This document shows, in pieces, positions 1-64,000 of a stretch of 64,000 bases of DNA (its first letter is position 1; each line of letters starts with the position of its first letter). The DNA comes from Limobrevibacterium gyesilva (lineage in GTDB: Bacteria > Pseudomonadota > Alphaproteobacteria > Acetobacterales > Acetobacteraceae), in contig NZ_JAPDNT010000005.1 of assembly GCF_025989185.1 (NCBI RefSeq), positions 167,633 through 231,632 of the forward strand. The letters run 5' to 3'. The notes under the pieces were generated by a model. That model made no database searches. It was not told where the DNA came from and saw only the letters and a program-made list of their open reading frames with translations. Position numbers and translations under genes: made by a program.

Positions 1-2
1 AT

Positions 3-1283
3 GACACGACGCGCCGGCTGAGCCGCTATCTGCTGACGCAGCTCGGGTTGAATGCATTTTTCGGCCTGCTGATCGGGGTCGGGCTGCTGCTGATCGGGGT
101 TCCCAACCCGCTGCTATGGGGAACGCTGGCAGCGCTGTTCCGCTTCGTGCCGTATATCGGCTCGGTGCTGTCGGGCTTGCTGCCGACCGCGCTGGCGGCG
201 GCGATCGATCCGGGTTGGAGTATGGCGATCTACACTGCGGCGCTGTTCGTGGTGACCGAGACGGTGATGGGGCAGTTCGTCGACCCCCTCGCCTACGGGC
301 GCAGCACGGGTCTGTCACCGGTCTCGGTGGTGATCGCGGCGATCTTCTGGACCTGGATGTGGGGTCCCATCGGGCTGATCCTGTCGATGCCGTTGACCGT
401 GTGCCTGGTGGTCCTCGGCCGGCACGTGCAGCGGCTGGAGTTTCTGGATGTGCTGATGGGCGACCGCCCGGCACTGACCCCGGCCGAGAGTTTCTATCAG
501 CGCATCCTCGCCAACGATCCAGACGAAGCGCTGGAATATGCCGAGTTCCTGCTCAAGGACCGGTCGCTCTCGACCTATTACGACGAGGTGGCGATCAAGG
601 GGCTGCAACTTGCGGCGAACGATGCCGAACGCGGCGTGCTGAGCGTGGCCCTGCTCGCCCGCATCCAGGGGGCGATGAGCCGGCTGATCGAGGAACTCGA
701 TGGCTTCAGCGACGTGGCGCCCGCCTCCGCCAAACCGCGGAGCGAGGCCACCTCCGGCGTGGACATGCCTGCGCAGGAGGCGCCGCCGAGCCCGGCCGCG
801 TCCGAGCGGATTGAGCCGGAAGAGGGCAAGTTGGTCGGCGCGTGGTCCGGGCCGGCACCCGTGCTATGCATCGCCGGCAGCGGTGCGCTCGATGGCGCGG
901 TGACGGACATGCTGGTGCAGTTGCTTGCCAAGAACGGGCTCGGCGCGCGGGCCGTGCCGTTCGCGGCTGCGTCGCGCGAGGCGATCGGAAGCCTGGATGC
1001 GACGGGGGTGGCGATGGTCTGCATCTGCTATCTCGACATCAGCTTCAGCCCCTCGCAACTGCGCTACCTGGTGCGGCGTGTTCGCCAGATCGCGCCGCGG
1101 ACGCCGGTTCTGGTCGGACTATGGCCGCGGGAGGATGCGCAGGCGAGCGAGGAGCGGCTGCAGGCCGCGGTGGATGCCGATTATTACGTGTCGTCACTGC
1201 GCGAGGGGGTGAACGCCTGCCTGGCGCTGGCGCGCGCGGCGCGTCAGGTCAACCTGCCGGGGTGTGTCGTACGCGCCGCATGA
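3..1283 (+). CDS. AI-2E family transporter, 5' end outside window
   Basis: The reading frame is open from base 3, so the N-terminus lies outside the window. The first ~130 visible residues are hydrophobic and carry the AI-2E/PerM hallmark PNPLLWGTLAALFRFVPYIGS, followed by further membrane segments and the PLTVCLVVLGRHV end typical of the family. After a linker rich in Ala, Pro and Glu, the last ~130 residues form an alternating beta/alpha stretch (VLCIAGSG..., PVLVGLWPR) that looks like a soluble Rossmann-type domain. Similar tails occur in long proteobacterial AI-2E proteins. Substrate unknown; the family name does not prove AI-2 export. Inner membrane. Confidence 0.85.
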   Translation, partial: DTTRRLSRYLLTQLGLNAFFGLLIGVGLLLIGVPNPLLWGTLAALFRFVPYIGSVLSGLLPTALAAAIDPGWSMAIYTAALFVVTETVMGQFVDPLAYGRSTGLSPVSVVIAAIFWTWMWGPIGLILSMPLTVCLVVLGRHVQRLEFLDVLMGDRPALTPAESFYQRILANDPDEALEYAEFLLKDRSLSTYYDEVAIKGLQLAANDAERGVLSVALLARIQGAMSRLIEELDGFSDVAPASAKPRSEATSGVDMPAQEAPPSPAASERIEPEEGKLVGAWSGPAPVLCIAGSGALDGAVTDMLVQLLAKNGLGARAVPFAAASREAIGSLDATGVAMVCICYLDISFSPSQLRYLVRRVRQIAPRTPVLVGLWPREDAQASEERLQAAVDADYYVSSLREGVNACLALARAARQVNLPGCVVRAA

Positions 1284-1342
1284 TCTTTTCTCATCTCGAC
1301 TCCTGGCGTCGGTCACCGTCGGAAAATACCCAGCGTGGAGCG

Positions 1343-1367
1343 GGAACCATCAAGCGAGAGCCGCGTT
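1343..1367 (+). promoter_or_regulatory. EcfG-type promoter for PRC-barrel gene
   Basis: GGAAC at 1343-1347, a 16-nt spacer, then CGTT at 1364-1367. This is the exact consensus of the alphaproteobacterial general stress sigma factor EcfG, whose gene lies at 8123-8698. It sits 50 nt upstream of the PRC-barrel start codon. Confidence 0.75.
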
Positions 1368-1417
1368 CCCATCGCTGTCGCCCATCTGGGCATTTACCCG
1401 AAGGCAGGGAGATCGGC

Positions 1418-1834
1418 ATGTCCGGCACATCGACGGGGTTTTCCAAGCCGGCCGCGGGAGAGTGCGAAGACGGTGGGTTGGCGGTCAGCGAGACGGAGCG
1501 GCTGATCGCATCGGACAAGGTAGAGAGCACTGCGGTCTATGATCACAGTGGAAACCATCTTGGCTTCGTGCAGAACGTCATGATCGACAAGTATTCCGGC
1601 CAGGTGGCCTATGCGGTGATGAGCTTCGGCGGTTTCCTTGGGCTGGGTGCGCAGTACCACCCGCTGCCGTGGAAGAAGCTTACGTATGACCGTTCGATCG
1701 GCGGATACGTGGTGGATCTCACGCGCGAGAAGCTCGAGGGCGCGCCGCATTATGCCGCCGACGAGCAGCCCTGGACCGATCCGCGGTACGGGCGCTCGGT
1801 CCATGATTACTACGACGTGCCCTATTACCTGTGA
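1418..1834 (+). CDS. PRC-barrel domain protein
   Basis: A 138-residue soluble protein. After a low-complexity N-terminus, residues ~22-110 match a PRC-barrel domain: it begins ETERLIASDKVESTAVYD, has the beta-strand repeats around GFVQNVMIDKYSGQVAYAVM and the following hydrophobic strand, and ends with PLPWKKLTYD. PRC-barrel proteins of this length are common stress-associated genes in alphaproteobacteria. I chose ATG 1418 because GGGAG precedes it and the domain starts soon after. An exact EcfG promoter motif lies upstream, so induction in the general stress response is likely. Molecular role unknown. Confidence 0.85.
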   Translation: MSGTSTGFSKPAAGECEDGGLAVSETERLIASDKVESTAVYDHSGNHLGFVQNVMIDKYSGQVAYAVMSFGGFLGLGAQYHPLPWKKLTYDRSIGGYVVDLTREKLEGAPHYAADEQPWTDPRYGRSVHDYYDVPYYL

Positions 1835-1853
1835 CCGCTTCGCAACGTATTGC

Positions 1854-1878
1854 GGAACCATGCTGGTTGCAGGGTGTT
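1854..1878 (+). promoter_or_regulatory. Probable EcfG-type promoter
   Basis: GGAAC at 1854-1858, a 16-nt spacer, then TGTT at 1875-1878, one base off the CGTT consensus. It lies 36 nt before the start of the 25-residue membrane peptide gene. Confidence 0.5.
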
Positions 1879-1914
1879 GTTGCTCGATGTTTTACTTTCA
1901 CGATGGAGGCTTCC

Positions 1915-1992
1915 ATGGGTCGCGGTATCCTTCTTTGGCTGCTTGGCGTTCCGATTCCGATCATCATCCTGCTTGCCTTGCTTTGGCACTGA
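1915..1992 (+). CDS. Small single-span membrane peptide (25 aa)
   Basis: A very short gene: ATG at 1915 is preceded by GGAGG six bases upstream, and the frame ends with TGA at 1990-1992. The peptide starts MGRGILLWLLGVPIPIIILL and is almost entirely hydrophobic with a Pro-Ile-Pro kink, ending in LWH. Small membrane peptides of this type are widespread in alphaproteobacteria but usually missed by gene finders because of length. An EcfG-like promoter precedes it. Function unknown; a stress-related membrane peptide is the simplest reading. Confidence 0.7.
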   Translation: MGRGILLWLLGVPIPIIILLALLWH

Positions 1993-1996
1993 GACG

Positions 1997-2371
1997 ATGG
2001 CGGGTACAACTTCTTTATCGCGTGCGCGTGGCGACCTGCATGGAACCGCCGCGGATGGCGGTCCAGTGGGCGTGAGCCCCTCGCCGCTGCCCTGGACTGC
2101 CGTCATCGGCGGCGCAGTGGCGGCGGTCGCAATCACCCTGGTCCTGGTCACGCTGGGGTCTGGTCTGGGGCTGGCCTGGGTGTCGCCGGTGCGTGGCGAC
2201 AATCCGTCGGCGGCCGGCTTCACGATCACCGCGGCTGCCTGGCTCATCGTGGTGCAATGGGTGGCGGCGGGCCTCGGCGGGTTCATCACCGGACGGCTGC
2301 GCACGAAATGGGTCGGCACGCACACCCATGAGGTGTTCTTCCGCGATACCGCGCATGGGCTCCTGACCTAG
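1997..2371 (+). CDS. Two-span membrane protein, C-terminally truncated
   Basis: 124 residues with a polar N-terminus and two clear membrane segments (VIGGAVAAVAITLVLVTLGS and AAWLIVVQWVAAGLGGFITG). It resembles a family of stress-linked alphaproteobacterial membrane proteins that continue past HGLL with W-A-x-A-T-L and a further membrane segment. Here the codon expected to be Trp is TAG, and the frame after it still reads ATATLG before diverging, so the protein looks prematurely ended. The start follows the small peptide gene by 4 nt. See the neighbouring ferritin-like pseudogene: a deletion may have joined the two. Confidence 0.55.
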   Translation: MAGTTSLSRARGDLHGTAADGGPVGVSPSPLPWTAVIGGAVAAVAITLVLVTLGSGLGLAWVSPVRGDNPSAAGFTITAAAWLIVVQWVAAGLGGFITGRLRTKWVGTHTHEVFFRDTAHGLLT

Positions 2372-2394
2372 GCGACCGCGACGCTGGGGAGAGG

Positions 2395-2898
2395 GCGCGC
2401 CGCCATATCGAGGATGGCGGGGTTACCGAAGGCTACAGCGGCGACACCGAAACCGCATGCCGAATTCTCAACGAGGCGCTGGCGACCGAACTTGTCTGCG
2501 TTCTTCGTTACAAGCGCCACTACTTCATGGCGCAGGGCCTCCATTCCGAGCCGGTGAAGGAGGAGTTCCTGGAGCATGCGGGGGAAGAACAGGAGCACGC
2601 CGACCGGATCGCCGAGCGCATCGTGCAGCTGGGCGGCAAGCCCAATTTTTCCCCGGAGGGTCTGGTGTCGCGCAGCCACGCCGAATATGTCGAGGGCGAG
2701 ACACTGCTCGACATGATCCGGGAGGATCTCGTCGCGGAGCGCGTGGTGATCGACAGCTACCGGGAGATCGCCGCGTATTTCGCGCCGTTTGATACGACGA
2801 CGCAGCGGATGATCGAGGAGATCCAGGCGGTGGAGGAGGGACATGCCGACGACCTCGCTGAACTCCTGCAGCATTGTCCGCGCGATCCCACTGACTGA
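2395..2898 (+). pseudogene. Ferritin-like (bacterioferritin/Dps-type) gene lacking its start
   Basis: Translation in this frame gives ARRHIEDGGVTEGYSGDTE, then ILNEALATELVCVLRYKRHYFM and a full four-helix ferritin-like domain with EFLEHAGEEQEHADRIAERI and EEIQAVEEGHADDLAELL, which hold the iron-binding Glu and His residues. The homologous part begins about 44 codons before the first ATG (2527). No ATG, GTG or TTG exists in frame between the TGA at 2329-2331 and that ATG, so the first helix with its metal-ligand Glu (ALATELV) has no start codon. Translation from 2527 would give a 123-residue protein missing helix A. I read this as a 5'-truncated gene; an unusual start codon is the alternative. 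Confidence 0.6.
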
Positions 2899-2967
2899 GT
2901 GGAGAGGGAGGGTGGTGGCGATCGCGCTGACGATCCGGAATTCGCGATAAGCGAGAGGAGGCAGGGC

Positions 2968-5619
2968 GTGGCCAGCAGCAGGGCGGTGACCCGGGCCATG
3001 GCGGGGAAAGGCAGCCGGCTCGCCGCCTACGCAACGAAGCGCAACTTCACCAAGACCACGGAGCCGAGCGGCGCGGACGATGTTGCGCCGGCGCCGGCGC
3101 TGCGCTTCGTCATCCAGAAACATGACGCGACGCGGCCGCACTATGACCTGCGGCTGGAGCTGGATGGTGTGTTCAAGTCCTGGGCGGTGACGCGGGGGCC
3201 CTCGCTCGATCCGCACGACAAGCGCCTGGCGGTGGAGGTCGAGGATCATCCGCTGGAGTACGGCGATTTCGAGGGGGTCATACCGGAGGGCCAGTATGGC
3301 GGCGGGACAGTTCAGCTCTGGGATCGCGGGTTCTGGACGCCGGAGGAGATGACGGCCGAGGAAGGGCTACGGTCCGGCGAATTGAAATTCACACTGCAGG
3401 GCGAGCGACTGCACGGAAGCTGGGTGCTGGTGCGGATGAAGCACGACCGCAATGCCCGCGGAAAGGCGGTCCGGCGGACCAACTGGCTGCTGATCAAGCA
3501 TCGCGATGCGGCGGCGCGAGAGGCCGACGGGGGCGCCATCCTCGCCGAGGGCCGTTCCGTGGCGTCGGGGCGGACGATGGCGGCCATCGGAGCGCGCAAG
3601 GGGCCGGCGCCGACGCCCTTCATGACGGCCGGTTCCGCCGACGCGAAAGCGGGGGTGGTGAGGCATTCGCGGCATGGCCGTGCGGCCAAGCGTCGGAAGG
3701 CGCCAGAGGCGTCGCTTCCCGACTTCATAGAACCGCAGCTCTGCCGGCTGGTGCAGCGAGCGCCTTCGGGCGCGGCTTGGGTGCACGAGATCAAGTTTGA
3801 TGGCTATCGGGTTCAGTTGCGCGTCGAGGGCGGACGGGCGGTGCTGCGGACCCGCAAAGGGCTGGACTGGACCGACAAATTCTCCGCCATCGCCGATGCG
3901 GCCCGCGCCTTGCCGACCGCCATCCTGGATGGGGAGATCGTGGCGCTCGACAGCAATGGCGCACCCGATTTCGCCGCGTTGCAGGCGGCGTTGGCCGATG
4001 ACGAGACCGACGATCTGGTCTTCTTCGCCTTCGATCTTCTGTTCGCTGCTGGCGAAGATCTTCGGCCGCGCACGCTGTCAGACCGGAAGGCCGCGTTGCA
4101 GCGAATGCTGACCTCCCTGCCCGACGGTGGCGGGGCGCTGCTACGCTACGTCGATCATTTCGCGACGGGCGGGGAAGCAGTGTTGCGCTCGGCCTGCCGG
4201 CTGTCGCTGGAGGGCATCGTTTCCAAGCGGCTGGACGCGCCATACCGGTCGGGGCGCGGCGATGCCTGGACCAAGGCGAAGTGCCGCGCCGGACATGAGG
4301 TGGTGATCGGCGGCTGGGCCAGCGAAGCGGGCGAGCTGCGCTCGTTGCTGGTGGGTGTCCATCGCGGCAAACAGTTCGTGTACGTGGGACGGGTGGGCAC
4401 CGGATTCACCCAGTTGGCCGCCGAGCGCGTACTGCCGCGGCTGCGGACGGTTGCCAGTGCAACCAGCCCATTCACCGGCAAGAGCGCGCCGCGGCGGGAG
4501 ACGAATGTGACCTGGGCACGCCCGGAGTTGGTGGCGGAGATCGAGTTCACCGGCTGGACTGGGGCAGGGATGGTACGCCAGGCCGCGTTCAAGGGGTTGC
4601 GGGAGGACAAGCCGGCCGCGGACGTGGAGGCCGAGGCGCCGGCTCGGGAGACGACGCTGGCATGGCCGGCGACGCCTGCCAGGTCAAAGCCCGCGGCGCG
4701 GACGCCGGTTGCGGACAACGTGGTCATGGGGGTGCCGATCAGCCACCCCGGGAAAATGATGTGGCCCGATGGCGGGGGCGGTGCGCTGGTCAGCAAGCTC
4801 GATCTCGCGCGCTACTACGAGGCGGTGGGGCAGTGGATGATCCGCCACCTGAGGGGGCGACCGTGCTCGATCCGCCGCGCGCCGGATGGCTATGGGGGCG
4901 ACCAGTTCTTCCAGCGCCATGCCATGCCAGGCACGTCTAACCTGCTGGAGCTCGTGACGGTGCCGGGCGACCGCAAACCCTATCTGCAGATCGACCGGCT
5001 GGAAGGGCTGGCGGCGATGGCGCAGGTGGCTGCGCTGGAGTTGCACCCGTGGAACTGCGCGCCCGGCCGCCCGAATGTCCCGGGGCGGCTGGTGTTCGAT
5101 CTCGATCCTGGCCCCGACGTCGATTTCGCGATGGTCGTCGAGGCGGCGCGGGAGATGCGCGACCGGCTGGACGCAGTCGGGCTGGTGAGCTTCTGCAAGA
5201 CGACGGGAGGCAAAGGGTTGCATGTGGTGACGCCGCTGGCGGCGCCCAGGCAGCGGGGCCCTGATTGGCCGCAGGCGAAGGGGTTCGCCCGGCTGATCTG
5301 CACGCAAATGGCAAACGAGCGGCCGGATCGGTTCGTCACGAAGATGGCCAAGGCGCAGCGGGCAGGGCGGATCTTTCTCGATTATCTGCGTAACGACCGG
5401 ATGTCCACCGCGGTGGCGCCACTTTCGCCACGGGCGCGGCCGGGCGCCACGGTGTCCATGCCGCTGCGGTGGACGCAGGTACGCGCGCGACTCGATCCGG
5501 GCCGGTTCACCGTGCGCACGGCGCCCGCGCTGATCGCCAGGAGCACGGCATGGCGGGACTACGAGGACGCCTCCCGGCCGCTGGCACCGGCGATCGCGCG
5601 GCTGAGCAAGGCAGGCTGA
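2968..5619 (+). CDS. ligD: Multifunctional NHEJ DNA ligase LigD
   Basis: Repairs double-strand breaks with Ku. Three domains are visible in the order phosphoesterase, ligase, polymerase. The PE domain carries [19 protein letters not shown] and EGQYGGGTV. The ATP-dependent ligase has the nucleotidyl-lysine motif HEIKFDGYR. The LigD-type primase-polymerase domain has [24 protein letters not shown], the metal-binding Asp pair in [11 protein letters not shown], and [11 protein letters not shown] chose GTG 2968 because AGGAGG lies six bases upstream; GTG 2899 and ATG 2998 are alternatives. At ~883 residues it has usual full length. It is convergent with ku at 5734-6621. No EcfG motif was seen before it, unlike ku. 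Confidence 0.95.
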
Positions 5620-5733
5620 GCGTGGGGGGAGGCGTTCGAGGGCTGGACATTTGGCCGGTGGATCGCCGGACGGTTCCCGACGGCCGAACGACGGGCCGAA
5701 GGGGACTGCGCAGATCCGTCTCGGCGGGTGGCC

Positions 5734-6621
5734 TCAGCCGTGACGCCGCACCGACGGGCGGGGTTTGCCCTTCGATGCCGGCGCTTTCCGCCGCTTCGGC
5801 CGGAGGGCTGGTCCCTTTTGGGAGGATTCCTCGCCGGTGAATCGGCCGAGGCTGCGTTTCAGCGTCGTCATCAGATCGATGACGTTGCTGCCGCCATCTT
5901 CATCCTCTTCGATGGCCTCGATCCCTTCGCCCTTCAGCCTGGCGTCGATCAAGCCTCTGAGGCGCGTTTCGTAGCGGTCCTCGAAATCGGCGGGGTCGTA
6001 TTTGCCGGCCTGGCGGTCGATGAGCTGGGTGGCGAGCTTGATCATCTCGGGATCGGTCCCGACGCCAGCCATGTCCTCGAACAGGGCTTTCGGGCTGTTG
6101 AGGTCGCGCTGCTCGTGCAGGGTGTGGGCGACCAGGCCGTCGCCTAACGGCAAGATGGCGACCGGCCGTTCGCGGCGGGCGATAACGACACGTGAGAGCG
6201 CGGCCATGCCCGTATCGCGAATCGCCTCCCAGAGCACCTTGTAGACGTCCTGGCCCGACTTGTCGTCGGCGGCGAGGTAGTAGCTGGCGTCGAAATAGAT
6301 CGGATCGATCGCGCCAGCTTTGACAAACTTGCCGATCTTCATGGTGGACGAGCTGTCCACCCGCGCGGTCTCGAAATCTTCCTCCGTGAGGATGATATAG
6401 GAGTCTTTCTTGTACTCGTAGCCCTTCACGAGGTCGCCGCGCGCGAGCTCCTCACCGGTCTCCACGTCCTGGCTTATCATGCGAATGCGGTTGCCGGTTT
6501 TCGGATTGATCAGGTTGAAATGCAGGGAACCGCTGTCGTGCTGGGCGCTGTAGAGCGCCACCGGGCAGGACACGAGCGCGAGCCGGAGATGGCCGCGCCA
6601 GATCGGACGTTGGTCCGCCAT
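5734..6621 (-). CDS. ku: Ku-type DNA end-binding protein
   Basis: Ring-forming homodimer that binds double-strand DNA ends and recruits LigD. It begins MADQRPIWRGHLRLALVSCP and shows the Ku core: SLHFNLINP, GYEYKKDSYIILTEEDFE, DPIYFDASYYL, VVIARRERPVAILP, and YDPADFEDRYETRLRGLI near the end. The basic Lys/Arg/Pro-rich C-terminal tail is typical of bacterial Ku and helps DNA and LigD contacts. The start at 6621 has GGAG six bases upstream; an ATG at 6654 is in frame but lies inside the promoter. An exact EcfG promoter (6653-6677) precedes it, so end-joining capacity should rise in the general stress response. Confidence 0.95.
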   Translation of the reverse strand: MADQRPIWRGHLRLALVSCPVALYSAQHDSGSLHFNLINPKTGNRIRMISQDVETGEELARGDLVKGYEYKKDSYIILTEEDFETARVDSSSTMKIGKFVKAGAIDPIYFDASYYLAADDKSGQDVYKVLWEAIRDTGMAALSRVVIARRERPVAILPLGDGLVAHTLHEQRDLNSPKALFEDMAGVGTDPEMIKLATQLIDRQAGKYDPADFEDRYETRLRGLIDARLKGEGIEAIEEDEDGGSNVIDLMTTLKRSLGRFTGEESSQKGPALRPKRRKAPASKGKPRPSVRRHG

Positions 6622-6652
6622 GACAGTCTCCGCAGAATACCGAGAAACCTGC

Positions 6653-6677
6653 AACGCCTTGGAAGGAGCTTTGTTCC
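6653..6677 (-). promoter_or_regulatory. EcfG-type promoter for ku
   Basis: Read on the minus strand: GGAAC (6677-6673), a 16-nt spacer, CGTT (6656-6653). The match to the EcfG consensus is exact, with the -10 element about 30 nt before the ku ATG at 6621. Confidence 0.75.
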
Positions 6678-6700
6678 CAGCAGGCGTGGCGATCAGGACT

Positions 6701-6726
6701 GCAACTTTTGCCGGGACTAAAACGTT
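6701..6726 (+). promoter_or_regulatory. Weak EcfG-like promoter
   Basis: GCAAC at 6701-6705, a 17-nt spacer, CGTT at 6723-6726. One base differs from the GGAAC consensus. It lies 39 nt before the DUF883-like gene. Confidence 0.35.
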
Positions 6727-6765
6727 GACCTATCGGCAACACGAAGTGGCAGCATGGAGGCGGCG

Positions 6766-7005
6766 ATGAGCGACGAGGCCAGGAGCACGATGGAATCCAT
6801 TCAGAGCGCTACGCAGGCAGTGGCAGACGGTGTGAGCGAGGCCGCGGGCCGGGCAACGACGGCAGCGCGACAAGCGAGTGACGGGGTGAGTGAGTTCCGG
6901 GCGGTGATCCGCAGGCAGCCAATCACCATGGCGTTCCTGATGCTGGGGATGGGTTATGTTCTGGGCCGGATTTCGGGCGGCGACGGCGGCCGGGACCGGC
7001 GATAG
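6766..7005 (+). CDS. DUF883/ElaB-like membrane-anchored protein
   Basis: 79 residues: an Ala/Thr/Gln-rich amphipathic helical region (SIQSATQAVADGVSEAAG...) followed by RAVIRRQPITMAFLMLGMGY and a C-terminal membrane anchor ending in charged residues. This matches the layout of ElaB/YqjD/DUF883 proteins, tail-anchored inner-membrane proteins made under stress or in stationary phase. I chose ATG 6766 because GGAGG sits five bases before it; an upstream ATG at 6754 overlaps that Shine-Dalgarno sequence. Exact function not known. Confidence 0.65.
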   Translation: MSDEARSTMESIQSATQAVADGVSEAAGRATTAARQASDGVSEFRAVIRRQPITMAFLMLGMGYVLGRISGGDGGRDRR

Positions 7006-7136
7006 GAGATGCCGAAGTTTGACGCCGGATGTTGTCCGTGGTGGCTCGGGCTCATGGTGAGACTGTTGACCGGCGAAACGCCATGGATCGCCATAGGCGG
7101 CGACGGTCCCGCCGAATGAAAGGCAGCAGGATCGGA

Positions 7137-7283
7137 TCAGCAGGGCGGCGCGGTGCCATTCGCGCAGACGACCGTGCTGCCTGGGGGGGCGATCACGGTC
7201 TGATGTGGCGGAGAGCTGCTGCTGAAGCTCAGGCAGCCCCCCAGGGCGAGGGGAACCAGAAGGACGAGGTGTGACAGGCGCAT
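7137..7283 (-). CDS. Small lipoprotein (48 aa)
   Basis: Starts MRLSHLVLLVPLALGGC: a short basic n-region, a hydrophobic core and the lipobox L-A-L-G-G-C, so Cys17 should be lipidated. The mature part is only ~32 residues, Ser/Pro-rich, with two more Cys near the end. GGAG lies about eight bases before the ATG. A weak EcfG-like element (GGAAC, 17 nt, CATT) lies upstream on this strand, with GGAAC at 7344-7340. Function unknown. Confidence 0.6.
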   Translation of the reverse strand: MRLSHLVLLVPLALGGCLSFSSSSPPHQTVIAPPGSTVVCANGTAPPC

Positions 7284-7396
7284 GCAACATCTCCGACCGT
7301 CATGAACACTACCCGGAAAATGCGCGCGTATATGGTTCGGTTCCGTGGCAATACGTGGCGGCATCGGGCAGTCACCACATCGTGTGGCCCGGCGGC

Positions 7397-8011
7397 CTAC
7401 GGCGATGACGCGGCGGCGTCGTTGGTAAGTCCAGGATCGCGCCGGAAGCGGAGACGCAGATCCGAGGGGGACGTAGATGAGAGCATCTCGGCCTGGAGCT
7501 GCTCGATATAGGCGCGCATCAGGCGGCTACGCAGGAAATCGAGCGGCAATTGCTCCGACCAGCTTCCTTTCAACGACACAGTCAACAGACCGTCTTCGAT
7601 ATCTCCATTCACGCGCACCGTGCCGCGATTTGCCTTCGCATGGTCAAGATAGGGCGGCGCGACGACGGCGAGATACAGACCCAGGGCAATCGCCTGGTCG
7701 AGCCCAATGGATGCGTCGATCCGGCCGACATCGATCTCGACGCGCTCGAAAGCAAGGCCGGCGATCTGCTGCAATCCGGAAATCACGTCTGTGATGAGAT
7801 CGGCGACGGAGACCTCGACCATCTCGCCGGTGGCATAGACCAGTCGGTAGGCGACGGCCATCGACTGGACATGCTCCTCGATGAAGCGAAGGTCTTCACG
7901 CTGCTCCACGGGCAGCATACGCTTCTTCAGATTCATCAAGCTAACGATGACCTGGAAGTTGTTTTTGACGCGATGGTTCAACTCCCGGAGGAGGCTTTCG
8001 GTCTTCGGCAT
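7397..8011 (-). CDS. HisKA_2-type histidine kinase-like protein with degenerate ATPase domain
   Basis: 204 residues. The N-terminus carries a clear HisKA_2 dimerisation/phosphoacceptor box, LLRELNHRVKNNFQVIVSLM, with the phosphorylatable His in NHRVKNN. The rest corresponds in length to an HATPase domain, but the N-box is replaced by ALGLYLAVVAPPYLDHAKAN and the DNGxG motif by SLKGSWSEQ, so ATP binding is doubtful. Gene order (next to ecfG-nepR-phyR) suggests a role in the general stress phosphorelay, perhaps as a phosphotransfer protein or inhibitor. I chose ATG 8011 because AGGAG lies four bases upstream. No sensor or membrane segment is present. Confidence 0.75.
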   Translation of the reverse strand: MPKTESLLRELNHRVKNNFQVIVSLMNLKKRMLPVEQREDLRFIEEHVQSMAVAYRLVYATGEMVEVSVADLITDVISGLQQIAGLAFERVEIDVGRIDASIGLDQAIALGLYLAVVAPPYLDHAKANRGTVRVNGDIEDGLLTVSLKGSWSEQLPLDFLRSRLMRAYIEQLQAEMLSSTSPSDLRLRFRRDPGLTNDAAASSP

Positions 8012-8122
8012 CTCGCTCCTACTTGTCCGGCAAACACCGCACCGTGCAGGCTGAGACCTGATAAATGGTTCGACTATCTGAGCCGGTATCCGCGCCGCCA
8101 TATCCGCGGCGGGTAGCGCGGA

Positions 8123-8698
8123 TCAGCTTTCCATGCCCGGCGGACTCGATGCCGTCCATGCAGTATCGACAACGGCATCCCCCGCCTCATCGTCGCCGAA
8201 TTGCGGGCTCTCCGGCATTGTCAACAGTTCCGCGAGCTTCGCACGGGCCCGGTTTGCGCGGCTTTTCATCGTCCCGACAGCGCAACCACACAATTTTGCC
8301 GCCTCCTCGTAGGACAAGCCGGACGCGCCGACAAGTATGAGCGCTTCGCGATGGTCGGGGGCCAATTTGTCGAGAGCCTCACGAACATCCAGAAGCTGCA
8401 TATGCCCTTCCTGAAGCGGCCTGGTCGACAGGCGGGCGGCGTATTGGCCGTCGGTGTCCGCCACTTCGTGCCGCCGCTTGCGGAAGTCGGTATAGAACTC
8501 GTTGCGCAGGATTGTGTAGAGCCACGCGACCATGTTGGAGCCAGGTTCGAACGAGGCGAGGTTCGCCCAGGCCTTCATCAGGGTTTCCTGGACCAGATCG
8601 TCGGCCCGGGCACTGCGGCCGCACAGCGAAATGGCGAAGGCGCGGATCTTTGGCAGCGCGGCCAGAAGGTCGGCGCGGACATCGGGCGCGTCTGTCAT
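8123..8698 (-). CDS. ecfG: EcfG-type general stress sigma factor
   Basis: 191-residue ECF sigma factor. Region 2 is visible as CGRSARADDLVQETLMKAW and MVAWLYTILRNEFYTDFRKR. Region 4 reads LDKLAPDHREALILVGASGL, then SYEEAAKLCGCAVGTMKSR with its helix-turn-helix. These motifs are those of EcfG (sigma-15 group) of alphaproteobacteria. Its ATG overlaps the nepR stop codon (ATGA), so the two are cotranslated from an operon whose promoter (9068-9092) matches EcfG's own consensus. NepR sequesters this factor until phosphorylated PhyR takes NepR away. Other exact EcfG sites in the window precede phyR, ku and the PRC-barrel gene. Confidence 0.92.
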   Translation of the reverse strand: MTDAPDVRADLLAALPKIRAFAISLCGRSARADDLVQETLMKAWANLASFEPGSNMVAWLYTILRNEFYTDFRKRRHEVADTDGQYAARLSTRPLQEGHMQLLDVREALDKLAPDHREALILVGASGLSYEEAAKLCGCAVGTMKSRANRARAKLAELLTMPESPQFGDDEAGDAVVDTAWTASSPPGMES

Positions 8699-8937
8699 GG
8701 CTTCTTGCCCGATTTGCAATCCAGTTCCCGCAGGAGACTCAGAAAACGCTCCGGTACCGGCTCGCGGAGCACCTCGTCGTAGACAGCACGCAACTGGCGC
8801 CCAATGTACGCCTGTAGATCCGCTGCCAGTGCCGTGGTCGGTATAGCGGCAGGGCTTTCGGCAGTCCGGCCGGCCCTTGGGGGAGGGTTGATCATGTCTT
8901 GCCTGTGGCGTGGTTTTGATCGGTCGCGCTGACCCAT
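8695..8937 (-). CDS. nepR: Anti-sigma factor NepR
   Basis: A small protein (80 residues from this start) with the conserved NepR core IGRQLRAVYDEVLREPVPER and FLSLLRELD near the C-terminus. The core binds either EcfG or phosphorylated PhyR. The variable, disordered N-terminus is rich in Pro, Arg and Ala. GGAG six bases upstream favours ATG 8937; an internal ATG at 8895 would give a 66-residue form closer to some homologues. The gene overlaps ecfG by four bases and diverges from phyR. Confidence 0.88.
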   Translation of the reverse strand: MGQRDRSKPRHRQDMINPPPRAGRTAESPAAIPTTALAADLQAYIGRQLRAVYDEVLREPVPERFLSLLRELDCKSGKKP

Positions 8938-9067
8938 TTTGCTCTCCAATGACGCAAAACCGGATAAGTTCCAGCAAGATGTGGTCAGACGCGACGATAG
9001 CAACCGAAGCCACGGAATGTCGCAGGCGTCACGGATCAACCGCCGGACAGCTACATCACCCCGGGCA

Positions 9068-9092
9068 AACGGCGATCACACGAAAAAGTTCC
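9068..9092 (-). promoter_or_regulatory. EcfG-type promoter for nepR-ecfG
   Basis: On the minus strand GGAAC (9092-9088), a 16-nt spacer, CGTT (9071-9068): an exact consensus, implying that EcfG activates its own operon. Confidence 0.8.
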
Positions 9093-9101
9093 AGGATTAA
9101 G

Positions 9102-9126
9102 GGAACATTTGCAGCAATCGGGCGTT
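9102..9126 (+). promoter_or_regulatory. EcfG-type promoter for phyR
   Basis: GGAAC at 9102-9106, a 16-nt spacer, CGTT at 9123-9126. It is an exact consensus placed back to back with the nepR-ecfG promoter, only 9 bases apart, and about 35 nt before the phyR start. Confidence 0.8.
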
Positions 9127-9159
9127 AACGCCGGAGATTCCGGAAAGGGGGCCTTCCCG

Positions 9160-10053
9160 ATGACAGTAGGTGCCTTGATTGCACCGCACTTGCCGTATCT
9201 GCGGCGGTTCGCCCGCGCGCTCACGGGAAGCCAGCGCAGTGGAGACGCCTACGCGATGGCGACCCTGGAGGCGGTCGCGGCTGATTGCGACAATGCCCAC
9301 GACGGTCCGCTCACGCGCCTCGCGCTGTTCGAAGTGTTCCTGAGGATCTGGGGTTCCCTTCCAGTCAATAACGCCGCCGCCGACTTGCCTGCATCGCAGA
9401 TCATGGATGCGGCCGACCGAACGCTTGAATCCCTTACCCCGCTGTCGCGCGTCGTCTTTCTGCTCCGCACGGTCGAGGGCTTCACGGTGGAGGAGATTGC
9501 CGACATTTTGCGCCGTGATACCAGCGAGGTCGATTCCCTGCTGGAGTGCGCAGGGCGCGAGATCGCCGCACAACTGCGTACGAACGTACTCATCATCGAG
9601 GACGAGCCCATCATCGCCATGGACATCGAGACACTCGTCTGCGATCTCGGTCATACGGTGATGCAGATCGCCCGCACCCACGGTGAGGCCGTCGCCGCGA
9701 TCAAGAGGCAATCGCCGGGGTTGGTTCTGGCCGATATTCAGCTGGCCGACGGCAGTTCTGGCCTTGAAGCTGTCAATGAGATCCTCGGAGGAATGTCGGT
9801 GCCGGTGGTGTTCATCACGGCCTATCCCGAGCGACTACTGACAGGTGAGCGGCCGGAACCGACGTTCCTGATCACCAAGCCGTTCCAAGCAGAGACCGTC
9901 AAGGCGATCATCAGCCAGGCTCTCTTCTTCGATCGGCGAGCGTCCCTGGTGAAGGGGACCGGGATCACCACTGGTGGCGCGAGGGAGGAGTCCGCCCACT
10001 ATCCCGCGGAGCCAGACCGTGGAAGCGGCCGCCCTGGTGGTAACAATACCTGA
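9160..10053 (+). CDS. phyR: General stress response regulator PhyR
   Basis: 297 residues. The N-terminal half is a sigma-factor mimic (ALIAPHLPYLRRFARALTG with region-2-like helices; LTPLSRVVFLLRTVEGFTVE with region-4-like helices) that binds NepR. The C-terminal half is a receiver domain: VLIIEDEPIIAMDIE supplies the acidic pair, LADIQLADG the phosphoacceptor Asp, VFITAYPE the conserved Thr and ITKPF the Lys. Phosphorylation exposes the mimic, which takes NepR off EcfG. ATG 9160 was chosen because the domain starts right after it; upstream ATG 9109 overlaps the promoter. A ~40-residue Gly/Pro-rich tail follows the receiver domain. Confidence 0.93.
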   Translation: MTVGALIAPHLPYLRRFARALTGSQRSGDAYAMATLEAVAADCDNAHDGPLTRLALFEVFLRIWGSLPVNNAAADLPASQIMDAADRTLESLTPLSRVVFLLRTVEGFTVEEIADILRRDTSEVDSLLECAGREIAAQLRTNVLIIEDEPIIAMDIETLVCDLGHTVMQIARTHGEAVAAIKRQSPGLVLADIQLADGSSGLEAVNEILGGMSVPVVFITAYPERLLTGERPEPTFLITKPFQAETVKAIISQALFFDRRASLVKGTGITTGGAREESAHYPAEPDRGSGRPGGNNT

Positions 10054-10170
10054 ACTTTCGTCTCACAAAAAAAAGCTCAATGGCGGCCCCGAAGCTCGCT
10101 GCGGCCGAACGACGATCCAGGCCGACCGATATTGCTGCCCGCGGGCGCGGTACCAGCAAGGAGCAAGGAC

Positions 10171-10659
10171 ATGAGCACCGAAAATCCCCGCAATCTGATC
10201 TGGAAGCATATCCACGGCATCGGGACTTGCATGATGGTGACGCATGACGGGGAGCACGTGCGCGCGCGGCCAATGACCGGCATTGTGCGGCCCGAGCAGA
10301 ACGTGATCTGGTTCTTTACGGATACCCAGACCAGCAAGGACGAGGAGTTGCAACGCGACCCACGTGCAAGCCTCACGTTTGCGGACCTACGCGATCAGAA
10401 CTTCGTCTCAGTTTCCGGTCGCATCACGCGTGTCCTGGACAAGGAGACGATCAGCGATCTCTGGGACGAAGGGGCGGAGGCTTATTTCCCCAACGGGCCC
10501 GATGATCCGGGCGTCGTGCTGCTGAAATTCGTCCCCGAATTTGGCGAGTACTGGGACGCACCGTCCAGCACAATCGTGATGGCGATCAAGTTCATCGAGG
10601 CGCACATCATGGGTGAGAGGCCGGACCTTGGCACCAGCGGGGCGGCAAAGTTCTCGTAG
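10171..10659 (+). CDS. Pyridoxamine 5'-phosphate oxidase-fold general stress protein
   Basis: 162 residues with the split-barrel flavin-binding fold of the general stress protein 26 group: LIWKHIHGIGTCMMVTHDGE, RARPMTGIVRPEQNVIWFFT, LQRDPRASLTFAD, FVSVSGRITRVLD. Relatives bind FMN or FAD in the cytoplasm and are commonly made in stress; their substrates are mostly unknown. AAGGAG lies seven bases before ATG 10171. It follows phyR by ~120 nt, where I found no EcfG motif of good quality, so stress control is only suggested by location and family. Confidence 0.85.
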   Translation: MSTENPRNLIWKHIHGIGTCMMVTHDGEHVRARPMTGIVRPEQNVIWFFTDTQTSKDEELQRDPRASLTFADLRDQNFVSVSGRITRVLDKETISDLWDEGAEAYFPNGPDDPGVVLLKFVPEFGEYWDAPSSTIVMAIKFIEAHIMGERPDLGTSGAAKFS

Positions 10660-10860
10660 GAAGTATTAGACGTCTGGAACCAACCGCCGGAACCCACTTG
10701 AATCCACAGACATTGCCGCATCTCGCGCTGCCGTACCTTGTGCCATTGAACGACAGCTGGTTGCGAAACCGGGTGTGGTTGACCGGTCGAACAAGAGTGG
10801 CGCTTGGCGCCGGACGGCGAGCTTCGTTTGCTGACGACAAATCTGGACGTGGCCGGTCGT

Positions 10861-11754
10861 TCAGACCCGGCGGTCGCGGCTCGCGGCGATGAGGACGGCG
10901 GCCACCACGATGGCGCCGCCGATCAGGGTGTTGCGATCGGGGTTCTCGTCGAAGACGAGCCATACCCAGACCGGGGCCAGCACACTCTCCAGCACCGAGA
11001 TCAGGCCGGCGTCCGCCGAAGGGATCAGGCGCACGCCGGTGGTGAACATGATCAGCGCCAGACCCATCTGGCCGAAGCCGAACACCGCCAGCAGCGCCAT
11101 GTCGTGCGCCGGCACAACCATCTGCGCAAACGGCAGGCTGGCCACGGCGACGATGAGCACCGCGAGGCAGCTTGATTCGGTGGTTGGCACGTCCGGCCGC
11201 ACCCGGGCTAGCACCACCGTGCCGGCGAAGGTGAGGCTCATGAGCGCCGAGAGCACATCGCCCCACTGCCGGCCGGCCTCGCGGGTGCCGGAAACCATGA
11301 CGAGCACGCCGACAACGGTCACCAGGATGGCGACCAGCTTGGCGGGAGACACACGCTCTTTCAGGGCGAGCCAGGCCAGGGCGGCCGCGAACAGCGGGGC
11401 GGCGGCCTGGAACACGATCACCGCGGCCACGGTGGTCATGCTCAGCGCGTTGATGAAGCAGATCATCGACGCGGCGAAGCACAGGGCCATGGCGACGCCG
11501 ACCCAGCCGAGCCGGCGGAAAGATTGCGGCATGGCCCGGCCGTCACGGGCGGCGAGGTAGCCCAGCAGGAACACGGCGGCGAACACCGAACGCCAGAACA
11601 GGGTCGTCCAGGGATCGGTGTCGGCCCAGCGTTGCAACAGGCCGGCGCTGCTCCAGACCATGGTGGCGCCGGTCACCAGCAATGCACCACGGCGATACTC
11701 TGCCGCCGCTGCTTCACGCGGCAAGGCAGCGGCGAACGGGCCAGCGTGGCTCAC
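10861..11754 (-). CDS. DMT superfamily (EamA) transporter
   Basis: 297 residues with about ten hydrophobic segments in two EamA repeats. The first contains MVWSSAGLLQRWADTDPWTT and ends near FAAALAWLALKERVSPAKLV; the second ends at VLAPVWVWLVFDENPDRNTL. The LALKERVS-type motif closing each half is characteristic. Such inner-membrane permeases export amino acids or other small metabolites; substrate not predictable. No operon partner. Confidence 0.88.
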   Translation of the reverse strand: MSHAGPFAAALPREAAAAEYRRGALLVTGATMVWSSAGLLQRWADTDPWTTLFWRSVFAAVFLLGYLAARDGRAMPQSFRRLGWVGVAMALCFAASMICFINALSMTTVAAVIVFQAAAPLFAAALAWLALKERVSPAKLVAILVTVVGVLVMVSGTREAGRQWGDVLSALMSLTFAGTVVLARVRPDVPTTESSCLAVLIVAVASLPFAQMVVPAHDMALLAVFGFGQMGLALIMFTTGVRLIPSADAGLISVLESVLAPVWVWLVFDENPDRNTLIGGAIVVAAVLIAASRDRRV

Positions 11755-12209
11755 ACTCGAACTCCAGGTACCAATGCAATCTTTAATGTTATGCCATCTG
11801 CCCGGCGCTGCCCATCCCGCGGGCGAACCGGACGCAATCCCGGCAAGAAAGGGAGACGGGGCTCTGCCCCCGGAGCGTCCTCAACCGCTCTGGCGAACAA
11901 CGCAAGAACAGGGTCGGCAGGAGCGCTATCCTTCCGAGGTTCAGCGCAACCCGGACCGGTGGCTTGAAGCATCGCCACCCGTTCGCAGATCAACTCGGTT
12001 CGCGGGGATGGCCATGGGTCTCATGCGGTGAGACGGTCCCCGCGCCGGCGGGAGCTCGCGCTCTCGCGGCCACCTCGGGCTGCCCTCCCGCCCCAGGGGC
12101 CGGCGGTATCCTGCTTGTCGCGGCTTTGGGGGATGCGGCCTCGGGTAGGCTGTCGATGAATACCTGACCGTTTTTTGCCGGGCAGATGGTGATGCCGCAA
12201 CGTCGGGTG
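11755..12209. other. Intergenic region without recognisable gene
   Basis: 455 bp between the DMT gene and the GntR gene. It contains a GC-rich short hairpin at about 11856-11872 (GGGG, CTCTG, CCCC core), resembling intergenic palindromes seen elsewhere in the window. Open frames here look non-coding and show no family motif. Confidence 0.5.
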
Positions 12210-12869
12210 TCATGTGAAGTTGTCGATTACGAGGCGGCCGGCCCGGGTAAGATGTTGCTTCAAGCGGCGCAGTGCGGCTTCGCAGTTCCCCGTCCTGCAG
12301 GCCGTTACGATCGCCCGATGATCCCGAAGCCATTCCACGGTATTCCGCGGCAGTGCCGCGTAGGCGTTCTGATAGTGCTTCACGCTGCTGCGGAGCGTCA
12401 GAACCATCGCGAGGTGCCTTGGCCGGCGCGCAGGCGCATAGAGTGTTTCATGGAATCGGTCGTCGAGCTCGCTCCAGCGTGGCCCGTGCGCCTCGTGTTC
12501 TGCGGTGGAAAGTATCGTCTCGATCGCGAGCAGATCATCTCTCGACATGCAGCTCATGGCGCGTTCCAGAAGGTCGCATTCGAGCAGTATCCGCAGCTCA
12601 TAGATTTCTTGCACCTCGGCCGCATCAAGGCGCGACACATAGGCGCCCCGGTTGGGGTGGACGACGACCAAGCCCTCCGCCTCCAGGCGCCTGAGAGCCT
12701 CCCGGATGGGGATGCGGCTGACACTGAAGCGTTCAGCGAGTTCCTCCTGGCGCAAGGCCTCACCCGGAGGCAGCTCTCCTTGCGCGATGTCGGCGCGCAA
12801 AGCGTCGGCAATGAGATCCGGGGTTGTCCGGGCGAGCGGCAAAGCAGGAGAAGATCGGTTGCGGTTCAT
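12210..12869 (-). CDS. GntR family regulator, FCD (FadR-type) domain
   Basis: 219 residues. The N-terminal winged helix reads LIADALRADIAQGELPPGE, LRQEELAERFSVSRIPIREA and LRRLEAEGLVVVHPNRGAYV. The all-helical FCD ligand domain follows, with LRILLECDLLERA, DDRFHETLYAPA and the late HRAIVTACRTGN motif carrying metal-ligand positions. It is divergent from the OsmC gene; the 45-nt gap contains TGTAAACA (12879-12886), a short dyad that could be part of an operator. Ligand unknown; the arrangement suggests control of the OsmC gene and itself. Confidence 0.9.
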   Translation of the reverse strand: MNRNRSSPALPLARTTPDLIADALRADIAQGELPPGEALRQEELAERFSVSRIPIREALRRLEAEGLVVVHPNRGAYVSRLDAAEVQEIYELRILLECDLLERAMSCMSRDDLLAIETILSTAEHEAHGPRWSELDDRFHETLYAPARRPRHLAMVLTLRSSVKHYQNAYAALPRNTVEWLRDHRAIVTACRTGNCEAALRRLKQHLTRAGRLVIDNFT

Positions 12870-12914
12870 GACGCCTTATGTAAACATGTATCCAATCCTG
12901 GTCCAAGCGGAGAT

Positions 12915-13400
12915 ATGACCTTGGCGGAAAAGCAGCATGTCTACCGGGTCTCGGTGGAATGGCTCGGCAATCGAGGCGTGGGAACGGTCGATTATGCGAG
13001 CTACGGTCGCGACCATCTGATTACCGCCCCAGGAAAGCCGGAGATCGCGGGATCTTCCGATCCTGCGTTTCGCGGGAATCCGCAACGATGGAATCCTGAA
13101 GACCTGTTGTTGGCCTCGATCTCGGCATGCCACAAGCTGTGGTACCTCAGTCTTTGCGCCCGGGCCGGCGTCTGCGTTCTCACGTATCTTGACGACGCCG
13201 AGGGCACAATGATCGAAGCGCCGGGCGCCGGTCGGTTTGTGCGCGCGGTCCTCCGTCCCCAGATCACGATCCGTGCCGGCGACGATATCGAGCTGGCGAT
13301 GCGCCTGCATCGAGAGGCGCACGCCAACTGCTTCATCGCCAACTCGGTGAACTTCCCGATCGAATGCGAGCCTCAAATCATGGCCATGGCACCCAGCTGA
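12915..13400 (+). CDS. OsmC family peroxiredoxin-like protein
   Basis: 161 residues. Typical OsmC/Ohr-fold motifs: SSDPAFRGNPQRWNPEDLLL followed by ASISACHKLWYLSLC with the peroxidatic Cys in SACH, and a C-terminal LHREAHANCFIANSV with the second Cys in HANCFIANS. These two Cys reduce organic hydroperoxides in the cytoplasm. ATG 12915 has GGAG a few bases upstream. Divergent from an FCD-GntR regulator, which is the likely controller. Confidence 0.9.
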   Translation: MTLAEKQHVYRVSVEWLGNRGVGTVDYASYGRDHLITAPGKPEIAGSSDPAFRGNPQRWNPEDLLLASISACHKLWYLSLCARAGVCVLTYLDDAEGTMIEAPGAGRFVRAVLRPQITIRAGDDIELAMRLHREAHANCFIANSVNFPIECEPQIMAMAPS

Positions 13401-13620
13401 ACAGGAAAGCAACCTGCAAATTCACGAGAAGCCGGCTTCTCTGGTAGCCGGTCTCCTGGAGCAGCTTGAGAAGCTCCCGGTGTTCGACGGACATGACGCC
13501 GCCGATGGCTTCGATTTCTCCGCGCAAGCGGGCCGCATGGCCGAGACAGGCATCCCGCCCCCTTCTCCCGTTCACTTCAAGAATGGCTGCGACGTGGTGC
13601 CCTGCTCCTCAAGGGCGCTG

Positions 13621-13935
13621 TCAGGCTGCTGGTTCGATCTTGCGCAGGAATGTGCGCTCCTCCGCGAGGATCAGCTTCTCTGTCTCGGCCATCACGAAAT
13701 TGGCGTTGCCTTCGGTATCGGCGCGAAGGCGAGCTCGATAGGTCTCGTAAGCGGCAAGACTGTCGAAGGAGATCAGTCCATAGGCGATGTTATTGGTGCC
13801 TTCATGTGGCATCCAGTAGCCGAGAAGATCGCCGCCGCAAGTGGGAATGATCCGAAGCCAGTTCTGCGCGTATCTTTCAAATGTATCGCGCTTGAAGGGA
13901 TCAATCTTGTAGCGAATGAAAGCGGTGATGGTCAT
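13621..13935 (-). CDS. NIPSNAP family protein
   Basis: 104 residues, a ferredoxin-like dimeric alpha/beta-barrel fold: [20 protein letters not shown] at the start, [20 protein letters not shown] in the middle and a conserved C-terminal helix with FLRKIEP. Small NIPSNAP proteins have unknown biochemical roles; some act near catabolic or antibiotic genes. The ~220 bp between this stop and the OsmC stop at 13400 contain no convincing gene. Confidence 0.8.
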
Positions 13936-14252
13936 GGTCGTCTCCGTGCGTGAACCCACGTCGCGTTCTTGCACACCGACGCGGAGGCATGTTTCGCTCG
14001 TGACCGAAGTCTTCTTGAACCGGGTACTCAGGCGCGGCTGAAACGCAGCGGGACGACTGAGCCATGTGACAGACGCATCCAGCCCCGCCTTGCGCCGGTC
14101 GCCGACACCGAATTCGCGCAGATCTTGACGTCCTCCCCGCCGTGTCAGGCCGGGCATCACGACCACGTGTTCCTCCACTTGGATGCTGCAAGGGCCGGCG
14201 CAAGGCGTTCATATAGAGGAGCTGCCGCGGCACACGCGAGGAGTGGTATCCC

Positions 14253-14921
14253 ATGCGTCCAGAAGCGAGATCCGGCCCAGGCCAGGGGGACTTCGCGCTT
14301 CTTGGCGATTCGGTCACACCTCTCGCCCGAGCGTCGACGATAAACGACACGGTCATGACCCTGGGAGCCCTGCATGGCGCCGGGCCTTCGGACACGCCGG
14401 TCTTTTCTGTTCTTGACCACTCACAGACGACCGCCGGATCGCACGATCCCGTACGACGGGCGTTGCTGGTAACCCTGCTCGCCGCATACGTGACGACGCT
14501 CGTCTCGCCGGCTCTCGCCGCGCCAAGCACTGACGCGGCACTCGCCGCGTTTCTGGCAGCCTCGAAACTCCTGACAGGTCGCCCCACGCTTGAATCCGAA
14601 CAGGCTTCTCGTCTGTTTGGCGCCCTTACCGCTGACGACCCGCAATTTCCAGAGAAAGTGCAGGCATTGGCGTCCCTAATTGATCAAAGGAAGATCGACC
14701 CACTCCGCTTGCAGCAAGTACTTGACGCCGAGCGCTCTGAGCTTGCCGCATTGCCGCGCGACATTGTGACCGCGTGGTATGTGGGTGTTGTCGGTGACGA
14801 CGAGCGTGCACGCTGCATCACGTTCGAAACGAGTCTGATGAACGTCATCGTCAGCGACCGCTTGAAGCCGCCCAGTTACTGTTATGGAGTCTACGGCAGC
14901 TGGGCGCAAAAGCCGACTTAG
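14253..14921 (+). CDS. FAD-dependent sugar-alcohol dehydrogenase, small subunit
   Basis: 222 residues; the first ~90 are a long leader with DPVRRALLVTLLAAYVTTLV and ALAAPS, a twin-Arg-containing signal followed by a cleavage-like site. The mature part (LAAFLAASKLLTGRPTLES, LPRDIVTAWYVGVVG, CITFETSLM, PPSYCYGVYGSWAQKP) matches the small subunit of membrane-bound FAD-dependent sorbitol/fructose/gluconate dehydrogenases, which escorts the flavoprotein to the periplasm. AGGAG upstream supports ATG 14253. The large and cytochrome subunits follow directly. Confidence 0.85.
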   Translation: MRPEARSGPGQGDFALLGDSVTPLARASTINDTVMTLGALHGAGPSDTPVFSVLDHSQTTAGSHDPVRRALLVTLLAAYVTTLVSPALAAPSTDAALAAFLAASKLLTGRPTLESEQASRLFGALTADDPQFPEKVQALASLIDQRKIDPLRLQQVLDAERSELAALPRDIVTAWYVGVVGDDERARCITFETSLMNVIVSDRLKPPSYCYGVYGSWAQKPT

Positions 14922-14931
14922 AGGTGGTCAG

Positions 14932-16530
14932 ATGGCCCAGGATCTTTCGGCTGACATTGTTGTCATCGGCTCTGGGGTCTGTGGTTTATTGGCGGCGCAT
15001 CGCCTGGTCATGCAAGGCGCCTCTCTGCTGATTCTCGAAGCTGGGCCGCGGGTTGATCGCGGCCGCATCGTGGCCGCCTACAGGAATTCAGCGTGGAAGG
15101 GAAACTGGATGGCGCCCTATCCATCCATGCCATGGGCCCCGCATCCCAACTATCACCCCAAGGACAACGGTTATCTCATCCAGGCTGGACCCTATCCCTA
15201 TCCAGCCGAATACATTCGTGTCGTCGGCGGCACGATCTGGCATTGGGCTGCGCATGCGTGGCGCGTGCTGCCGAACGACTTGAAGATCAAAAGCCTCTAC
15301 GGTGTGGGGCGCGATTGGCCCCTGTCCTATGAGGAGCTTGAGCCGTACTACTACGAGGCCGAGGTCAAGATGGGAGTCTCCGGCGCGCCGAACACCGGCT
15401 CTCCGCGCACGAAGCCCTTCCCCATGGAACCGGTCGCCGAGCCGTGGGCGATGCGCCGGTTTCGCGAGCGCCTCGCCGCCGGCGGTTACGAGGTCGTCAG
15501 CAACACGACGGCACGCAACAGCCGAACCTACGACGGCAGGCCGGCCTGCTGCGGCAACAACAACTGCCAGCCGATTTGCCCGATCGGCGCGCAATATGAC
15601 GGCGGGGTGGCGGCCAGCGCTGCGGAGGCGGCTGGCGCGAAGATCATTCCCAACGCGGTCGTGTACCGGATCGAGCATGATCCACAAGGGCGTATTGTCG
15701 CGGTTCACTACTACGATCCGAACAAGACCTCGTACCGCGTGACGGGGAAAACCTTCATTCTCGCGGCAAACGGGATCGAGAGTCCGAAGCTGCTGTTGAT
15801 GTCGGCCAGCGACAAATACCCGAAGGGGTTGGCGAACGGCTCGGACATGGTCGGCCGCAATCTGATGGACCACCCGAGCAGTTCGCTGACCTTCGACGCC
15901 GAAGAAGAACTGTGGCTCGGGCGCGGCCATCAGAGTCCGTCCTCGATCAACACCTTCCGTGATGGCGCCTTTCGCTCGGAGTATGCTGCGTTCCGTCTCG
16001 ACTTCACGAATATTTCGCAGGTGCGTTCTGCGGCAGAAGATCTTATTGCAGCGGGGGTGTATGGACCCGAGTTGGAGAAGCAACTGCGCTATCGCTCGGC
16101 GCACCAGGTCAATGTCAAGGATGTGCTGGAAGTATTGCCCAATCCGGAAAACCGGGTCGTTCTGAGCTCCCAGAAGGATGCGCTAGGGATACCGAAGCCA
16201 GAGGTTCACTACGCATTGGATGACTACGTCCACAAGGGGATGGCCGCAGCGAAGGTCGAATACGCGCGCATTGCGGAGCTGATGGGCGGAACCAACCTGC
16301 GCTACACGCCGGACGGCCAGTACGCCAACAATCAGCACATCACCGGCACGATGAGTATGGGCAATGATCCGAAAGATTCCGTCGTCGATAGGTTCGGGCG
16401 TGCGCACGATCACCCGAACCTGTTCATCGCAGGCACCGGTGTGATGCCGACGGCAGCCACGGTCAACTCCACGCTGACCGGGGTCGCACTGGCTCTACGA
16501 ACCGCGCAGCACATTCACGAGACGAGCTGA
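14932..16530 (+). CDS. FAD-dependent sugar/polyol dehydrogenase, GMC-type large subunit
   Basis: 532-residue GMC oxidoreductase. The ADP-binding motif is DIVVIGSGVCGLLAAHRLVM near the N-terminus; GGTIWHWAAHAWRVLP and a Cys-rich insert PACCGNNNCQPICPIGAQ (likely Fe-S ligand cysteines in this family) follow. The C-terminal half has HITGTMSMGNDP, the catalytic His region and AGTGVMPTAATVNSTLTG. It oxidises a sugar or polyol in the periplasm and passes electrons through the cytochrome subunit to quinone. AGGTGG before ATG 14932 sets the start. Substrate (sorbitol, fructose, gluconate or other) cannot be fixed from sequence. Confidence 0.9.
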   Translation: MAQDLSADIVVIGSGVCGLLAAHRLVMQGASLLILEAGPRVDRGRIVAAYRNSAWKGNWMAPYPSMPWAPHPNYHPKDNGYLIQAGPYPYPAEYIRVVGGTIWHWAAHAWRVLPNDLKIKSLYGVGRDWPLSYEELEPYYYEAEVKMGVSGAPNTGSPRTKPFPMEPVAEPWAMRRFRERLAAGGYEVVSNTTARNSRTYDGRPACCGNNNCQPICPIGAQYDGGVAASAAEAAGAKIIPNAVVYRIEHDPQGRIVAVHYYDPNKTSYRVTGKTFILAANGIESPKLLLMSASDKYPKGLANGSDMVGRNLMDHPSSSLTFDAEEELWLGRGHQSPSSINTFRDGAFRSEYAAFRLDFTNISQVRSAAEDLIAAGVYGPELEKQLRYRSAHQVNVKDVLEVLPNPENRVVLSSQKDALGIPKPEVHYALDDYVHKGMAAAKVEYARIAELMGGTNLRYTPDGQYANNQHITGTMSMGNDPKDSVVDRFGRAHDHPNLFIAGTGVMPTAATVNSTLTGVALALRTAQHIHETS

Positions 16531-16661
16531 GCAATGTGCGGGCATTGCGTGGAATCTTTATCCGCGACCCGCTTGACCTCTCCGCTGCGACCGCCGCGTC
16601 CCGCGGGCTACGATGACCGACCAGCCGAACGCCCTTCTTCACGGTGGGGAAGTCGCTCGCC

Positions 16662-18068
16662 ATGAAATCGATCCTACCCTTGCCGATTGCGTCCGGCGCC
16701 ATCGCCATCGCGCTCGCGAGCGTGAATGCGCTCCCTGCATTTGCTGCGCCCCCTGCCGACGCCGACCTGATCCAGCGCGGCCAGTACCTTGCAGCCGCAG
16801 GGGACTGCGTCGCCTGCCACACCACGCCTGGCGGCAAGGCGCTCGCAGGTGGGCTGTCGCTGCCAACCCCGGTTGGCGCGATCGTGTCGACCAATATCAC
16901 GCCTTCGAAGACATACGGTATCGGCACCTATACGCTCCCGCAGTTCGCGGACGCACTACGCAAAGGCGTGCGTGCTGACGGCCAGCGCCTGTATCCCGCG
17001 ATGCCGTACACCTCGTATGCGCAAGTGTCGGACGACGACGTCAAAGCGCTTTACGCGTACTTCATGAACGCGGTCGCGCCCGTCGATGCGCCTTCGCCGC
17101 AGACAGAGCTGTCCTTCCCGTTCAATATTCGGCTGTCAATGGCTGCATGGAACCTCCTGTTCCTCGACAGCAAGCCATTCGAACCCGACCCGAGCAAGAG
17201 CGCCGAGTGGAACCGTGGCGCTTACCTGGTCCGTGGCCTCACGCATTGCAGTGCCTGTCATACGCCGCGCAACGTGTTGATGGCTGAAAAGGCGTCGCGC
17301 GACCTCGGCGGCGGCGAGGTTGGCCCCTGGCACGCGCCGAACATTACGTCCGACGCGAACAGTGGGATCGGCGGATGGAGCGAACGCGATCTGATCGACT
17401 ACATGCGTGACGGGCGCGCGGTGAACAAGGCACAAGCGGCTGGCCCGATGGCCGAGGCGATCGACAACAGCCTGCATCTTCTGCAGGACAGCGACTTGCG
17501 TTCGATTGCCGTGTATCTGAAAGCCGTGCCGGCGGTGCGTAATGACGAGGACGCCCGCCCAGCATTCGGATGGGGCGCAGCTGCCGATGACCTCAGCGGC
17601 ATCCGCGGTGTTCCGTTGCCGGCGGATCCGAATCAGATGTCGGGCCCGCAGCTCTACGATGCATATTGCGCGACCTGCCACCAAAGCGATGGGCAAGGGA
17701 GCGACGACGGCGGCCTGCCGTCACTCTTCCACAACACGGCACTCGGTCGAACCAACACGAATAACCTGGTCATGGTGCTCCTGGACGGAATTCACCGGCT
17801 GCCCGGTGCATCCGACATACTGATGCCGGGCTTCGCGCATGAGCTGTCGGATCAGCAGATCGCGACGCTTGGCGCGTATCTCACCCAACGCTACGGCAAC
17901 CCGAGCGCCGCGGTTACAACCGCGCAGGTGCAAGACCTGCGAGCCGGGAGCGCCTCGTCGTTCCTGATCGTGGCGACGCGCGTAGCGATGTCTGCGGTGG
18001 CGGTTCTCGCCATCCTGGTTGCGGCATTCTGGATGTTCAGGCGACGGCGCCAGGGAGCGGCGCAGTAG
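16662..18068 (+). CDS. Triheme cytochrome c subunit of membrane-bound dehydrogenase
   Basis: 468 residues with a signal peptide (PIASGAIAIALASVNALPAF) and three CxxCH heme sites: CVACH near residue 49, CSACH around residue 200 and CATCH in the C-terminal third. Two repeats of FADALRKGVRADG / DLIDYMRDGRAV type and a final hydrophobic anchor ending in RRRRQ are typical of the cytochrome subunits of gluconate, sorbitol and alcohol dehydrogenases. It transfers electrons from the flavoprotein to ubiquinone at the periplasmic face. GTG 16644 is an alternative start; ATG 16662 places the signal peptide properly. Confidence 0.92.
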   Translation: MKSILPLPIASGAIAIALASVNALPAFAAPPADADLIQRGQYLAAAGDCVACHTTPGGKALAGGLSLPTPVGAIVSTNITPSKTYGIGTYTLPQFADALRKGVRADGQRLYPAMPYTSYAQVSDDDVKALYAYFMNAVAPVDAPSPQTELSFPFNIRLSMAAWNLLFLDSKPFEPDPSKSAEWNRGAYLVRGLTHCSACHTPRNVLMAEKASRDLGGGEVGPWHAPNITSDANSGIGGWSERDLIDYMRDGRAVNKAQAAGPMAEAIDNSLHLLQDSDLRSIAVYLKAVPAVRNDEDARPAFGWGAAADDLSGIRGVPLPADPNQMSGPQLYDAYCATCHQSDGQGSDDGGLPSLFHNTALGRTNTNNLVMVLLDGIHRLPGASDILMPGFAHELSDQQIATLGAYLTQRYGNPSAAVTTAQVQDLRAGSASSFLIVATRVAMSAVAVLAILVAAFWMFRRRRQGAAQ

Positions 18069-18110
18069 GTTCGGTCCCTCTGGCGGGGGAGGTCGGCCGT
18101 CCCGGCCGGC

Positions 18111-18878
18111 TCAGCGCGCGCCGCCATTCACCTGGAAGCATTGCTTGGTGATCAGCGCGGCGTCATCGCTGGCCAGGAACAAGGCCAGGGCGGCGACGTG
18201 GGAAGGTTCCACGTCATCGGGGATGCACTGCCTTGCCCGGCCGGCCGCGATCTGCGCCTCGTCCTGGAACCAGAGCGCACGCTGGCGCGGCGTGATCACT
18301 TGCCCCGGCGCGATCGCATTGACGCGGATGCGCCATTGTCCGACGTCGCGCGCCAGCGAATTGGTGAAACCGACTGCCGCCGCCTTGGCCGCGCTGTAGG
18401 CCTGCATCGATGGGCCACCGCCGATCCAGGCGCCCGAACTCATGTTGATGATCGAACCGAAGCCGAGTTCGCGCATCTGCGGCACGACTGCCTGCGCGGC
18501 GAAATACTGATGCTTGAAATTCACCGACATCGACCAGTCGAACTCCGCTTCGTCAACTGCGAGGAAGTCCTGCCGCCGGTCGTTGGCCGCGTTGTTGACC
18601 AGAACCGCGGCCGGGCCCAGGCCGGCATACAGCGTGGCGAAAGCCGCTTTCAGCGCCTCGATATCGGTCAGATCGCATGCCACGAACAACGGCCGTGGGT
18701 TGCCGGCGCGGGCGAGCGCGTCGATCAGCGGTTCGGCAGCCGCCGAATCGCGGTCGAGAAATCCAACCCGTGCGCCCTGCTCGGCGAAAGCGCGGACAAA
18801 GGCGGCGCCGATGCCACTGGCGCCGCCGGTCACCACAACGGTGCGCCCGGCGAGGCAAGGATAGCGCGTTTGTGTCAT
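18111..18878 (-). CDS. SDR family oxidoreductase
   Basis: 255 residues. NAD(P)-binding motif VVVTGGASGIGAAFVRAFAE, VLVNNAANDRR, catalytic Ser in INMSSGAWIGGG, YxxxK as YSAAK, and the C-terminal CFQVNGGAR. It is the last gene of the minus-strand carbohydrate ABC transporter operon, and its ATG overlaps the stop of the ATPase gene (ATGA). It probably oxidises the imported sugar or polyol in the cytoplasm. Confidence 0.9.
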   Translation of the reverse strand: MTQTRYPCLAGRTVVVTGGASGIGAAFVRAFAEQGARVGFLDRDSAAAEPLIDALARAGNPRPLFVACDLTDIEALKAAFATLYAGLGPAAVLVNNAANDRRQDFLAVDEAEFDWSMSVNFKHQYFAAQAVVPQMRELGFGSIINMSSGAWIGGGPSMQAYSAAKAAAVGFTNSLARDVGQWRIRVNAIAPGQVITPRQRALWFQDEAQIAAGRARQCIPDDVEPSHVAALALFLASDDAALITKQCFQVNGGAR

Positions 18879-19981
18879 GCGATGCGTCCTTCGCTGATCG
18901 GGTCGAACAGGCAGATCTTGCGCGTGTCGACGGCAAAGCGCGCGGTCTCGCCCATCGTCAGGCGGATGTCCGGCGCGACACGGCCGAGCGCCTGTTCTCC
19001 GCCGAGGCGCAGAACCACGATGGTTTCCGCCCCGGTCGGCTCGGTCATCTCGACCGGCGCAGCAACCGTGACGGTCGTGCCGGGCGCATCGCTGAAGTGC
19101 CGGGTCGGCTCGGTGATGCATTCCGGCCGGATCCCCAGCACGACCTCCCGCCCTGCCCATGTCTGTGCGACGTCCGGTGCGGGCAGGCGAACGGCCGTTT
19201 CCCCTTGCCCCATGACCGCGACAACGGCTCCGTCGACCATCTCGAGCCGCGCGGCAAGCGTGTTCATCGGGGGCGCCCCCATGAAGCGCGCGACGAACAG
19301 GTTCGCCGGCCGGTTGTAGACCGTGTCCGGATCGGCAAACTGCTGCACCACGCCCTGATGCATGACTGCGATGCGCGAGGCCAACGTCATCGCCTCGATC
19401 TGGTCGTGAGTCACATAGACGATGGTGGAGCCGAGGCGCTGGTGCAGCCGCTTGATCTCCATGCGCATCTCGACACGCAGTTTGGCATCAAGATTGGACA
19501 GCGGCTCGTCGAACAGGAACAGCAGGGGATCGCGCACCAGCGCACGGCCCATGGCAACGCGCTGCCGCTGCCCGCCCGACAGTTGCGATGGCTTGCGATC
19601 GAGCAGCGCCTCGATCTGCAGGAGCCGGGCGACGCGGTCGAGGATTTCGGCCTGCTGCTGCTTTGGCACTTTTCGACATTCCATGCCGAACGTCATGTTG
19701 CGCCGCACCGTCATCGACGGGTACAGCGCGTAGGACTGGAACACCATCGCGATGTTCCGGTCCTTGGCTGCGACGCCGTTCATCGGCCTCCCGCCGATCT
19801 CGATCATGCCCTCGCTCGCCGTGTCGAGCCCGGAAATGATGTTGAGCAGCGTCGATTTTCCACATCCCGATGGCCCGACCAGGATGGTGAATTCGCCGCT
19901 GTCGATCTCGAGGTTGATGTCCTTGAGCACCGGCAGCGGGCCATAGTGCTTGGAGACGTTGCGGATGGTCAGCGCTGACAT
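18875..19981 (-). CDS. Carbohydrate ABC transporter ATP-binding protein (UgpC/MalK type)
   Basis: 368 residues. Walker A GPSGCGKST, Q-loop VFQSYALYPSMTV, signature LSGGQRQRVAMGRALVR, Walker B LLFLFDEPLSNLD, H-loop VTHDQIEAM. The C-terminal ~130 residues form the TOBE/OB regulatory domain of the MalK/UgpC class (VVLGIRPECITEP). It powers the two permeases encoded upstream; one base separates its ATG from the permease stop. Confidence 0.93.
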   Translation of the reverse strand: MSALTIRNVSKHYGPLPVLKDINLEIDSGEFTILVGPSGCGKSTLLNIISGLDTASEGMIEIGGRPMNGVAAKDRNIAMVFQSYALYPSMTVRRNMTFGMECRKVPKQQQAEILDRVARLLQIEALLDRKPSQLSGGQRQRVAMGRALVRDPLLFLFDEPLSNLDAKLRVEMRMEIKRLHQRLGSTIVYVTHDQIEAMTLASRIAVMHQGVVQQFADPDTVYNRPANLFVARFMGAPPMNTLAARLEMVDGAVVAVMGQGETAVRLPAPDVAQTWAGREVVLGIRPECITEPTRHFSDAPGTTVTVAAPVEMTEPTGAETIVVLRLGGEQALGRVAPDIRLTMGETARFAVDTRKICLFDPISEGRIA

Positions 19982-20833
19982 CTATTTCACGGCTCCCGAA
20001 GTCAGGCCACGCACGAAATACCGGCCGCCGAACAGGTAGACCAGCAAGGTCGGCGCGGCCGCCATCAGCACCGCGGCGCTTTGCTGACCATATTGCGGCG
20101 CCTGGCTGATCTGGGCGGACAACGCGATCAGCGCGGCGGTGACGGGCTGGTTCTCGCCTGTGGAAAAGGTGACGCCATAGAGGAACTCGTTCCAGATGCC
20201 GGTGAACTGCCAGATCACCGTCACGATCAGGATCGGCGGCGACAGCGGCAACACGATCCGCCAGAAGATGCGGAAGAACCCGGCGCCGTCGATTCGCGCC
20301 GCTTTCAGCAGATCAGCGGGAATGCTGACGTAGTAGTTCCGGCAGAACAGGGTGGTGAAGCTTATCCCCTGGATCACGTGGATCAGCACCAGTCCGGAGA
20401 TGGTGTTGAACAGACCGAGGTCGCGTAGCACGATGGCCCAGGGCACCAGCTTCATCTGCTCCGGCAGGAACACGCCAAGGGTGATGATGCCGAACACCAG
20501 CGTGTCGCCGCGAAAGCGCCAGAGCGCCAGCGAATAGCCGTTCAACGCCCCGAGCAGCGTCGAGATGACGGTTGCCGGGATCACCATTCGCAGCGAATTC
20601 CAGAAATACGGCTGAATCCCCGTGCAGTGCTCGGCGATGCAGTAGCTGCTCCAGGTGTGCGCGAAATTCCCCCACACATAGACGGATGGCAACCCGATCA
20701 CCGAGCTGTGGTTGATGTCCTCGGTGCTGCGTACGGAGTTCAGCATCACCACCGCGAGGGGCACGAGATAGAAGGCCGCGAACAACGTCAGGGCCCCATA
20801 GATCGCGGCACGAGCGAGCAGGCGTTCAGACAC
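19982..20833 (-). CDS. Carbohydrate ABC transporter permease (MalG type)
   Basis: About 283 residues with six membrane segments. The EAA loop reads ADLLKAARIDGAGFFRIFWR, followed by IVLPLSPPILI. Residues FNTISGLVLIHVIQGISFTT and NGYSLALWRFRG are typical of MalG-class permeases. I prefer GTG 20833, which overlaps the upstream permease gene by eight bases and gives a normal N-terminus (MSERLLARAAIYGALTLFAA); ATG 20875 is the alternative. Confidence 0.88.
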   Translation of the reverse strand: MSERLLARAAIYGALTLFAAFYLVPLAVVMLNSVRSTEDINHSSVIGLPSVYVWGNFAHTWSSYCIAEHCTGIQPYFWNSLRMVIPATVISTLLGALNGYSLALWRFRGDTLVFGIITLGVFLPEQMKLVPWAIVLRDLGLFNTISGLVLIHVIQGISFTTLFCRNYYVSIPADLLKAARIDGAGFFRIFWRIVLPLSPPILIVTVIWQFTGIWNEFLYGVTFSTGENQPVTAALIALSAQISQAPQYGQQSAAVLMAAAPTLLVYLFGGRYFVRGLTSGAVK

Positions 20834-21722
20834 GGGCAGCGCCTCTACGATTCTGCCAGGCCCGGAAGCCCGCATAGGGAATCAGGACCACGGTGAGCGA
20901 CCCGAGCAGCATGACGGCAGCCGCCGCGCCACGGCCAAGCTCGCCACGCTGGAACATGAAGTCGTAGACAACGAGCGCCGGCAACGTCGATGCCAGTCCG
21001 GGGCCCCCCGCGGTGAGCGCGACGACGAGATCATATGTCTTGATCGCGAACTGCAGCAGCATCACCAGGACGGCAACGAAGATCGGCCCGATGGTCGGCA
21101 GCACCACCCGCGTGTATATCCGCCAGGCACCGGCGCCATCGATCTGCGCCGCCTTCACTAGATCGGCGTCCACCGACCGCAGGCCGGCCAGGAAAAGCGC
21201 CATGGCAAAGCCGGAGCCGTGCCACACCGCGGCGACCACGATCGTGTAGATCGCCATGTTCCGGTCGATCACCCAGTCGAAGCGGAAGCTGGTCCAGCCG
21301 AGGTCGTGCACCAGTTTCTGCACGCCGATGCTGGGATTGAACAGCCAGCCCCACACGGTGCCGGTCACCACGAACGACACGGCGATCGGATAGAGGAAGA
21401 TGGTCCGGAACAGATTCTCCCCGCGGATGCGCTGGTCGATCAGCACGGCCAGCAGCAATCCGACGGCCATGGCGAGTACCACGAAGCAGGCGCCATAGAT
21501 GAACAGGTTCGTGAAGGCGATCTGCCAGTTCCGGCTGGCCAGCATCGCCGTGTAGTTGCGAACGCCCGCCCAGCTGTAATCCGGCAGCAGCGTCGAGCGT
21601 GTGAACGACACCCAGGTCGTCCACACGCTGAACACCAGCACATACGCACAGCTGACCAGCAGCGGCGGCCAGATCACGAGATGCGGCAGGATCCGGTCCC
21701 AGCGCTGACGCCAGGCCATCAT
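20826..21722 (-). CDS. Carbohydrate ABC transporter permease (MalF type)
   Basis: 298 residues with six membrane segments. The EAA loop is DADLVKAAQIDGAGAWRIYT, then RVVLPTIGPIFVAVLV. The N-terminus (LPHLVIWPPLLVSCAYVLVF) and NPSIGVQKLVHDLG are typical of MalF-class partners in CUT1 importers. It starts 3 nt after the stop of the binding-protein gene. Confidence 0.9.
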   Translation of the reverse strand: MMAWRQRWDRILPHLVIWPPLLVSCAYVLVFSVWTTWVSFTRSTLLPDYSWAGVRNYTAMLASRNWQIAFTNLFIYGACFVVLAMAVGLLLAVLIDQRIRGENLFRTIFLYPIAVSFVVTGTVWGWLFNPSIGVQKLVHDLGWTSFRFDWVIDRNMAIYTIVVAAVWHGSGFAMALFLAGLRSVDADLVKAAQIDGAGAWRIYTRVVLPTIGPIFVAVLVMLLQFAIKTYDLVVALTAGGPGLASTLPALVVYDFMFQRGELGRGAAAAVMLLGSLTVVLIPYAGFRAWQNRRGAARV

Positions 21723-21725
21723 CGG

Positions 21726-23012
21726 TCAGCGGATGCTGTCGACGGCTTCGACCAGGCGCTTCTGCCCCTCCTCGGCCTTGATGCGGTTATCGTGCACGTA
21801 TTCGGTCAGCACGTCGATCATGGCAGCGGCGATCTGGTTGGTCTGGGCCATGTTGTGCGCCAGGCTCAGCACCACGCGATTGGCCTTCACGGCCTCAGAC
21901 ATCGCGCGCGCCGCCTCGCGCTGCCCGTCGCTGAAGCCCGGATCCGACAGATCGGTGTCGGTGCGCACCGGCAGCGATCCGGTGATCTGCGAGTACATCG
22001 GGCCGAACGCCTTGCCCATGACGATCTTGGCAAGCAGCTTCTGCCCCTGCTGGAACTCCGGCTGCTTCTTCTGCCAGAAGATGAACTCGTCGGCGTTGAG
22101 GTCGAACGCCACCTTGCCGTCGTCCTGCGGCGCCGGCCCGACCATGTAGTCGCTGAGCTGGAACCCGGCATTCTTGAACACGCCCTGGGCCCAGCCACCC
22201 ATCAGCAGCATGCCCATATCGCCCTTCATGTAGCGCGGAATGAATGTGCTGTAATGCTGCCCCGCCGATCCCGGATCGGACCACTCGCCGAGCTTGCGGA
22301 ACTGACGGAAGGCGGCAAGCACCTCCGGCCCCTGCAGCGTCTTGGCGTCGAGCTCCATGACGGCCTTGCGGTACGCATCGGGACTGATGCCGCACAGGGC
22401 GATCTCCCATTTCATCCCGTCGTCCCACTTGATGCCGCCGTTCGCCACCGGCGTGATCCCGGCTGCCTTCATCTTCTCGGCCGCCGCGTTGAACTCGCTC
22501 CAGGTCGTGGGCAGGCTGGTCATGCCGATCCGGTCGGCCGCCTTCTTCGAGACGAACAGCGTGTTGATCCGATAGGCCTGGATCGGCAAGGCGATCCAGT
22601 GACCATTCGGCTTGCTCAGCCGCGCCAGCTCCGCCGGCACCACGGCTTCGTAGCCGGCTTCCTTCACTTGCTCGTCGAGATTGACGACCGCCCCCACCTT
22701 CGACCAGGCAGCGATCTCTGGCCCCTTGAGCTGCGAGGCGGCCGGCGGATCCCCGGCGATGATCTGCGCCCGGAGCTTGTTCATCATTTCGGTGGTGAAG
22801 CCGGGGACGGGGTTGTGCTCCCAGATGCCGCCCTGCCGCTCGAACTCCTTGCCGAGCGTGGTGATGGCGGCGCCGTCGCTGCCGGCACTCCATTGCGAAA
22901 TGACCGTGACCTTCGGCTTCGCCCCTCCCGCACCCTGTGCGTGTGGCGTCGTCGGGATGGCGAGCATCGCGGCAGAGCCTGCGAGGATCGCCCGGCGGCT
23001 GATCTGGGGCAT
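21726..23012 (-). CDS. Carbohydrate ABC transporter substrate-binding protein
   Basis: 428 residues with a Tat-like signal ISRRAILAGSAAMLAIPTTP; the mature protein has the family-1 solute-binding fold (VISQWSAGSDGAAITTLGKE, AFRQFRKLGEW, YMKGDMGMLLMGGWAQGVFK). It captures a sugar or polyol in the periplasm for the two permeases encoded next. ATG 23012 is placed by the twin-arginine signal; the longer frame to 23096 adds no plausible signal. First gene of the operon, divergent from a GntR regulator. Confidence 0.9.
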   Translation of the reverse strand: MPQISRRAILAGSAAMLAIPTTPHAQGAGGAKPKVTVISQWSAGSDGAAITTLGKEFERQGGIWEHNPVPGFTTEMMNKLRAQIIAGDPPAASQLKGPEIAAWSKVGAVVNLDEQVKEAGYEAVVPAELARLSKPNGHWIALPIQAYRINTLFVSKKAADRIGMTSLPTTWSEFNAAAEKMKAAGITPVANGGIKWDDGMKWEIALCGISPDAYRKAVMELDAKTLQGPEVLAAFRQFRKLGEWSDPGSAGQHYSTFIPRYMKGDMGMLLMGGWAQGVFKNAGFQLSDYMVGPAPQDDGKVAFDLNADEFIFWQKKQPEFQQGQKLLAKIVMGKAFGPMYSQITGSLPVRTDTDLSDPGFSDGQREAARAMSEAVKANRVVLSLAHNMAQTNQIAAAMIDVLTEYVHDNRIKAEEGQKRLVEAVDSIR

Positions 23013-23304
23013 GGTTGCGCTTCCTTCCGTTCGGTGGTCTGAGAAGCTGCGCCCGGTCATGCCGGCCCGTCCGCGACCGCGGGAGGCTGCATGCATTCGG
23101 TCGACCAGATGGTGCTACCGCAACCGCGCGAGCCCGGGTCGATCGCCAGCCTGTTTGCTTGGTTCATGACGTCTCTTCCCGCGGTGCGCTTCGTCGGTCG
23201 ATGCCGTGGCGCTGATTGTCTGCCGTTCAAGCAGATGCCGATCCGTTTGACAAGATGTTCGTATATGTTATCACAAATGCCGAACTCCCCCGGGGAGGCT
23301 GGAT

Positions 23305-24024
23305 TTGCTGGTCACGCAAAATCTCGGCGTGCAGATCTATCAGCAGCTGCGCCACGATCTGATGGCCGGCCGCTACGAACCAGGACAGAAGCTCAAGCTG
23401 CGCGACCTCGCGGCGGAGCTGGGCGTCAGCGTGACGCCGGTACGCGAGGCGCTGGCGCGCCTGGTGTCGGATCAGGCACTGGTCCAGGTCGACTATCGCT
23501 CGGTCTGCGTCGCCGTCATGGACCTGGCCCGTTATGCGGAGGTACGCGAGCTGCGCCTCGATCTGGAGGGCAAGGCCGCCGCGCAGGCGGCCCTGTGCGC
23601 GACGGAGGCGGATATCGATACGCTTCGCGCCATCCACAAACGCCTCGTCGCCGCCCGGGCGGCCCGGTCGCATGCGCAGATCCTGCTGGAGAACCAGCGC
23701 TTCCACCTCACCCTGTGCGCGGCCGCCCGCATGCCGGTGCTTCTGCGCCTGGTGGAGATGCTGTGGCTGCAATGCGGCCCGCTGATGCACGGCATGACGC
23801 GCTGGCCGGTCGCCAGGCTGGCGCAGCATCCGCACGTGACCATCATCAAGGCGCTGCAGATTCGGGATGGGGCGCTGGCCCGCGAAGCCATCCAGCAGGA
23901 CATCATGATGGCGACGGAAGCATTGCGGCTGTATCTGACGAGCCACGCTGAGCGTCCCGAATGGGCCAGGCGGTCCCTGCCGGCGGATGCGGCGGCCACC
24001 GACGTGCCGCCACCCCGGCGATAG
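23305..24024 (+). CDS. GntR family regulator, FCD domain
   Basis: 239 residues starting at TTG 23305, preceded by GGGGAGG. Winged helix: IYQQLRHDLMAGRYEPGQKL, LRDLAAELGVSVTPVREALA. The FCD domain follows with AEVRELRLDLEGKAAAQAAL, ENQRFHLTLCAAARMPV and ALAREAIQQDIMMATEALRL. Divergent from the carbohydrate importer operon across a 292-bp gap, which is the natural place for its operator; it probably senses the imported substrate or a product. Confidence 0.88.
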   Translation: MLVTQNLGVQIYQQLRHDLMAGRYEPGQKLKLRDLAAELGVSVTPVREALARLVSDQALVQVDYRSVCVAVMDLARYAEVRELRLDLEGKAAAQAALCATEADIDTLRAIHKRLVAARAARSHAQILLENQRFHLTLCAAARMPVLLRLVEMLWLQCGPLMHGMTRWPVARLAQHPHVTIIKALQIRDGALAREAIQQDIMMATEALRLYLTSHAERPEWARRSLPADAAATDVPPPRR

Positions 24025-24034
24025 GTAACGGGAT

Positions 24035-24078
24035 CAAAGGGGCCTCTGCCCCTTTGCGGGTCCAGGGCAGAGCCCTGG
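24035..24078. terminator. Tandem hairpins between convergent genes
   Basis: Two perfect hairpins: CAAAGGGGC / GCCCCTTTG with a 4-nt loop (24035-24056) and CCAGGGC / GCCCTGG with a 3-nt loop (24062-24078), the second followed by CCTTTCTTTC. They lie between the stops of the GntR gene and ruvX, so they probably act as a bidirectional terminator. Confidence 0.65.
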
Positions 24079-24096
24079 CCTTTCTTTCTTACTTAC

Positions 24097-24573
24097 TTAG
24101 CGGCTCGCATCCAGCGCGCTCTGCAGGGTGTAGGCCGCGGCCATGCGGTCGACCACTTCGGCGCGGCGTTTTCGGGTCATGTCGGCTTCGTTGATCAGGA
24201 AGCGGTTCACCGCGGCCGAGGACAGGCGTTCGTCCCACAGCGAGGCGGGCAGGCTGGTGGCCTCGGACAGGGCGTGGGTCCAGTCGCGGGCGGCCTGGGC
24301 GGCGGGGCCGGTGGTGCCGTCGAGCGACAAAGGCAGGCCGACGACCAGGCCGCCGGCGCCTTCCTTGCGGGCGATTTCGGCAATTTCGGCGGCGTTGACC
24401 GAGAGCTTGCCGCGTTTGAGGCTGCCATAGGGACTGGCCAGCATGAGGGTGACGTCCGAGAGGGCGATGCCGATGATCTTCGCGCCCGGATCGAGGCCGA
24501 GCAGGCGCTGTCCGGGGGGAAGCTGGGCGCGCAGGGTCCTGACGTCGAGGAGCGGCATGTTGAACCGGGGCAT
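24097..24573 (-). CDS. ruvX: Putative pre-16S rRNA nuclease / Holliday junction resolvase-like RuvX (YqgF)
   Basis: RNase H-fold protein of ~158 residues: LLGLDPGAKIIGIALSD holds the first catalytic Asp, GLVVGLPLSLDG the middle strand, SLPASLWDERLSS the catalytic Glu, and the C-terminal helix ends in RMAAAYTLQSALD. Family members mature 16S rRNA. Start ATG 24573 or ATG 24558 cannot be separated. Divergent from gatC, as commonly seen in alphaproteobacteria. Confidence 0.9.
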   Translation of the reverse strand: MPRFNMPLLDVRTLRAQLPPGQRLLGLDPGAKIIGIALSDVTLMLASPYGSLKRGKLSVNAAEIAEIARKEGAGGLVVGLPLSLDGTTGPAAQAARDWTHALSEATSLPASLWDERLSSAAVNRFLINEADMTRKRRAEVVDRMAAAYTLQSALDASR

Positions 24574-24619
24574 GGGCGCCGTTATGGTCCCGCGCTCTTC
24601 CTCAGGCCAAGGGAATATC

Positions 24620-24919
24620 ATGTCGCTCGATCCCGCGACCGTACGGCGCATCGCCAAACTCGCCCGCATCCGTGTCGATGAGACGCAGCTGGGCCAATTG
24701 CAGACCGAGCTCTCGGGCATCCTGAGCTGGATCGAGCAGTTGAACGAGGTGGATGTAGAGGGCGTGGAGCCGCTGGCGGGCGGGGCCCAAGGGGCGCAGG
24801 CCATGGCGCTGAAGATGCGCGAGGACATCGTGACCGATGGCGGGATTCCCGAGCAGGTGCTGGCCAACGCGCCGGACCGGATCGGGAATTTCTACGCCGT
24901 ACCGAAGGTGGTGGAGTGA
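24620..24919 (+). CDS. gatC: Asp-tRNA(Asn)/Glu-tRNA(Gln) amidotransferase subunit C
   Basis: 99 residues: [40 protein letters not shown] and a C-terminal [16 protein letters not shown] that threads between the other subunits. It stabilises GatA-GatB. First gene of gatCAB; its stop overlaps the gatA start. Confidence 0.95.
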
Positions 24920-26394
24920 TGTTTTCCGAGCTGACCCTGGTGGCCGCCCGTGACGGGTTGCGCCGCAAGCAGTTTTCCGCGCGCGAGCTGACCGGGGCGT
25001 TCCTGGGCGCGATCGAGGCGCTGAACCCGCGATTGAATGCGTTTATCACGGTGACGCCGGAGCTGGCGCTGGAACACGCGGCGGCGGCGGATGCGGCGCT
25101 GGCGCGCGGCGAGCAGGGCAACCTCACGGGCATTCCGCTGGCCATCAAGGACCTGTTCTGCACGGCCGGGGTGCGGACGACGGCTGGCAGCCGGATCCTG
25201 GAGCATTTCGTGCCGCCATATGAGAGCACGGTGAGCGCCAACCTGCTGCGCGACGGAGCGGTGTTCCTGGGCAAGGCCAACCTGGACGAGTTCGCCATGG
25301 GCTCGTCCAACATGACCTCGGCCTTCGGGGCGGTGACGAACCCGTGGACGCGGCAGGGCGACAATGCGCCGCTGGTGCCGGGCGGGTCGTCGGGCGGGTC
25401 GGCGGCGGCGGTGGCGGCGCGGCTGGCATTGGGAGCCACGGCGACCGACACCGGCGGGTCGATCCGCCAGCCCGCGAGCTTCTGCGGCATTGCCGGCATG
25501 AAGCCGACCTATGGGCGGTGCAGCCGCTGGGGCATCGTGGCGTTCGCGTCCTCACTGGACCAGGCGGGGCCGGTGGCGCGCACGGTGGAGGATTGCGCCA
25601 TCCTGCTGACCAGCATGGCCGGGCACGACCCGAAGGATTCCACCAGCGCCGATAGGCCGGTGCCGGATTTCGCGGCGGCGTGCCGGCGCGGGGTCAAGGG
25701 GCTGCGCATCGGTGTGCCGCGCGAGTATCGCAGCGAGGGCATGCCGCCGGAGATCGAGGCGCTGTGGCAGCAGGGGCTGGGCTGGCTGCGCGAGCAGGGT
25801 GCGGAGATCGTGGACGTGTCGCTGCCGCACACGAAATACGGGCTGGCGACGTATTATATCGTGGCGCCAGCGGAGGCGTCGTCGAACCTCGCGCGCTATG
25901 ACGGGGTGCGGTTCACCAGCCGCGAGGATGGCGCCGACCTGACCGAGCTGTACGAGAAGACGCGCGCGGCGGGCTTCGGGGCCGAGGTGAAGCGGCGCAT
26001 CATGATCGGCACCTATGTGCTGTCGGCCGGGTATTACGATGCCTATTACCTGCGGGCGCAGAAGGTGCGGGCGCTGATCCTGAAGGATTTCACCGACGTG
26101 TTCCGCGGCGTCGATGCACTGGTGACGCCGACCGCGCCTTCGGCCGCGTTCGCGCAGGGCGAGCGGATGGACGATCCCATCAAGATGTATCTGAACGACG
26201 TGTTCACTGTGCCCGCCAACATGTCCGGCATTCCCGGCCTGTCGGTGCCGGCGGGGCTGGATGCGCAGGGCCTGCCGCTGGGGCTGCAGGTGCTGGGCAG
26301 GCCGTTCGATGAGGAGACGGTGTTCGCGGTCGGCGCGGCGCTGGAGCGCGCGGCGGGTTTCGCGGCGCTGCCCAGCATGCGCGCGGAGGTCTGA
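24919..26394 (+). CDS. gatA: Asp-tRNA(Asn)/Glu-tRNA(Gln) amidotransferase subunit A
   Basis: 491-residue amidase-signature enzyme that releases ammonia from glutamine for GatB. The catalytic Lys lies in [14 protein letters not shown]; the cis-Ser and nucleophile Ser lie in [13 protein letters not shown] and [23 protein letters not shown] 24919 shares one base with the gatC stop; the GTG three bases earlier is less likely. Members of this family also include other amidases, but gatC and gatB on either side settle the identity. Confidence 0.96.
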
Positions 26395-26398
26395 GGCG

Positions 26399-27853
26399 AT
26401 GGCGACATATACGATCGAAGGCGCGACCGGCAGCTGGGAGGTCGTGATCGGCCTGGAGGTGCATGCCCAGGTGATCAGCCGCTCCAAGCTGTTCTCGGGC
26501 GCGGCCACCGATTTCGGCGCCGAGCCGAACACGCAGGTGAGCTTCGTGGACGCGGCGTTCCCCGGTATGCTGCCGGTGATCAACCGCGAATGCGTCGCCC
26601 AGGCGGTACGCACCGGGCTGGGGCTGCGGGCGCATATCAACCTGGTTAGCCGGTTCGACCGGAAGAACTATTTCTACGCGGACCTGCCGGCGGGCTACCA
26701 GATCAGCCAGTACCAGCACCCGATCGTAGGGGCAGGAACGATCGAGATCGAGCTGGCGGACGGCAGCACCAAGCAGATCGGGGTGACGCGCCTGCATCTG
26801 GAGCAGGACGCCGGCAAGTCGCTGCACGACCAGCATCCGTCGAAGACGTTCATCGACCTCAACCGCGCCGGCGTGGCGCTGATGGAGATCGTGAGCGAGC
26901 CGGATTTGCGCAGCCCCGAGGAGGCCGGCGCCTATCTGCGCAAGCTGCGCACCATCCTGCGCTATCTCGGCACCTGCGACGGGAACATGGAGGAGGGCTC
27001 CATGCGCGCCGACGTGAACGTGTCGGTGCGCAAGCATGGCGAGCCGTTCCGCACGCGCTGCGAGGTGAAGAACGTCAATTCCATCCGCTTCGTGATGCAG
27101 GCGATCGAGGCCGAGGCGAAGCGGCAGATCGCGGTCTGGGAGGAGGGCGGCACCGTCGATCAAGAGACGCGGCTGTTCGATCCGGGCCGCGGTGAGACGC
27201 GCAGCATGCGTTCGAAGGAGGACGCGCACGACTACCGCTATTTCCCCGATCCCGACCTGCTGCCGTTGGTGCTGGACGAGGCGTGGGTGGCGGAGCTGCA
27301 GCGCGGCCTGCCGGAGCTGCCGGACGAGAAGCGGGCGCGGTTGATGCGCGAATACGGCCTGCCGGCCTATGACTCCGGCGTGCTGGTGGCCGAGCAGGCG
27401 ATCGCGGATTTCTACGAGACCCTGGCGCGTGGCCGCGACGCCAAGCTGGCTGCGAACTGGATGATGGGCGATTTCTTCGCGGCCCTGAACCGAACCGGCA
27501 AGACGATCGAGACGAGTCCCGTGTCCGCCGCTGCCCTGGGCCAGCTGATCGACCTGATCAGCGACAACACGATCAACGGCCGCATCGCCAAGGAAGTGTT
27601 CGAGGCGATGGTGGAAACCGGCGAGGAACCGGGCGTGATCGTGGAGCGCAAGGGGCTGCGGCAGGTGATCGACACCGGCGCCATCGACGCGGCGGTGGAC
27701 GCGGTGCTGGCGGCCAATCCGGACAAGTTGGCGGAATTCAAGGCGGGCAAGGAGAAGCTGTTCGGCTTCTTCGTGGGCCAGGTGATGAAGGCCATGGCCG
27801 GCAAGGGCAACCCGGCGCTGGTGAACGAGGCGCTGAAGCGCAAGCTGGCCTGA
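26399..27853 (+). CDS. gatB: Asp-tRNA(Asn)/Glu-tRNA(Gln) amidotransferase subunit B
   Basis: 484 residues. [20 protein letters not shown] opens the kinase-like domain; [18 protein letters not shown] and [15 protein letters not shown] are signatures. The C-terminal helical YqeY-like tail includes [20 protein letters not shown] and [12 protein letters not shown]. It phosphorylates and amidates misacylated tRNA. ATG 26399 follows the gatA stop by 4 nt. Confidence 0.96.
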
Positions 27854-27901
27854 ACCGGGTCACACTGGAACGGGCGGGCCGCCGGCGTGGTGGCCCGCCC
27901 G

Positions 27902-28240
27902 TCAGTGGAACCCGTCGTTGTGCTCGCGGACCCAGGATGGGATCAGGGCCGCGTCGATCAACGCCCAGAGCAGGAGCGTCACCAGTCCCAGGCCGCCGAT
28001 TCGCGTGACCGTGGTGGCGGCCGCGGACAGGACGAACAGCACGGGCATGGCGAGCGCCGTGGCTTTCCGGTCCAGGTAGAATCGGTGGGCGCCGACATGG
28101 CCAAGCACGAACCACAGCACATAGGCCGCCCGCAGCGACTTGCGGCCACTCTCATTCAGCGCCAATCCGCGTGCGCCAGCCCAGGACGACACTGGCCGTC
28201 TCTCCAGAATCGATTCGACCGCGTCGAGTTTCGGGGCCAT
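27902..28240 (-). CDS. TM2 domain membrane protein
   Basis: About 112 residues. After a polar N-terminus (SGRKSLRAAYVLWFVLGHVG) comes the TM2 domain with the GAHRFYLDRK motif between two membrane helices and a third hydrophobic stretch, ending SWVREHND. TM2 proteins have unknown function. ATG 28240 is the likeliest start; an upstream ATG at 28291 is possible. Confidence 0.8.
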   Translation of the reverse strand: MAPKLDAVESILERRPVSSWAGARGLALNESGRKSLRAAYVLWFVLGHVGAHRFYLDRKATALAMPVLFVLSAAATTVTRIGGLGLVTLLLWALIDAALIPSWVREHNDGFH

Positions 28241-28332
28241 TTGCCGTGCGATCAAGCCTGTCGGATAGTCGGGGCAACAGGGCGCGGCCAATTTCGGCCA
28301 GCGCCCTGCATCATTGCTATGGGAAGCGCGGC

Positions 28333-28959
28333 ATGAGCATCGAACTCTGGACCTGGAACACGCCCAATGGCCGCAAGATCAGCGTGGCGTTGGAGGAGAT
28401 GGGGCTTGCCTACTCGGTGCACACCGTGAACATCGGCAAGGGCGAGCAGTTCAATCCGGATTTCCTGAAGATCAGCCCGAACAATCGCATTCCCGCGATC
28501 ATCGATCCCGAGTCGCCGGATGGCGCGCCGATCAGCGTGTTCGAGTCGGGCGCGATCCTGATCTATCTGGGCCAGAAAACCGGGATGTTCTGGCCGAAGG
28601 ACCTGCGCCACCAGGTGCCGGTGCTGGAGTGGTTGATGTGGCAGATGGGCGGCTTCGGCCCCATGCCCGGCCAGGTGCACCATTTCCTGCAGGTGGAGAA
28701 CGAGCAGGACCGCCGCTACGGGCTGGAGCGCTACAGCAAGGAGACACGCCGGCTGTATGGCGTGGCGGACCGGCGGCTGGCGGAGGTGGAGTTCTTCGCG
28801 GGCGATATCTCGATCGCCGATTTCGCGATTCTGGGCTGGGCCTGGCGGCATGAGCGGCACCAGGTGGACCTGGCCGATTTCCCCAATGTGAAGCGCTGGT
28901 ACGAGACCATGATGGCCCGGCCGGCGACGAAGCGCGGGTTCGAGGTGGCGCTGAGCTGA
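28333..28959 (+). CDS. Glutathione S-transferase family protein, YfcG-like
   Basis: 208 residues. Thioredoxin-fold N-terminal domain: LWTWNTPNGRKISVALEEMG with the Asn and Thr that bind glutathione in Nu-class enzymes, then NRIPAIIDPE and FESGAILIYLGQ. The helical domain contains GFGPMPGQVHHFL and SIADFAILGWAWRHE. Related proteins act as disulfide-bond reductases with glutathione. Single gene just before a tRNA. Confidence 0.9.
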   Translation: MSIELWTWNTPNGRKISVALEEMGLAYSVHTVNIGKGEQFNPDFLKISPNNRIPAIIDPESPDGAPISVFESGAILIYLGQKTGMFWPKDLRHQVPVLEWLMWQMGGFGPMPGQVHHFLQVENEQDRRYGLERYSKETRRLYGVADRRLAEVEFFAGDISIADFAILGWAWRHERHQVDLADFPNVKRWYETMMARPATKRGFEVALS

Positions 28960-29050
28960 ATTCGCGGGACGCGCGCCTCATCATTTGACGGGGCGCTTCC
29001 GAGACCCTAGAAACCGCCCTGCAAACGTCGTGTGACTTGCCTCTCTCGGC

Positions 29051-29143
29051 GGAGGGGTGGCCGAGCGGCTGAAGGCGACGGTTTGCTAAACCGTTGTACG
29101 GAGTAAATCCGTACCGTGGGTTCGAATCCCATCCCCTCCGCCA
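29051..29143 (+). tRNA. tRNA-Ser (anticodon GCU)
   Basis: A full 90-nt cloverleaf with long variable arm: acceptor GGAGGGG pairs with CCCCTCC, anticodon loop TTGCTAA with GCT at 29085-29087, T-loop GGTTCGAATCC, discriminator G. CCA is encoded at 29141-29143. It decodes AGC/AGU. A large serine recombinase gene lies ~290 bp downstream, so the 3' end could be an integration site. Confidence 0.95.
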
Positions 29144-29428
29144 ACCATAACACATTGATATCGCTCATTATTGCCTTCTTTGCCGATCCCGCAATCGTGG
29201 CCGTTGTGTCGGCGCCTTTGCGCGATGCGGCCTTTGCGGGTGGTCCACAGAGACCGGTTCCTCCGGGTTCGGCGGGGTTTGGGGCGCGGTTTTCTCTGTG
29301 CGGCTTTGTTGCAGTACCGAATGCCCGGCGGCGGTGCCGGCACCGCGGTTCGCCACCACCAGGAAAAGGTTCGGCCCCTCGGCGATCCGAGGGGCCGTGG
29401 CCAGTCGCGAATAGTGCGTTGGTGTCGG
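29144..29428. other. Intergenic region downstream of tRNA-Ser
   Basis: 285 bp without a recognisable gene. It separates the tRNA from the 3' end of the recombinase gene and would contain any attachment-site core; I found no copy of the tRNA 3' end elsewhere in the window. Confidence 0.4.
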
Positions 29429-31165
29429 TCAGACGAAACCGAGGACGGCCCGCTGCTCCTGCCAGTCGAGCGGCAGAGGGCCGCTTTGCATCAGCTTGAT
29501 CGCGGTCAGCGCCGGTGGGTGCTGAGCGCTGAGGATGGCCTGCGTGATATCGGGAGCGAGCCATGCGAGGCGGACCAGACGGGAGATGTAGGATCCGGTC
29601 ATCTGCTCCTGGTTGGCAAACTCCGCGATGCTGCGGTGCTTGCCCTGCAGCAGCCGGCGCTGCATCTGATGCGCCTGAACCAGCAACCTGGTCAGCCCGG
29701 CATTCGGTTGGGCAGCCGCGGCGCGGGCGGTGTTCATGATCAATCTGGTGCCTTGGCCGATGCGGTGCAGGCGGACCGGGACCGCCAGGACGATCGGGTC
29801 CTGGTGCAACGCGGGCGGCAAGAGGGTGGCGTCGGATTGGCCCTCGATGGCGACGACGACGCGTGCGGGCAGGAGATGGACATGCACCGCGTCCTCGGTC
29901 ACCTCGACGCGGGTGATCGGCGTGCGGAGGAAGCTGCGCCGACGCGGCGGCGGCAGGGTTGCCCAGCCCTGCGCGATGGTGGCGGCCTGCTCGACCAGCC
30001 GCTTCTGGTCTGATGTTCCCGTGACAATCGTCCGAACCGCATCGAAGACCGCCGCGCCGTCGGCGAGGAACGCCTGAACCCGGTCGGCGACGACCCGTTC
30101 GATCTCGGCCGCCGGAATCCGGCAGGTGCCCGATGCCTTGGCTTTTCCCTCGGCAATGAGTGGACGCGAGACATAGTAGCGATAGCGCTTGCCGTCCTTC
30201 ACCGCATGCGAGGGGGTCATCCGGTTGCCGGCGCCATCATGGATCAGCCCGGCCAGCAGGCTTGGGTTCTTCGCGGTATGGCCGGCCTTGCGGTCGATCG
30301 CGTTCGCAGTGAGCACCGCCTGCACCCGGTCCCACAGCTCCTGATCGACGATCGGCGGATGCTCCGCGGGGTAATGTTGGTCCTTGTGGGCGATCTCGCC
30401 GCGATAGACCCGGTTCTGCAGCATCCGATAGAGCGCGCCACGGGCCAGGGGACGCCCACCCCAGCGCCGGCCCGCCGCACTCACCCGATCCTTGCTGACG
30501 ATGCCGGCGGCATCCAGTTCCTGCTTCAGGAGCCGCACCGAGCGGAGCGCCGCATAGCGGCGAAAGATGTGCCGGACGGTTTCCGCCTCGGCCGCGTGCA
30601 CGATCAGCTTGCGGTCCCGGGCGTCGTATCCGAGCGGTGGGGTGCCGCCCATCCACATGCCCTTCTTCTTGGAGGCGGCGATCTTGTCGCGGATCCGCTC
30701 GCCGGTGACCTCGCGCTCGAACTGGGCGAAGGAGAGCAGCACGTTCAGGGTCAGCCGGCCCATCGAGGTGGTGGTGTTGAACTGCTGGGTGACCGAGACG
30801 AACGCCACCTCGTGGCCGTCGAAGATCTCCACGATCTTGGCGAAATCGGCGAGCGTTCGGGTCAGCCGGTCCACCTTGTAGACGACCACGGTGTCGACCT
30901 TGCGGGCGGCAATATCGGCGAGCAGCTGTTGCAACGCCGGGCGATCCATCGTGGCGCCCGAGATCCCGCCGTCGTCGTACTGCTCGCAGAGCAGGACCCA
31001 ACCCTCATGCCGCTGGCTCCTGATATAGGCCTCGCACGCCTCGCGCTGGGCATGCAGCGAGTTGAAGTCCTGCTCCAGCCCCTCCTCGGACGATTTGCGG
31101 GTATAGATGGCGCAGCGGATCGGCCGTCCAGGACGGCGGCCGGCAGTGGGATCAGGTTTGGCCAT
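29429..31165 (-). CDS. Large serine recombinase (site-specific integrase)
   Basis: 578 residues. The resolvase-type catalytic domain starts RPIRCAIYTRKSSEEGLEQD, with the nucleophile Ser in YTRKSSEE, then YDDGGISGATMDRPALQQLL and VVVYKVDRLTRTLADF. A recombinase domain (GTPPLGYDARDRKLIVHAAE, YRMLQNRVYRGEIAHKDQHY) and a long C-terminal DNA-binding part follow. Start ATG 31165 overlaps the DUF2924 gene by 14 bases. It forms a conserved trio with the DUF2924 and DUF3489 genes. It lies next to tRNA-Ser, so it may have brought in the adjacent mobile region. Confidence 0.92.
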   Translation of the reverse strand: MAKPDPTAGRRPGRPIRCAIYTRKSSEEGLEQDFNSLHAQREACEAYIRSQRHEGWVLLCEQYDDGGISGATMDRPALQQLLADIAARKVDTVVVYKVDRLTRTLADFAKIVEIFDGHEVAFVSVTQQFNTTTSMGRLTLNVLLSFAQFEREVTGERIRDKIAASKKKGMWMGGTPPLGYDARDRKLIVHAAEAETVRHIFRRYAALRSVRLLKQELDAAGIVSKDRVSAAGRRWGGRPLARGALYRMLQNRVYRGEIAHKDQHYPAEHPPIVDQELWDRVQAVLTANAIDRKAGHTAKNPSLLAGLIHDGAGNRMTPSHAVKDGKRYRYYVSRPLIAEGKAKASGTCRIPAAEIERVVADRVQAFLADGAAVFDAVRTIVTGTSDQKRLVEQAATIAQGWATLPPPRRRSFLRTPITRVEVTEDAVHVHLLPARVVVAIEGQSDATLLPPALHQDPIVLAVPVRLHRIGQGTRLIMNTARAAAAQPNAGLTRLLVQAHQMQRRLLQGKHRSIAEFANQEQMTGSYISRLVRLAWLAPDITQAILSAQHPPALTAIKLMQSGPLPLDWQEQRAVLGFV

Positions 31166-31649
31166 GACGGGCATCCTCGGCAGTGGGGCTTGGCGCCGGG
31201 CGCACCTGCCGGGCCTTTCCGGGTAACTGGGCAATGCCGAAGAAACGCGGACCCGACCAGTGGGCCCCGGTGATGAGCTTGGCGATCTGGGTCAGCGAGC
31301 GGTATCGCCGCGCCTGGTATTCGTATCCACCCTCAAGCACGAGCACCGCATGGGCTTCGCCGCGCCACTCGCGCACCAGCCGGACCCCCGGTTTGAGCGC
31401 GGCCTCGGGTCCGGGGGCGCTGCCGCCCCCGGGTCCCGTTTTCTGGCTGAGGGCGGCCAGCATCCGCTTTGTCGTCTGGTTCAACCCGCCCTGGGCACGT
31501 TCCTGCAGCGCGTAGGCCAGGGCCCGCAACAGGAGGTCACGGCTCAGGCTGGCCGGGGGCTCGGTGCGATGGGTGCGGCGCCATTCGATCCGCAGATCAT
31601 GGGTCGACGCCTCTGCCAGTCGGGCGATCTCGTCGCGCATGGCGGTCAT
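31152..31649 (-). CDS. DUF2924 family protein
   Basis: 165 residues. N-terminal helices (MRDEIARLAEASTHDLRIEW) and the C-terminal signature LKPGVRLVREWRGEAHAVLV, YRSLTQIAKLITGAHWSGPR, FFGI belong to DUF2924, usually encoded just before a serine recombinase as here; probably an accessory DNA-binding or directionality factor (inference). Residues KTGPGGGSAPGPEA are encoded by a GC-rich perfect palindrome (31411-31432), which looks like an in-frame insertion of an intergenic hairpin. Confidence 0.85.
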   Translation of the reverse strand: MTAMRDEIARLAEASTHDLRIEWRRTHRTEPPASLSRDLLLRALAYALQERAQGGLNQTTKRMLAALSQKTGPGGGSAPGPEAALKPGVRLVREWRGEAHAVLVLEGGYEYQARRYRSLTQIAKLITGAHWSGPRFFGIAQLPGKARQVRPAPSPTAEDARHGQT

Positions 31650-31650
31650 G

Positions 31651-32037
31651 TCACGCTGCCGCGACGATGCGGTACTGCGTGGCGCCGTTGGCCGTCGTGC
31701 TGCGGACGATCTCGTGTCCGTCCTGGCGCAGCCCGGTCAGGGCGGCGCGGACGCTGTGCCCGAGCCAGCCTGTCGCCGCCACCAGTTCAGTGATGGTGGC
31801 GCCGTCTTCGCGCTGGAGCAGCGCGGTGATTGCGGCCTTCTTGGAGGCGCGTGACTTCGGTGCAACGGCTGCACCCACGGTCTCCGGCGTCGCTGACTTT
31901 GTCGCTCGCCCGGCCGGGATCGCGCGGGCTGGATGATGCGGCGATTGCAGCGGCGCCTGCTTTGGCCGCCGCGCCGACTTGTTGGGCGGAGTGGCGGGGA
32001 TCGCGCGCTTCCTGGTGGTGTGTTGGGTCTTGGTCAT
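31651..32037 (-). CDS. DUF3489 family protein
   Basis: 128 residues. Basic, Pro/Ala-rich N-terminal half, then the DUF3489 domain KKAAITALLQREDGATITEL, ATGWLGHSVRAALTGLR, a winged-helix-like DNA-binding fold. It begins the three-gene cassette with DUF2924 (one base between its stop and the next start) and the recombinase. Confidence 0.85.
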   Translation of the reverse strand: MTKTQHTTRKRAIPATPPNKSARRPKQAPLQSPHHPARAIPAGRATKSATPETVGAAVAPKSRASKKAAITALLQREDGATITELVAATGWLGHSVRAALTGLRQDGHEIVRSTTANGATQYRIVAAA

Positions 32038-32217
32038 GGGAGTCTCCGGTGCTGTGATCAGGCCATGAGGGCGCTGTCACTGCCGCAAGCCCCGTCGGCG
32101 TCGCCGGCTGGGGCGCGTGCGGCCGGAGACGCGAGGTCCGGCGGGCACGTGACCCCCAACACGCTTCCTTTGCCTAGGAAGTCCAGTCCGTCGCAACGAT
32201 ATTTCCGGTCGCATCCC

Positions 32218-32266
32218 TCGGACTTTTAATCTTGGGTCGGGAGTTCAAACCTCTCCGGGCACACCA
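32218..32266 (+). other. 3' fragment of a tRNA-Lys(UUU) gene
   Basis: TCGGACTTTTAATC resembles the anticodon arm of tRNA-Lys (loop CTTTTAA), followed by a T-arm with stem GGGAG / CTCTC around TTCAAAC, an acceptor 3' strand and ACCA. There is no matching D-arm or 5' acceptor half. It fits the 3'-end copy left when an element integrates into a tRNA gene. It sits between the recombinase cassette and the IS5 element. Confidence 0.55.
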
Positions 32267-32373
32267 ATCTCCCCAAGGGCGTACGGCTGCTCCCTCTAGG
32301 TCCTGTGGACTCTTGAGGGAGTCCGGCGCGGCGGATGATGTGATTCAAGACTGCCTTTGATGAGGAGGCAGCC

Positions 32374-32751
32374 GTGGGAGTTCTGGACCGCCTGATCCTG
32401 AGCGACGCGCAGTGGGAGCGGCGGGCGGGGTACATCATTGGCGACGAGCGCACGCGCGGTTCGTCGGGCCGCGACAACCGGATGTTTGTCGAGGCGGTGC
32501 GGTGGATCGTGCGGACGGGCTCGCCGTGGCGCGACCTGCCGGAGGTGTTCGGCGCCTGGAACAGCGCCTTCCGCCGCTTCAGCCGCTGGAGCGCGAAGAG
32601 CGTCTGGCACCGCATCTTTGCCGCAATGGCGGATGGTCCGGACTTCGAATACCTGATCCTGGACTCCACCATCGTGCGCGCTCACCAGCATGCCAGCGGC
32701 GCAAAAAGGGGGCGGACGATCAGGCCATCGGCCGCTCACGCGGCGGCCTGA
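32374..32751 (+). CDS. IS5 family transposase OrfA
   Basis: 125 residues in frame 1, with the N-terminal helix-turn-helix region (LILSDAQWERRAGYIIG, FVEAVRWIVRTGSPWRDLPE, VFGAWNSAFRRFSRWS) and the first catalytic Asp in YLILDSTIVRAHQH. A run of five A then five G at 32703-32712 is a likely -1 ribosomal slippage site that fuses it to OrfB. Confidence 0.85.
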   Translation: MGVLDRLILSDAQWERRAGYIIGDERTRGSSGRDNRMFVEAVRWIVRTGSPWRDLPEVFGAWNSAFRRFSRWSAKSVWHRIFAAMADGPDFEYLILDSTIVRAHQHASGAKRGRTIRPSAAHAAA

Positions 32752-33134
32752 GCGCCAAGATCCACCTGGCCGTGCGCGGCCTCGGCTGTCCCGCCAGGAT
32801 CATCTTGACCGCCGGCCACCGAGGCGATGCCCAGCACGCGGCCGCCCTGCTCGGCACCGACCGGCCCGCCGTCGTCATGGCCGACACAGCCTATGACGCC
32901 GATCACCTCCGCACCGCCATCGCCGAGGCCGGCGCCATCGCCGTCATCCCCAACAATCCCTCCAGAGCCAGCAAGCGCCCCTTCGACAAAGACCTCTACA
33001 GGGAGAGGCATCTCGTCGAGCGCTGCTTCAGCAAGCTCAAGCAGTCCCGCCGCGTCGCCACCCGATACGAGGAGACCGCCAGAAACTACCTCGCCGTCGT
33101 CACCATCGCTGCTACCGTCCTCTGGATCAGGTAA
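32703..33134 (+). CDS. IS5 family transposase OrfB (made by -1 frameshift)
   Basis: The frame -1 to OrfA continues the catalytic domain: AIGRSRGGLSAKIHLAVRG, the second Asp in VMADTAYDADHLR, and YRERHLVERCFSKLKQSRRV with the catalytic Glu in ERCFSKLK. Together OrfA and OrfB form a complete DDE enzyme, so the element may be active. Confidence 0.8.
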   Translation, partial: KKGADDQAIGRSRGGLSAKIHLAVRGLGCPARIILTAGHRGDAQHAAALLGTDRPAVVMADTAYDADHLRTAIAEAGAIAVIPNNPSRASKRPFDKDLYRERHLVERCFSKLKQSRRVATRYEETARNYLAVVTIAATVLWIR

Positions 33135-33155
33135 CTGTTCACGGAACCTAGGGAG

Positions 33156-33416
33156 ATCAACGTCGCCGCGCATGTCGCGGAGCACACCAACGGGCGCCGT
33201 TCGGCCATCGACGGCCGGAGCACCCGCCACCCCGGCTACGACATCAGCTTGCGCATCCGCAAGCGGATCGAAGAGGCGTTCGGCTGGGCCAAGACCGTCG
33301 CTGGGCTGCGCAAGTCGCGCCATCGCGGGCGGCCGAGGATCGACTGGCAGTTCACCTTCGCCATGGCGGCCTACAACCTCGTCCGCCTGCCCAAGCTGCT
33401 GGCAGCGGCGGCGTGA
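33156..33416 (+). pseudogene. C-terminal fragment of a second IS5-type transposase
   Basis: Open frame without start encoding INVAAHVAEHTNGRRSAIDG, IRKRIEEAFGWAKTVAGLRK and FTFAMAAYNLVRLPKLLAAA. This is the end of an IS5-type DDE transposase with the catalytic Glu in RIEEAFGW. It directly abuts the end of the complete IS5 element, which probably inserted into it. Confidence 0.8.
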
Positions 33417-33553
33417 CACCGCGAGTCCGTCCGAAACGACATGCTGGGGCCGAAACCCACCCTCCGAACGCAGTGACCCGCCCATCAACGCGCGAAATGG
33501 CACCTCCCGACCACAAAGAAACCGACCAATCGCCCGTTACAGAAGCAGCCTGC

Positions 33554-33620
33554 TAGTGCTCTGACTCATTCGGATAGTGCAGGCGCTCTGCCGAGCTTTG
33601 CCAAGATAGCTGCGGCCGAT
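33554..33620 (-). mobile_element. Solo 67-bp end of an IS630 element
   Basis: 62 of 67 bases match the terminal segment of the IS630 element at 34346-34412, starting with the terminal TAGTGCTCTGAC and stopping abruptly within the 3' end of the transposase gene. It is a leftover of a second IS630 copy, about 0.8 kb from the complete one and in the same orientation. Confidence 0.7.
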
Positions 33621-33622
33621 CA

Positions 33623-33730
33623 ACTCTGCGGATGTCGCCCGCGATGGCAGCTGGCGTCACGACGCGCCTGTTCGACGTGTCGGACCTTGTGAACCTGCTG
33701 ATTGAATCACAGTCCAAAAAAGCGGCGTAG
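33623..33730 (+). pseudogene. C-terminal fragment of another transposase
   Basis: The frame reads TLRMSPAMAAGVTTRLFDVS, DLVNLLIESQSKKAA and a stop. The SPAMAAGVT pattern followed by a short acidic helix is typical of the end of IS1-like DDE transposases. It begins right where the IS630 solo end stops, showing an old insertion or deletion. Family assignment uncertain. Confidence 0.4.
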
Positions 33731-33811
33731 CCACCGTGCGGCTTGGGTGCTAGAATCGGGGAGTCTGGCCGTTAACGGTGAGGCCGGACGCTGTTTCCGG
33801 GGCCCAGACCC

Positions 33812-34240
33812 ATGCCTGACGCACACCGCAGCCAAGCCAGAGACAAGGAAACACTCGTCTCAATAGTCAAAGAGATGACCGAATCTATGACTGGGGCCCA
33901 AAGCACGCGCCACTGGGCCGATGATGCCTTGTGGTTCGACATCCCTCCATTTGCCTCGCGAGGGGTTCAGCCTGCGTTGAAGTTCTTTGACCGCGTGTTT
34001 GGCGGTTTTCAGTCGTGCAAGGTTGACATTCTCGAAACGGACGTCGTTGTGAACGGCGACATGGGCCTTGTATGCACGATCCAAAAAGTGAACGTCGTTC
34101 TCAAGACCGGGGATGCGAAACGCCTCGTCGTGCGCGAAACAGATTGCTTTGAGAGGCGAAATGGCGAATGGAAGCTGATTCACCAACACGCATCCGTTCC
34201 AGCAGGCGGAGATTGGGACGGCAAAGTCACAGCGGCTTAA
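33812..34240 (+). CDS. SnoaL-like / NTF2-fold protein
   Basis: 142 residues: MTESMTGAQSTRHWADDALW, FDIPPFASRGVQPALKFFDR, then beta-strands VDILETDVVVNGDMGLVCTI and CFERRNGEWKLIHQHASVPA. The WKLIHQHASVP end is characteristic of SnoaL/ketosteroid-isomerase-like proteins. A cargo gene lying between IS debris on both sides. Substrate unknown. Confidence 0.8.
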   Translation: MPDAHRSQARDKETLVSIVKEMTESMTGAQSTRHWADDALWFDIPPFASRGVQPALKFFDRVFGGFQSCKVDILETDVVVNGDMGLVCTIQKVNVVLKTGDAKRLVVRETDCFERRNGEWKLIHQHASVPAGGDWDGKVTAA

Positions 34241-34345
34241 GCCATCAGCTTTTATTCAGGCCGATTTCAAAGTAGCCGCACTACCCAGGTGCGGCTTAAG
34301 TAAATCTCCAAAAACCATGAACAGCCCGGCAAACAATATATACGC

Positions 34346-35487
34346 TGGTGCTCCGGCTCATTCGGATGGTGCAGGCGCTCTACCGAGCTTTGCCAAGATA
34401 GCTGCGGCCGATGCCTTCCAGACGAATGGCCTTGGCTCGACGTTATGTTCGGCAATATAGCGCTTGATGGCTGCTTGGAGATCGACGATCGAATGGAAGC
34501 TGCCGCGCAGGATGCGCTTGCGGGTCAGTGCCGAGAAGAAGTTTTCCACCGCACTCAGCCACGATCCTGAGGTCGGTGTGAAGTGAAAGGTCCAGCGCGG
34601 GTGCCTCGCGAGCCAGGTCTTCACCTTCGGATGTTTGTGGGTCGCGTAGTTGTCGACGACGGCCTCAATCACCTTGCCGGCAGGAACGGCACGCTCGACG
34701 TCGTTAAGGAAGCGGATGAATTCCTCGTGGCGGTGCTGCTGCATGCAGCGGCCGATCACCGAGCCGTCAAGGATGTTGAGGGCGGCGAACAGCGTCGTCG
34801 TGCCATGCCGTTTGTAGTCATGCGTCATAGTGCCGCACCGCCCCGGTTTGAGGGGCAGCCCCGGCTGGGTCCGGTCGAGCGCTTGAATTTGGCTCTTCTC
34901 GTCGATCGACAACACCACTGCATGCGCTGGCGGATCGACATATAGGCCAACGATGTCGATCAGCTTGGTGGCGAAGTGCGGGTCTTTCGACCGCTTGAAC
35001 GTGCGCACCCGATGCGGCTGAAGCTGGTGCGCGTCCCAGATGCGCTGCACCGATCGCAGCGAAATCCCAGCGGCCTTGGCCATGGCGCGGCCGGTCCAGT
35101 GGGTCGCCTGGTGCGGCGGCGGTGCACAGGTCATGGCCACGACGCGCGCCACCGTCTCGGCCGCGATCGGAGCCTTGCCGGGCTTGCGTGCTTTGTCGCG
35201 CAGCAGGCCCGCCACACCCTTTTCGGCAAATCGACGCTGCCAGCGCCACACCATCGGACGGCTGACACCGAGCTGCGCTGCTACGCGCTGCACCGGGTAG
35301 CCGCGCGCGGACGCAAGCACCACGCGTGCGCGCTCCACATGCTTTTGCAGCCGGTTGCGATCCGCGACGATCGCCTCCAATCGAGCCTTGTCCGATGCAC
35401 TCACGATCACGCAGACGGTCTGTGCCATGCAGAGAGAATCGCATGATTTCGCCACACTGTGAATCGTCAGAATGCGTCAGAGCACTA
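34346..35487 (-). mobile_element. IS630 family element
   Basis: About 1.14 kb holding one transposase gene. Ends: TGGTGCTCCGGC at 34346 and GTCAGAGCACTA ending at 35487 are imperfect inverted repeats. IS630 elements insert at TA. Confidence 0.75.
34358..35428 (-). CDS. IS630 family transposase
   Basis: 356 residues. Helix-turn-helix region (RVAAQLGVSRPMVWRWQRRF, AKAAGISLRSVQRIWDAHQL), then the DDE domain: first Asp in VVLSIDEKSQIQALDR, second Asp in EAVVDNYATHKHPKV, Glu in GSWLSAVENFFSALTR. It is full length with all three catalytic residues, so it could be active. ATG 35428 gives MAQTVCVIV; a longer frame starts at 35455. Confidence 0.9.
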   Translation of the reverse strand: MAQTVCVIVSASDKARLEAIVADRNRLQKHVERARVVLASARGYPVQRVAAQLGVSRPMVWRWQRRFAEKGVAGLLRDKARKPGKAPIAAETVARVVAMTCAPPPHQATHWTGRAMAKAAGISLRSVQRIWDAHQLQPHRVRTFKRSKDPHFATKLIDIVGLYVDPPAHAVVLSIDEKSQIQALDRTQPGLPLKPGRCGTMTHDYKRHGTTTLFAALNILDGSVIGRCMQQHRHEEFIRFLNDVERAVPAGKVIEAVVDNYATHKHPKVKTWLARHPRWTFHFTPTSGSWLSAVENFFSALTRKRILRGSFHSIVDLQAAIKRYIAEHNVEPRPFVWKASAAAILAKLGRAPAPSE

Positions 35488-35546
35488 GGCAGGCTGTTCA
35501 CCTCCCCTGCCTGCCGTCAGGTGACCGCTGCTTGGTTCCTGCTGGA

Positions 35547-35750
35547 TCAGACGTCGTCGGGACTCAGGGTGCCGATCATCTCCGCGGCTTTAGTATGGAC
35601 CTCTGCTTCCCGTTCCAGGTTTTTCGGAAACCGACTTCTGCGGGATTGAACGAGGGCCTTCTTGGCTTGGTCTTCGTGCCATTGGCGCGCGGCGGTTAAG
35701 GCGGCTTCCCAACCCCGCTGGAACTCGGGTGTGATCTCAGTCTGGGCCAT
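35547..35750 (-). CDS. Small hypothetical protein (67 aa)
   Basis: Begins MAQTEITPEFQRGWEAALTA and ends with AAEMIGTLSPDDV; charged and helical (ARQWHEDQAKKALVQSRRSR), without membrane segments. GGAG lies upstream of ATG 35750. The upstream part of the same frame runs through the 86-bp inverted repeat and is unlikely to be coding here. No family recognised. Confidence 0.5.
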   Translation of the reverse strand: MAQTEITPEFQRGWEAALTAARQWHEDQAKKALVQSRRSRFPKNLEREAEVHTKAAEMIGTLSPDDV

Positions 35751-35811
35751 CTGGTGGACAAATCCTCCGGGTGCAAGGCTCGCCGACGCGGCAAGCAACC
35801 ATACCTTTGAA

Positions 35812-35897
35812 TCGGCGTGGGGTCCCGACGCCGATCGGCGCGCTACACTATTGATCCGACATAAATCACAGGGGTCACCGGACGGCGCCGATTTACA
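35812..35897 (+). repeat. Left copy of 86-bp inverted repeat flanking CRISPR-Cas
   Basis: Starts TCGGCGTGGGGTCCCGACGC and ends GGCGCCGATTTACA. The first 34 bases are identical, and the remainder roughly three-quarters identical, to the reverse complement of 51746-51831. It contains the 12-bp palindrome CGCCGATCGGCG. The two copies point at each other across 16 kb. Confidence 0.8.
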
Positions 35898-35959
35898 GCC
35901 GTCCACCCCATCGACTCCAAAGGGGGTACTTTAAGCACGGCGAAAGCTCGTTCAGCGCT

Positions 35960-35992
35960 GCCTAATCATTGCCAGCATCTGACCGATTAGGC
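35960..35992 (+). promoter_or_regulatory. Dyad upstream of cas3
   Basis: GCCTAATC (35960-35967) and GATTAGGC (35985-35992) form a perfect 8-bp inverted repeat with a 17-nt loop, about 120 nt before the cas3 start. It could be an operator or the end of an upstream transcript; no T-tract follows. Confidence 0.4.
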
Positions 35993-36113
35993 GAGGGTGG
36001 GATCACGTCCGTCGCCAAATGCGGGTTGGAGTTGCCCCGGATCGGTGCGGCTTCACAGGCGGCTAGTGACAGAACTGTTGGGAGCGGGTCGACCAAGGAG
36101 CCTTAAGACCGAA

Positions 36114-38357
36114 ATGGCGTACTATGCTCATAGTGTATCTGGTCGTCCTGAAGGGGAATGGGAGCCTCTCGCCCGCCACCTGGCTGAGGTGGAGGACGGC
36201 GCCCGAAGCCGCGGGCGACGCTTCGGGGCGGAAGCTCTCGCGGCGCTTGCCGGGCGTATACATGACCTTGGCAAATATGGCCCTGACTTCCAGGCGCGGC
36301 TGCGCGACCCGACCAAGCACGCCGATCACTCCACGGCCGGTGCTGTCTGGGCCTTCGAGTACCTGCCCCCGACCTGGGGCCGACTGCTCGCGCATGTCGT
36401 CGCGGGGCACCATGCGGGGCTGAAGGATGATCTGCTTCGCCCTGAAGGCCGCATCGAGACCAAGAGCACCCTGCTGGCCCCAGCCGAGCGCGCGGCCCAG
36501 GCTGACGGCCTCGCGCTGCCGCAGGGCGTCTCCGGTCCTGCCGGTATGGGGTACCTGAAGGGCGAATTCGGGTTCCAGATGGCCTTCCTCACCCGCATGA
36601 TCTTCTCCTGCCTCATTGACGCCGACCGCACCGCCGCCGCCGCCTTCGATACGCGTAGTGGTGGTGTCCAGGAGGTCGACCACCCGTCCATCGCGATGCT
36701 CCAGACAGCGCTGGACGCGTGGATGGCGCGCCGCGCCGTAGCGCCAAGCCGGCTCAATACGCTGCGTGACGACGTGCTGCGCGCAGCCACGGCAAGGGCT
36801 GCCGAGCCCCAGGGCGTCTTCACCTTGACCGTGCCGACCGGCGGCGGCAAGACGCTGACCTCCCTCGCCTTTGCCCTCGCCCATGCGCGGGCGCATGGGC
36901 TGGATCGGGTGGTCGTCGTGATCCCCTTCACCTCGATCATCGAGCAGACGGCCAAAGTCTATCGCGAGGCACTCGGCGCCCTCGGCGGCGCAGTGCTGGA
37001 GCACCACAGCGCTTTCGAGATGGAGAAAGAGGGCACGTGGGCCGAGCAGCGCGTAGGACCCGACCGCCTGAGGCTCGCCATGGAGCGCTGGGACAGCCCC
37101 ATCGTGGTAACGACAGCGGTGCAGTTCTTCGAAAGCCTGTTCTCCGACCGGCCGAGTCGCTGCCGCAAGCTGCACAGCCTGGCGCGCAGCATCGTGGTGG
37201 TGGATGAAGCGCAGACTATGCCCCTGCCGCTACTGCGCCCCTGTGTCGCGGCGCTTAAGGAACTCGCGCGCAACTACGGCAGCTCCGTCGTGCTGTGTAC
37301 CGCGACGCAGCCCGCGCTGGCGGCGCCGGCACCCGACAAGGCGGGTTTTCCCGGTGGCTTCAAGGCACCGCGCGAACTGGCGCCGGATGTGCCTGCGCTG
37401 TTTGCAGCGCTGCGGCGCGTGACGGTGCGGGATATCGGCACGCAGGACGATGCAGCGCTCGCCGCGCGGATCGCTGCAAGCCCGCAGGCGCTCTGCATCG
37501 TCAACCAGCGTGCCCATGCGCGGGCGCTGTTCCAGGCCATTTGCGCGTTGCCCGGGGCGCGGCACCTCTCGACGTGCATGCACAGCGTCCACCGCGCGCG
37601 GGTGTTGGCAAAGATCAGGGCCGACCTGAGGGAAGGCCGCCCATGCCGGGTGATCTCGACCAGTCTGATCGAGGCGGGCGTCGACGTGGATTTCCCCATC
37701 GTGCTGCGCGCCTCTGCCGGACTCGACCAGATTGCGCAGGCGGCCGGGCGCTGCAACCGCGAGTTCAAGCGCAGCCTGGAGGCGAGCGAGGTGCTGGTGT
37801 TCACGGCGGCCGAATACCGCGTGATCAAATCGCTCACTGCCCATGCCGAGACCGGCGCCGAGATGCTGCGGCTGCACACGGATGATCCCTTCGCGCCGCC
37901 CGCGATACGCGCCTTCTTCGATCTGTTGTATTGGAAGAAGGGCAAGTCTGAACTGGACAGGGGTGGCGTGCTGGAAATGTGTGCTGGGAAGGCCGGCGAT
38001 ATGAACTTCCCTTTTGAGAGCATCGCCGCCGCCATGCGCTTCATCGACGATGTGATGGTGCCGGTGATCGTGGCGCAGGAGGAAGCCAGGGTCGGCGAGG
38101 TCGACAGGCTCATCCGCGACCTGCGCTTCGCGAAGGGCGTCGGCGGGATCGCACGAGAGCTTGGGCGCTACACCGTCGGGATCCCGCGCACCGTGCGGAC
38201 GGAGATGATCACTCAAGGCGTGGCCGAAGCCATCCGCCCTAAGGAGTTCGGCGACCAATTCGTGGTGCTGCACAACCTCGACCTCTACAAGCCCGAAACG
38301 GGGCTGGATTGGGACGACATCACTTTCCGCAAGGCCGAGGCGATGGTTCTGGTGTGA
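36114..38357 (+). CDS. cas3: CRISPR-associated helicase/nuclease Cas3 (type I-C)
   Basis: 747 residues. The N-terminal HD nuclease domain has GRIHDLGKYGPDFQ and KHADHSTAGAVW with the metal ligands, and later VAGHHAGLKDD. The SF2 helicase follows: Walker A TVPTGGGKTLTSLAFALAHA, VVVIPFTSIIEQT, DEAD-like box VVVDEAQTMPLPLL, motif III VVLCTATQPAL, and motif VI region LDQIAQAAGRCNRE. It is recruited by Cascade to degrade target DNA. I chose ATG 36114 (MAYYAHSV, the usual Cas3 start); the frame is open to 35997. First gene of the cas cluster, followed by an unusual 382-bp gap. Confidence 0.95.
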   Translation: MAYYAHSVSGRPEGEWEPLARHLAEVEDGARSRGRRFGAEALAALAGRIHDLGKYGPDFQARLRDPTKHADHSTAGAVWAFEYLPPTWGRLLAHVVAGHHAGLKDDLLRPEGRIETKSTLLAPAERAAQADGLALPQGVSGPAGMGYLKGEFGFQMAFLTRMIFSCLIDADRTAAAAFDTRSGGVQEVDHPSIAMLQTALDAWMARRAVAPSRLNTLRDDVLRAATARAAEPQGVFTLTVPTGGGKTLTSLAFALAHARAHGLDRVVVVIPFTSIIEQTAKVYREALGALGGAVLEHHSAFEMEKEGTWAEQRVGPDRLRLAMERWDSPIVVTTAVQFFESLFSDRPSRCRKLHSLARSIVVVDEAQTMPLPLLRPCVAALKELARNYGSSVVLCTATQPALAAPAPDKAGFPGGFKAPRELAPDVPALFAALRRVTVRDIGTQDDAALAARIAASPQALCIVNQRAHARALFQAICALPGARHLSTCMHSVHRARVLAKIRADLREGRPCRVISTSLIEAGVDVDFPIVLRASAGLDQIAQAAGRCNREFKRSLEASEVLVFTAAEYRVIKSLTAHAETGAEMLRLHTDDPFAPPAIRAFFDLLYWKKGKSELDRGGVLEMCAGKAGDMNFPFESIAAAMRFIDDVMVPVIVAQEEARVGEVDRLIRDLRFAKGVGGIARELGRYTVGIPRTVRTEMITQGVAEAIRPKEFGDQFVVLHNLDLYKPETGLDWDDITFRKAEAMVLV

Positions 38358-38366
38358 TTTTACTCA

Positions 38367-38386
38367 TTCGCAGAAGTTGCACTTGA
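38367..38386 (+). promoter_or_regulatory. Predicted Cascade target site of the CRISPR-like RNA (TTC PAM + 17 nt)
   Basis: TTC at 38367-38369 (the usual type I-C PAM) is followed by GCAGAAGTTGCACTTGA (38370-38386). This matches the first 17 nt of the pseudo-spacer at 38549-38565 at 14 positions; mismatches fall at 6, 9 and 12. Positions 6 and 12 are the bases flipped out of the guide-target duplex in Cascade, so they do not count against binding. The site overlaps the -35 box of the promoter at 38383-38412. Confidence 0.7.
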
Positions 38387-38412
38387 CCACGCAAAAACAT
38401 CTCCTGCATATA
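38383..38412 (+). promoter_or_regulatory. Putative promoter in cas3-cas5c gap
   Basis: TTGACC (38383-38388), 18-nt spacer, CATATA (38407-38412), 26 nt after the cas3 stop. It would drive the 61-codon ORF and perhaps cas5c-cas2. Its -35 element lies in the predicted Cascade target site, so Cascade binding would block it. Confidence 0.5.
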
Positions 38413-38443
38413 GGCCGGCGGTTAAACCGATTGGAGACTGGTT

Positions 38444-38629
38444 ATGCGCTCGTCGTTCGACGTCTCGATCGGGTTAACCACGCCCAACGGAATTTGGATT
38501 GGTATCCGCCTGAAGCGCGAGATTCTTACGTTGGTCGCGGATCGAAACGCAGAGGTGGCCCTTGAGGGCGAGAAGATCGACGGAGGGCCTCTTATCCAAA
38601 ACAAGAGGTCCTCCGACGGCACGATATAG
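38444..38629 (+). CDS. Hypothetical 61-residue ORF, possible CreT-type toxin locus
   Basis: ATG 38444 has GGAG seven bases upstream. The peptide begins MRSSFDVSIGLTTPNGIWIG, is beta-rich in character and uses codons rare in this GC-rich genome (TTA, ATA, AGG). No family recognised. It lies downstream of the promoter that the CRISPR-like RNA is predicted to repress, and its 3' part overlaps that RNA. In CreTA systems the repressed transcript is a small toxin; in CreR systems the repressed promoter drives cas genes. The sequence alone cannot say which applies, or whether this ORF is translated. Confidence 0.35.
   Translation: MRSSFDVSIGLTTPNGIWIGIRLKREILTLVADRNAEVALEGEKIDGGPLIQNKRSSDGTI
38499..38527 (+). 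promoter_or_regulatory. Putative promoter of the CRISPR-like RNA
   Basis: TTGGTA (38499-38504), 17-nt spacer, ATTCTT (38522-38527). Initiation about seven bases on would fall at 38534-38536, exactly at the first base of the repeat-derived handle segment, so the RNA could begin with the handle without processing. Confidence 0.4.
38535..38615 (+). ncRNA. CRISPR-like guide RNA (CreA/CreR-type) within cas operon
   Basis: 38536-38548 (CGCGGATCGAAAC) is identical to the last 13 nt of the array repeat and includes the whole 11-nt crRNA 5' handle CGGATCGAAAC. A 32-nt spacer-like stretch follows (38549-38580), close to the array's 33-36 nt spacers. Next is a hairpin with a 13-bp stem (one G-T pair) and 9-nt loop (38581-38615), which could protect or end the RNA. 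The repeat's own 7-bp stem is not kept upstream of the handle. The pseudo-spacer's first 17 nt match a PAM-flanked site 179 bp upstream. Known relatives are the CreA antitoxin RNAs and Cas-regulating CreR RNAs. No transcript data; this is inferred from sequence. Confidence 0.7.
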
Positions 38630-38739
38630 ATGCCCGGCCAGCGGCCGGCGGCTTTGCCCATGGTGCCACGGAAAGAGCATCGCTTTCTTGCCTGCCGACA
38701 ATTTTTGTGACACAACAAAAACAATAACCGTTACGAGTC

Positions 38740-39411
38740 ATGCAGTTGATTCGCTTGAAGGTCTGGGGCCCGCGCGCACTGTTTTCCCGTCCGGAAATGA
38801 AGGTGGAACGCGTCAGCTATGACGTGATCACGCCCTCTGCGGCCCGCGGCATCCTCGAAGCCATCCATTGGAAGCCGCAGATGGTCTGGCGTATCCGGCG
38901 CCTGCTTGTGCTCAATCCGATCCGCTTCGAGTCCCTCCGTCGCAATGAGGTCGGCTCCAAGATCCCGGCCGGGAAGGTCACCGCCGCCATGCGTGCGGGC
39001 TCGACGGAGGGACTTGCGCTGCATGTCGACAAGGACCGGCAGCAGCGCGCCGCGACCCTGCTCAAGGACGTCGCCTACGTCATCGAGGCGCGGATCGAAT
39101 TGACGGCGAAGGGCCGCGCCGATCCGGCGGAATCCGTGCAGAAGCACCTGGAAATGGCGCGACGTCGCGCCGCCAAGGGCCAGTATTTCCACCACCCCTA
39201 TCTCGGCACCCGCGAATTCGCCTGCGACTTCGAATTGCTGGAGGGTGAGCCGCTGCAGCCGCACGAAAGCCTGATGGGGGAGCGTGACCTCGGCTGGATG
39301 GCGCTCGACCTCGATTACGCCGTCGGGATGGAGCCGCAGTTCTTTCGCGCCCGCATGGTCGATGGCGTGATCGAGGTGCCCGCGCCGGGGGATGAAGGCG
39401 TGGTCGCGTGA
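38740..39411 (+). CDS. cas5c: Type I-C Cas5c (Cas5d), pre-crRNA endonuclease and Cascade subunit
   Basis: 223 residues starting MQLIRLKVWGPRALFSRPEM, the Cas5 N-terminal RAMP fold; SYDVITPSAARGILEAIHWK and YFHHPYLGTREFACDFEL are signatures of the I-C form, which replaces Cas6 and cleaves each repeat at the base of its hairpin, leaving an 11-nt handle. No strong Shine-Dalgarno sequence was seen. Its end overlaps the cas8c GTG start by four bases. Confidence 0.95.
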   Translation: MQLIRLKVWGPRALFSRPEMKVERVSYDVITPSAARGILEAIHWKPQMVWRIRRLLVLNPIRFESLRRNEVGSKIPAGKVTAAMRAGSTEGLALHVDKDRQQRAATLLKDVAYVIEARIELTAKGRADPAESVQKHLEMARRRAAKGQYFHHPYLGTREFACDFELLEGEPLQPHESLMGERDLGWMALDLDYAVGMEPQFFRARMVDGVIEVPAPGDEGVVA

Positions 39412-41303
39412 CCATCCTGCAATCTCTGGCCAGGCGGTATGACCGGCTGGCACGGGCGGGCGAGGCGCCGATCCCGGGCTTCGCGCCCTCGCAGATCAGC
39501 TTCACGATCGTCCTCGATCGCGAGGGGAACTACGTCACGACGCAGGACGAGCGCACCGGCGACGGGAAAAAGTTTCGGCCGCAAATCCGACTGGCGCCGG
39601 CAGCGCCCAAGCGCACCGTCGGCATCGCCAGCGGCGCCTTCTGGGACAAGACCTCCTATGTCCTCGGCCGCACCGCGCTCGATGAGACGGTCTTCGCCGC
39701 CAAGCAGGCGAAGGATGCCGAACGACTGATCAAGGAACATGCCGCCTTCCTGGCGCGGCATGAGAAGCTGCTGGGCGGCACGAGCGATGTCGGTTGCGCC
39801 GCCCTTCTCGGCTTCCTGAGGCGATGGCGCCCCGATCGCTACGATGCGCTGGCTCATGCGGCAGCGATGCTCGACCAGAACGTAGCCTTCCGGCTGGAGG
39901 GTGAGGCAGGCTTCATCCATGACCGCCCGGCTGCCCGTGCCGCGTTGATGGCCGAGGCCGGCGCGCACAATGCCGTGCTGGAAGGCATGTGCCTGGTCAC
40001 CGGGAAGGTGATGCCGATCGTGCGGCTGCACCCTTCGATCAAGGGCGTGGCCGGCGCGCAGTCATCGGGTGCCGCGCTCGTCTCCTTCAACCACGACTCC
40101 TTCACCTCCTACGGCAAGATACAGGGAGCCAACGCCCCGGTGTCGGAAGCGGCCGCCTTTGCCTATGCCACAGCGCTCAACGGGCTTCTCAGCGCCTCTC
40201 ACACCAACGCGAAGGGGCGTCCGGTCTACCCGAACCGCGTCATGCTTGGCGAAACCACCGTGCCCTTCTGGGCTGAGCATGGGGACGCCGAGAGCATCGT
40301 GCGCGCTATGATCGGCGATGAGGAAGAACTGGTCGAGGTCGGCGACGCGCTGCCGGTCGATGAGAAAACCGAGACCGCCAGGCTCGGCGACGTGCTGCAC
40401 AGGATGCAGGATGGCATCCCCCTGCGGGATGCGGCGCCCAGGATGGATCCGGCGTCGCGAGTCTTTGTGCTCGGCCTCAGCCCCAATGCCGCGCGGCTGT
40501 CGGTCCGCTTCTGGGTGGAGCAGTCGCTGGCCGACTTCACGCGGCACTTCCAGCAGCACTGGGCGGATCTGCGGCTCGACCCCCCGCCGCGCCCCTGGCC
40601 GCCGCCGCTCTGGCGCCTGCTGCTGGAACTCGCCCCACAACGCAAGTCCGAGAGCATTCCGCCGCATCTCGGCGGCGAGGTCATGCGCGCAATCCTCACC
40701 GGCCTGCCCTATCCGCGTGCCCTGCTGATTCAGACCATCATGCGCATCCGGGCGGACCACGACGAGGAGGACCGGCGCACCGGCCGCACGCTCGAAAGGG
40801 TCAGCGACCTGCGCGTCGCTTTGCTCAAGGCCTGCCTTGCCCGGATGCACCGCTGGAAACTCATCGCGGAGGACGTGCCCGTGTCGCTCGATCTGGCCAC
40901 CACGAACAGCGCCTATCGCCTCGGCCGCCTCTTCTCGGTGCTGGAGCGCCTCCAGCGCACGGCGCTGGGCCAGCGCAACGCGACCGTGCGGGACCGCTTC
41001 TATGCCTCGGCCTCCGCGACCCCGGCGCTGGTCTTTCCCTCGCTCATCCGCAACGCGCGTAACCACAGCAAGACCATTCGCTCCCGGAGTGGCCCCGGCC
41101 TCGCCGAATGGTTCGAGGACCATATCGCCGACATCGCATCCGGCCTCGGCGACAGCTTCCCCAAGGCGCTGCCGCTGGAGGAGCAGGGTCGGTTCGCGCT
41201 GGGCTACTATCACCAGCGCGACGTGTTCCGCCGCAAGAAGGACGTGCCGGCCGACATAGAGGCCGCCGAAACCACTGCCGATACATCCTCGGAGGAAGAG
41301 TGA
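39408..41303 (+). CDS. cas8c: Type I-C Cas8c (Csd1), Cascade large subunit
   Basis: 631 residues, usual for Csd1. It begins MTILQSLARRYDRLARAGEA with GTG 39408 overlapping cas5c. Motifs: FAPSQISFTIVLDREGNYV, CLVTGKVMPIVRLHPSIKGV, SAGAALVSFN-like SSGAALVSFNHDSFTSYG, FVLGLSPNAARLSVRFWVEQ and the C-terminal helical bundle ending ALGYYHQRDVFRRKK. It recognises the PAM (TTC for this subtype) and locks target DNA. The C-terminus may also give the small subunit by internal initiation, as known for type I-C. Confidence 0.95.
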   Translation: MTILQSLARRYDRLARAGEAPIPGFAPSQISFTIVLDREGNYVTTQDERTGDGKKFRPQIRLAPAAPKRTVGIASGAFWDKTSYVLGRTALDETVFAAKQAKDAERLIKEHAAFLARHEKLLGGTSDVGCAALLGFLRRWRPDRYDALAHAAAMLDQNVAFRLEGEAGFIHDRPAARAALMAEAGAHNAVLEGMCLVTGKVMPIVRLHPSIKGVAGAQSSGAALVSFNHDSFTSYGKIQGANAPVSEAAAFAYATALNGLLSASHTNAKGRPVYPNRVMLGETTVPFWAEHGDAESIVRAMIGDEEELVEVGDALPVDEKTETARLGDVLHRMQDGIPLRDAAPRMDPASRVFVLGLSPNAARLSVRFWVEQSLADFTRHFQQHWADLRLDPPPRPWPPPLWRLLLELAPQRKSESIPPHLGGEVMRAILTGLPYPRALLIQTIMRIRADHDEEDRRTGRTLERVSDLRVALLKACLARMHRWKLIAEDVPVSLDLATTNSAYRLGRLFSVLERLQRTALGQRNATVRDRFYASASATPALVFPSLIRNARNHSKTIRSRSGPGLAEWFEDHIADIASGLGDSFPKALPLEEQGRFALGYYHQRDVFRRKKDVPADIEAAETTADTSSEEE

Positions 41304-41306
41304 GCC

Positions 41307-42212
41307 ATGTCGGAGATCGTCGCCCCGCCCATCGCCAACCGCTACGACTTCGTTTTCCTCTTCGATGTCCGCAACGGCAATCCGAACGGCGATCCTGATG
41401 CCGGCAACATGCCGCGCATGGACCCGGAGACGGGGCGCGGCCTGGTCACGGATGTCGCGATCAAGCGCAAGATCCGCAACTACGTCGCCATGGCGCGCGC
41501 AGCGACACCGGGCTACGACATCTATATGCGGGATGGTGCCGTCCTGAACGTCGAGCACCGCAAGGCCTACCTGCATTTCGGGATAGAGCCCGACACAAAA
41601 TCGAAAAAGGCGCCGAAAGACAAGGCGCAGGACCTGACGCGCTGGATGTGCGACAACTTCTTCGATGTCCGCACCTTCGGCGCCGTGATGTCGACCGAGG
41701 TCAATGCCGGCCAGGTGCGCGGCCCCGTGCAGCTCACCTTCGCCGAAAGCATCGATCCTATCGTGCCGATGGAAATCTCCATCACTCGTTCCTCCGTCAC
41801 CAACGAGAAGGACGCGCTGCAGAACGACCGCACCATGGGGCGCAAGCATATCGTGCCCTATGGCCTCTATCGCGCCCACGGCTTTGTCTCGGGCCGCCTC
41901 GCCAATGACGGGAAGAAGGGCACCGGCTTTTCGGAGACCGATCTCGCCCTGGTGTGGGAGGCGCTGGCCAACATGTTCGACCATGACCGCGCTGCCGCGC
42001 GAGGAGAGATGACGGCGCGTGGCCTCATTGTCTTCAAGCATGACAGCGACCTCGGCAATGCCCCCGCCCACAAGCTGCTGGAGCGCGTGACAGTGGCGCG
42101 GGTGGGCAATGGGACCGGCAATGACGGCCCGCCGCGCGGCTTCGGCGATTATGCAGTGACCGTGAACGAGACCGACCTGCCGCCGGGCATCACCGTCGAA
42201 GCCAGGATCTGA
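41307..42212 (+). CDS. cas7c: Type I-C Cas7c (Csd2), crRNA-binding backbone
   Basis: 301 residues: [20 protein letters not shown] with the conserved [47 protein letters not shown] and [11 protein letters not shown]. Several copies form the filament that holds the crRNA and flip every sixth base. It follows cas8c by three bases and overlaps the cas4 start. Confidence 0.96.
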
Positions 42213-42856
42213 TGGACAAGGCGATCGTTTCGGACGCCGATCTCATCGCCCTCTCCTCCCTGCAGCACTACCTGTTCTGCCCGCGCCAATGCGCGCTCAT
42301 CCATATCGAGCAGGCATGGGCCGAGAATGCCGCGACCGCCGAGGGCCACGTCGCGCATGAGCGGGTTCACGCGGTCGAGTCCGAGATGCGGCGGGGAGTC
42401 CGCACCGTGACCGGCATGCCGCTGCGCTCCGACCGGCTGGGAGTTACCGGCATCGCCGATGTCGTGGAGCTGCATCGCGGCGTGGATGGCGCCTGGCGGC
42501 CCTTTCCTGTGGAGCATAAGCGCGGCAGGCCCAAGGCCCACCGCGCCGACGAGGTGCAGCTTTGTACCCAGGCCATGGCGCTGGAAGAGATGTTTGCGGT
42601 GGAAATCACCGAGGGCGCGCTGTTCTACGGACAACCCCATCGGCGCACGCCGGTCACCTTCGATCTGGCCCTGCGTGCCCTGACGCAGGAGATGGCAGCG
42701 GCCACCCATGCTCTCATCGCCGGCGGCCGCACCCCGCGCATGGGCTACGACAAGAAGCGCTGCGACGCCTGCTCACTGATCGAGATCTGCCGCCCGCAGA
42801 CCACTGGCGCCACGCGCTCCGCTTCTGCTTGGCTCGAAGCGCAGATCGATGCGTAA
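42212..42856 (+). CDS. cas4: Cas4 exonuclease, adaptation protein
   Basis: 214 residues. LSSLQHYLFCPRQCALIHIE provides the first Fe-S Cys residues; RecB-type nuclease motif PVEHKRGRPKAHRADEVQL; the C-terminal KRCDACSLIEICRP supplies further Cys ligands. Cas4 trims prespacers and selects those with a correct PAM, working with Cas1-Cas2. Start shares a base with the cas7c stop; its end overlaps cas1 by eight bases. Confidence 0.95.
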   Translation: MDKAIVSDADLIALSSLQHYLFCPRQCALIHIEQAWAENAATAEGHVAHERVHAVESEMRRGVRTVTGMPLRSDRLGVTGIADVVELHRGVDGAWRPFPVEHKRGRPKAHRADEVQLCTQAMALEEMFAVEITEGALFYGQPHRRTPVTFDLALRALTQEMAAATHALIAGGRTPRMGYDKKRCDACSLIEICRPQTTGATRSASAWLEAQIDA

Positions 42857-43889
42857 GCTTCTCAACACACTCTATGTCTCAACGGAGGGCGCCTACCTCC
42901 GCCGCGACGGGCTGAACGTCGTAGTCGAGGTCGAGCGCGTGGAAAAGCTGCGTGTTCCGCTGCATCTTCTGGGCGGCATCGCGGTCTTCGGACAGGTATC
43001 GCTGTCCCCGGCGCTCATGGGCAGCCTCGCGGAAGCCGGGGTGGTCACCGCCTTCTTTAGCATGACCGGCCGTTTCCTTGCGCGCGTGGAAGGCCCCGTC
43101 TCCGGCAATGTGCTGCTGCGGCGCGAGCAGTATCGCGTGATGGACGACGGTCCCGCCTGCACGCGCCTCGCCCGCGGCATCGTGGCGGCCAAGGCGCTCA
43201 ACCAGCGCGGCGTACTGCAGCGGGCGCTGCGCGACCACGGATCGGCACTGGCCGATACGGCGCGGGAGGCGCTGTCCGCCGCCATCGATCGCATGCAGGA
43301 CATCGCACGGCGGGCCTTGCACGAGACCGATCTGGACCGCCTGCGCGGCCACGAGGGGGAGGCGGCTGCCCTGTACTTCGGCGTTTTTGGCCATGCGCTG
43401 CGGGTGGCAGACCTCGCCTTGGCCTTCCGCGGCCGGAACCGCCGCCCGCCGATGGATCCGCCGAACGCACTCATCTCCTTCATCTACACCCTGCTTGTGC
43501 ACGATTGCCGCGGCGCGCTGGAAGGCGTGGGGCTGGATCCTGCCGCCGGCTTCCTGCACCGCCTCCGTCCCGGCCGGCCAAGCCTGGCCCTCGACCTGAT
43601 GGAGGAACTGCGCGCGCCGTTGGCCGACCGGCTCGCGCTCTCGATGCTCAACCGGCGTGAGCTGGGACCGAGCGACTTCCGGGTCATGGAGAATGGCGCC
43701 GTCCTGCTGGTGGAGACGAGCCGCAAGACGGTGCTGACGGCCTGGCAGGAGCGCAAGCGCGAGGAGATCGAACACCCGTTCCTCAAAGAGCGCACGACGC
43801 TCGGCCTGCTGCCACATGTACAGGCGAGCCTTCTCGCCCGCACCCTGCGCGGCGATCTCGATGTCTATCCGGCCCTGATCTGGAAGTAA
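42849..43889 (+). CDS. cas1: Cas1 integrase (type I-C)
   Basis: 346 residues: MRKLLNTLYVSTEGAYLRRD at the start, LRGHEGEAAALYFGVFG with the first catalytic Glu, NALISFIYTLLVHDCRGALE, LDPAAGFLHRLRPGRPSLAL with the His, and DLMEELRAPLADRLAL with Glu/Asp. All metal ligands are present. Integrates new spacers at the leader end together with Cas2. Confidence 0.97.
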   Translation: MRKLLNTLYVSTEGAYLRRDGLNVVVEVERVEKLRVPLHLLGGIAVFGQVSLSPALMGSLAEAGVVTAFFSMTGRFLARVEGPVSGNVLLRREQYRVMDDGPACTRLARGIVAAKALNQRGVLQRALRDHGSALADTAREALSAAIDRMQDIARRALHETDLDRLRGHEGEAAALYFGVFGHALRVADLALAFRGRNRRPPMDPPNALISFIYTLLVHDCRGALEGVGLDPAAGFLHRLRPGRPSLALDLMEELRAPLADRLALSMLNRRELGPSDFRVMENGAVLLVETSRKTVLTAWQERKREEIEHPFLKERTTLGLLPHVQASLLARTLRGDLDVYPALIWK

Positions 43890-43892
43890 CGG

Positions 43893-44183
43893 ATGCTGGT
43901 TTTGGTCACCTATGATGTGGAAATAACCTCGCAGGGCGGCGCCCGGCGCCTGCGTCGCATCGCCCGGGCTTGTCAGGATTATGGGCAGCGTGTGCAGTTC
44001 TCGGTCTTCGAGATCGAGTTGGCGCCGGATCAATGGGTGCTGCTGCGCGCCCGGCTACTCGCCGAGATGGATGCGACGCGCGATAGCCTGCGCTTCTACT
44101 TCCTGGGCAGCGGAGGCCGCCGCCGGATTGAGCACGTCGGCGCGAAGACTGCTCTGGATTTCGATGCGCCCCTGATCGTATGA
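43893..44183 (+). CDS. cas2: Cas2
   Basis: 96 residues: MLVLVTYDVEITSQGGARRL with the conserved Asp after the first strand, ARACQDYGQRVQFSVFEIEL, and FYFLGSGGRRRIEHVG. Ferredoxin-fold dimer that bridges Cas1 dimers. Last cas gene, starting 3 nt after cas1 stops and ending 233 nt before the first repeat. Confidence 0.96.
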   Translation: MLVLVTYDVEITSQGGARRLRRIARACQDYGQRVQFSVFEIELAPDQWVLLRARLLAEMDATRDSLRFYFLGSGGRRRIEHVGAKTALDFDAPLIV

Positions 44184-44416
44184 GATGCAGTCGGCTGCGG
44201 GTTCCGCGGAACCAGATGCCGGCCTCCGCCAGTGGCCCCGCGCGAACCAGAATCGTCCGGCGTTTTCCCGACCGGTTCGCGAGCGGTCTTTGTCATTGTA
44301 AATCAGACTATTATCTTAGACGTGCTGCACCATTCCTGATGGCGTGGGCGCGGTACGGTCGGTTTCGCGCAAACTGGCCGCTTTCGCCTGCTTTTTCCGT
44401 CGTGTGTGGCGGAGGG
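44184..44416 (+). promoter_or_regulatory. CRISPR leader
   Basis: The 233-bp gap between cas2 and the first repeat; the repeat orientation (handle at the 3' side of each repeat) and cas2 next to it mark this as the leader end. It contains the 14-bp palindrome GGTTCCGCGGAACC (44200-44213), an 8-bp inverted repeat CGCGAACC / GGTTCGCG (44241-44281) and an AT-rich stretch (about 44286-44322) that could hold the array promoter. Confidence 0.8.
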
Positions 44417-47400
44417 GTCGCTCCCCGTGCGGGAGCGCGGATCGAAACATCAATTCCCGCCGCCAGCCCGTCCAGACCTGGAGTCGCTCCCCGTGCGGGA
44501 GCGCGGATCGAAACCAGACGTTTCCGACGCTCACGGTTGCCGCCCCGCCGTCGCTCCCCGTGCGGGAGCGCGGATCGAAACCAGGTTAGCGGACATCTGC
44601 ACTCTCCACTGTGCGGGCCACGTCGCTCCCCGTGCGGGAGCGCGGATCGAAACCAGGTTACCCGCGCCGTGCGCCTGCCCCGACAACGTCGCTCCCCGTG
44701 CGGGAGCGCGGATCGAAACAAGCTGGCGCCGGGCAGCGTGAACATCGACACATCGTCGCTCCCCGTGCGGGAGCGCGGATCGAAACCGCTTCACCACCAC
44801 GTCGAACAACGCCTGGGTCGTCGCTCCCCGTGCGGGAGCGCGGATCGAAACTGATGATGACCGTCCTCTCTCTCTGCGACTACACGTCGCTCCCCGTGCG
44901 GGAGCGCGGATCGAAACTGCTGAGCCGTTGCCGGCTGGGCACGATCTGACTGTCGCTCCCCGTGCGGGAGCGCGGATCGAAACTCCCTCGATCCGGCGGG
45001 GACCATTCCCTCGCCGAGTCGCTCCCCGTGCGGGAGCGCGGATCGAAACAGCGATCGCGTGGCGGCCTCCGCACAGTCCCTCCGCGTCGCTCCCCGTGCG
45101 GGAGCGCGGATCGAAACTGGCCGAGATCGGCCGGCTGAGCGGGGAGGGCTGAGGTCGCTCCCCGTGCGGGAGCGCGGATCGAAACTCGCGCTACGAGTGC
45201 GTCGCGCCGCCCGCTCCGCGCGTCGCTCCCCGTGCGGGAGCGCGGATCGAAACTCTGCCAGTATTCGCGGGGCCGGGGCGGGGGTGCGGGTCGCTCCCCG
45301 TGCGGGAGCGCGGATCGAAACAGCGCGACAACTGCCGGACTATTCGGCGGATCGTGTCGCTCCCCGTGCGGGAGCGCGGATCGAAACGATATCGCGAACA
45401 AGCATCCGCGCCGCCCGGCAGGTCGCTCCCCGTGCGGGAGCGCGGATCGAAACTGTTTGAGATTGCGCGCCAAATCGCGATGCAGGCGTCGCTCCCCGTG
45501 CGGGAGCGCGGATCGAAACAGGTCAGCCGGTTGATGACCTTGGCGAGGTGTTGTCGCTCCCCGTGCGGGAGCGCGGATCGAAACGTTCTGGAGCCGAAGC
45601 AGGCGCTGCCCGTGACCGGTCGCTCCCCGTGCGGGAGCGCGGATCGAAACTATAAACTCATCGATCTGTTCACTGTTGAACAACGTCGCTCCCCGTGCGG
45701 GAGCGCGGATCGAAACACGACCATTTACGGAAAGTTGAGTGTGCATTGAGTCGCTCCCCGTGCGGGAGCGCGGATCGAAACCACGCCCTCGGCCATTTCG
45801 CTACCTCACCCGAACAGTCGCTCCCCGTGCGGGAGCGCGGATCGAAACACGGTGTCATGTAGCGGTGTCGCGCAACCGACATTGGTCGCTCCCCGTGCGG
45901 GAGCGCGGATCGAAACCGTCAGGCCGAGTCCGTCACCATCGAAGGCCGCGCGTCGCTCCCCGTGCGGGAGCGCGGATCGAAACGAGAACTACCTAGGCGA
46001 CATCTACACGACGAACGTCGTCGCTCCCCGTGCGGGAGCGCGGATCGAAACAGGGTGGCCCGGTGACCGGCGGGGCAGCCGCGGCGGTCGCTCCCCGTGC
46101 GGGAGCGCGGATCGAAACGCAATCGTCATTCTGGTTGACTTAGGAAGACGCGCGTCGCTCCCCGTGCGGGAGCGCGGATCGAAACATCGAGGTCGTGTAT
46201 CAGCAGACCGGCCCGACCGGTGTTGTCGCTCCCCGTGCGGGAGCGCGGATCGAAACATCGACGCCCAGGCGGCGCGGCTGTCCAAGGCGGGTCGCTCCCC
46301 GTGCGGGAGCGCGGATCGAAACGAGATCGTTGATCTGCACCAACAGCTCGTCCGCCGTCGCTCCCCGTGCGGGAGCGCGGATCGAAACGATCAATGGCGT
46401 CGCTAGCCCTTGGTTCCTCAGCCAAAAGTCGCTCCCCGTGCGGGAGCGCGGATCGAAACGATCACCCACACGAGTTGCGCGCGCACGCCGAATTTGCGTC
46501 GCTCCCCGTGCGGGAGCGCGGATCGAAACGATCGGCCATCCATCGGCATCGAAGCCGACCGTCGTCGCTCCCCGTGCGGGAGCGCGGATCGAAACATGCG
46601 TGTGTATTGCGAGCGACGCCGCGCTTGGCGTCGCTCCCCGTGCGGGAGCGCGGATCGAAACAGGTCAGCCGGTTGATGACCTTGGCGAGATGTTCGTCGC
46701 TCCCCGTGCGGGAGCGCGGATCGAAACCACTCGGGACGATCAGACACTCGATGAAGTCGATTGTCGCTCCCCGTGCGGGAGCGCGGATCGAAACGACCAC
46801 CGGCGAGCCGAGCGGACGCGGCGCAGACTGGTTGTCGCTCCCCGTGCGGGAGCGCGGATCGAAACGACCACGGCCAGTCCGAAGCTGTCGTGGTCTGGCG
46901 GTCGCTCCCCGTGCGGGAGCGCGGATCGAAACAAGTGACCAGCGACCCGAAACCCACCCACTGGGGTGTCGCTCCCCGTGCGGGAGCGCGGATCGAAACA
47001 GACGAACTTCGCCATCCGCCCCGAGCCGACCGCGTCGCTCCCCGTGCGGGAGCGCGGATCGAAACCGCCATTTGCGACGCGGAAGCGCGCCTGACCCACT
47101 GTCGCTCCCCGTGCGGGAGCGCGGATCGAAACATCGCCAAGCAACGCGATCTCATCGGCGCCAACGTCGCTCCCCGTGCGGGAGCGCGGATCGAAACAGC
47201 AACGCATCGCCGGAGAACCCGTCGACCTCGCGTCGCTCCCCGTGCGGGAGCGCGGATCGAAACTTAGACATGCCGCTTCCTTCGCGTTGCCTTCTCGTCG
47301 CTCCCCGTGCGGGAGCGCGGATCGAAACCCGCAGACCAGGCAGCGAGCGCCATCTGTGCTCGGTCGCTCCCCGTGCGGGAGCGCGGATCGAAACCGGATC

Positions 47401-50400
47401 TCGGGCAACGGCGCCGCCGGCGGTTACGGCGTCGCTCCCCGTGCGGGAGCGCGGATCGAAACCGGGCGGTCGTGTCGCTGCCCGGCACCCAGCCGGAGGT
47501 CGCTCCCCGTGCGGGAGCGCGGATCGAAACAACCTGATCGAGCAGGCGTGGTACAGCGCCTCGCAGGTCGCTCCCCGTGCGGGAGCGCGGATCGAAACTT
47601 TGTGGCCGACGCCAGCGGCCCGGGACTATCGGGGTCGCTCCCCGTGCGGGAGCGCGGATCGAAACTTGCTGGCGCGGACTAATCTGACGACTGCGGCGAG
47701 TCGCTCCCCGTGCGGGAGCGCGGATCGAAACCAGGTGTTGGTGTAGCCGTGGTCAAAAGCTTGTTGTCGCTCCCCGTGCGGGAGCGCGGATCGAAACCTT
47801 ACCAAGGCACGGGGAGTCCTGCCGCGACATTAGTCGCTCCCCGTGCGGGAGCGCGGATCGAAACCCGGCGGCAGGGTGCGCGTCAGAGTCAGGTACAGCG
47901 TCGCTCCCCGTGCGGGAGCGCGGATCGAAACATCGCGGTGGACGGCCAGCCCTACACCGGGGCAAGTCGCTCCCCGTGCGGGAGCGCGGATCGAAACAGC
48001 CAGTTTGGTCTGTGGTGGGCTCTTGGTGTACGTCGCTCCCCGTGCGGGAGCGCGGATCGAAACAGCGATGCGGTCGAGGCCGGCCTTGAAGCTGCTTGTC
48101 GCTCCCCGTGCGGGAGCGCGGATCGAAACCTCGGCCAGCCGGATCGAGGGGCCGCTTACGGTCGTCGCTCCCCGTGCGGGAGCGCGGATCGAAACTCCGG
48201 AACGTCGTTGAGGGCCCAGATAGACGCCGCGTCGCTCCCCGTGCGGGAGCGCGGATCGAAACAGCAATCTCGCTGAGGCCGCGGCCTACGCGCTCAAGTC
48301 GCTCCCCGTGCGGGAGCGCGGATCGAAACCGCGAGCCTTGCCCGCCACACTCGACCCACCTCCGTCGCTCCCCGTGCGGGAGCGCGGATCGAAACTCCCT
48401 GCCCGGCCTGCTCATCGGCACCGGCCTCGTCGCTCCCCGTGCGGGAGCGCGGATCGAAACAGCAAGACGATCCCACATCGCCACCGCAACCGAGGGTCGC
48501 TCCCCGTGCGGGAGCGCGGATCGAAACTCCATGTCGCTCACGCGGCCCGCTCCGCCACCTCGTCGCTCCCCGTGCGGGAGCGCGGATCGAAACCTTGAGT
48601 GTCTGGAGGTGGAAGTAGACGCGGGCGGTCGCTCCCCGTGCGGGAGCGCGGATCGAAACATTGCTCACGTCGCAACCCTGGCGGCGGAAGTCGTCGCTCC
48701 CCGTGCGGGAGCGCGGATCGAAACGGCGCGGACATCTCCCTGTCCGCAACCGGCGACCGTCGCTCCCCGTGCGGGAGCGCGGATCGAAACTTTGTTAGAC
48801 CCCAGCGAAGATGATCTTGTTGACGTCGCTCCCCGTGCGGGAGCGCGGATCGAAACATCAACCAGACCATGCCGGCCTTGGTGGCGCAGGCGTCGCTCCC
48901 CGTGCGGGAGCGCGGATCGAAACTCCTTGCCTGGGCTGCTCATCGGCACCGGCTTGGCGTCGCTCCCCGTGCGGGAGCGCGGATCGAAACTATTTCATGG
49001 ACGACGGCAACCAAGCAGAATGGGGTCGCTCCCCGTGCGGGAGCGCGGATCGAAACCGCCTGAGCAAGAAGCCGCCCCACACCGCGAGGGCGTCGCTCCC
49101 CGTGCGGGAGCGCGGATCGAAACCGTCACTCGGCGGCGCGGAAGTGCCGCTCGTAGGGTCGCTCCCCGTGCGGGAGCGCGGATCGAAACGTTGCGGTCAT
49201 AGTGTGCAAACTCTGCATCCGACGTCGCTCCCCGTGCGGGAGCGCGGATCGAAACAGTCGGACCGTTCCACGCAAAGTGGCAATCGGGGGTCGCTCCCCG
49301 TGCGGGAGCGCGGATCGAAACTGGGCCTTCGAGGGCTTCGCGTCGGATGCGCGCCTGTCGCTCCCCGTGCGGGAGCGCGGATCGAAACCGGCACCTATGT
49401 CACCGGTCATATTGTGCGCAACGTCGCTCCCCGTGCGGGAGCGCGGATCGAAACGGCAAGATCGCGACGATGTGGAATGCGTATCTCGCGTCGCTCCCCG
49501 TGCGGGAGCGCGGATCGAAACTCCGAGCGTGTGATGTCGTGATACCCGCGACTGAGTCGCTCCCCGTGCGGGAGCGCGGATCGAAACCAGCCTATCTGCG
49601 AGAAGTCGTTCCCGTTCGAGCGTCGCTCCCCGTGCGGGAGCGCGGATCGAAACCGCCATGCGCAGGGCTTCGCACGCGCGAATGAGGCGTCGCTCCCCGT
49701 GCGGGAGCGCGGATCGAAACGCGTCGAACGTCGTTCCTGCGCGATTCCACAGCGGTCGCTCCCCGTGCGGGAGCGCGGATCGAAACAAGGCTGGCCAGCG
49801 GGGGGCGCTGTGATGCCGGTTGTCGCTCCCCGTGCGGGAGCGCGGATCGAAACGCGATCTGGCCGCTCTGGATTGTGGTTTCCGGGTGTCGCTCCCCGTG
49901 CGGGAGCGCGGATCGAAACCTTTTCGAGAGTTACGAAATCACCTGCGGGGGGCGTCGCTCCCCGTGCGGGAGCGCGGATCGAAACCGCCTGTGCGCGGCA
50001 CGGTGATGTGATCGCAAGCGTCGCTCCCCGTGCGGGAGCGCGGATCGAAACGCGGTTTACCAGTGGAAGACGTCCGGCGTTCCGGCGGTCGCTCCCCGTG
50101 CGGGAGCGCGGATCGAAACTCCTCATACTCAATCTGGCGAAGGCGGGCGACGTGTCGCTCCCCGTGCGGGAGCGCGGATCGAAACAATTCACCTCTTACA
50201 AAGCTGGCAGGATTTGCTTGTCGCTCCCCGTGCGGGAGCGCGGATCGAAACCAGCATGGGCGTCTGTGCCATTTACATTTTCCTTGTCGCTCCCCGTGCG
50301 GGAGCGCGGATCGAAACGGGGGCTTGCTCCATCAAGGCGATGAGTCGCCGTACGTCGCTCCCCGTGCGGGAGCGCGGATCGAAACAAGCGGAATATGGCG

Positions 50401-51716
50401 GACGCCCTGGCCCACCACGTCGCTCCCCGTGCGGGAGCGCGGATCGAAACCAGTCTTTGATGCCCGTATCCGGCCGCGCCACACGTCGCTCCCCGTGCGG
50501 GAGCGCGGATCGAAACAAGTTCGCGACCCTTGACGCCGTGAACGATATGATGTCGCTCCCCGTGCGGGAGCGCGGATCGAAACGCGATCAGCGTGAGCGA
50601 ATTGATGTCGGTTCCGTTGTCGCTCCCCGTGCGGGAGCGCGGATCGAAACTACCGGTTCCGCCGGCGGGGCTCGGCCGAGGAGATGTCGCTCCCCGTGCG
50701 GGAGCGCGGATCGAAACCCATCGTCCGGCACATGGACGATGGCACCGACGAGTCGCTCCCCGTGCGGGAGCGCGGATCGAAACGTTGAAGCCTTGATCTC
50801 GCGCATGGTCTTGCCAGGTCGCTCCCCGTGCGGGAGCGCGGATCGAAACTAGGCTACCAACGCGACCGCCAGCCGGGCCCGGGCGTCGCTCCCCGTGCGG
50901 GAGCGCGGATCGAAACCTTCCACAACAATTTCGGGGTTTAGGTTGACAGCGCGTCGCTCCCCGTGCGGGAGCGCGGATCGAAACACCAGCGTCGTGACAA
51001 TGGCGGCGCCAACGAGAAGTCGCTCCCCGTGCGGGAGCGCGGATCGAAACGGCAATCGACACAAGCGCCGCCAGAATTTTCGCGTCGCTCCCCGTGCGGG
51101 AGCGCGGATCGAAACATTGGCGTGACGGAGAAAGCCACGGTCGACGGAAGTCGCTCCCCGTGCGGGAGCGCGGATCGAAACTTGGCACCCGCCTGCCGCT
51201 CGCGCCTGACCACCTCGTCGCTCCCCGTGCGGGAGCGCGGATCGAAACTTCCGTTGCCCGCGCCGCCGAGTGCGGGGTTCGGACGTCGCTCCCCGTGCGG
51301 GAGCGCGGATCGAAACTGCCAGCCAGACGAGCGTCATGTAGGCTCGCACGTCGCTCCCCGTGCGGGAGCGCGGATCGAAACAAATCGTGATTTGCAAGCG
51401 CAAGGCTCGCGCCGTTGTCGCTCCCCGTGCGGGAGCGCGGATCGAAACGCGTTCGGCGCCGCGATCCTCGGCCAGAACTACAGTCGCTCCCCGTGCGGGA
51501 GCGCGGATCGAAACGGTTGGATCGTGGCAGGACGGCCGATGTCTGGCGAGTCGCTCCCCGTGCGGGAGCGCGGATCGAAACAGGTCAACGTCTTGCTGCT
51601 GGTTGTGAAGCTGCTGTCGCTCCCCGTGCGGGAGCGCGGATCGAAACGAGGATTTGCCGCTCGTTGATCATCCGAAGGCCGGGCGTCGCTCCCCGTGCGG
51701 GAGCGCGGATCGAAAC
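44417..51716 (+). CRISPR. Type I-C CRISPR array, 110 repeats / 109 spacers
   Basis: 32-bp repeat beginning GTCGCTCCCCGTGC and ending GCGGATCGAAAC. CGCTCCC and GGGAGCG form a 7-bp hairpin with a 5-nt loop, leaving the 11-nt handle CGGATCGAAAC after Cas5c cleavage. I counted 110 repeats; mean spacer length is then 34.7 nt, mostly 33-36 with some 39-40. I saw no base change in any repeat, including the last. All apparent ORFs inside are products of the repeat. Two pairs of near-identical spacers occur (17/34 and 60/68). Confidence 0.98.
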
Positions 51717-51745
51717 CATCCGCAGGGGTTCGGGCAGCACGGCGA

Positions 51746-51831
51746 TGTAAATCGGCGCCACCCGGTAACCCCTGCGATGCCAACCGAATCAATGGCTTAG
51801 CGCGCCGATCGGCGTCGGGACCCCACGCCGA
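51746..51831 (-). repeat. Right copy of 86-bp inverted repeat flanking CRISPR-Cas
   Basis: Inverted relative to 35812-35897. It begins 30 bp after the last CRISPR repeat and ends 22 bp before the LysR gene stop. Translated outward, both copies read a similar ~28-residue string (CKSAPPGNPCDANRINGLAR versus CKSAPSGDPCDLCRINSVAR, then RSASGPHA), so it may be the remnant of a gene or of a transposon end. Family not recognised. Confidence 0.8.
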
Positions 51832-51852
51832 AACACACCAGAAGCTCATATG

Positions 51853-52785
51853 TCACGCCAACCGCGCTCCCGACCACTGGCCGCGAACCACCAAATCTCG
51901 TGCAGCCTCCTCCACGAGTGACACGACTGTCGCTGCCGCCGGGGACAGCGTCGCTTCCGCCGCGTGACACAACACGATGCTGCGATGGCAGCCCCCCTCT
52001 GCAAAGGGCTTCACCCGGACGCGGCCCTGGTTGATATCCATCCGAAGGCAGCCGCCGGGAAGGAGCGAGACGCCAAGTCCCGCCTCGACGCACTGCGTGA
52101 TCAGGGCGATGGCATCGACCTCGTATTTGACGTTCAAGGGCAAGGAGCGTGAACGAAAATGTCCTTCGGCCGCGGCGCGCAAGCCATTGCCGACCGAGGG
52201 CAGGATGAATTCGTGCCTGGATGCCTCGATGAACGAAATATGGATCCCGCGCGCCTTCTCACCCCGTCGGACCGGCTCGACGAAGAGAAGCTCTTCCTCC
52301 AGTAGGGGCTGGCAGAAGAGGCCCGAGGCCGAGCGCGGGCTCGCCATAATCGCGAAGTCCAGCTTGCCGGCGCGGATATTGCCACTGAGCACATGGCTAT
52401 GCTCCTGCTTGAGCTCCAGGCGCACGTCGGGGTAACGCTCGGTCGTTAGTTGCAGCATCGGCAGGGCAAGCACCGTCATCAGGCTGTGCGGCAGGCCGAC
52501 GGTCACCACGCCGGATGGCCGTTCAACCGCCTTGCGCACGTCGAGCCTGGCGCGGTCAAGCTGCTTGAAGATGATCTGGCAATGCTCGTAGAGCCGCGCT
52601 CCCGCCTCCGTCGTTGCGACGCCCTTGGCCGAGCGCTGCAGCAGGGGAGTGCCGAGTTCTTCTTCCAGCGCCTGGATGCTCTTGCTGAGGGCCGGCTGGG
52701 CGACGTTCAGGCTGTGGGCCGCTCTGCTGATGCTCTTGGCCTCAACGATATTGCTGAAATAGCGAAGCTTGCGGAGGTCGATCAT
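51853..52785 (-). CDS. LysR family transcriptional regulator
   Basis: 310 residues. N-terminal winged helix-turn-helix: MIDLRKLRYFSNIVEAKSIS, RAAHSLNVAQPALSKSIQAL, LLQRSAKGVATTEAGARLYE; then the LysR substrate-binding domain (VTVGLPHSLMTVLALPMLQL, CVEAGLGVSLLPGG). Divergent from the catabolic operon beginning at 52970; the gap contains a perfect palindrome with T-N11-A spacing (52815-52837), a likely operator. Confidence 0.92.
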   Translation of the reverse strand: MIDLRKLRYFSNIVEAKSISRAAHSLNVAQPALSKSIQALEEELGTPLLQRSAKGVATTEAGARLYEHCQIIFKQLDRARLDVRKAVERPSGVVTVGLPHSLMTVLALPMLQLTTERYPDVRLELKQEHSHVLSGNIRAGKLDFAIMASPRSASGLFCQPLLEEELLFVEPVRRGEKARGIHISFIEASRHEFILPSVGNGLRAAAEGHFRSRSLPLNVKYEVDAIALITQCVEAGLGVSLLPGGCLRMDINQGRVRVKPFAEGGCHRSIVLCHAAEATLSPAAATVVSLVEEAARDLVVRGQWSGARLA

Positions 52786-52814
52786 CTGCGTGGCCGTCGG
52801 TGATACGCGCGAAA

Positions 52815-52837
52815 GGGCATTCCTTCGAGGAATGCCC
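52815..52837. promoter_or_regulatory. LysR-type operator candidate
   Basis: GGGCATTCC, 5-nt loop, GGAATGCCC: a perfect 9-bp dyad containing ATTCC-N5-GGAAT, which fits the T-N11-A box of LysR regulators. It lies 30 nt before the LysR gene start and upstream of the divergent operon. Confidence 0.6.
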
Positions 52838-52969
52838 TCCTAACAACATGATATTTGTCGACTTGGCAAGCGAGGGATGGAATACGCGCGTCGCCATCGC
52901 GAATGCCAGGCTGGAACTCGGCGGAGCGACAGCGGCGAAGTGATAACCTTCTCTCATAGGCGCTTGCCA

Positions 52970-53851
52970 ATGCCTGTTAATCGCTCTCCATCGATGCGCA
53001 GTAAGCTCTTCGTGCCGGGCTCCCGGCCGGAGCTTTTCGACAAGGCCTGGCAATCGGCGGCCGACGCGATCTCCCTCGATCTCGAGGATGCAGTCACGGC
53101 CGACCGCAAGGCCGAGGCGCGCGGCTATGTGGCGCAAGCGCTGGGCCGCCACGCTGACGACGACAAGATCGCCATCGTGCGGGTCAATCCCTGGGGCGAG
53201 GCGCTGTTTGCCGACGACATGGCGGCCGTGGTGCGGCCCGGTCTCGACATCGTCAATCTGCCGAAGATCGAAAGCATTGAGCCGATCATCGAGGCCGCGC
53301 GCCTGCTCGACAGGCTCGAGCGTGAACGGGGGATCGACCGGCCGATCGGCATCCTCGCCAATATCGAGACACCGCGCGGCCTGCGCATGGCCGCCGAGAT
53401 CGCGCTGGTCCATAAGCGCGTCATCGGCTTGCAACTCGGCTTCGGCGATCTCTTGGAACCGCTGGCGATCGAGCGCAGCCCGGCCGCGCTCGTGCCGGTG
53501 CGGCTGGCGGTCCGCTTTGCGGCGGCCGAGGCCGGAATTGACGCCTATGACGGTGCTTTCGTCGCAGTATCGGATAGCGAGGCCTATCGCGCTGACGCCG
53601 AGGCGGCCCGCGCGCTCGGCCTCGCCGGCAAAAGCTGCGTCCATCCGAGCCAGATCACGACCGCCAATGCGGTCTTCTTCCCGCGCCCGGCGGAAATTGA
53701 GAATGCGCGGCGGATCGTCGACAGGGCCGACGAGATGCTGGCGCGCGGCGTCGGCGCCTTCACCGTCGATGGAGTCATGGCCGACGGACCGTTCATCGAC
53801 CGGGCCCGCGCGGTGCTGAAGATCGTCCAATCGGCAGACCAGCATGTCTGA
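52970..53851 (+). CDS. HpcH/HpaI aldolase/citrate lyase family, CitE-like CoA-ester lyase
   Basis: 293 residues with the CitE-like fold: RSKLFVPGSRPELFDKAWQS, DAISLDLEDAVTADRKAEAR (acidic metal/substrate residues), IVRVNPWGEALFADDM, DIVNLPKIESIEPI, ANIETPRGLRMAAEIAL and GKSCVHPSQITTANAVFFPR. Family members cleave malyl-, citramalyl- or related CoA esters to acetyl-CoA plus an oxoacid. First gene of the operon; the CaiB gene overlaps its end by eight bases, suggesting that it acts on the CoA ester that CaiB makes. Confidence 0.9.
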   Translation: MPVNRSPSMRSKLFVPGSRPELFDKAWQSAADAISLDLEDAVTADRKAEARGYVAQALGRHADDDKIAIVRVNPWGEALFADDMAAVVRPGLDIVNLPKIESIEPIIEAARLLDRLERERGIDRPIGILANIETPRGLRMAAEIALVHKRVIGLQLGFGDLLEPLAIERSPAALVPVRLAVRFAAAEAGIDAYDGAFVAVSDSEAYRADAEAARALGLAGKSCVHPSQITTANAVFFPRPAEIENARRIVDRADEMLARGVGAFTVDGVMADGPFIDRARAVLKIVQSADQHV

Positions 53852-55076
53852 GGCCATGAATACCGAGAGCGCTGCGCCTATGGCCGAAGGCCCGCTGAAG
53901 GGCCTGCGCGTCATTGACAGCGCGACGCTGTTCGCCGGGCCGATCATCTCGACGCTGATGGGCGATTTCGGTGCCGATGTCATTAAGATCGAGCACCCGA
54001 GCGGCGATCCGCTGCGCAACATGGGTGCCAAGAAGGGCGGGCACGGCCTTTGGTGGAAGACCACGGCGCGCAACAAGCGCTGTATCGCGCTCGACCTCAA
54101 GGCCGCCGAGGACGCAGAAATCTTCAAGGCGCTGGTCGCAGATGCCGATATCCTCGTCGAGAATTTCCGCACCGGCACGCTGGAGAGCTGGGGCCTGGGT
54201 TGGGACGTCCTCTCCAAGATCAACCCGCGCCTCGTCATGGTGCGGGTGACGGGTTTCGGCCAGACTGGGCCCTATAACCGCCGCGCCGGCTTCGGCACGC
54301 TGGCCGAGGCGATGTCGGGTTTCGCTCATATCACCGGCCAGCCCGATGGCCCGCCGACCCTGCCGCCCTTTGGCCTCGCCGACGGCATCGCCGCCTATTA
54401 CGGCTGTTTCGCCTCGATGTTCGCGATCTACGAGCGCGATATCGGCGGCAGCGGTCAGGGCCAGTACATCGACCTCGCCATCTACGAGCCAATCTTCGCC
54501 TTGCTCGGTCCGCAGCCGATCATCTTCGACCAGCTCGGCATCATCCAGAACCGCACCGGCAACCGCTCAGTCAACAATGCCCCGCGCAATGCCTATCGCA
54601 CCCGCGACGGCCGCTGGGTGGCGCTCTCGGCGGCGGCGCCGAGCATCGTCAAGCGCGTGCTCGACCTGACCGGCGGTCCGGGGACGGCCGATGACCCGCG
54701 CTTCCAGACGAATCTCGACCGCATCAAGTATGTCGAGGAGATCGATGCAATCGTCGGCGGCTGGATCGCAAGGCACGACCTGCAAGAGGTGCTGGAGATC
54801 TTCGAGCGGGTCGAGGCAGCGATCGCACCGATCTACGATATCGAGCAGATCTTCCACGACCCGCAATACATCGCGCGCAACTCCGTCGTATCGGTGCCCG
54901 ACGAGGATCTCGGCCCGGTCAGGATGCAGAATGTCTTTCCGGTGATGTCGCGCACGCCCGGTGCCATCCGCTCCACTGGCGGCAGGGTCGACCAGCATCG
55001 CGACGAGATCCTAGACGAGCTGCGGGCGGCAGGCAGGCTGCCGGCGTTCGGCACGCGAGCGGAGGGGGAACGATGA
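53844..55076 (+). CDS. CaiB/BaiF family CoA-transferase (class III)
   Basis: 410 residues: PLKGLRVIDSATLFAGPIIS, GDFGADVIKIEHPSGDPLRN, VENFRTGTLESWGLGWDVLS, NPRLVMVRVTGFGQTGPYNR, and the catalytic Asp in PPFGLADGIAAYYGCFASMF. It moves CoA from a donor such as succinyl-CoA to a carboxylic acid. Placed between a CitE-like lyase and a deacetylase-fold amide hydrolase; substrate not determinable. Confidence 0.92.
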   Translation: MSEAMNTESAAPMAEGPLKGLRVIDSATLFAGPIISTLMGDFGADVIKIEHPSGDPLRNMGAKKGGHGLWWKTTARNKRCIALDLKAAEDAEIFKALVADADILVENFRTGTLESWGLGWDVLSKINPRLVMVRVTGFGQTGPYNRRAGFGTLAEAMSGFAHITGQPDGPPTLPPFGLADGIAAYYGCFASMFAIYERDIGGSGQGQYIDLAIYEPIFALLGPQPIIFDQLGIIQNRTGNRSVNNAPRNAYRTRDGRWVALSAAAPSIVKRVLDLTGGPGTADDPRFQTNLDRIKYVEEIDAIVGGWIARHDLQEVLEIFERVEAAIAPIYDIEQIFHDPQYIARNSVVSVPDEDLGPVRMQNVFPVMSRTPGAIRSTGGRVDQHRDEILDELRAAGRLPAFGTRAEGER

Positions 55077-56011
55077 CCCGCGTCTGGCATCCGAGTTTGA
55101 AGAGGCCCCGAGACTTCGTCGGCTATGGTCGCAAGCGCCCGGACCCGTGCTGGCCTGGCAAGGCGCGGGTTGCGGTGAATTTCGCCATCAACTACGAAGA
55201 GGGCTCGGAATACAGCGTCCTAGATGGTAGTGGCCGCACCGAGCTCGGATTGGCCGAGGCGCCCGGCGGACGCGTGCCGGCGGGCCAGCGCGATCTCGCC
55301 TTCGAGACCATGTACGAGTATGGCAGTCGCGTCGGCATCTGGCGACTGTTCGAGCTGTTCCATGAGCGGCAACTACCGGCGACCGTGTTTGGTTGCGCGG
55401 TCGCACTCGAACGCAATCCCGAGGTAGCCGAGGCCGTCACTTCCTCGAATTTCGACGTCTGCTGCCATGGCTGGCGCTGGGAGGAGCATTTTCGCCTAAG
55501 CGAGGAGGAGGAACGCGAGCGGATCGCGCGCGCCGTCGCCTCGATCAAGCGCACGATCGGCAAACGTCCGCTCGGATGGTACTGCCGCTTCGGGCCGAGC
55601 GAGAACACGCGCCGGCTGCTCGTGGAGGAGGGTGGGTTCCTCTACGATTCAGACGCTTACAATGATGAGCTGCCCTATTGGGTCGAAGTTGAGGGCAGGA
55701 ACCATCTCATCGTGCCCTATACGATGGATGCCAATGACGGGAAGTTCGCGGCCCCGTCGGGCTTTTCCGCGCCCGGCGATTTCGAGAGCTACCTGAAGTC
55801 AACGTTCGACCAGCTCTATGAAGAAGGCGCCGAGAGGCCTGGCTTGATGTCGATCGGCCTGCATCCACGCATCACCGGCCGACCGGCGCGCGCCCGCGCC
55901 TTGGCGAATTTTCTCGATCACATCCTGAAACATGACCGCGTCTGGATTTGCGGGCGTCTCGACGTCGCGCAGCATTGGCATGCCCAGCACGCGCCCTCCG
56001 AGGCGGACTGA
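55073..56011 (+). CDS. Polysaccharide deacetylase-fold hydrolase, PuuE/cyclic imidase-like
   Basis: 312 residues of the PuuE group (allantoinase, cyclic imide hydrolase): VAVNFAINYEEGSEYSVLDG, ETMYEYGSRVGIWRLFELFH, LPATVFGCAVALERNPEVAE, FDVCCHGWRWEEHFRLSEEE, LGWYCRFGPSENTRRLLVEE, GGFLYDSDAYNDELPYWV. These enzymes open cyclic amide or imide rings rather than act on sugars. Overlaps the preceding gene by four bases and shares one base with the next, an amidase-fold gene. Substrate could be an imide, hydantoin or allantoin-like ring. Confidence 0.88.
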   Translation: MTRVWHPSLKRPRDFVGYGRKRPDPCWPGKARVAVNFAINYEEGSEYSVLDGSGRTELGLAEAPGGRVPAGQRDLAFETMYEYGSRVGIWRLFELFHERQLPATVFGCAVALERNPEVAEAVTSSNFDVCCHGWRWEEHFRLSEEEERERIARAVASIKRTIGKRPLGWYCRFGPSENTRRLLVEEGGFLYDSDAYNDELPYWVEVEGRNHLIVPYTMDANDGKFAAPSGFSAPGDFESYLKSTFDQLYEEGAERPGLMSIGLHPRITGRPARARALANFLDHILKHDRVWICGRLDVAQHWHAQHAPSEAD

Positions 56012-56721
56012 TGAGCACGAACGGCACGCAACCCTGGGACGCCTATCTGACCGAGGCCGACCGCGCCGTGCTGGCGCGCGGGCGCTTCGCCCGGCGCATG
56101 GGCTTCGGCGCCAAGCCCGCGATCGTGGTCATCGATACGCAGCGTTACATGGTCGGCGAGCGCGGCATCCGCGACGAGCGCTATCCCTCGTCGTGCGGCG
56201 AGATCGGCTGGGTGGCGGTCGACCGAATCGCCGCGATCCTTGATGCCGGACGCGCTGCCGGCGTGCCGATCTTCCTCTCCCGTTTCGCGCTCGATGCCAG
56301 CGGCAACGACATCGGCGTCTACGGCCGCAAGCGCGCTTTCATGAAGGAGCGCGAGGACTGGTGCATCGACGGGACGCCCGGAGCTGAACTGCTGCCGGAA
56401 GTCGGGCCCAAATCCGGCGACATCGTCTTCGTCAAGAAGAAGCCGAGCGGTTTCCATGGCACGCCCCTCCTTGGCTACCTCGTCGAGCGTGGCATCGACA
56501 CGGTTATCGTGCTCGGCGGCGCCACCAGCAACTGCGTCCGCGCCACCGTCTTCGACGCCGCCTCCTATAATTACCGCGCAATCGTACCGGCCGATGGCGT
56601 CTTTGACCGGCTGCCGATTTCCCACGCCATTAGCCTCTTCGACATGGACCGGCAGTTCGCCGACGTTACGGACGCGGCCACGGTCATCGCGGAACTGCAG
56701 AAAAACAGAAAGAGGGGATAA
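56011..56721 (+). CDS. Isochorismatase-family amidohydrolase
   Basis: 236 residues. Cys hydrolase triad: Asp in KPAIVVIDTQRYMVGERG, Lys in DIVFVKKKPSGFHGTPL, Cys in LGGATSNCVRATVFDAASYN. Members with this layout remove a carbamoyl or amide group (N-carbamoylsarcosine amidase, maleamate amidohydrolase, ureidoacrylate hydrolase). Following the ring-opening enzyme, it would release ammonia from the half-amide. ATG overlaps the previous stop. Confidence 0.9.
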   Translation: MSTNGTQPWDAYLTEADRAVLARGRFARRMGFGAKPAIVVIDTQRYMVGERGIRDERYPSSCGEIGWVAVDRIAAILDAGRAAGVPIFLSRFALDASGNDIGVYGRKRAFMKEREDWCIDGTPGAELLPEVGPKSGDIVFVKKKPSGFHGTPLLGYLVERGIDTVIVLGGATSNCVRATVFDAASYNYRAIVPADGVFDRLPISHAISLFDMDRQFADVTDAATVIAELQKNRKRG

Positions 56722-56725
56722 GCCA

Positions 56726-57970
56726 ATGAAGCAGCTCGCCTTGGCGGCGCTCGCGCTCGCTGCATCGACATTCGCCGCCCAAGCGCAGGAGACCTGGCGC
56801 ATCGGCGCACTCTATCCGCTGACGGGTAGCCTCGCACTGCTCGGCAACGAGAATCTCAACGGCGCGCGCATCGCCGTCGACATGATCAACGAGAAGGGCG
56901 GCGTCGTCGGTAAAAAGGTCGAGCTCGTCCAGGGTGACGCCTCGACGCCGGACAAGGCGCAGTCGGAGGCCGAACGCCTGTCCTCGCTCGAAAACCTCCA
57001 GATCATCACCGGCACCTATTCGAGCGGCCTGTCCTATGCCGCGAGCCAGGTGGTCGAGCGACGTGGCGGCCTCTACTGGGAGACCGGCGGTATTGCCGAC
57101 GGTCTGACTAAGCGCGGCTTCAACGGCTATTTCCGAATCGTCTTCACAGCGACGTCGAACGGCCAACTGGCGGCCAATCTCGCGGCGAGCGCCATCGCCC
57201 CCAGGCTTGGCAAGAAACCGGCGGATCTCACCCTTCTCGTCGTGCACGAGGATTCCGATTACGGTACTTCGGTCGCGACCGCGGCCGAGAACAAGGCCAA
57301 GGAACTCGGCTTCAAGGTTGCCGGCCGTCTGCCCTACAAGGCATCGACCACTGATCTCGCCTCGCTCGTCCTGCGCATGCGGGCGAGCGGCGCAGATATC
57401 ATCATCGCCTCGTCCTATGCCAATGACGCGCTCCTGATCCAGCGCCAGATGAAGCAGCTCGGCGTCAATGTCGGCGCCTTCATCGGCACCGGCGGCATCT
57501 ACGGCCTGCCGAGCTTCGGTGAAAGCCTGGGCAACGCCGTCAATGGCATCTTCGACACCGAAGGCTCCGCCGCGATCAACCCGGCCTCGCTCTCGGAGGA
57601 AGCCCGCACGCTGCTCGCCGAGTTCCAGAAGCGCTTCGAGGCCAGCCAGGGCAAGCCGCCGTCTTATGTCGGCACCCAGGGGTTCGTCGGCACCTATATC
57701 CTGCTCGACAAGGTGCTGCGCGAGGCCGGCTCGGCCGATCCCGCCAAGATGAAAGCAGCCGCGCTCGCGCTCGACATCCCCACTGGCGGCACCTCGCTCG
57801 GCTGGGGTGTGAAGTTCGCCGGACCGGGCAACGAGATGCAGGGCCAGAACGAGCGCTCGTTTCCGGTCGCGCAGCAATGGCAGAGCGGCAAGCTCGTGGT
57901 GGTGGCGCCGGAGAACGTCAAGACGGCTGATCCCGTCCTGGTGCCGCTTCCGGCCTGGGACAAGCGCTGA
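56726..57970 (+). CDS. Branched-chain amino acid-type ABC transporter substrate-binding protein
   Basis: 414 residues with signal peptide KQLALAALALAASTFAAQAQ; mature protein has the LivK fold (IGALYPLTGSLALLGNENLN, ARIAVDMINEKGGVVGKKVE, LQIITGTYSSGLSYAASQVV, ASTTDLASLVLRMRASGADI). It captures the operon's substrate in the periplasm. LivK-type proteins bind amino acids, amides, urea and aromatic acids, so a small amide or imide fits. Confidence 0.92.
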   Translation: MKQLALAALALAASTFAAQAQETWRIGALYPLTGSLALLGNENLNGARIAVDMINEKGGVVGKKVELVQGDASTPDKAQSEAERLSSLENLQIITGTYSSGLSYAASQVVERRGGLYWETGGIADGLTKRGFNGYFRIVFTATSNGQLAANLAASAIAPRLGKKPADLTLLVVHEDSDYGTSVATAAENKAKELGFKVAGRLPYKASTTDLASLVLRMRASGADIIIASSYANDALLIQRQMKQLGVNVGAFIGTGGIYGLPSFGESLGNAVNGIFDTEGSAAINPASLSEEARTLLAEFQKRFEASQGKPPSYVGTQGFVGTYILLDKVLREAGSADPAKMKAAALALDIPTGGTSLGWGVKFAGPGNEMQGQNERSFPVAQQWQSGKLVVVAPENVKTADPVLVPLPAWDKR

Positions 57971-58038
57971 CGCGGCCGCGGTGGCTGATTGAACCCGCCC
58001 ACATCCAGCTTTTCACTTTTCGAATCGATCACGTTCAT

Positions 58039-58065
58039 GATTTTGGATCGACCGGATCCAAAATC
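58039..58065 (+). terminator. Strong hairpin between binding-protein and permease genes
   Basis: GATTTTGGATC, 5-nt loop, GATCCAAAATC: a perfect 11-bp stem. It may stabilise or attenuate the transcript so that more binding protein is made than permease, as is common in such operons; no T-tract, so termination would be partial. Confidence 0.5.
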
Positions 58066-58090
58066 ATCGTGACCCAGGCCCGGAAACGAG

Positions 58091-58978
58091 ATGCTCGACA
58101 TCCTTCCTCAGTTGCTGGTCTCAGGTCTGCTGATCGGCGGCGTCTACGGATTGCTGTCGATCGGCTTGACCCTGATCTTCGGCATGCTGCGCATCGTCAA
58201 TTTCGCACAGGGCGAGTTCATCATGTTCGCCATGTTCGGCGCCTTCTGGCTGCATGCGCTCTGGGGGATCGACCCCTATCTGTCGATCTTCATCATCACG
58301 CCGGTCGTATTCGGGCTCGGGCAGCTGATCGAACGGGTGGTAATCAAGCCGATCCTGCACGCGCCGCACGCGATGCAGATTTTCGCCACTTTCGGCCTCT
58401 CGGTCGTCCTGCAGAACCTCGCACTGACCTTCTGGGGGCCGGATTATCGCTCGGTCCAGACCTCCTACACCTCGCAATCCTTCATCGTCGGTAATGTCGC
58501 GATCTCGGCGACCTCGCTCTACGCCTTCCTCGTCGCGTTCCTGATGGCGGGTGCGCTGATGGCCTTCCTGCAATTCTCCCGCGATGGCAAAGCGCTGCGC
58601 GCCATGGTGCAGAACCGCTATGCCGCTTCGCTGATGGGCGTGAACACTGACCGGCTGAATCGGCTCGCCTTCGGCGCCGGTGTCGCCTACGCCGCGGTTG
58701 CCGGCTGCATCCTGACGCCGATCTACTACACTTACCCAACCGCCGGCGTTGACCTGATCATCACCGCCTTTGTCGTTGTCGTCCTCGGCGGACTCGGTAG
58801 CGTTGCCGGCGCCATGGTCGGCGGGCTGATCATCGGCGTCACCCAGACACTCACCGGCTTCTTCATCTCGGTCGAACTCAAAGATGTCATCGCGCTCGTG
58901 CTGTTCATCCTGATCCTGCTCATCCGCCCGCAAGGGCTGTTGGGCCGCGCCGGCATGGAAGAGGTCGGCACCAAATGA
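58091..58978 (+). CDS. Branched-chain amino acid-type ABC permease (LivH)
   Basis: 295 residues with about eight membrane segments: LLIGGVYGLLSIGLTLIFGM, RIVNFAQGEFIMFAMFGAFW, MVQNRYAASLMGVNTDRLNR and VVVLGGLGSVAGAMVGGLII are LivH signatures. Its stop overlaps the livM-type start. Confidence 0.93.
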   Translation: MLDILPQLLVSGLLIGGVYGLLSIGLTLIFGMLRIVNFAQGEFIMFAMFGAFWLHALWGIDPYLSIFIITPVVFGLGQLIERVVIKPILHAPHAMQIFATFGLSVVLQNLALTFWGPDYRSVQTSYTSQSFIVGNVAISATSLYAFLVAFLMAGALMAFLQFSRDGKALRAMVQNRYAASLMGVNTDRLNRLAFGAGVAYAAVAGCILTPIYYTYPTAGVDLIITAFVVVVLGGLGSVAGAMVGGLIIGVTQTLTGFFISVELKDVIALVLFILILLIRPQGLLGRAGMEEVGTK

Positions 58979-59856
58979 GCGCGCTTTTCAACGACTATTA
59001 TCTCAACATCGCCGTGATGACCTGCTTGTGGGCGGCTCTGTCGGGCGCCTGGAACCTGATGGCAGGCTATGGTGGGCTGGTCTCGCTCGGCCAATCAGCC
59101 TTCTTCGGCATTGGCGCCTACATCACCGCGATCGTCTACACGAAGTATGGACTCTCGCCCTGGCTCGGTCTAATCGCCGGTATCTTTGTAACGACGGGAC
59201 TTGCCGTAGTGATCAGCTGGCCCTGTTTCCGCTTGCGTGGCGCCTTCTTTTCGCTCGCGACGCTGGTCTTCCCGATCGCGATGGAGATCGTCGCTAATAA
59301 CTGGAGCGACTTCACGCGCGGGCCGAGCGGCATCGCCATCCCGTTTCGGCCCGGCCTCGACACCTTCATCTTCAGCTCGCGCTGGGCCTATCTCATCGCC
59401 GCATTCGTGCTGATGATGATGGTCTATGGCATCACGCGGTGGATGCATCGCGGCAAGCTCGGGCTATACCTGATCGCGGTTCGCGACGACGAGGCGACGG
59501 CCGCGAGCGCCGGCATCAACACGGTCAAGGTGAAGCTGGTCGTCACCATGATCAGCGCTGCGCTGACCGCGGTCGGCGGCTTCTTCTATGCCCAGTACAT
59601 CCTGTTCCTCGACCCGCCGAGTGTGTTCTCGATCGACATCTCGGTGCAGATCGCGCTGCTCAGCATCATCGGCGGGCTTGGGACACCGCTTGGGCCGATC
59701 GTCGGCTCGCTGGTGATGACGCCACTAGACGGCGTGCTGAGCCAGTTCTTCGGCGGCGGGCCGCGGCTTTTGATCTATGGTGTCGCGCTGCTGGCGGCGG
59801 TGCTGCTCGCGCCGAAGGGCATCGTCGGCACGATGAAGGCATGGCGGCGCTCATGA
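58975..59856 (+). CDS. Branched-chain amino acid-type ABC permease (LivM)
   Basis: 293 residues: SGAWNLMAGYGGLVSLGQSA, FFGIGAYITAIVYTKYGLSP, AVRDDEATAASAGINTVKVK and LLSIIGGLGTPLGPIVGSLV are LivM motifs. ATGA overlaps on both sides show tight translational coupling with livH and livG types. Confidence 0.93.
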   Translation: MSALFNDYYLNIAVMTCLWAALSGAWNLMAGYGGLVSLGQSAFFGIGAYITAIVYTKYGLSPWLGLIAGIFVTTGLAVVISWPCFRLRGAFFSLATLVFPIAMEIVANNWSDFTRGPSGIAIPFRPGLDTFIFSSRWAYLIAAFVLMMMVYGITRWMHRGKLGLYLIAVRDDEATAASAGINTVKVKLVVTMISAALTAVGGFFYAQYILFLDPPSVFSIDISVQIALLSIIGGLGTPLGPIVGSLVMTPLDGVLSQFFGGGPRLLIYGVALLAAVLLAPKGIVGTMKAWRRS

Positions 59857-60602
59857 CAGGCACTCCCACTCAAGCCGCCGCCGGCAAGGAGTTGATGCGC
59901 GCGAGCGGGCTTGTGCGCCGCTTCGGCGGACTGGTCGCCGTCAACGAGGTCTCGCTCAGCGTGGCGACTTCCGAGATCGTCGGGTTGATCGGCCCGAACG
60001 GCGCCGGCAAGACCTCGCTGTTCAATATACTGAGCGGCCAGCTCAAGCCTGACTCCGGCAGCGTCAGCTTCTCCGGCAAGGATATCACCGGCGCCTCGGT
60101 CACGATCTGCGCGCGGGCCGGCATCGGCCGCACCTTCCAGATCGTCAAGCCGCTGACCAGCCTGACCGTGCATGAAAATGTCATGGTCGGCGCGCTGCTG
60201 CACCATCCGCTCGCTGCGGCGCGTGACAAGGCGGCCGAGATCGTGCGCCGGGTCGGCATGGGGCCACTACTGGAGCGGCCGGCCGGCAGCCTGACGCTGG
60301 AATCGCGCAAGCGACTCGAACTCGCCCGCGCCTTGTCGATCGAGCCCAAGATCCTGCTGCTCGACGAGATCCTCGCCGGTCTTAACGCCTCCGAGATCAA
60401 CGAGAGCATCCATCTGATCAGGAGCTTCGCGCATGAGGACGGGCTCGCTGTGATCATGATCGAGCACAACCTCCATGCCGTGATGTCGCTCGCCGACAAG
60501 GTCGTGGTGCTCGATTACGGGCGCAAGATCGCCGAGGGCAAGCCGGAGGCGGTCGTGCGCGATCCCGCGGTGGTGGCCGCCTATCTCGGGAGCGACGACT
60601 GA
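59853..60602 (+). CDS. Branched-chain amino acid-type ABC ATPase (LivG)
   Basis: 249 residues. Walker A GPNGAGKTSLFN, GRTFQIVKPLTSLTVHENVM, signature region LTLESRKRLELARALSIEPK (LTLE in place of LSGG, normal for LivG), Walker B ILLLDEILAGLN, and IEHNLHAVMSLADKVVVLDY. Works with the LivF-type ATPase encoded next. Confidence 0.92.
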   Translation: MTGTPTQAAAGKELMRASGLVRRFGGLVAVNEVSLSVATSEIVGLIGPNGAGKTSLFNILSGQLKPDSGSVSFSGKDITGASVTICARAGIGRTFQIVKPLTSLTVHENVMVGALLHHPLAAARDKAAEIVRRVGMGPLLERPAGSLTLESRKRLELARALSIEPKILLLDEILAGLNASEINESIHLIRSFAHEDGLAVIMIEHNLHAVMSLADKVVVLDYGRKIAEGKPEAVVRDPAVVAAYLGSDD

Positions 60603-61312
60603 TGGCTCTCGACATTGTCGATCTCGTCGCCGGCTATGGCGACATCACCGTGCTGCGGGGCATCAACTTGTCGGTGCCCGCCCAGGGCGTGGTTACCCTG
60701 TTGGGAGCCAATGGTGCCGGCAAGACCACGACGCTGAATGCGATCTCCGGCCTGCAAGCGAGTGTGAGCAGCGGCGCGATCCGGCTGGAGGGCACGGACC
60801 TCACGCGGATGCCAGCGCATGAGCGGGTCGAAGCAGGGATCGCCCATGTCCCGCAGGGGCGGCAGCTCTTCCCGTTCATGAGCGTGCGCGAGAATCTCGA
60901 ACTCGGAAGCTATGCGCCGCGTGCCCGAGGCCATGATAAGGATGTGCTCGACCGGGTCTTTAGCATCTTCCCGCGCCTCAAGGAGCGGCTCCGCCAGCAG
61001 GCCGGCTCTCTCTCAGGCGGCGAGCAGCAGATGTGCACGATCGCCCGTGGCCTGATGTCAAAGCCGCGCTACCTGCTGCTCGACGAGCCCTCGCTCGGTC
61101 TCGCGCCGATCGTGGTCAAACAAGTCATGTCGGTCATCCGCCAGATCGCGGGACAAGGGATCGGCGTTCTTCTCGTCGAGCAGAACGTGGCCCTCGCGCT
61201 CAAGCAGGCGCAATACGCCTATGTGCTCGAGCATTCCGAGATTACGATCGCGGGGCCAGCCACCGAACTCCAGAATGATGACCGGGTCAGGAAGGCCTAT
61301 CTCGGCCTCTGA
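60602..61312 (+). CDS. Branched-chain amino acid-type ABC ATPase (LivF)
   Basis: 236 residues. Walker A GANGAGKTTTLNAISGL, HVPQGRQLFPFMSVRENLEL, signature LSGGEQQMCTIARGLMSKPR, Walker B LLLDEPSLGLAPI, VEQNVALALKQAQYAYVLEH. ATG shares a base with the livG-type stop. Last transporter gene. Confidence 0.93.
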   Translation: MALDIVDLVAGYGDITVLRGINLSVPAQGVVTLLGANGAGKTTTLNAISGLQASVSSGAIRLEGTDLTRMPAHERVEAGIAHVPQGRQLFPFMSVRENLELGSYAPRARGHDKDVLDRVFSIFPRLKERLRQQAGSLSGGEQQMCTIARGLMSKPRYLLLDEPSLGLAPIVVKQVMSVIRQIAGQGIGVLLVEQNVALALKQAQYAYVLEHSEITIAGPATELQNDDRVRKAYLGL

Positions 61313-61357
61313 CACTCGCCGCCGATCATCGACACCAGCTTTCGAAAGGAGAGTGCC

Positions 61358-62116
61358 ATGAACCTCCAGCTTGCTGGCAAGGTCGCGCTCGTCACCGGCG
61401 CCAGCGTCGGCCTCGGCCGCGCCATCGCGCAAATGCTTGCCGAGGAAGGCTGCCGCTTGGCGATCGTTGCCCGTCGCGAGGAGCGTCTGCAGAAAGCCGC
61501 CGACGAGATTGCGGCTCTGGGTCATGCACGGCCGCTGGTGGTCGCCGCCGACATCACTGAGCGCGATGCGGCCGAGCTGATCAAAGGCAAGGTGCTTGCC
61601 ACCTTCGGCCGACTCGACATCCTCGTCAACAATGCCGGCGGCTCGCGACCTTTCGACGGGCTCGGTACGCGCGAACAATGGGACGAGGCGATGGCACTGA
61701 ACTTCCATGCCGGGCGCGAACTCGCCCATGCCTTCGTGCCGGTTATGCAGGCGCAGAAATTCGGCCGCATCATCAACCTGACCGGCGGCGACGAACCGTT
61801 GGCCATCAATGGCGGCATCCCACCGAACGGTGCGACGCATATTTGGGCGAAGTCGCTCTCGCGCGTCGTCGGTAAGGACGGCATCACAGTGAACTCGATC
61901 CCGCCCGGCCGGCTGCATTCCGAGCAGATCGACGAGAAGCTGCTTCCGACAGAGGAGGCCCAGCGCAAATGGGTCGCGGAGAATTGCCCCGCCGGCTATA
62001 TCGGTGAGCCGGAAGACTTGGCCGTGCTCGTCGCCTTTCTGGCCTCGCCGCGTGCGCGCTACATCACGGGCCAGGTGATCCATGTCGATGGCGGTGCGCG
62101 GCGCTTCTCACATTAA
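61358..62116 (+). CDS. SDR family oxidoreductase, atypical active site
   Basis: 252 residues. Cofactor motif ALVTGASVGLGRAIAQMLAE and DILVNNAGGSRPFDG are normal, and VIHVDGGARR closes the fold. The catalytic Tyr-x-x-x-Lys is not present: the aligned segment reads ATHIWAKSLSR, with His where Tyr belongs, and the Ser position reads NLTGGDEP. Either it uses another acid/base or it is not a typical dehydrogenase. AAAGGAG precedes the ATG. Probably the last gene of the operon. Confidence 0.85.
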   Translation: MNLQLAGKVALVTGASVGLGRAIAQMLAEEGCRLAIVARREERLQKAADEIAALGHARPLVVAADITERDAAELIKGKVLATFGRLDILVNNAGGSRPFDGLGTREQWDEAMALNFHAGRELAHAFVPVMQAQKFGRIINLTGGDEPLAINGGIPPNGATHIWAKSLSRVVGKDGITVNSIPPGRLHSEQIDEKLLPTEEAQRKWVAENCPAGYIGEPEDLAVLVAFLASPRARYITGQVIHVDGGARRFSH

Positions 62117-62216
62117 ATACCCAACGAGGTGCACAGATGGACAAGCGAAATTCGTCACCTGTCATAGCGTGAGAGCGTGTCGTATATTCGCTCTTGTCGG
62201 AATATCTTCGATTCAC

Positions 62217-63825
62217 GTAGGCGTCAGCGGCTCGCCATCCTTGACGTCAGCGGCTGGCGTATTCAGGCCGTTTTGAGTTCGAGGGCTTCTTTACAGTTCC
62301 AGGGCAACAACTCGCCAAGTTTGGAAGTGAGATGCCCACTTGCAAGCCGGTCGATCACGTAGGTCCGATAAGCTTCTGGATCCACGGCGTTCAGCTTTGC
62401 GGTTTCGATCAGGGTGTAGAGGATGGCGGCCCGATCGCCGCCCTGGTCGGATCCAATGAACAGGAAGTTCTTGCGGGTGACGGCAATACCGCGCAGCAGC
62501 CGCTCGGCGACATTGTTGTCGATGGCCAGGCGGCCATCATCGGCGTAGCGGGTCAGTGCTTCCCATCTGCCGAGGGCGTATTGCAGCACCTTGCCCAGCA
62601 CGGTCTTGCCCGAGGCACGTCGGCGCTGGGCCTCCATCCAGCTCTTCAGGGCGATCAACAGAGGCTTGCTGCGCGCCTGCCTCTCGGCGTGGCGGTGGGC
62701 GGCGGACTTGCCGGTGATCTCGGCCTCGATGGCGTAGAGCGCCTGGATGCGCCGCAAAGCCTCCTCGGCGATCGGCGAGCCGGTCGCCTCGTGCACGTCG
62801 AACAGCTTGCGCCGGGCGTGGGCCCAATACGCGGCGTGCCGGATGCGTGCGGGTTTACCCGGCTGCGGTCGATACAGCGCGTCGTAGCCCGTGAACGCGT
62901 CGGCGTGCATGACCCCGCTGAACCCGGCCAGGTGATCGCGTGGACGCTCGCCACGGCGGTCGGCCGAGTAGCGGGAGAACGCCGCCGGTGGATCCGGTCC
63001 GGCGGGTGGGCGCAAATCCACGGCATAGATCCGGAACCGCGACAGCCGGGTTTTGCCGGTGCCGGGCGCCAGGGTGCGGATGGGCGTGTCGTCGGTGTGC
63101 AGCACCGGCTGCGCCATCACATAGGCGCCGATCAGCCGGGCCACAGGTGCCAGCCACCACGCAGCGCGGCCGATCCAATCGGCCAGGGTCGCGCGGTCGA
63201 TCTCGACGCCCTCCCGCGCCAGGATGACCGATTGGCGGAACAGCGGCAGGCCGTGGCAGTACTTCGCCACCGCCACATGCGCGATCAGTCTCGGCCCCGG
63301 GCGACCGCGTTCGTTAGGCAAGTCAGGCGCGGGCGCCTGGAAAACCCGCTCGCATTGGCGGCAGGCATAACGGGGGCGAATATGGCGGATCACCTTGAGC
63401 CGGGCGGGTATCTTCTCCAGCACCTCGGTCACGTCCTCGCCGAGGCTGGCGAGTTGGCTCCGATCGCCGCAGTCACACACCATCTTCGGCTCGTGCATCA
63501 CGGTCTCGCGTGGCAGATGCTCCGGCAGCGGCTTGCGCACCGGCTTGGAGCGCTGCCTGGGAGGTTCCGCCGCGGCTGGATCCGCGATCGCGGCCCGGCG
63601 CTCGGCCTCGTTCTCCTCCAGGTCCTCGAGCCGCAGCTCAAGCTGGGCGATGTCGGCGTCGAGGCGCTCGGAGGATTGGCTATATTGCTGGCGGCGCAGG
63701 GCCGCCAACTGCACCCGAAGATGTTCGATCTCCAGAGCCGCCGTGCCGAGCTGGGCTCGCGTCGCGGCCAACTCCAGCCGCAATGCGGCGATCTCGTCCT
63801 CGGGCGTGCGGTATGCCAGATCCAC
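62217..63825 (-). mobile_element. IS66 family element (tnpC side)
   Basis: tnpC plus a presumed terminal repeat beginning GTAGGCGTCAGCGG near 62217. The tnpA and tnpB genes expected upstream of tnpC are missing: 15 bp before the tnpC start lies the stop of a different transposase gene. So it is truncated or a tnpC-only variant. Ends approximate. Confidence 0.65.
62263..63825 (-). CDS. IS66 family transposase TnpC
   Basis: 520 residues. N-terminal leucine-zipper-like coiled coil (LRLELAATRAQLGTAALEIE...LRRQQYSQSSERL), zinc-finger region (MVCDCGDRS, RYACRQCERVF), then the DDE domain with VLHTDDTPIRTLAPGTGKTR, GVMHADAFTGYDALYRP and NNVAERLLRGIAVTRKNFLF. Full length. Confidence 0.92.
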   Translation of the reverse strand: MDLAYRTPEDEIAALRLELAATRAQLGTAALEIEHLRVQLAALRRQQYSQSSERLDADIAQLELRLEDLEENEAERRAAIADPAAAEPPRQRSKPVRKPLPEHLPRETVMHEPKMVCDCGDRSQLASLGEDVTEVLEKIPARLKVIRHIRPRYACRQCERVFQAPAPDLPNERGRPGPRLIAHVAVAKYCHGLPLFRQSVILAREGVEIDRATLADWIGRAAWWLAPVARLIGAYVMAQPVLHTDDTPIRTLAPGTGKTRLSRFRIYAVDLRPPAGPDPPAAFSRYSADRRGERPRDHLAGFSGVMHADAFTGYDALYRPQPGKPARIRHAAYWAHARRKLFDVHEATGSPIAEEALRRIQALYAIEAEITGKSAAHRHAERQARSKPLLIALKSWMEAQRRRASGKTVLGKVLQYALGRWEALTRYADDGRLAIDNNVAERLLRGIAVTRKNFLFIGSDQGGDRAAILYTLIETAKLNAVDPEAYRTYVIDRLASGHLTSKLGELLPWNCKEALELKTA

Positions 63826-63839
63826 GCGGCATTCTAGTA

Positions 63840-63998
63840 CTACAGTTGCGTTTTATGGGCTTGGTAGTGGGCCTCAGCCGCACCGAACTGATGGCGTTGT
63901 CGCCAGGCGGACCACGCCAGGACGAACGGCGAGCGCAGGGCCGATCGTAACAACAGCTTTGCAATCAGACCTCGGATTTCTGGGACGCTGGGCAAGCC
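63840..63998 (-). pseudogene. C-terminal end of another transposase gene, 5' end outside window
   Basis: On the minus strand the frame reads GLPSVPEIRGLIAKLLLRSA, FVLAWSAWRQRHQFGAAEAH, YQAHKTQL and a TAG. This resembles the C-terminus of IS701/IS4-like DDE transposases. It continues past the window edge, so completeness cannot be judged; I mark it as a fragment because an IS66 gene lies immediately after its stop. Confidence 0.45.
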
Positions 63999-64000
63999 GA

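Follow-up and report, generated by a model that had tools for sequence, protein, structure and literature searches.

In the type I-C CRISPR-Cas locus of Limobrevibacterium gyesilva, the 382-bp gap that separates cas3 (stop, 38357) from cas5c (start, 38740) probably holds a module resembling CreTA, in which a crRNA-like guide is embedded in the gene that it would repress and the encoded peptide is a predicted toxin, a reading based on the nucleotide sequence and its comparison among loci. That the guide and its target form an element produced by selection is near certain. Repression of the surrounding open reading frame (ORF) by Cascade is likely, and a toxin is the most probable role of that ORF, which we predict with somewhat less assurance.

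The gap was analyzed within a window of 64,000 nucleotides (nt); the draft genome comprises 5.37 Mb in 80 contigs. PADLOC and Pfam assign the neighboring genes to a cas3-cas5c-cas8c-cas7c-cas4-cas1-cas2 system, which is accompanied by a type I-C repeat (Table 1). To our knowledge, type I-C systems function without cas6, and cas6 is absent from this locus. The 110 repeats of the array (44417 to 51716) are without a single mismatch, and exact spacer duplicates are absent. The first 20 nt of the array spacers found no exact match elsewhere in the window (outside 44301 to 51900), and at the gathering threshold, Rfam recognized zero families in the 382-bp gap.

Table 1. Features of the type I-C locus and of the cas3-cas5c gap (positions within the window)
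Feature	Position	Strand	Basis or remark
cas3 (type I-C)	36114..38357	+	PADLOC Cas3c, 1.5e-204; stop opens the gap
TTC, type I-C PAM of the target	38367..38369	+	sequence
Target (protospacer-like)	38370..38386	+	14/17 matches to pseudo-spacer; mismatches 6, 9, 12
TTGACC, -35-like hexamer	38383..38388	+	overlapped by target; weak putative promoter
GGAG, Shine-Dalgarno-like	38433..38436	+	7 nt 5' of the ATG of the ORF
61-codon ORF (P0001), predicted toxin	38444..38629	+	17 homologues; structure model
5-bp stem CGCGA/TCGCG, weak	38516..38539	+	before and into handle; fold z -0.29; degenerate repeat stem, uncertain
crRNA handle, 11 nt, CGGATCGAAAC	38538..38548	+	3' end of array repeat; in frame, part of A-D-R-N
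Pseudo-spacer, 32 nt	38549..38580	+	third (wobble) bases of ORF codons at positions 3, 6, 9, 12
13-bp hairpin closing the guide	38581..38615	+	fold z -6.2; 0/200 shuffles as stable; no T run
cas5c	38740..39411	+	PADLOC Cas5c, 2e-68; Pfam; first gene past the gap, heads cas5c-cas8c-cas7c-cas4-cas1-cas2
CRISPR array	44417..51716	+	110 identical repeats, spacers 33-40 nt

A first-pass annotation of the gap had identified positions 38536 to 38548 as the final 13 nt of the array repeat, and comparison with the 110 repeat copies bears this out. This ectopic, repeat-derived handle sits outside the array and within the cas locus. Its 11-nt form occurs 116 times in the genome, comprising the 110 copies in the array, the copy in the gap and five on other contigs, and with these genome-wide copies as the background, only about 3.6e-4 handles are expected per 382 bp. 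The 32-nt pseudo-spacer (38549 to 38580) and the 13-bp hairpin that follows it (38581 to 38615) were also placed correctly, and the hairpin is more stable than all 200 of its shuffled versions. Since it lacks a T run, the hairpin is probably not an intrinsic terminator. The stem preceding the handle is weak (z = -0.29), which makes processing of the guide by Cas5c, and with it a cut at the handle, uncertain.

The same annotation had noted that the first 17 nt of the pseudo-spacer match positions 38370 to 38386, directly after a TTC (38367 to 38369), at 14 of 17 positions, with mismatches at 6, 9, and 12 and a match that fades beyond position 17; all of this was confirmed, the last by eye, with 5 of the remaining 15 positions matching. 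The target ends 151 nt 5' of the handle. Within the seed (positions 1 to 5 and 7 to 11), 9 of 10 positions are paired with this TTC-flanked site, the mismatch at position 9 lying inside the seed. When other positions of the gap served as pretend pseudo-spacers, none had an equally good TTC-flanked partner (fraction, 0.0). The pattern common to guide and target has one match in the genome at zero mismatches, none at one mismatch and four at two mismatches; the target at 38370 to 38386 is the sole match with zero or one mismatch, the guide itself is among the four two-mismatch matches, and a reversed control pattern gives three. A reading of the element as an RNA anti-CRISPR (Racr) was dropped because the pseudo-spacer has a local target.

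The guide had been described as a regulatory RNA with a promoter of its own, a description that overlooked the 61-codon reading frame at 38444 to 38629; the element is embedded in this frame and is not a stand-alone gene. This ORF lies on the same strand as the guide, spans the handle, pseudo-spacer, and hairpin, and stands behind the target with its own translation-initiation signals. Its 17 homologues (10 in a first search, 17 later), which are available as protein sequences alone and without their genomic context, share 40 to 72% identity with it and are either named "hypothetical protein" or unnamed in the protein database. The only four-residue run that is invariant across the 18 aligned sequences is A32-D33-R34-N35, coded here by GCG GAT CGA AAC and therefore largely by the handle. 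It is kept even in P0018, the homologue at 40% identity, which has one residue fewer before ADRN. The hairpin arms code for G47-G48-P49-L50 and for a later KRSSD stretch, both partly conserved among the 18, and all three guide-target mismatches (6, 9, and 12) fall on third codon positions of the ORF.

AlphaFold2 predicts a beta-hairpin for residues 2 to 12 and 18 to 28 of the peptide, with block pLDDT values of 81, 93, and 79, followed by a tail (residues 37 to 61) mostly without order, in which pLDDT falls below 50 at residues 37 to 39 and 41 to 61. The confidently modeled part of the peptide thus stops shortly before the guide, and what remains of the frame may be maintained for the RNA. No Pfam family was matched at an E value of 0.1, no PADLOC family was matched, and the model found no match among solved folds at an E value of 0.001. 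Homologues of the ORF were sought in DNA as well, and none was confirmed in GTDB-220 genome contigs, IMG/VR, or plasmids; sampled genomes (397 and 396 of the family, 346 of the order, and 1 of the same genus) yielded, besides the ORF itself, only the weak hits L032 and L119. The L032 hit was judged by eye (part 1200 to 1900) to be another gene, and L119 has no GAT[TC]GAAAC on its plus strand. Codon 11 (38474 to 38476) is TTA, which is used 0 times in the 2,558 codons of the seven cas genes, and the leucine it encodes, L11, is invariant in the 18 aligned sequences.

For comparison, type I-C loci (designated by L-numbers) were gathered through Cas5c. Matches to Cas5c were present in 28 of 397 genomes of the family and in 4 of 100 genomes of relatives (overlapping sets that include L. 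gyesilva), and the best 80 of at least 588 confirmed relatives were kept from a scan of genome contigs. From the 110 sequences examined, 101 gaps were cut out, nine loci being skipped because no cas3 was matched upstream; L001, L031, and L032 were left out of this step. Removal of six copies (L019, L030, L033, L034, L035, and L099, the last a copy of L004) left 95 distinct gaps. Fifty of these are shorter than 150 nt and 44 range from 150 to 2,000 nt; one exceeds 2,000 nt and belongs to neither class. Handle variants, from a list drawn up post hoc after the gap sequences had been seen, were present in 30 of 44 long gaps and in 0 of the 50 short ones; under equal base use, chance would place 0.11 handles in the long gaps, which total 19,607 bp. 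Among the handle-bearing gaps that were compared (those up to 700 nt, in pairs not too unequal in length), none is close to being a copy of another, the highest loose identity being 63%.

In each handle-bearing gap, the 17 nt after the handle were compared with TTC-flanked sites on both strands of that gap and of the 60 nt flanking it at either end, and the best partner was ranked against those obtained when other positions of the same stretch served as pretend pseudo-spacers; the TTC is thus a requirement of the search. Partners were accepted with at least 8 of 10 seed positions (1 to 5 and 7 to 11) paired and an empirical fraction of at most 0.003. By this standard, 25 of the 30 loci have a TTC-flanked partner in their own gap, and five (L043, L056, L075, L090, and L095) have no convincing one; two further loci, L015 and L078, pair a degenerate handle outside the listed 30 with a strong partner. 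The pairing is specific to the locus: a seed score of at least 9 was reached in 21 of 30 own gaps versus 0 of 870 cross-locus pairings, and a score of at least 8 in 26 of 30 versus 6 of 870.

Mismatches between guide and target are concentrated at two positions. Over positions 1 to 17, the 25 loci have 0, 3, 1, 0, 0, 17, 3, 2, 5, 0, 2, 16, 7, 7, 6, 5, and 10 mismatches, respectively; position 12 is mismatched in 16 of 25 although it lies outside the seed score, and positions 13 to 17 together are mismatched in 35 of 125 cases. In Cascade, every sixth base is flipped out. The accumulation of mismatches at 6 and 12 is as in guides that make Cascade a repressor. The suggestion that a crRNA-like RNA turns Cascade into a local repressor is strongly supported by the comparison, in that 25 of 30 guides have a TTC-flanked partner in their own gap and the mismatches collect at 6 and 12; the RNA itself and the repression are predicted.

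Retention of the handle among related loci that keep the gap, a check proposed with the first-pass annotation, is incomplete: 14 of the 44 long gaps are without a listed handle (two of them, L015 and L078, carrying degenerate ones). Among the six closest Cas5c relatives (L005 to L010; 78 to 83% identity), the module is present only in L009 and missing from L005 to L008 and L010. The absence of a listed handle from 14 long gaps and of the module from five of six closest relatives indicates that the module is not universal but has been acquired and lost.

The modules of other loci share a common layout. Read along the handle, ORF-bearing loci present the target, ORF, handle, pseudo-spacer, and hairpin in this order, and 29 of 30 loci have a hairpin with 7 or more pairs after the handle (a count made without shuffled controls), 22 to 43 nt behind it in 28 and 60 nt behind it in L102; L056 has none. 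In 4 of the 25 modules (L017, L018, L092, and L109), and also in that of L015 with its degenerate handle, the element points away from cas5c, which favors a cassette complete in itself over a device whose sole task is to tune cas5c. The slot contains a small ORF in 16 of the 25 loci, L. gyesilva included, and a PIN-domain gene in L018, with ORFs and their starts chosen by eye; no ORF was picked in the other eight (L002, L009, L017, L051, L060, L065, L089, and L102).

The small ORFs are of several kinds, and the slot seems to hold interchangeable cargo. Eleven (L039, L040, L045, L052, L064, L067, L070, L073, L074, L082, and L094) encode a hydrophobic segment (KD17 of at least 1.6), and those of L024, L026, L092, and L109, along with that of L015 outside the 25, open with an Arg/Lys-rich start, after which strands are predicted at low confidence. 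Homology between these Arg-start peptides and P0001 was not found (hhalign probability, 0.2%). The ORF ends inside the handle in L039, L040, and L045 and runs through it in L024 and L026. Differences at first, second, and third codon positions number 24/16/36 between L073 and L074 and 11/7/16 between L092 and L109, the latter pair encoding 11 of 15 shared residues with different codons, a pattern that suggests selection at the level of the peptide. There is little or no third-position excess in L024/L026 (17/9/16), L073/L094 (26/18/29), and L074/L094 (31/21/34).

Conventional type II toxin-antitoxin genes accompany the guide-like element in some gaps. That of L052 (845 nt) includes HicA (PF07927) and a HicB-like frame, and that of L018 (1,045 nt) includes a PIN-domain (VapC-like) protein; HicA- or HicB-like frames seem, by eye, to be present also in L043 and L089. 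When the membrane peptides were searched against proteins, six were retrieved, all close to single query rows. One of these peptides, from L040 (9736 to 9909) in Azotobacter vinelandii CA, appears in the database only as P0022, a hypothetical protein given a longer start. In L089, the handle and pseudo-spacer occur twice (gap positions 118 and 284), on either side of a stretch of Ns, and this may be an artifact of assembly.

The promoters proposed for the L. gyesilva gap fared poorly. The pair TTGACC/CATATA, whose -35 hexamer the target overlaps, scores 8 of 12, a value equaled by 63 of 200 shuffles, and a promoter scan of 38250 to 38800 found none, either there or at 38499 to 38527, where a separate promoter had been assumed to start the RNA at the handle. 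Beside the target, sigma-70-like pairs scoring at least 9 of 12 occur in 11 of the 25 loci, and in most loci shuffles often do equally well. The clear pairs are those of L070 (11 of 12, with 0 of 200 shuffles as good), L064 (3 of 200), L045 (5), and L052 (7); among the 25 loci scanned, none was found in L089 and L102. In L. gyesilva, a dyad, TTTTTGTGACACAACAAAAA, noted by eye at 38702 to 38721 directly upstream of cas5c, is possibly an operator.

These features are compatible with the following mechanism. The stretch would be transcribed, and the guide RNA would be taken up by Cas5c or Cascade and direct Cascade to the TTC-flanked partial match upstream of the ORF, which would then be repressed. 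The ORF is the presumed repressed gene because it starts 57 nt behind the target. Since pairing fades after about 17 nt, binding would block the promoter without cleavage by Cas3, in the manner of CreA. The peptide, if toxic, would remain silent as long as Cascade works and be released upon the loss or inhibition of Cascade, so we propose that the cell would be addicted to its own CRISPR system. Because guide and ORF share a strand, excision of the guide might add a second layer of control by destroying the toxin message: one transcript could carry both the ORF and the handle, and a cut at the handle would behead the message.

The module would work like CreTA, although membership in that group is not claimed. 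CreTA is documented in haloarchaeal type I-B and Acinetobacter type I-F systems in the passages of PMC8501985 and PMC10097628 on which we draw. Shared with it, as those passages describe it, are an ectopic repeat handle and a PAM-flanked partial match near a small ORF preceded by a Shine-Dalgarno sequence, all within the cas cluster; CreA likewise pairs at positions 1 to 5 and 7 to 11 (PMC8501985), and the Acinetobacter CreTA also occupies a gap, of about 400 bp, adjoining cas3 (PMC10097628). Unlike CreTA, whose earlier examples all surround cas6 according to the same portion of PMC10097628, the L. gyesilva module belongs to a cas6-less type I-C system and has its guide inside the reading frame. 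Also unlike CreTA, the ORF encodes a conserved peptide of 61 codons, toxic by prediction only, and is free of tandem rare codons: it opens CGC TCG TCG TTC, no tandem ATA, AGA, AGG, or CGA follows its start, as it would in the archaeal subtype, and tandem rare codons were thus rejected as its mechanism.

Two other classes are also similar in part. In CrePA, as summarized in the relevant part of a review (PMC12737573), a protein toxin, CreP, typically with a KilA-N domain, is repressed by a crRNA-like CreA; here, too, Cascade with a crRNA-like guide would repress a protein product, but the L. gyesilva peptide is without KilA-N (0 Pfam families) and is a predicted beta-hairpin. CreR, assigned to type I and type V-A in that review, resembles the module in that a crRNA-like RNA partially matches a site close to a promoter of the cas locus (PMC12737573 and PMC13131331, excerpts). 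CreR is generally uncoupled from toxin genes, whereas here a conserved ORF occupies the repressed slot, and unlike CreR, some related modules point away from cas5c. In the literature searched, part of which was represented by excerpts, we found no type I-C case of CreTA or CreR, and the type I-C passages of PMC13131331 concern anti-CRISPRs; an earlier type I-C report may nonetheless exist.

Whether the repressed unit is the cas operon or a toxin had been left as alternatives, and the second is favored by the conserved ORF in the slot, the small ORFs elsewhere, and the inverted modules, with cas regulation less probable. CreR-like autoregulation, in which Cascade would repress the cas5c-cas8c-cas7c promoter and tune Cas levels, the ORF being a leader peptide or by-product, is the strongest competitor, though unlikely. 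The target precedes the cas5c operon, as it does the ORF, on a shared strand (the promoter there is weak); the hairpin without a T run would permit read-through into cas5c; and CreR is reported from types I-B, I-E, and V-A in the part of PMC13131331 cited here. Three loci (L002, L051, and L089) have a guide and a target only 46 to 85 nt from the handle and may be CreR-like. Counting against autoregulation are the conservation of the ORF in 18 sequences, the five modules that point away from cas5c (L017, L018, L092, L109, and L015, the last with the degenerate handle), and the two ORF pairs of other modules that suggest selection on the peptide.

The same two ORF pairs weigh against an RNA toxin of the classical CreT type, in which a short transcript rather than the peptide would be toxic, for example, through sequestration of a rare tRNA, as does the length of the L. 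gyesilva ORF, 61 codons with no tandem rare codons after the start. Such a toxin is improbable here, notwithstanding that characterized CreT act as RNA despite conserved mini-ORFs (passages of PMC8501985 and PMC10097628). At other loci, it has some appeal: L024 and L109 open with runs of Arg codons, and L009, from the same family (Cas5c identity, 78%), has a Shine-Dalgarno-like stretch and the mini-ORF ATG ATA ATA GCG TAG at gap position 151, ahead of a handle at 247. This mini-ORF resembles the rare-isoleucine-codon CreT of Halobacterium hubeiense as described in the portion of PMC8501985 consulted.

Decay of a CRISPR unit or array fragment into a functionless relic would account for the single handle, the weak repeat stem, and the patchy presence in close relatives, but the pseudo-spacer matches the array spacers at 9 of 17 positions at best, and neither a local target nor a conserved ORF is expected of a relic, which renders this origin very improbable. 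Still less credible is that VADRN is encoded by chance in a gene for a small protein and that the target match is a coincidence, for although a conserved ORF would constrain the DNA without any guide function, the handle, TTC-flanked partner, and 6/12 pattern recur across 25 loci with gaps too dissimilar to be near copies, and 0 of 870 cross-locus pairings reach a seed score of 9. A peptide toxin remains the best reading because it best explains why a cassette that comes, goes, and changes orientation should carry a conserved small ORF apparently under Cascade control.

A wider proposal can be advanced only tentatively, at slightly less than even probability: that type I-C systems widely carry a slot for peptide toxins gated by Cascade, and that in the lineage of L. 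gyesilva, the guide has come to lie inside the toxin coding sequence, with positions 6, 9, and 12 on wobble bases and each excised guide costing one message. Type I-C is among the commonest type I systems (PMC7684278, abstract). If the proposal is correct, these systems have addiction modules of their own, hidden between two cas genes, that use diverse small peptides beyond RNA toxins alone, which would help to explain the resistance of type I-C loci to loss and might allow anti-CRISPR proteins to be sensed. A guide RNA inside the reading frame of the gene that it represses would also be an unusual case of dual coding. The 25 loci supply a set of guide/target pairs with which to test the pairing that Cascade needs to repress without cutting.
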